Assembly (NCBI GenBank): GCA_020061125.1
Contig: JAGUYV010000472.1
Span: 1-9,856 of the forward strand
Direction: 5' to 3'
Length of the DNA: 9,856 nt
From: a bacterium
GTDB lineage: Bacteria; UBP15; UBA6099; DSWB01
Positions 1 through 9,856 of the stretch are shown piece after piece (position 1 is the first letter of the stretch; every line of letters begins with the position of its first letter). Made by a program: the position numbers and the translations under genes. The notes under the pieces are model-generated. The model was not told where the DNA came from. It ran no database searches and saw only the letters and a program-made list of their open reading frames with translations.

Positions 1-442
1 GTCGCTGTTCGCCAGCCTGGCGCGCGGCATGTTCGGCGCCGGGGAGCTGCCCTGGCCCATGATCGGCCTGGGGCTGGGCATCGGCGCGGGCATCATTGCG
101 CTGGACGAAATTCTCAAGGCTGCGGGCGCGCGGTTCCGCGCCTATGTCATGCCCGTGGCCGTGGGCATTTACCTGCCCCTGTCCCTGTCCGTGCCTATGT
201 TCGCGGGCGGGATACTGGCGCATCTGACCCGGAACAGCAACCGGGCGCACGCGGGCGTTCTGTGCTCGTCCGGGCTGATTGCAGGCGAGGCCATCACCGG
301 CATAGCCGTGGGCGCGGCCATGTACTTCGGCAGCGGCGTTCTGCCGGTGTCCGTGAGCGCGCCGCCCGCGCTCACCCTGGCCGCCGCGGCCGCTGTCATG
401 GGCGGGCTGTGGATCGTCAGCCGTAACGGGCAAGGCAAATAA
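1..442 (+). CDS. OPT-family oligopeptide transporter, C-terminal part (5' end outside window)
   Basis: This is the tail of an integral membrane transporter; the frame is open from base 2 to a TAA at 440-442, giving about 146 residues. I see four hydrophobic stretches: one after PWPM ending at IALDEILK, one around YVMPVAVGIYLPLSLSVP, one at GLIAGEAITGIAVGAAMYF, and a final Ala/Val-rich helix before a short basic tail ending NGQGK. The segments LDEILK, VGIYLPLSLSVP and GLIAGEAITGI match the C-terminal signature of bacterial OPT-family carriers, which move oligopeptides or peptide- or siderophore-like metal chelates across the inner membrane. Full members are several hundred residues long, so most of the gene lies upstream. 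The substrate cannot be told from this part. Family assignment is from remembered motifs and is fairly secure. Confidence 0.85.
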   Translation, partial: SLFASLARGMFGAGELPWPMIGLGLGIGAGIIALDEILKAAGARFRAYVMPVAVGIYLPLSLSVPMFAGGILAHLTRNSNRAHAGVLCSSGLIAGEAITGIAVGAAMYFGSGVLPVSVSAPPALTLAAAAAVMGGLWIVSRNGQGK

Positions 443-444
443 AC

Positions 445-472
445 CTGTTTTCCCGGCGCGATTATTTATAAT
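445..472 (+). promoter_or_regulatory. Candidate sigma70 promoter of typA
   Basis: A perfect TATAAT lies at 467-472. The best -35 match is CTGTTT at 445-450 with a 16-base spacer, matching the consensus at only two positions. Transcription would begin near 479-480, giving a leader of about 45 bases before the typA ATG. The AT-rich stretch 461-473 stands out sharply from the GC-rich surroundings, which supports a real -10 element. The weak -35 suggests activator help or modest strength. Confidence 0.55.
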
Positions 473-482
473 ACAGAGTGCA

Positions 483-503
483 GCGCGGCCCGCACGGCCG
501 CGC
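483..503 (+). promoter_or_regulatory. GC-only stem-loop in the typA 5' leader
   Basis: The arms GCGCGGCC (483-490) and GGCCGCGC (496-503) are perfect 8-base reverse complements around the loop CGCAC. The hairpin starts only a few bases after the predicted transcript start, so it would sit at the very 5' end of the typA mRNA. It is not followed by a T run (CTCTTTGCG), so it does not look like an intrinsic terminator of the upstream transporter gene, although weak termination cannot be excluded. A role in mRNA stability or temperature-dependent translation is inference only. Confidence 0.5.
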
Positions 504-524
504 CTCTTTGCGATTGGACCTGTC

Positions 525-2336
525 ATGGAAATTCGCAACATCGCCAACATCGCCCATGTGGACCACGGTAAAACCACGCTCATTGACGCGCTGCTCAAGG
601 CGGGTGGCGCATTCCACAGCCGCGAACAACCCGCCGAGCGTGTCATGGACAGCTTCGATCAGGAGCGTGAGCGCGGCATTACCATCTTCGCCAAAAACGC
701 CGCCCTCATGTGGAAAGGCTCCAAAATCAACATCGTGGACACTCCCGGCCACGCGGATTTCGGCTCCGAGGTCGAGCGCGTGCTGCGCTCCGTGGACGCC
801 ACGCTCCTGCTCGTGGACGCCTTCGAAGGCCCCATGCCACAGACCCGGTTCGTGCTCGGCAAAGCCCTTGAAATCGGCCTCAAGGTGCTTGTCGTCATCA
901 ATAAAATTGACAAGCCCATGGCCCGGCCCGAGAAGGTGCTCGATCTCACCCTGGACCTTTTCGACAGCCTGGGCGCCACGGAAGAGCAACTCGATTTCCC
1001 GTACATATACACCATCGCGCGCGAGGGCATCGCCATCCGCAGCCTCGAGGATCCGCACGAGGGCATCACGCCCCTGTTCGACTTCATCATGGAGCATGTG
1101 CCGCCCGCTTCGGCCGACACGGGCGGCGGGTTCCTGATGCAGCCCGCCACCCTGGACTACGACAACTATGTGGGACGCCTGGCCGTGGGCCGGGTGTACA
1201 GCGGCCGCATGCGCGGCAACTCGCCCGTTGTGGTGCTGGACAGCAACGGCGCGCCCCGCGCCGCAAAGACCAGCCGCGTGTACTCGTTCGAGGGCCTGCG
1301 CCGCGTGGAGGCCAAGGAGATTTTAGCGGGCGACATCGTGGCCATCGCCGGCATACCGGACATCTATGTGGGCGAAACCATAGCGGACTCCGAAGACGCC
1401 GAACCGCTGCCCGCCATCCGCGTGGATCCCCCCACCCTCGCCATGTCGTTTCTGGTCAACAACTCGCCGTTCGCGGGCCGCGACGGGCAGTTCGTGACTG
1501 GCCGCCAGGTGTTCGCGCGTCTCATCAAGGAAGCCGAAACCAATGTGGGCCTGCGCGTGGAGCGCGACCCCAACTCCGACACCTTCCGCGTGAGCGGCCG
1601 CGGAGAAATGCAGCTCGCCGTGCTCATCGAGTCCATGCGCCGCGAGGGGTTCGAGATGCAGGTCTCTCGCCCCGAGGTCATCATGCAGAAGGTCGAGGGC
1701 AAGATGTACGAGCCTGTGGAGCGCGCGGCCATCACCGTGCCGGACGACATGACCGGCCGCATCATCGAGGCCGTGAACCAGCGCCGCGGCGCGATCGGCC
1801 AGATGCTCAACGCCGGGGACCGCACCATCATCGAATTCGACATCCCTACGCGCGGGCTGCTCGGGTTCCGCAGCGCCGTGCTGCTCATGACCCGCGGCGA
1901 GGGCACTCTCTACCACACATTTGATCACTACGGCCCGCACCGGGGCGAGATCGGACGGCGCACCGTGGGATCCATGATCAGCGGCGCAACCGGCAAGGCT
2001 CTGGCCTTCGCCCTGTTCAACCTTCAGGAGCGCGGCCGCCTGTTCATCAATCCCGGCGACGAGGTGTACGAGGGCATGATCGTGGGCGAACACAACAAGG
2101 GTGGTGACCTGGTTGTGAATCCCATGAAGGGCAAGCAGCTCACCAACATGCGCGCTTCCGGTTCGGATGAAGCCATCAAGCTCACGCCCGCGGCCCCTCT
2201 CACGCTGGACGCCGCCATCGAGTACATTCAGGACGACGAGTTTGTGGAAGTGACCCCGCACCACATCAGGCTGCGCAAGAAAATCCTCCAGAAGGCGGAC
2301 CGCAAGGTCCACGACCGCAAGGCGCGCTTCGTGTAA
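525..2336 (+). CDS. typA: Translational GTPase TypA/BipA
   Basis: This 603-residue protein is a ribosome-binding GTPase of the EF-G/LepA superfamily. In known bacteria it acts in the cytoplasm, helping late assembly of the large ribosomal subunit and growth under cold or stress. All the GTPase motifs are intact: G1 with H11-V-D-H-G-K-T-T18, G2 in RERGITI (about 48-54), G3 D72-TPGHADFG, and G4 N126-KID. The later EF-G-like domains and BipA-specific C-terminus are present, including GRGEMQLAVLIESMRREGF, QVSRPEVI, RGLLGFRS and the basic ending after EVTPHHIRLRKK. Length matches the family norm of about 600-615. The start at 525 gives the conserved MEIRNIANIAHVDHGKTT opening. The Shine-Dalgarno sequence is weak (GGA at 516-518). 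The gene sits 82 bases after the transporter gene on the same strand and has its own promoter candidate. No rho-independent terminator is visible after the TAA. Confidence 0.98.
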   Translation: MEIRNIANIAHVDHGKTTLIDALLKAGGAFHSREQPAERVMDSFDQERERGITIFAKNAALMWKGSKINIVDTPGHADFGSEVERVLRSVDATLLLVDAFEGPMPQTRFVLGKALEIGLKVLVVINKIDKPMARPEKVLDLTLDLFDSLGATEEQLDFPYIYTIAREGIAIRSLEDPHEGITPLFDFIMEHVPPASADTGGGFLMQPATLDYDNYVGRLAVGRVYSGRMRGNSPVVVLDSNGAPRAAKTSRVYSFEGLRRVEAKEILAGDIVAIAGIPDIYVGETIADSEDAEPLPAIRVDPPTLAMSFLVNNSPFAGRDGQFVTGRQVFARLIKEAETNVGLRVERDPNSDTFRVSGRGEMQLAVLIESMRREGFEMQVSRPEVIMQKVEGKMYEPVERAAITVPDDMTGRIIEAVNQRRGAIGQMLNAGDRTIIEFDIPTRGLLGFRSAVLLMTRGEGTLYHTFDHYGPHRGEIGRRTVGSMISGATGKALAFALFNLQERGRLFINPGDEVYEGMIVGEHNKGGDLVVNPMKGKQLTNMRASGSDEAIKLTPAAPLTLDAAIEYIQDDEFVEVTPHHIRLRKKILQKADRKVHDRKARFV

Positions 2337-2354
2337 GCCCGGACCGCGCCATTG

Positions 2355-2383
2355 TTGACAAATACCCGCCGCAACAGAATAAT
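2355..2383 (+). promoter_or_regulatory. Near-consensus sigma70 promoter for the exported-protein pair
   Basis: TTGACA at 2355-2360 is a perfect -35 box. An ideal 17-base spacer (2361-2377) leads to AATAAT (2378-2383), one mismatch from the -10 consensus. Transcription should begin near 2390, giving a leader of about 60 bases before the ATG at 2451. It is the best promoter match I see in the window, and it implies that the two downstream genes are transcribed independently of typA and probably at a high basal level. Confidence 0.8.
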
Positions 2384-2436
2384 GAGAAATGTTTTGAAGG
2401 GAATATGAAATTGCCGGTTTCGCCGGAAACACACGC

Positions 2437-2443
2437 GAGGGAG
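2437..2443 (+). promoter_or_regulatory. Ribosome binding site GAGGGAG
   Basis: GAGGGAG ends seven bases before the ATG at 2451. It fixes the start of the exported protein there rather than at the earlier ATG at 2405, which lies in another frame and has a purine run (GAAGGGA, 2396-2402) placed too close to be useful. Confidence 0.7.
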
Positions 2444-2450
2444 ATGCACC

Positions 2451-3158
2451 ATGAGGCGATATGCGAAGACGGCCGCAAGGCTTTTTGCCGCCGCGGCCCT
2501 GCTGGCGGCCCTGTCCGCACCCGCGTTTGCGCAAACATGCCGCGAACCCCTTTCCGAAGCCCAGCTCAAGGCGCTTGTGGAAAAAAACATGTGCACGCCG
2601 CTCGTGGGCGATGAGCAGCCCACCACATGCGGCTGTTTCACCAAGCGGTTCCCCGTGAGCTGCTCCAGCGTGAACGCCGACTGCGTGGGTGTGGAAGGCG
2701 TGGACTGGAACCGCCCGCTCATGGCCGGCAAGGACGACAAGGCCGAAACCATCCGTTTCTCAAGCATCAAGGCGTCCCGCGATGTCGTCACCAAGAAATC
2801 CCTGTTCCCAAGCGATCCCCGCACCAGCATCAAGCCCGTGGATGTAAACCCCGCCACCTTCGGTTTCGGCACGGACAAGCCCGTGTGGTGGAAGGAAGTT
2901 TACTATGTATATTGCGAGCCGAACTGGACCAATCCCGGCTCTTACGCGCAGCGCATCAACAACACGGTCGAGGGCAAGGACAACTGGATCCGAGGAGAAA
3001 CCGGCCGCGAGATGATCGTGTACGAGCAGCGCCTCGGCTATTACATTTACATTGACTCCACAACCCAGCACGAGGTCAATGAAGTGGAATGGTCGGACAA
3101 GGACGAAAAGTGGCGCCGCCGCCGTTCGCCCTCGGTCAATTTCATGGAAAACCAATGA
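2451..3158 (+). CDS. Exported Cys- and aromatic-rich protein of unknown function
   Basis: This 235-residue protein has a clear Sec signal peptide: a basic start (MRRYAKTAAR), a hydrophobic core at about 11-23, and a probable cleavage site after AFA at residue 27. The next residues are QTC; the sequence before the cysteine (FAQT) is not a lipobox, so a soluble periplasmic or secreted protein is more likely than a lipoprotein. The mature part has seven cysteines (30, 48, 60, 62, 71, 78, 155). Six of them cluster in the first 50 mature residues with a C60-x-C62 pair, suggesting a small disulfide-rich head. The region 145-200 is aromatic-rich (VWWKEVYYVYC, then NWTNPGSY and GYYIYI), followed by a charged tail. 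I recognise no family. The gene leads a two-gene unit: its TGA overlaps the ATG of the next gene. It has a strong promoter and ribosome binding site, so it is very likely expressed. Confidence 0.88.
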   Translation: MRRYAKTAARLFAAAALLAALSAPAFAQTCREPLSEAQLKALVEKNMCTPLVGDEQPTTCGCFTKRFPVSCSSVNADCVGVEGVDWNRPLMAGKDDKAETIRFSSIKASRDVVTKKSLFPSDPRTSIKPVDVNPATFGFGTDKPVWWKEVYYVYCEPNWTNPGSYAQRINNTVEGKDNWIRGETGREMIVYEQRLGYYIYIDSTTQHEVNEVEWSDKDEKWRRRRSPSVNFMENQ

Positions 3159-4078
3159 TTGCAGCTTTGCGCTTGCTCAAGCAGGCTCTCATTTCGTGCG
3201 CGGTTCTTGCGCTTGTCGTGGCTTCGCTGCGCCCGGCCCGCGCGCAGGACGCCGCGGGCACGGGACATCTGAAATCCAAGATCAATGCGGAGTTTTCTTT
3301 CCCGGCCCAGGACTGGTCGTTTCACAATCCCGGCTCGGACTATTTTTCCGATTTCAAAGACATGAGAATGAACCTGTACGCGTCCAGCGCCGGGGGCTGC
3401 TCCATAGACATGTTCGCGATGCTCGACGGCGAACGCCTGGGGTTCATCGGCACATACATGGTCTCGCTGCAGGATTTTTTCGACATGCGCGGCGCGGAAA
3501 CCGATGAGCAGTACGAGGTGTGGCGCGGAGACCGCGGCAAACGCGTGGTGGGCAAACTCCTGGTGCAGGGGCCTGCGGACAAGACCGGGGCCATGCACAG
3601 CCGGAATGCGGGCACGGCCCCGTACCGCAATGTCATTTACATGATCCTCAACAACATGAACCTTATGCGTCTGGCGTTTTCCGCGCCGGTGAAAGACTGG
3701 AGCAACCCGGAGTGCACGGCCAGGATAGATCGCGTTGTGAACAGTTTCCTGCTCAAAGGCGAACCCGATGCGCGCGAGGAGCGTGTGCTCACGGGCATGG
3801 CCAGCCGCATCACCGCGGACCGCTCAAGCCAGACGCCCGGCCCAGCGGTGATTGACAACGGGCAATCCGGCGCGAGTGCGGGACACGATACGCCTCCGGC
3901 GGCCGCTTCCGGCTCGTCCGAAACCGCAAGCCAGATCAAAGCCCTGCACGACAAGATTGACGCACTCACCGTGCGCCTGTCCGTGCTTGAATCCGGCCAG
4001 GAAAAGCTGCTCAAAAAGATTGACGAACTCACCGGGCAACTGAAAACCCAATGCGCTCCGCAGAGCGCGGACCAATAG
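3155..4078 (+). CDS. Exported protein with C-terminal coiled coil, unknown function
   Basis: I place the start at 3155, where ATGA overlaps the previous stop. This gives 307 residues beginning with a signal peptide (MIAALRLLKQALIS, hydrophobic core to about 25, ARA|QDA cleavage near 30). A longer in-frame start at 3089 would bury this signal, so I reject it. Residues 40-200 form a compact alpha/beta-looking domain with phrases such as INAEFSFPAQDWSFHNPG, GERLGFIGTYMVSLQDFF and LMRLAFSAPVKDW, followed by IDRVVNSFLL. This layout recalls the PsbP/DcrB-like fold, but that is only a guess. C82 and C187 could pair. Residues 223-256 are a Pro/Ala/Ser/Gly-rich linker. About 257-298 is a heptad-patterned coiled coil (IKALHDKIDALTVRLSVLES and on), ending with a lone C300. 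Translational coupling to the upstream gene suggests that the two proteins act together outside the inner membrane. Confidence 0.87.
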   Translation: MIAALRLLKQALISCAVLALVVASLRPARAQDAAGTGHLKSKINAEFSFPAQDWSFHNPGSDYFSDFKDMRMNLYASSAGGCSIDMFAMLDGERLGFIGTYMVSLQDFFDMRGAETDEQYEVWRGDRGKRVVGKLLVQGPADKTGAMHSRNAGTAPYRNVIYMILNNMNLMRLAFSAPVKDWSNPECTARIDRVVNSFLLKGEPDAREERVLTGMASRITADRSSQTPGPAVIDNGQSGASAGHDTPPAAASGSSETASQIKALHDKIDALTVRLSVLESGQEKLLKKIDELTGQLKTQCAPQSADQ

Positions 4079-4141
4079 CAATCCCGTGGATGGAATTTCA
4101 TATTGTGCGAGAAATGCGTGTGCCCGGCGCGCAAGGCGCGG

Positions 4142-7030
4142 TTATTGCGTGATGCGGCGAATGGTGGACAGGTAACGGTCGGACATGGACAGGTAAAAGG
4201 CGAGGCCGTGTTTGAAGTTCTTGCCGATCAGCCCGTCAATGAACAGGCGGCTGATTTCCTTCTGCCGGGTGAGCACGATGTGCGAGCGCTTGAAGATCTC
4301 GCGCTCCTCCGGGTCCATGTCGCGCAGAATTGCGAGAAGCGCCGTGCGGGACCGGGGCTGGTACATCCAGAAGTACATCAGGTCCAGGGCGTTGATGATC
4401 ATGATTTGCTCCAGGTCGCGCGCCTCGTGCCGGACCGAACTCAACAGCTTTTTCGGGGATTCGAGTTTCTCGAGCGCGCTGGTTTCCGGGAACAGCAGTT
4501 CCAGTCGCGCATAGGCGCTGAATACCTGTCCGATTTTGGCATGATAATCGGACAGGCGCTGCGCGACATTGATGCGGCGATCCGCTGCGCCCTCGATCAT
4601 GCCCGCCACGCAGTCGCTGGCGAATTTCGAGATAATGGCCGCCCATTTCTGGAGCATATCGTCCACGGCCGGCGTGCCGGCTAAAACCAGGAATCCGCCG
4701 AACGCACTGTTGAACGCGATGGCCAGGGGGATGGACAGAATGCTGCGGAAGAAGTTGCCGATGATGGCGGCGCGCGGCAGGCCCCGCAGAGTGTTGTGCG
4801 TGGAGATGTACAGCCCGTTGATAAGCGCCATGATCGCATACAGGGCCACGGGGTTGGTCGCCGTGGTGACGCCCATGCCGCGATCCAGAAGCACGGTTTT
4901 GACCAGGTAATCCAGCAGGGGAACCGAAAATCCGGTGTAGAGCAGGGAGTCGGCCACGCGCTCCCAGCTCACATAATCCTTCCATTTCAGAAGAGAGTAT
5001 TTGTGGAACCCGCGTCCCGCGATCACGGACTGAATCACATTGCGCACGCCGGTGATGCCGAACCAGATGAACGCGCCGCAGTAGGCCAGAAGCCACCAGT
5101 CCTTGGTGAGGGCGAATGCGGCAAAGGCCGGGAGGAAGCCGATGAGTACCTTAAGCTGGTTTTTCAGCCCGGTGTTGAGGTATGTCCAGGACTTGCGGGC
5201 GGGGCGCTTTTCCGCGTTTGCGGGCGCGCCGCCGTCCGTGCTCTCACGCATGCCGCCCAGAGTCACGATGTTGCCCTTGTGCCTGTCCACGGTGGGGTTG
5301 TAGTTCCTCTGCCAGTCCACCTTGATCTCGTGGGACAGGGACTGCATTCCCGGCAGGCGGCCGAGCATGGCGGCGGCCGGCCCGAGTGTCGGGCGCGGGA
5401 CCCATGTGACACGGCGGTATGCGGCGATGTTCACGGGGATTTTTTTGTAAAAGGAATTCCCCGGATTTTTGATTTCGCGCTGCGCGCGCGGGGGCAGGGT
5501 GTGCGTGATGGCGAAGCCCATGCCATAGGTGTTCTCCGCGCGGCCCGCGGAGTCCGAACCGATGCGGGATTTGAGAGGCGCTCTGCGGTACATGGTTTTC
5601 AAAGTATCCATGTCCCGGAGAATCGCGCGCAGGCGCTCCGTGCGTTCCGGCGGCGCGCCGCTTTCCTCCTGCCCGCGAATCAGCTTCATGATGAAGTTTT
5701 TCAGGCCGACCACATTGCCCTTATTCAGAATCTGGCGCAGTTCGTTGATCTCCAGGCTGTGCAGGGGCTGCCCGGAGGCCATGTCCTTGAGGTTGAAGAT
5801 CTCCAGCCCCGTTATGGCGCCGCGGCACTCGTAGAGCAATTCCAGGGCGTCGGCGGTGTCGAGGCCGCTCAAGTTCAGAATGAAACGGCTGCGGCAGGGC
5901 AGGCGGCTCAAGCGGTCAATCAACTGGAGCGGGGTCAGTGAAAGCAGGAAAGGCGTGTCTCCGGCCGGTGCGCCGTGCGGGCGTGAGTCGTCCGGCGCCA
6001 GGCATTCTTTTTCCAGATCCTTCTGGGAGATTGGCAACGGCGCGCCCGCCGCAGCCGCGGCCTCGGCCAGACCCAGGTGCAGGAACTCGGCAAGGTGCAG
6101 GGCCGAAGCCTGGCCCGCGCCCACAAAGGCCCGGAACGCGCGCTCGTCCGCGGCAGGCGGCTCGAACCCGAGTTTGTCTTTGAGCGCAAACCGGCGTCGC
6201 GTGTTGTATTCGTTCAGCAGATCCAGCACGCGCGCTTCCTGAAAACGCGACACCTCGCGCCCGAGGCGCAGAACCTCTTGAACCGCGTCCTCGGACAGAA
6301 AATTCAGAAATTCATCCGAGGAGCCGATGTCGGAGGGAGTCCAGATGATCTCGGCGAAGCGATCGTGGAACCGCGCCGGGAATTCCAGTCCGATGCGCAC
6401 GCTGATGCCCATGATGTCCGCGGCTTCGAGCAGCTCGTCCGCGGCTTCGGGCGTGATGTGGTTGTAGTGAATGACCGTGAGCTTGCGGATGCCCTTGATC
6501 CAGGCGTCCATGATGAGGTGGGACGGGGTTTTGCGACCCTTGGTGTTGGCGTCGTGAACATGGTGGTCGAAAGTGACCTGGTTCCATTCCTCGGGCATTT
6601 CGAGCAGGTGATAGCGGCGCAGCAGGGCGCGGATCACGGCGGGACGCCCCGTTGTTGCGGAGCGGAAATCATGGGCCAGCTCGAGTTGCAGCCGGTCGTC
6701 GCCGCGCGCGCGCAGCAGGTGCTTCATGACCTCGACCAGCACGCGGGCGGCGTTCACGCGCATCGCGCCCTGGGTGCCGTTCAGCACTTCATCCCGCAGG
6801 GAGCGCAGAGCGTTGAGCCGATCCGCGGCCGCGCCCGCGTCTATGGTGTCCAGCAGGCTGCTGGCCGCATGCGCGATGCGCAGGTCCTGGGACGCCGCCA
6901 GTTCCTTGATGCCCCGGGGGTGAAGGTGCGGATTCAGCAGCTTCTTGAAGCTCTTCCGCCCCTTGTCGCGCCCAATGACATCATTGACGATTTTGAGAAG
7001 GTCGTGATCCTGGGGATCAAAAAAAAACAT
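4142..7030 (-). CDS. Large protein: PHP-like metallophosphoesterase domain fused to a polytopic membrane domain
   Basis: I choose the ATG at 7028-7030 (MFFFDPQDHDLL, 962 residues); it follows GGGAGGG on the same strand. A longer frame back to 7132 adds an Arg/Gly-rich stretch unlike protein. Residues 1-145 look alpha-helical. From about 150 the pattern follows the PHP fold: D155-H-H-V-H159 (HxH motif), LTVIHYNH (184-191) in place of the usual ITDH strand, VRIGLEF with E216, then after a long insert GAITGLEIFN (E410) and IGSDSAGRA with D493. PHP enzymes use such His/Asp/Glu residues to hold metals and hydrolyse phosphoesters. The final His of the usual GSDxH motif is Ala495 here, so activity is uncertain. 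Residues 620-790 hold about five membrane segments (near 624-641, 646-662, 693-711, 727-744 and 755-786), followed by a helical cytoplasmic-looking tail to 962. The gene stands alone and converges on the exported pair. I know no named family for the whole architecture. Confidence 0.88.
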   Translation of the reverse strand: MFFFDPQDHDLLKIVNDVIGRDKGRKSFKKLLNPHLHPRGIKELAASQDLRIAHAASSLLDTIDAGAAADRLNALRSLRDEVLNGTQGAMRVNAARVLVEVMKHLLRARGDDRLQLELAHDFRSATTGRPAVIRALLRRYHLLEMPEEWNQVTFDHHVHDANTKGRKTPSHLIMDAWIKGIRKLTVIHYNHITPEAADELLEAADIMGISVRIGLEFPARFHDRFAEIIWTPSDIGSSDEFLNFLSEDAVQEVLRLGREVSRFQEARVLDLLNEYNTRRRFALKDKLGFEPPAADERAFRAFVGAGQASALHLAEFLHLGLAEAAAAAGAPLPISQKDLEKECLAPDDSRPHGAPAGDTPFLLSLTPLQLIDRLSRLPCRSRFILNLSGLDTADALELLYECRGAITGLEIFNLKDMASGQPLHSLEINELRQILNKGNVVGLKNFIMKLIRGQEESGAPPERTERLRAILRDMDTLKTMYRRAPLKSRIGSDSAGRAENTYGMGFAITHTLPPRAQREIKNPGNSFYKKIPVNIAAYRRVTWVPRPTLGPAAAMLGRLPGMQSLSHEIKVDWQRNYNPTVDRHKGNIVTLGGMRESTDGGAPANAEKRPARKSWTYLNTGLKNQLKVLIGFLPAFAAFALTKDWWLLAYCGAFIWFGITGVRNVIQSVIAGRGFHKYSLLKWKDYVSWERVADSLLYTGFSVPLLDYLVKTVLLDRGMGVTTATNPVALYAIMALINGLYISTHNTLRGLPRAAIIGNFFRSILSIPLAIAFNSAFGGFLVLAGTPAVDDMLQKWAAIISKFASDCVAGMIEGAADRRINVAQRLSDYHAKIGQVFSAYARLELLFPETSALEKLESPKKLLSSVRHEARDLEQIMIINALDLMYFWMYQPRSRTALLAILRDMDPEEREIFKRSHIVLTRQKEISRLFIDGLIGKNFKHGLAFYLSMSDRYLSTIRRITQ

Positions 7031-7040
7031 TTCTGAACAA

Positions 7041-7047
7041 CCCTCCC
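7041..7047 (-). promoter_or_regulatory. Ribosome binding site GGGAGGG for the 962-residue protein
   Basis: Read on the - strand, GGGAGGG stands ten bases before the ATG at 7030. It is the only strong Shine-Dalgarno-like run near the candidate starts and supports the MFFFDPQ start over the upstream ATG at 7132. Confidence 0.65.
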
Positions 7048-7226
7048 GCCGGTGTCCGGGCGCTCCGCGATAGCGCGGGCCGCGGGCCGGGCAACGATCC
7101 GCGCCCCGGCGCCGGTTCGCGAATTGAAACATATTCTAAACCATATCCTAACGAAACTCTAACAATAATGCCCGGCCCTCCAACACCTTAATTCACGGAT
7201 ATCCAACACCGCCCCGTGGGCCTTGA

Positions 7227-7235
7227 TGGTAGAAT
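7227..7235 (+). promoter_or_regulatory. Possible extended -10 (TGGTAGAAT) close to the glycosyltransferase start
   Basis: TG-G-TAGAAT fits the extended -10 pattern TGnTATAAT with one mismatch and ends six bases before the ATG at 7242. No Shine-Dalgarno sequence is visible in those bases and there is no good -35. If it works, transcription would start at or next to the ATG, giving a leaderless or near-leaderless mRNA. It could equally be chance. Confidence 0.3.
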
Positions 7236-7241
7236 TGCGGC

Positions 7242-8153
7242 ATGAGAGAACCGGCCCTGTCCATTGTCATCGTGGCCTGGAATGTGAGGGATCTGCTGCT
7301 CGATTGCATTCGCTCCATCATTGAGAACACGGCGCTGGAATACGAGATCATCGTGGTTGACAATGCGTCGTCCGACGGCACGGGCCGTGCGATGGGCGAA
7401 TTTGCGGACCGGGTGGCGTTCGTTCCGATGGAGCGCAATTGCGGATTCGCGGCGGCCGCGAACCTTGGCATCCGGCGCAGCCGCGGGGATTTCATTCTGC
7501 TGCTGAATCCGGACACACTCGTTTGCGGGGACTGCCTCGAAACCCTTGTGCGGGTTCTGGAAACCGAGAGCAAAGCGGGAATCGCAGGCCCTATGCAGAT
7601 TGACCGCAACGGGCGGATGCAATGCTCCGCGCGCAGGTTCCCGTCCTGGACAACGGTGTTTTTCGGCGGCAGTTCGCTGCTGTGCAGGATTGCCCCGGAG
7701 AACAGATTTTCGAGGCGGGAGAGGCCGTGCTTCAATCACAAAACCCAGGCGCCTCTGCGGGTGGACTGGGTAACGGGCGCGTGCCTTATGATGAGGCGGG
7801 AAACGCTCGACGCCACAGGAGAACTGGACGAGCGGTTTTTCATGTATTGGGAAGATGCGGATTTGTGCCTTCGCGCGCACAGAGCGGGATGGGAGACATA
7901 TTGGGCGCCGTCCGCGACAATCCGGCACACAGGCGGAGCGTCAAGCCGCCAGGCGCCACTGCGATCCGTGGTTCATTACTACCGCAGCATGTACCTGTAT
8001 TACTGCAAGAACATCGGCGTCGGCGGGCGCGGATTCGTCAGATTGTGCGTGCTGATTTCCATCGGAGCATGCTGTGGAACCGCCCTGATCGCGTCTGTCA
8101 TCGGACACACGGCATCCCGATCTGCAAAAAGGATTTCAGGCGAGGCATGGTAA
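7242..8153 (+). CDS. Family 2 glycosyltransferase, rhamnosyltransferase-like
   Basis: This 303-residue protein carries a full GT2 (GT-A fold) core. The opening LSIVIVAWN (6-14) and EIIVVDNASSDGT (35-47) bind the nucleotide-sugar; NCGFAAAANLGI (66-77) and ILLLNPDT (85-92, with D91) follow the order seen in WbbL-type rhamnosyltransferases. VDWVTGACLMMRRE (174-187) and FFMYWEDADLCLR (199-211, acidic E204/D205/D207) are the acceptor-side and catalytic-base region, and HTGGAS (229-234) completes it. Such enzymes transfer a sugar, often rhamnose, onto O-antigen, capsule or other envelope glycans on the cytoplasmic face of the inner membrane. A hydrophobic segment at about 264-288 (GFVRLCVLISIGACCG and on) may anchor it. 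The donor and acceptor cannot be told. The gene stands alone rather than in a polysaccharide cluster. Its TAA lies 15 bases from the stop of the convergent ATPase gene. Confidence 0.92.
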   Translation: MREPALSIVIVAWNVRDLLLDCIRSIIENTALEYEIIVVDNASSDGTGRAMGEFADRVAFVPMERNCGFAAAANLGIRRSRGDFILLLNPDTLVCGDCLETLVRVLETESKAGIAGPMQIDRNGRMQCSARRFPSWTTVFFGGSSLLCRIAPENRFSRRERPCFNHKTQAPLRVDWVTGACLMMRRETLDATGELDERFFMYWEDADLCLRAHRAGWETYWAPSATIRHTGGASSRQAPLRSVVHYYRSMYLYYCKNIGVGGRGFVRLCVLISIGACCGTALIASVIGHTASRSAKRISGEAW

Positions 8154-8168
8154 GGGCGCGTGTGCGAG

Positions 8169-8936
8169 TCATTGCTCTTTGGGGACGATCAGGGCGCGGC
8201 CGCGGTGCGGAATGGCCTGCAGGCGCGCGTCGTACACGCGTTCGAGCACGGACTCGTCCCAGGGGTTTTCTCCGGGGCCGGGGCGAAATATGCGGCGATC
8301 CTTGAGAAACACGAAGTTGTCACCATAAAGAAACGCCATGTTCGGGTCGTGCAGCACGGCCAGCACGGTGAGTCCCAGGTCCAGAAACTCGCGCACGAGT
8401 TTCAAAAGACGCGCTTGGTTGAAAATGTCCAGGCTCGAAGTCGGCTCGTCCAGCAAAATCACGCGCGGCTCCTGGGCAAGCACACGGGCGATCATCACAA
8501 GCTGCTGTTCGCCCCCGGAGAGTTCGGTGAACGCGCGGCCGCGCAATCGGCCGATGCCGATGGCGTCTATGGCGCGCTCGGCCTTTTCGCGGTCTTCGGC
8601 TTTTGGCGCGAACGCCACATGCGCGGCGCGGCCCGTGAGAACCACATCTTCCACGGTGAAGGGAAACACGGAGGTGTGCGACTGGGCCAGGAATCCGAGC
8701 AGGCGCGCCCGGCCCGCGAGGCTCATGGCCGCGATGTCCTGTCCCAGAACAGACACGCGTCCCGCGTCCGGCGTCAGAAGCCCTGCCGCGAGCCGCAGCA
8801 GCGTGCTCTTGCCGCTGCCGTTTTTTCCGAGCAGAACCGTGAACTGCTTTTCGGGAATGTCCAGGGAGATGTTTTCGAGCACGGCGCGCCGGCCGTAAGA
8901 AAAAGCCAGGTCCCTGATCTCGATGGCTGCGCTCAT
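8169..8936 (-). CDS. ABC transporter ATP-binding protein of an iron-chelate/cobalamin-type importer
   Basis: This 255-residue ATPase drives a FecCD-type importer from the cytoplasmic side. All motifs are intact: Walker A GKNGSGKST (37-45), Q-loop Q85, signature LSGGEQQ (139-145), Walker B VILLDEPT (159-166) with D-loop SSLD (167-170), and switch His196 in AVLHDPN. Length and motif style match FecE, FhuC and BtuD. The start at 8936 follows GGGAGA (- strand, complement of 8942-8947) by five bases and gives the usual opening AAIEIRDLAFSYG. It lies 24 bases downstream of the permease stop, so the two are surely one operon. The substrate cannot be told from the ATPase: ferric siderophore, haem, cobalamin or another chelate are all possible. 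It ends 15 bases from the convergent glycosyltransferase stop, with no hairpin between them. Confidence 0.95.
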   Translation of the reverse strand: MSAAIEIRDLAFSYGRRAVLENISLDIPEKQFTVLLGKNGSGKSTLLRLAAGLLTPDAGRVSVLGQDIAAMSLAGRARLLGFLAQSHTSVFPFTVEDVVLTGRAAHVAFAPKAEDREKAERAIDAIGIGRLRGRAFTELSGGEQQLVMIARVLAQEPRVILLDEPTSSLDIFNQARLLKLVREFLDLGLTVLAVLHDPNMAFLYGDNFVFLKDRRIFRPGPGENPWDESVLERVYDARLQAIPHRGRALIVPKEQ

Positions 8937-8941
8937 GCGGT

Positions 8942-8947
8942 TCTCCC
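8942..8947 (-). promoter_or_regulatory. Ribosome binding site GGGAGA for the ABC ATPase
   Basis: Read on the - strand, GGGAGA stands five bases before the ATG at 8936. A second run, GGGAGG, lies just after the permease stop further upstream. Together they support efficient re-initiation on a shared permease-ATPase mRNA. Confidence 0.6.
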
Positions 8948-8960
8948 GGCTGGGCCTCCC

Positions 8961-9856
8961 TCACAGATTCCAGCCGATGCGGGATTTTTTGAGAAGATAA
9001 ATGAAGAATGGGCTGCCGATCAGCGTTGTGAAAATGCCGATGGGGATTTCGAACGAAGCCGCGGCGCGCGAGCAGGTGTCCACAATGAGCAGGAACGCGC
9101 CGCCGAAGGTGAAGCATGCGGGAATGGAGCGCGAGTTGTCCGGGCCGAGCATCATGCGCACCATGTGCGGAATCACCAGGCCCACCAGCCCGATGACGCC
9201 GCCCGCGGCCACGGCCGCGCTGGCCGCAAGCGTGGCCGGAACCAGAACATTCAGTTTTTCCCTTTCGGGATTCAGCCCCACCGCGCGCGTTTCCTCGTCC
9301 CCCATGGCCAGCACATTCATGCGCCACCGGAACAGGAACATGCCCGCCGCGCCCGCCAGGATCAGCGGCCCGGAACTCGCCACCTTGTCCCAGTTCGCCG
9401 TGTGCAGGTTGCCCATTGTCCACTGCACGATGGTTTGCAGCTTGAACGGGTCCGTGACGAACTGCACGATGGTGAGCAGGGCGGTGAAAAACCCGGACAC
9501 GATGATGCCGCTCAAGACCAGGGCCACGACAGACACGCTGCGGCCCGAGCGCGCAAGGAAATAGCTCATGCCCACGGCCAGCAGGCCAAAGGCGAAGGCC
9601 GCGAGCTGCACGGGCAGCCATCCCGTGGCCAGGGCAAGAGCCGCGCCAAACGCGGCCGCTGCGGACAGGCCCAGAATGTACGGCGACACCAGCGGATTGC
9701 GGAACACGGACTGCATGGCCGCGCCGCTCGCGCCCAGCGCGCCCCCCACCAGAAAGGTCAGAAGCGCGCGCGGCAGCCGGATGTTGAGCGTGACCGAGCG
9801 CACGAGAAATTCATTGACATCCGGGGAAAGCTCCGCGCCCGTCGCCGCGGACCACA
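8961..9856 (-). CDS. FecCD-family ABC transporter permease (5' end outside window)
   Basis: This is the membrane subunit of the importer served by the neighbouring ATPase. The frame stays open to the right edge through WSAATGAELSPDVNEFLV, so the GTG at 9803 is internal and not the start. The visible part is about 298 residues; family members run about 330-350, so roughly 30-50 N-terminal residues with the first membrane helix are missing. Signatures are clear: RLPRALLTFLVGGALGASGA followed by MQSVFRNPLVSPYILGLS near the N-terminal side; MNVLAMGDEETRAVGLN (the cytoplasmic loop contacting the ATPase) in the middle; GLVGLVIPHMVRMMLGPDNS and the closing helix FTTLIGSPFFIYLLKKS. Several further hydrophobic helices lie between. 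A periplasmic binding protein and possibly an outer-membrane receptor are expected beyond the window. The TGA is 24 bases from the ATPase ATG. Confidence 0.95.
   Translation of the reverse strand, partial: WSAATGAELSPDVNEFLVRSVTLNIRLPRALLTFLVGGALGASGAAMQSVFRNPLVSPYILGLSAAAAFGAALALATGWLPVQLAAFAFGLLAVGMSYFLARSGRSVSVVALVLSGIIVSGFFTALLTIVQFVTDPFKLQTIVQWTMGNLHTANWDKVASSGPLILAGAAGMFLFRWRMNVLAMGDEETRAVGLNPEREKLNVLVPATLAASAAVAAGGVIGLVGLVIPHMVRMMLGPDNSRSIPACFTFGGAFLLIVDTCSRAAASFEIPIGIFTTLIGSPFFIYLLKKSRIGWNL

Follow-up and report, generated by a model that had tools for sequence, protein, structure and literature searches.

A predicted PHP barrel depleted of metal ligands and fused to a multi-pass membrane domain in an uncharacterised bacterial protein family

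Background

The closest described relatives of the protein analysed here are the PHP phosphoesterases of the RNase AM/YciV/TrpH type, represented by the structures 7ug9, 9etk, 2yb1 (Cv1693) and 3e0f (BAD_1165). In RNase AM, M-alpha is bound by H13, E72 and D255, M-beta by E72, H83 and H198, and M-gamma by D20, H45 and H257, and activity is abolished by the D20A, E72A and D255/H257A substitutions (PMC9410882). In the PHP domain of the E. coli DNA polymerase III alpha subunit the metal ligands are lost, and a structural role has been proposed for it (PMC3666897).

The family described in this work resembles the RNase AM/TrpH enzymes in its PHP barrel (Z 16-18), in the HxH motif and the Glu of GxE, in the position of an insertion domain, and in carrying the IExxN/GVEV and GSD motifs in unchanged order. 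Those enzymes, however, are soluble, about 285 residues long and contain three metals, while in this family other residues stand in place of the M-gamma and M-beta ligands, and the chain is extended by a helical N-terminus of 150 residues and a membrane and helical C-terminus of 380 residues. With DNA polymerase III alpha (2hnh, Z 11.9) the family has in common a ligand-depleted PHP fold inside a larger protein; that subunit, however, belongs to a soluble polymerase without a membrane domain, and is structurally less similar to the family than RNase AM.

Results

Within the window, i.e. the whole stretch of 9,856 nucleotides that was analysed, the gene occupies 4142..7030 on the minus strand. 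Its reading frame opens with an ATG at 7030, closes with a stop codon at 4142-4144 and translates into 962 residues, in which the ORF, full-length homologues and an AF2 model delineate a helical N-terminus, a PHP barrel, a six-helix membrane domain and a helical tail. Starting from an alternative in-frame ATG at 7132, the product would count 996 residues, the added 34 having neither conservation nor a counterpart in relatives. A sequence-only reading of this DNA had proposed the fusion of a PHP region to a multi-pass membrane domain in one chain, and this is borne out by the ORF, the model, hydropathy and homologues. The same reading could attach the architecture to no named family; indeed, the 962-residue protein has no match in Pfam, NCBIfam, PADLOC, PHROGs or among PDB sequences. 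A pseudogene or an antisense artefact was ruled out by full-length conservation across hundreds of genomes, and the idea of a defence, phage or plasmid gene was discarded after PADLOC, PHROGs and plasmids had yielded no hit.

The N-terminal helical domain (residues 1-150; 6581..7030, minus strand) was defined by secondary structure in the model and by conservation in 120 sequences, all of which share G40, A53, L75, N93, R96, K103, F122, G128, E144 and E147. It is followed by the PHP barrel, at residues 151-579 (5294..6580, minus strand), with an insertion domain at about 238-375, as delimited by Foldseek, VIA-align and hhalign. In the AF2 model of the full protein, built from 56 sequences (mean pLDDT 79.9, pTM 0.79), the best Foldseek matches are 3o0f/3e0f (E 4.1e-6), RNase AM 9etk and Cv1693 2yb1. 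VIA-align of model residues from about 151 to 579 gave Z scores of 17.8 (3e0f), 17.0 (2yb1) and 16.1 (9etk) over 251-262 residues; PHP structures continue from 17.8 down to 8, the first unrelated ones being found at 6.3 or below. Compared with PHP structures (Z 8-18), the modelled domain is a distorted TIM-like PHP barrel. At the sequence level, the family profile was compared by hhalign to 16 bona fide TrpH/RNase AM proteins from relatives of genome G029 and aligned over residues 154-317, approximately, with E 7.9e-6 and a probability of 84%, pairing HVHDANTKGRKTP with HTHSTASDGTLTP, and RIGLE with PGCELS. The PHP fold anticipated by the sequence-only reading is thus real, as judged on the model, and nearest to the RNase AM/TrpH-type enzymes. 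The Pfam PHP model PF02811, which is a criterion of detection and not of structure, matches neither the window protein nor eight relatives; it does detect other PHP genes of these genomes, passing over the family member. The genome of the window also carries, elsewhere, ordinary PHP proteins of about 300 residues, so that a canonical activity need not come from the 962-residue protein.

The long insert at about 240-380, listed by the sequence-only reading as a part of the protein, is present, but is probably no novelty: position and a weak profile alignment suggest that the helical segment 238-375 is the insertion domain of the RNase AM/TrpH-type subfamily, carried by those proteins at the same place. 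Within it, Q307-x-S309-x-x-H312 stands opposite the GRPH motif of RNase AM-type proteins, in a region where the alignment is weak.

The motifs from which a PHP domain had been recognised, HxH at 157-159, E216 in GLEF, E410 in GLEIFN and D493 in GSDSA, are all found at these residues. H157-V-H159-D160 (6551..6562, minus strand, as all the following) is the equivalent of the PHP HxH motif, H13/H15 in RNase AM, and K164-G165-R166-K167 (6530..6541) places a Lys at the position of the M-gamma Asp, D20, both by alignment and hhalign. E216 (6383..6385), conserved in 102 of 109 proteins, is equivalent to E72, the ligand bridging M-alpha and M-beta. E410-I-F-N413 (5792..5803) corresponds to the GVEVYY of TrpH proteins by motif and motif order, and, within G491-S-D493-S-A495 (5546..5560), D493 was matched to D255 through motif and fold, without the help of the profile alignment. 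Since hhalign gave no significant alignment in the second half of the barrel, equivalents of H198, D255 and H257 were assigned by fold and motif order only, and are the weakest link of the mapping, which was based on 109 aligned proteins and later on 120 sequences, 111 of them forming the main group.

In PHP proteins M-alpha is also bound by the second His of HxH; the M-alpha equivalents in the window protein are hence H157, H159, E216 and D493. Among the 109 aligned proteins, H157 is found in 108, H159 in 103, E216 in 102, D493 in 99 and E410 in all; with this conservation and the 484 stretches that encode relatives, the motifs are no chance occurrence. The four M-alpha residues occur together in 96 of 120 relatives; on a maximum-likelihood tree, a quick one with long branches, their distribution needs seven changes, six of which are forced by supported branches. 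Throughout one subclade E216 is replaced by Ser. Proteins with altered M-alpha residues are still full length and conserved.

The other two sites are gone family-wide. At the position of D20, K164 is found in 108 of 111 main-group members; across the family the residue is K, E, L or T, never D, the distant group having E or T and lacking K164 in all its members. The H45 position is occupied by N190 in the window protein and by Asn in most relatives, the H257 position by A495, with A, T, S, V or N, never His, across the family. For M-beta, H83 is replaced by W230 in the window protein, as in 109 of the 111 main-group members (W, Y, F or L overall), and H198 by N386/L387 in the main group, an equivalent of H198 being kept in a few distant members only. 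None of the 120 relatives has a complete M-gamma or a complete M-beta site.

Two subsets show how the set varies. Some f26 genomes carry two paralogues, one kind with H159 changed to Tyr and D493 to Ser or Asn (L102, L104, L113, L116, L117, L118), the other keeping the four M-alpha residues (L103, L105, L114). A distant subfamily of 935-1020 residues (L101, L122, L226, L227, L231-L235) keeps an N-H/R-P motif, resembling the PHP 'HP' motif, yet has mostly lost D493, so that ligands are lost in different combinations.

Residues unchanged in 120 of 120 sequences are D155, D160, G165, R166, K167, D175, A176, K179 and G180, along with E410, N413, N436 and the GMG at 503-505. Judging by motif positions, D155, D160, G165-R166-K167, E410 and N413 should line the pocket of the barrel. 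E410, listed by the sequence-only reading among the PHP motif residues, is invariant; in RNase AM it is not a metal ligand.

Six transmembrane helices are predicted at residues 620-812 (4595..5173, minus strand), from hydropathy, charge, a separate AF2 model and conservation. The multi-pass character suggested by the sequence-only reading is retained, the number of about five segments at 620-790 is not: hydropathy and the model indicate about six. The separate model, of residues 613-962 from 79 sequences (pTM 0.80), shows the six helices and the helical tail, the sixth membrane helix continuing into a long one. The predicted topology is N-in/C-in and fits both the family-averaged hydropathy and the positive-inside charges, the mean number of Lys/Arg per loop in the family being 3.2, 2.7, 1.0 and 5.2 on the cytoplasmic side and 0.7, 0.03 and 0.03 on the periplasmic one. 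The C-terminal helical tail (residues 813-962; 4145..4594, minus strand), expected from the sequence and found in the AF2 model and by conservation, follows the sixth helix, is predicted to be cytoplasmic and includes the invariant E813, G814 and D883. Of the 47 residues unchanged in all 120 sequences, 21 fall from residue 613 onward; those in the membrane domain include T660, R663, N738, Y741, H745, N746, R749, R762, K802 and S805, to be considered together with E813.

No Pfam family consistently matched the membrane domain, nor was a fold recognised for it by VIA-align (best Z 6.4) or Foldseek (E 0.6), which does not by itself prove a new fold. SpecificRecomb (PF10136), whose members too are large bacterial proteins with helical and multi-pass membrane regions, was considered because of a superficially similar AAxxGN motif; profile comparison lent kinship no support (hhalign probability below 1%, no significant profile match).

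One scan of GTDB representatives found relatives encoded in 484 genome stretches. The best 80 of the 484 match over essentially their whole length, at 46-53% identity, and the majority of them are named Desulfobacterota/Syntrophales or 'Deltaproteobacteria'. The family is common in sulfate-reducing and syntrophic bacteria, and is without an entry in protein-family databases; a published description was not found in the open-access literature on PHP with Desulfobacterota, Desulfovibrio or membrane. Its occurrence in whole genomes is patchy: it is carried by 4 of 60 relatives, by 3 of 7 genomes of the window's own small phylum, by 32 of 297 in the phylum of genome G029 and, using the C-terminal profile alone as query, by 9 of 386 in a wide sample. 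In the genomes searched the membrane domain always lies within an ORF of about 940-1230 residues, save for fragments apparently cut by contig ends; the fusion is therefore constant in the genomes sampled. A survey of homologues, as the sequence-only reading had suggested, thus found the fusion constant and E410 invariant, with the M-alpha set conserved in most relatives but not in all.

In the window the gene is accompanied by those for TypA/BipA, a GT2 glycosyltransferase and two secreted-looking proteins that belong to no family; inspection of the sequence adds an iron-type ABC transporter. None of these genes recurs beside relatives. The ORFs at 2451-3158 and 3089-4078, both on the plus strand, overlap; each has a signal-like sequence at its N-terminus, neither is significantly matched by a Pfam or NCBIfam family, and the latter ends in a coiled coil. 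A conserved operon partner was sought and not found: gene clusters are shared by 5 of about 80 loci at most, and Pfam tallies assign at most 6 of 135 nearest neighbours to any one family. A gene for a glycerophosphodiester phosphodiesterase (GDPD) lies directly downstream at four loci (L008, L011, L018, L020), all in one Syntrophales-type clade, and in its sister group (L013, L019, L048) a convergent pair of binding-protein-dependent ABC permeases is found, possibly of the Ugp (glycerol-3-phosphate) type. These neighbours hint, weakly, at glycerophosphate or phospholipid metabolism.

Discussion

Having lost most metal-binding residues and being fused to a membrane domain, the barrel probably serves for binding or regulation rather than as a normal phosphatase. 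We give an even chance to the more specific reading that this is an uncharacterised inner-membrane family, in which an RNase AM/TrpH-type PHP barrel, placed in the large cytoplasmic half, would have been repurposed, after the loss of two of three metal sites, as an anion-binding or regulatory module for the membrane domain. The third site, H157, H159, E216 and D493, is retained in most, not all, relatives; the barrel would bind an anionic ligand, phosphorylated or otherwise, possibly together with a single metal ion, and would not carry out canonical three-metal hydrolysis. Binding would control or feed the six-helix domain, where R663, N738, H745, N746, R749, R762, K802, S805 and E813 resemble a functional site close to the inner leaflet. 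The M-gamma and M-beta sites being gone and M-alpha repeatedly lost, three-metal phosphoester hydrolysis is unlikely, and phosphoesterase activity, assumed by default in the sequence-only reading, is not supported as a starting point; of the two roles it offered, a phosphoesterase or a sensor derived from one, the sensor fits better. Against a repurposed module stand the non-conserved gene neighbourhood, the assignment of the H198 and D255 equivalents by fold and motif, and the persistence of M-alpha in about 80% of sequences, which exceeds the requirements of a pure scaffold and leaves room for one-metal catalysis.

Such catalysis would make the protein an active membrane-tethered phosphoesterase, one-metal or rewired, with a putative catalytic metal at H157, H159, E216 and D493, and with K164, R166 and K167 holding the phosphate in place of the other metals. 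The joint persistence of the four residues in 96 of 120 sequences argues for it, as do the Lys found exactly at the former M-gamma ligand in 108 of 111 main-group members and the unchanged R166/K167. We regard it as unlikely nonetheless: the equivalent of E72, essential in RNase AM (PMC9410882), is Ser in a whole subclade, one paralogue group has Tyr for H159 and Ser or Asn for D493, and the distant group is mostly devoid of D493 and wholly of K164, yet the proteins concerned are all conserved and full length. The opposite extreme, a dead barrel serving purely as a scaffold between the N-terminal helical and membrane domains, as proposed for polymerase III alpha (PMC3666897), has this precedent, the loss of most ligands and the constant domain order in its favour; we consider it a little less probable still, as the unchanged polar residues D155, D160, R166, K167, D175, K179, E410, N413 and N436 exceed the needs of a scaffold. 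Chemistry might, finally, reside in the membrane domain, as a putative enzyme or transporter for, e.g., a glycerophospholipid head group or polyprenyl phosphate, the PHP barrel presenting or sensing the substrate. This overlaps with the repurposed module, from which it differs in the site of chemistry, and is suggested by the invariant R663, H745, N746, R749, R762, K802, S805 and E813 and by the GDPD (4 loci) or possible Ugp-type permease genes (3 loci) adjoining the family in one Syntrophales-type clade. This neighbourhood, however, is held in that clade only and could be chance inheritance, and no fold is recognised for the domain; we rate this alternative as rather improbable.

Taking the repurposed module further, the family may tentatively be regarded as a novel kind of membrane receptor or membrane-embedded enzyme, whose PHP barrel, stripped of two of its three metal sites, would have become the cytoplasmic ligand-binding part of a six-helix module without a recognised fold, and as an overlooked part of the Desulfobacterota envelope, possibly tied to phospholipid or glycerophosphate metabolism; we think it somewhat less probable than its contrary. 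A protein of about 1000 residues, present in hundreds of genomes of anaerobes (sulfate reducers, syntrophs and relatives), has been missed by Pfam, NCBIfam and PDB sequence searches. It would bring PHP domains into an integral-membrane setting, would be the second case, after polymerase III, of a PHP barrel kept despite the loss of its catalytic metals, and would point to an unstudied conserved envelope function. In one Desulfobacteraceae MAG (L024), two copies of the family, with ORFs of about 1111 and 1125 residues, are found tail to tail.
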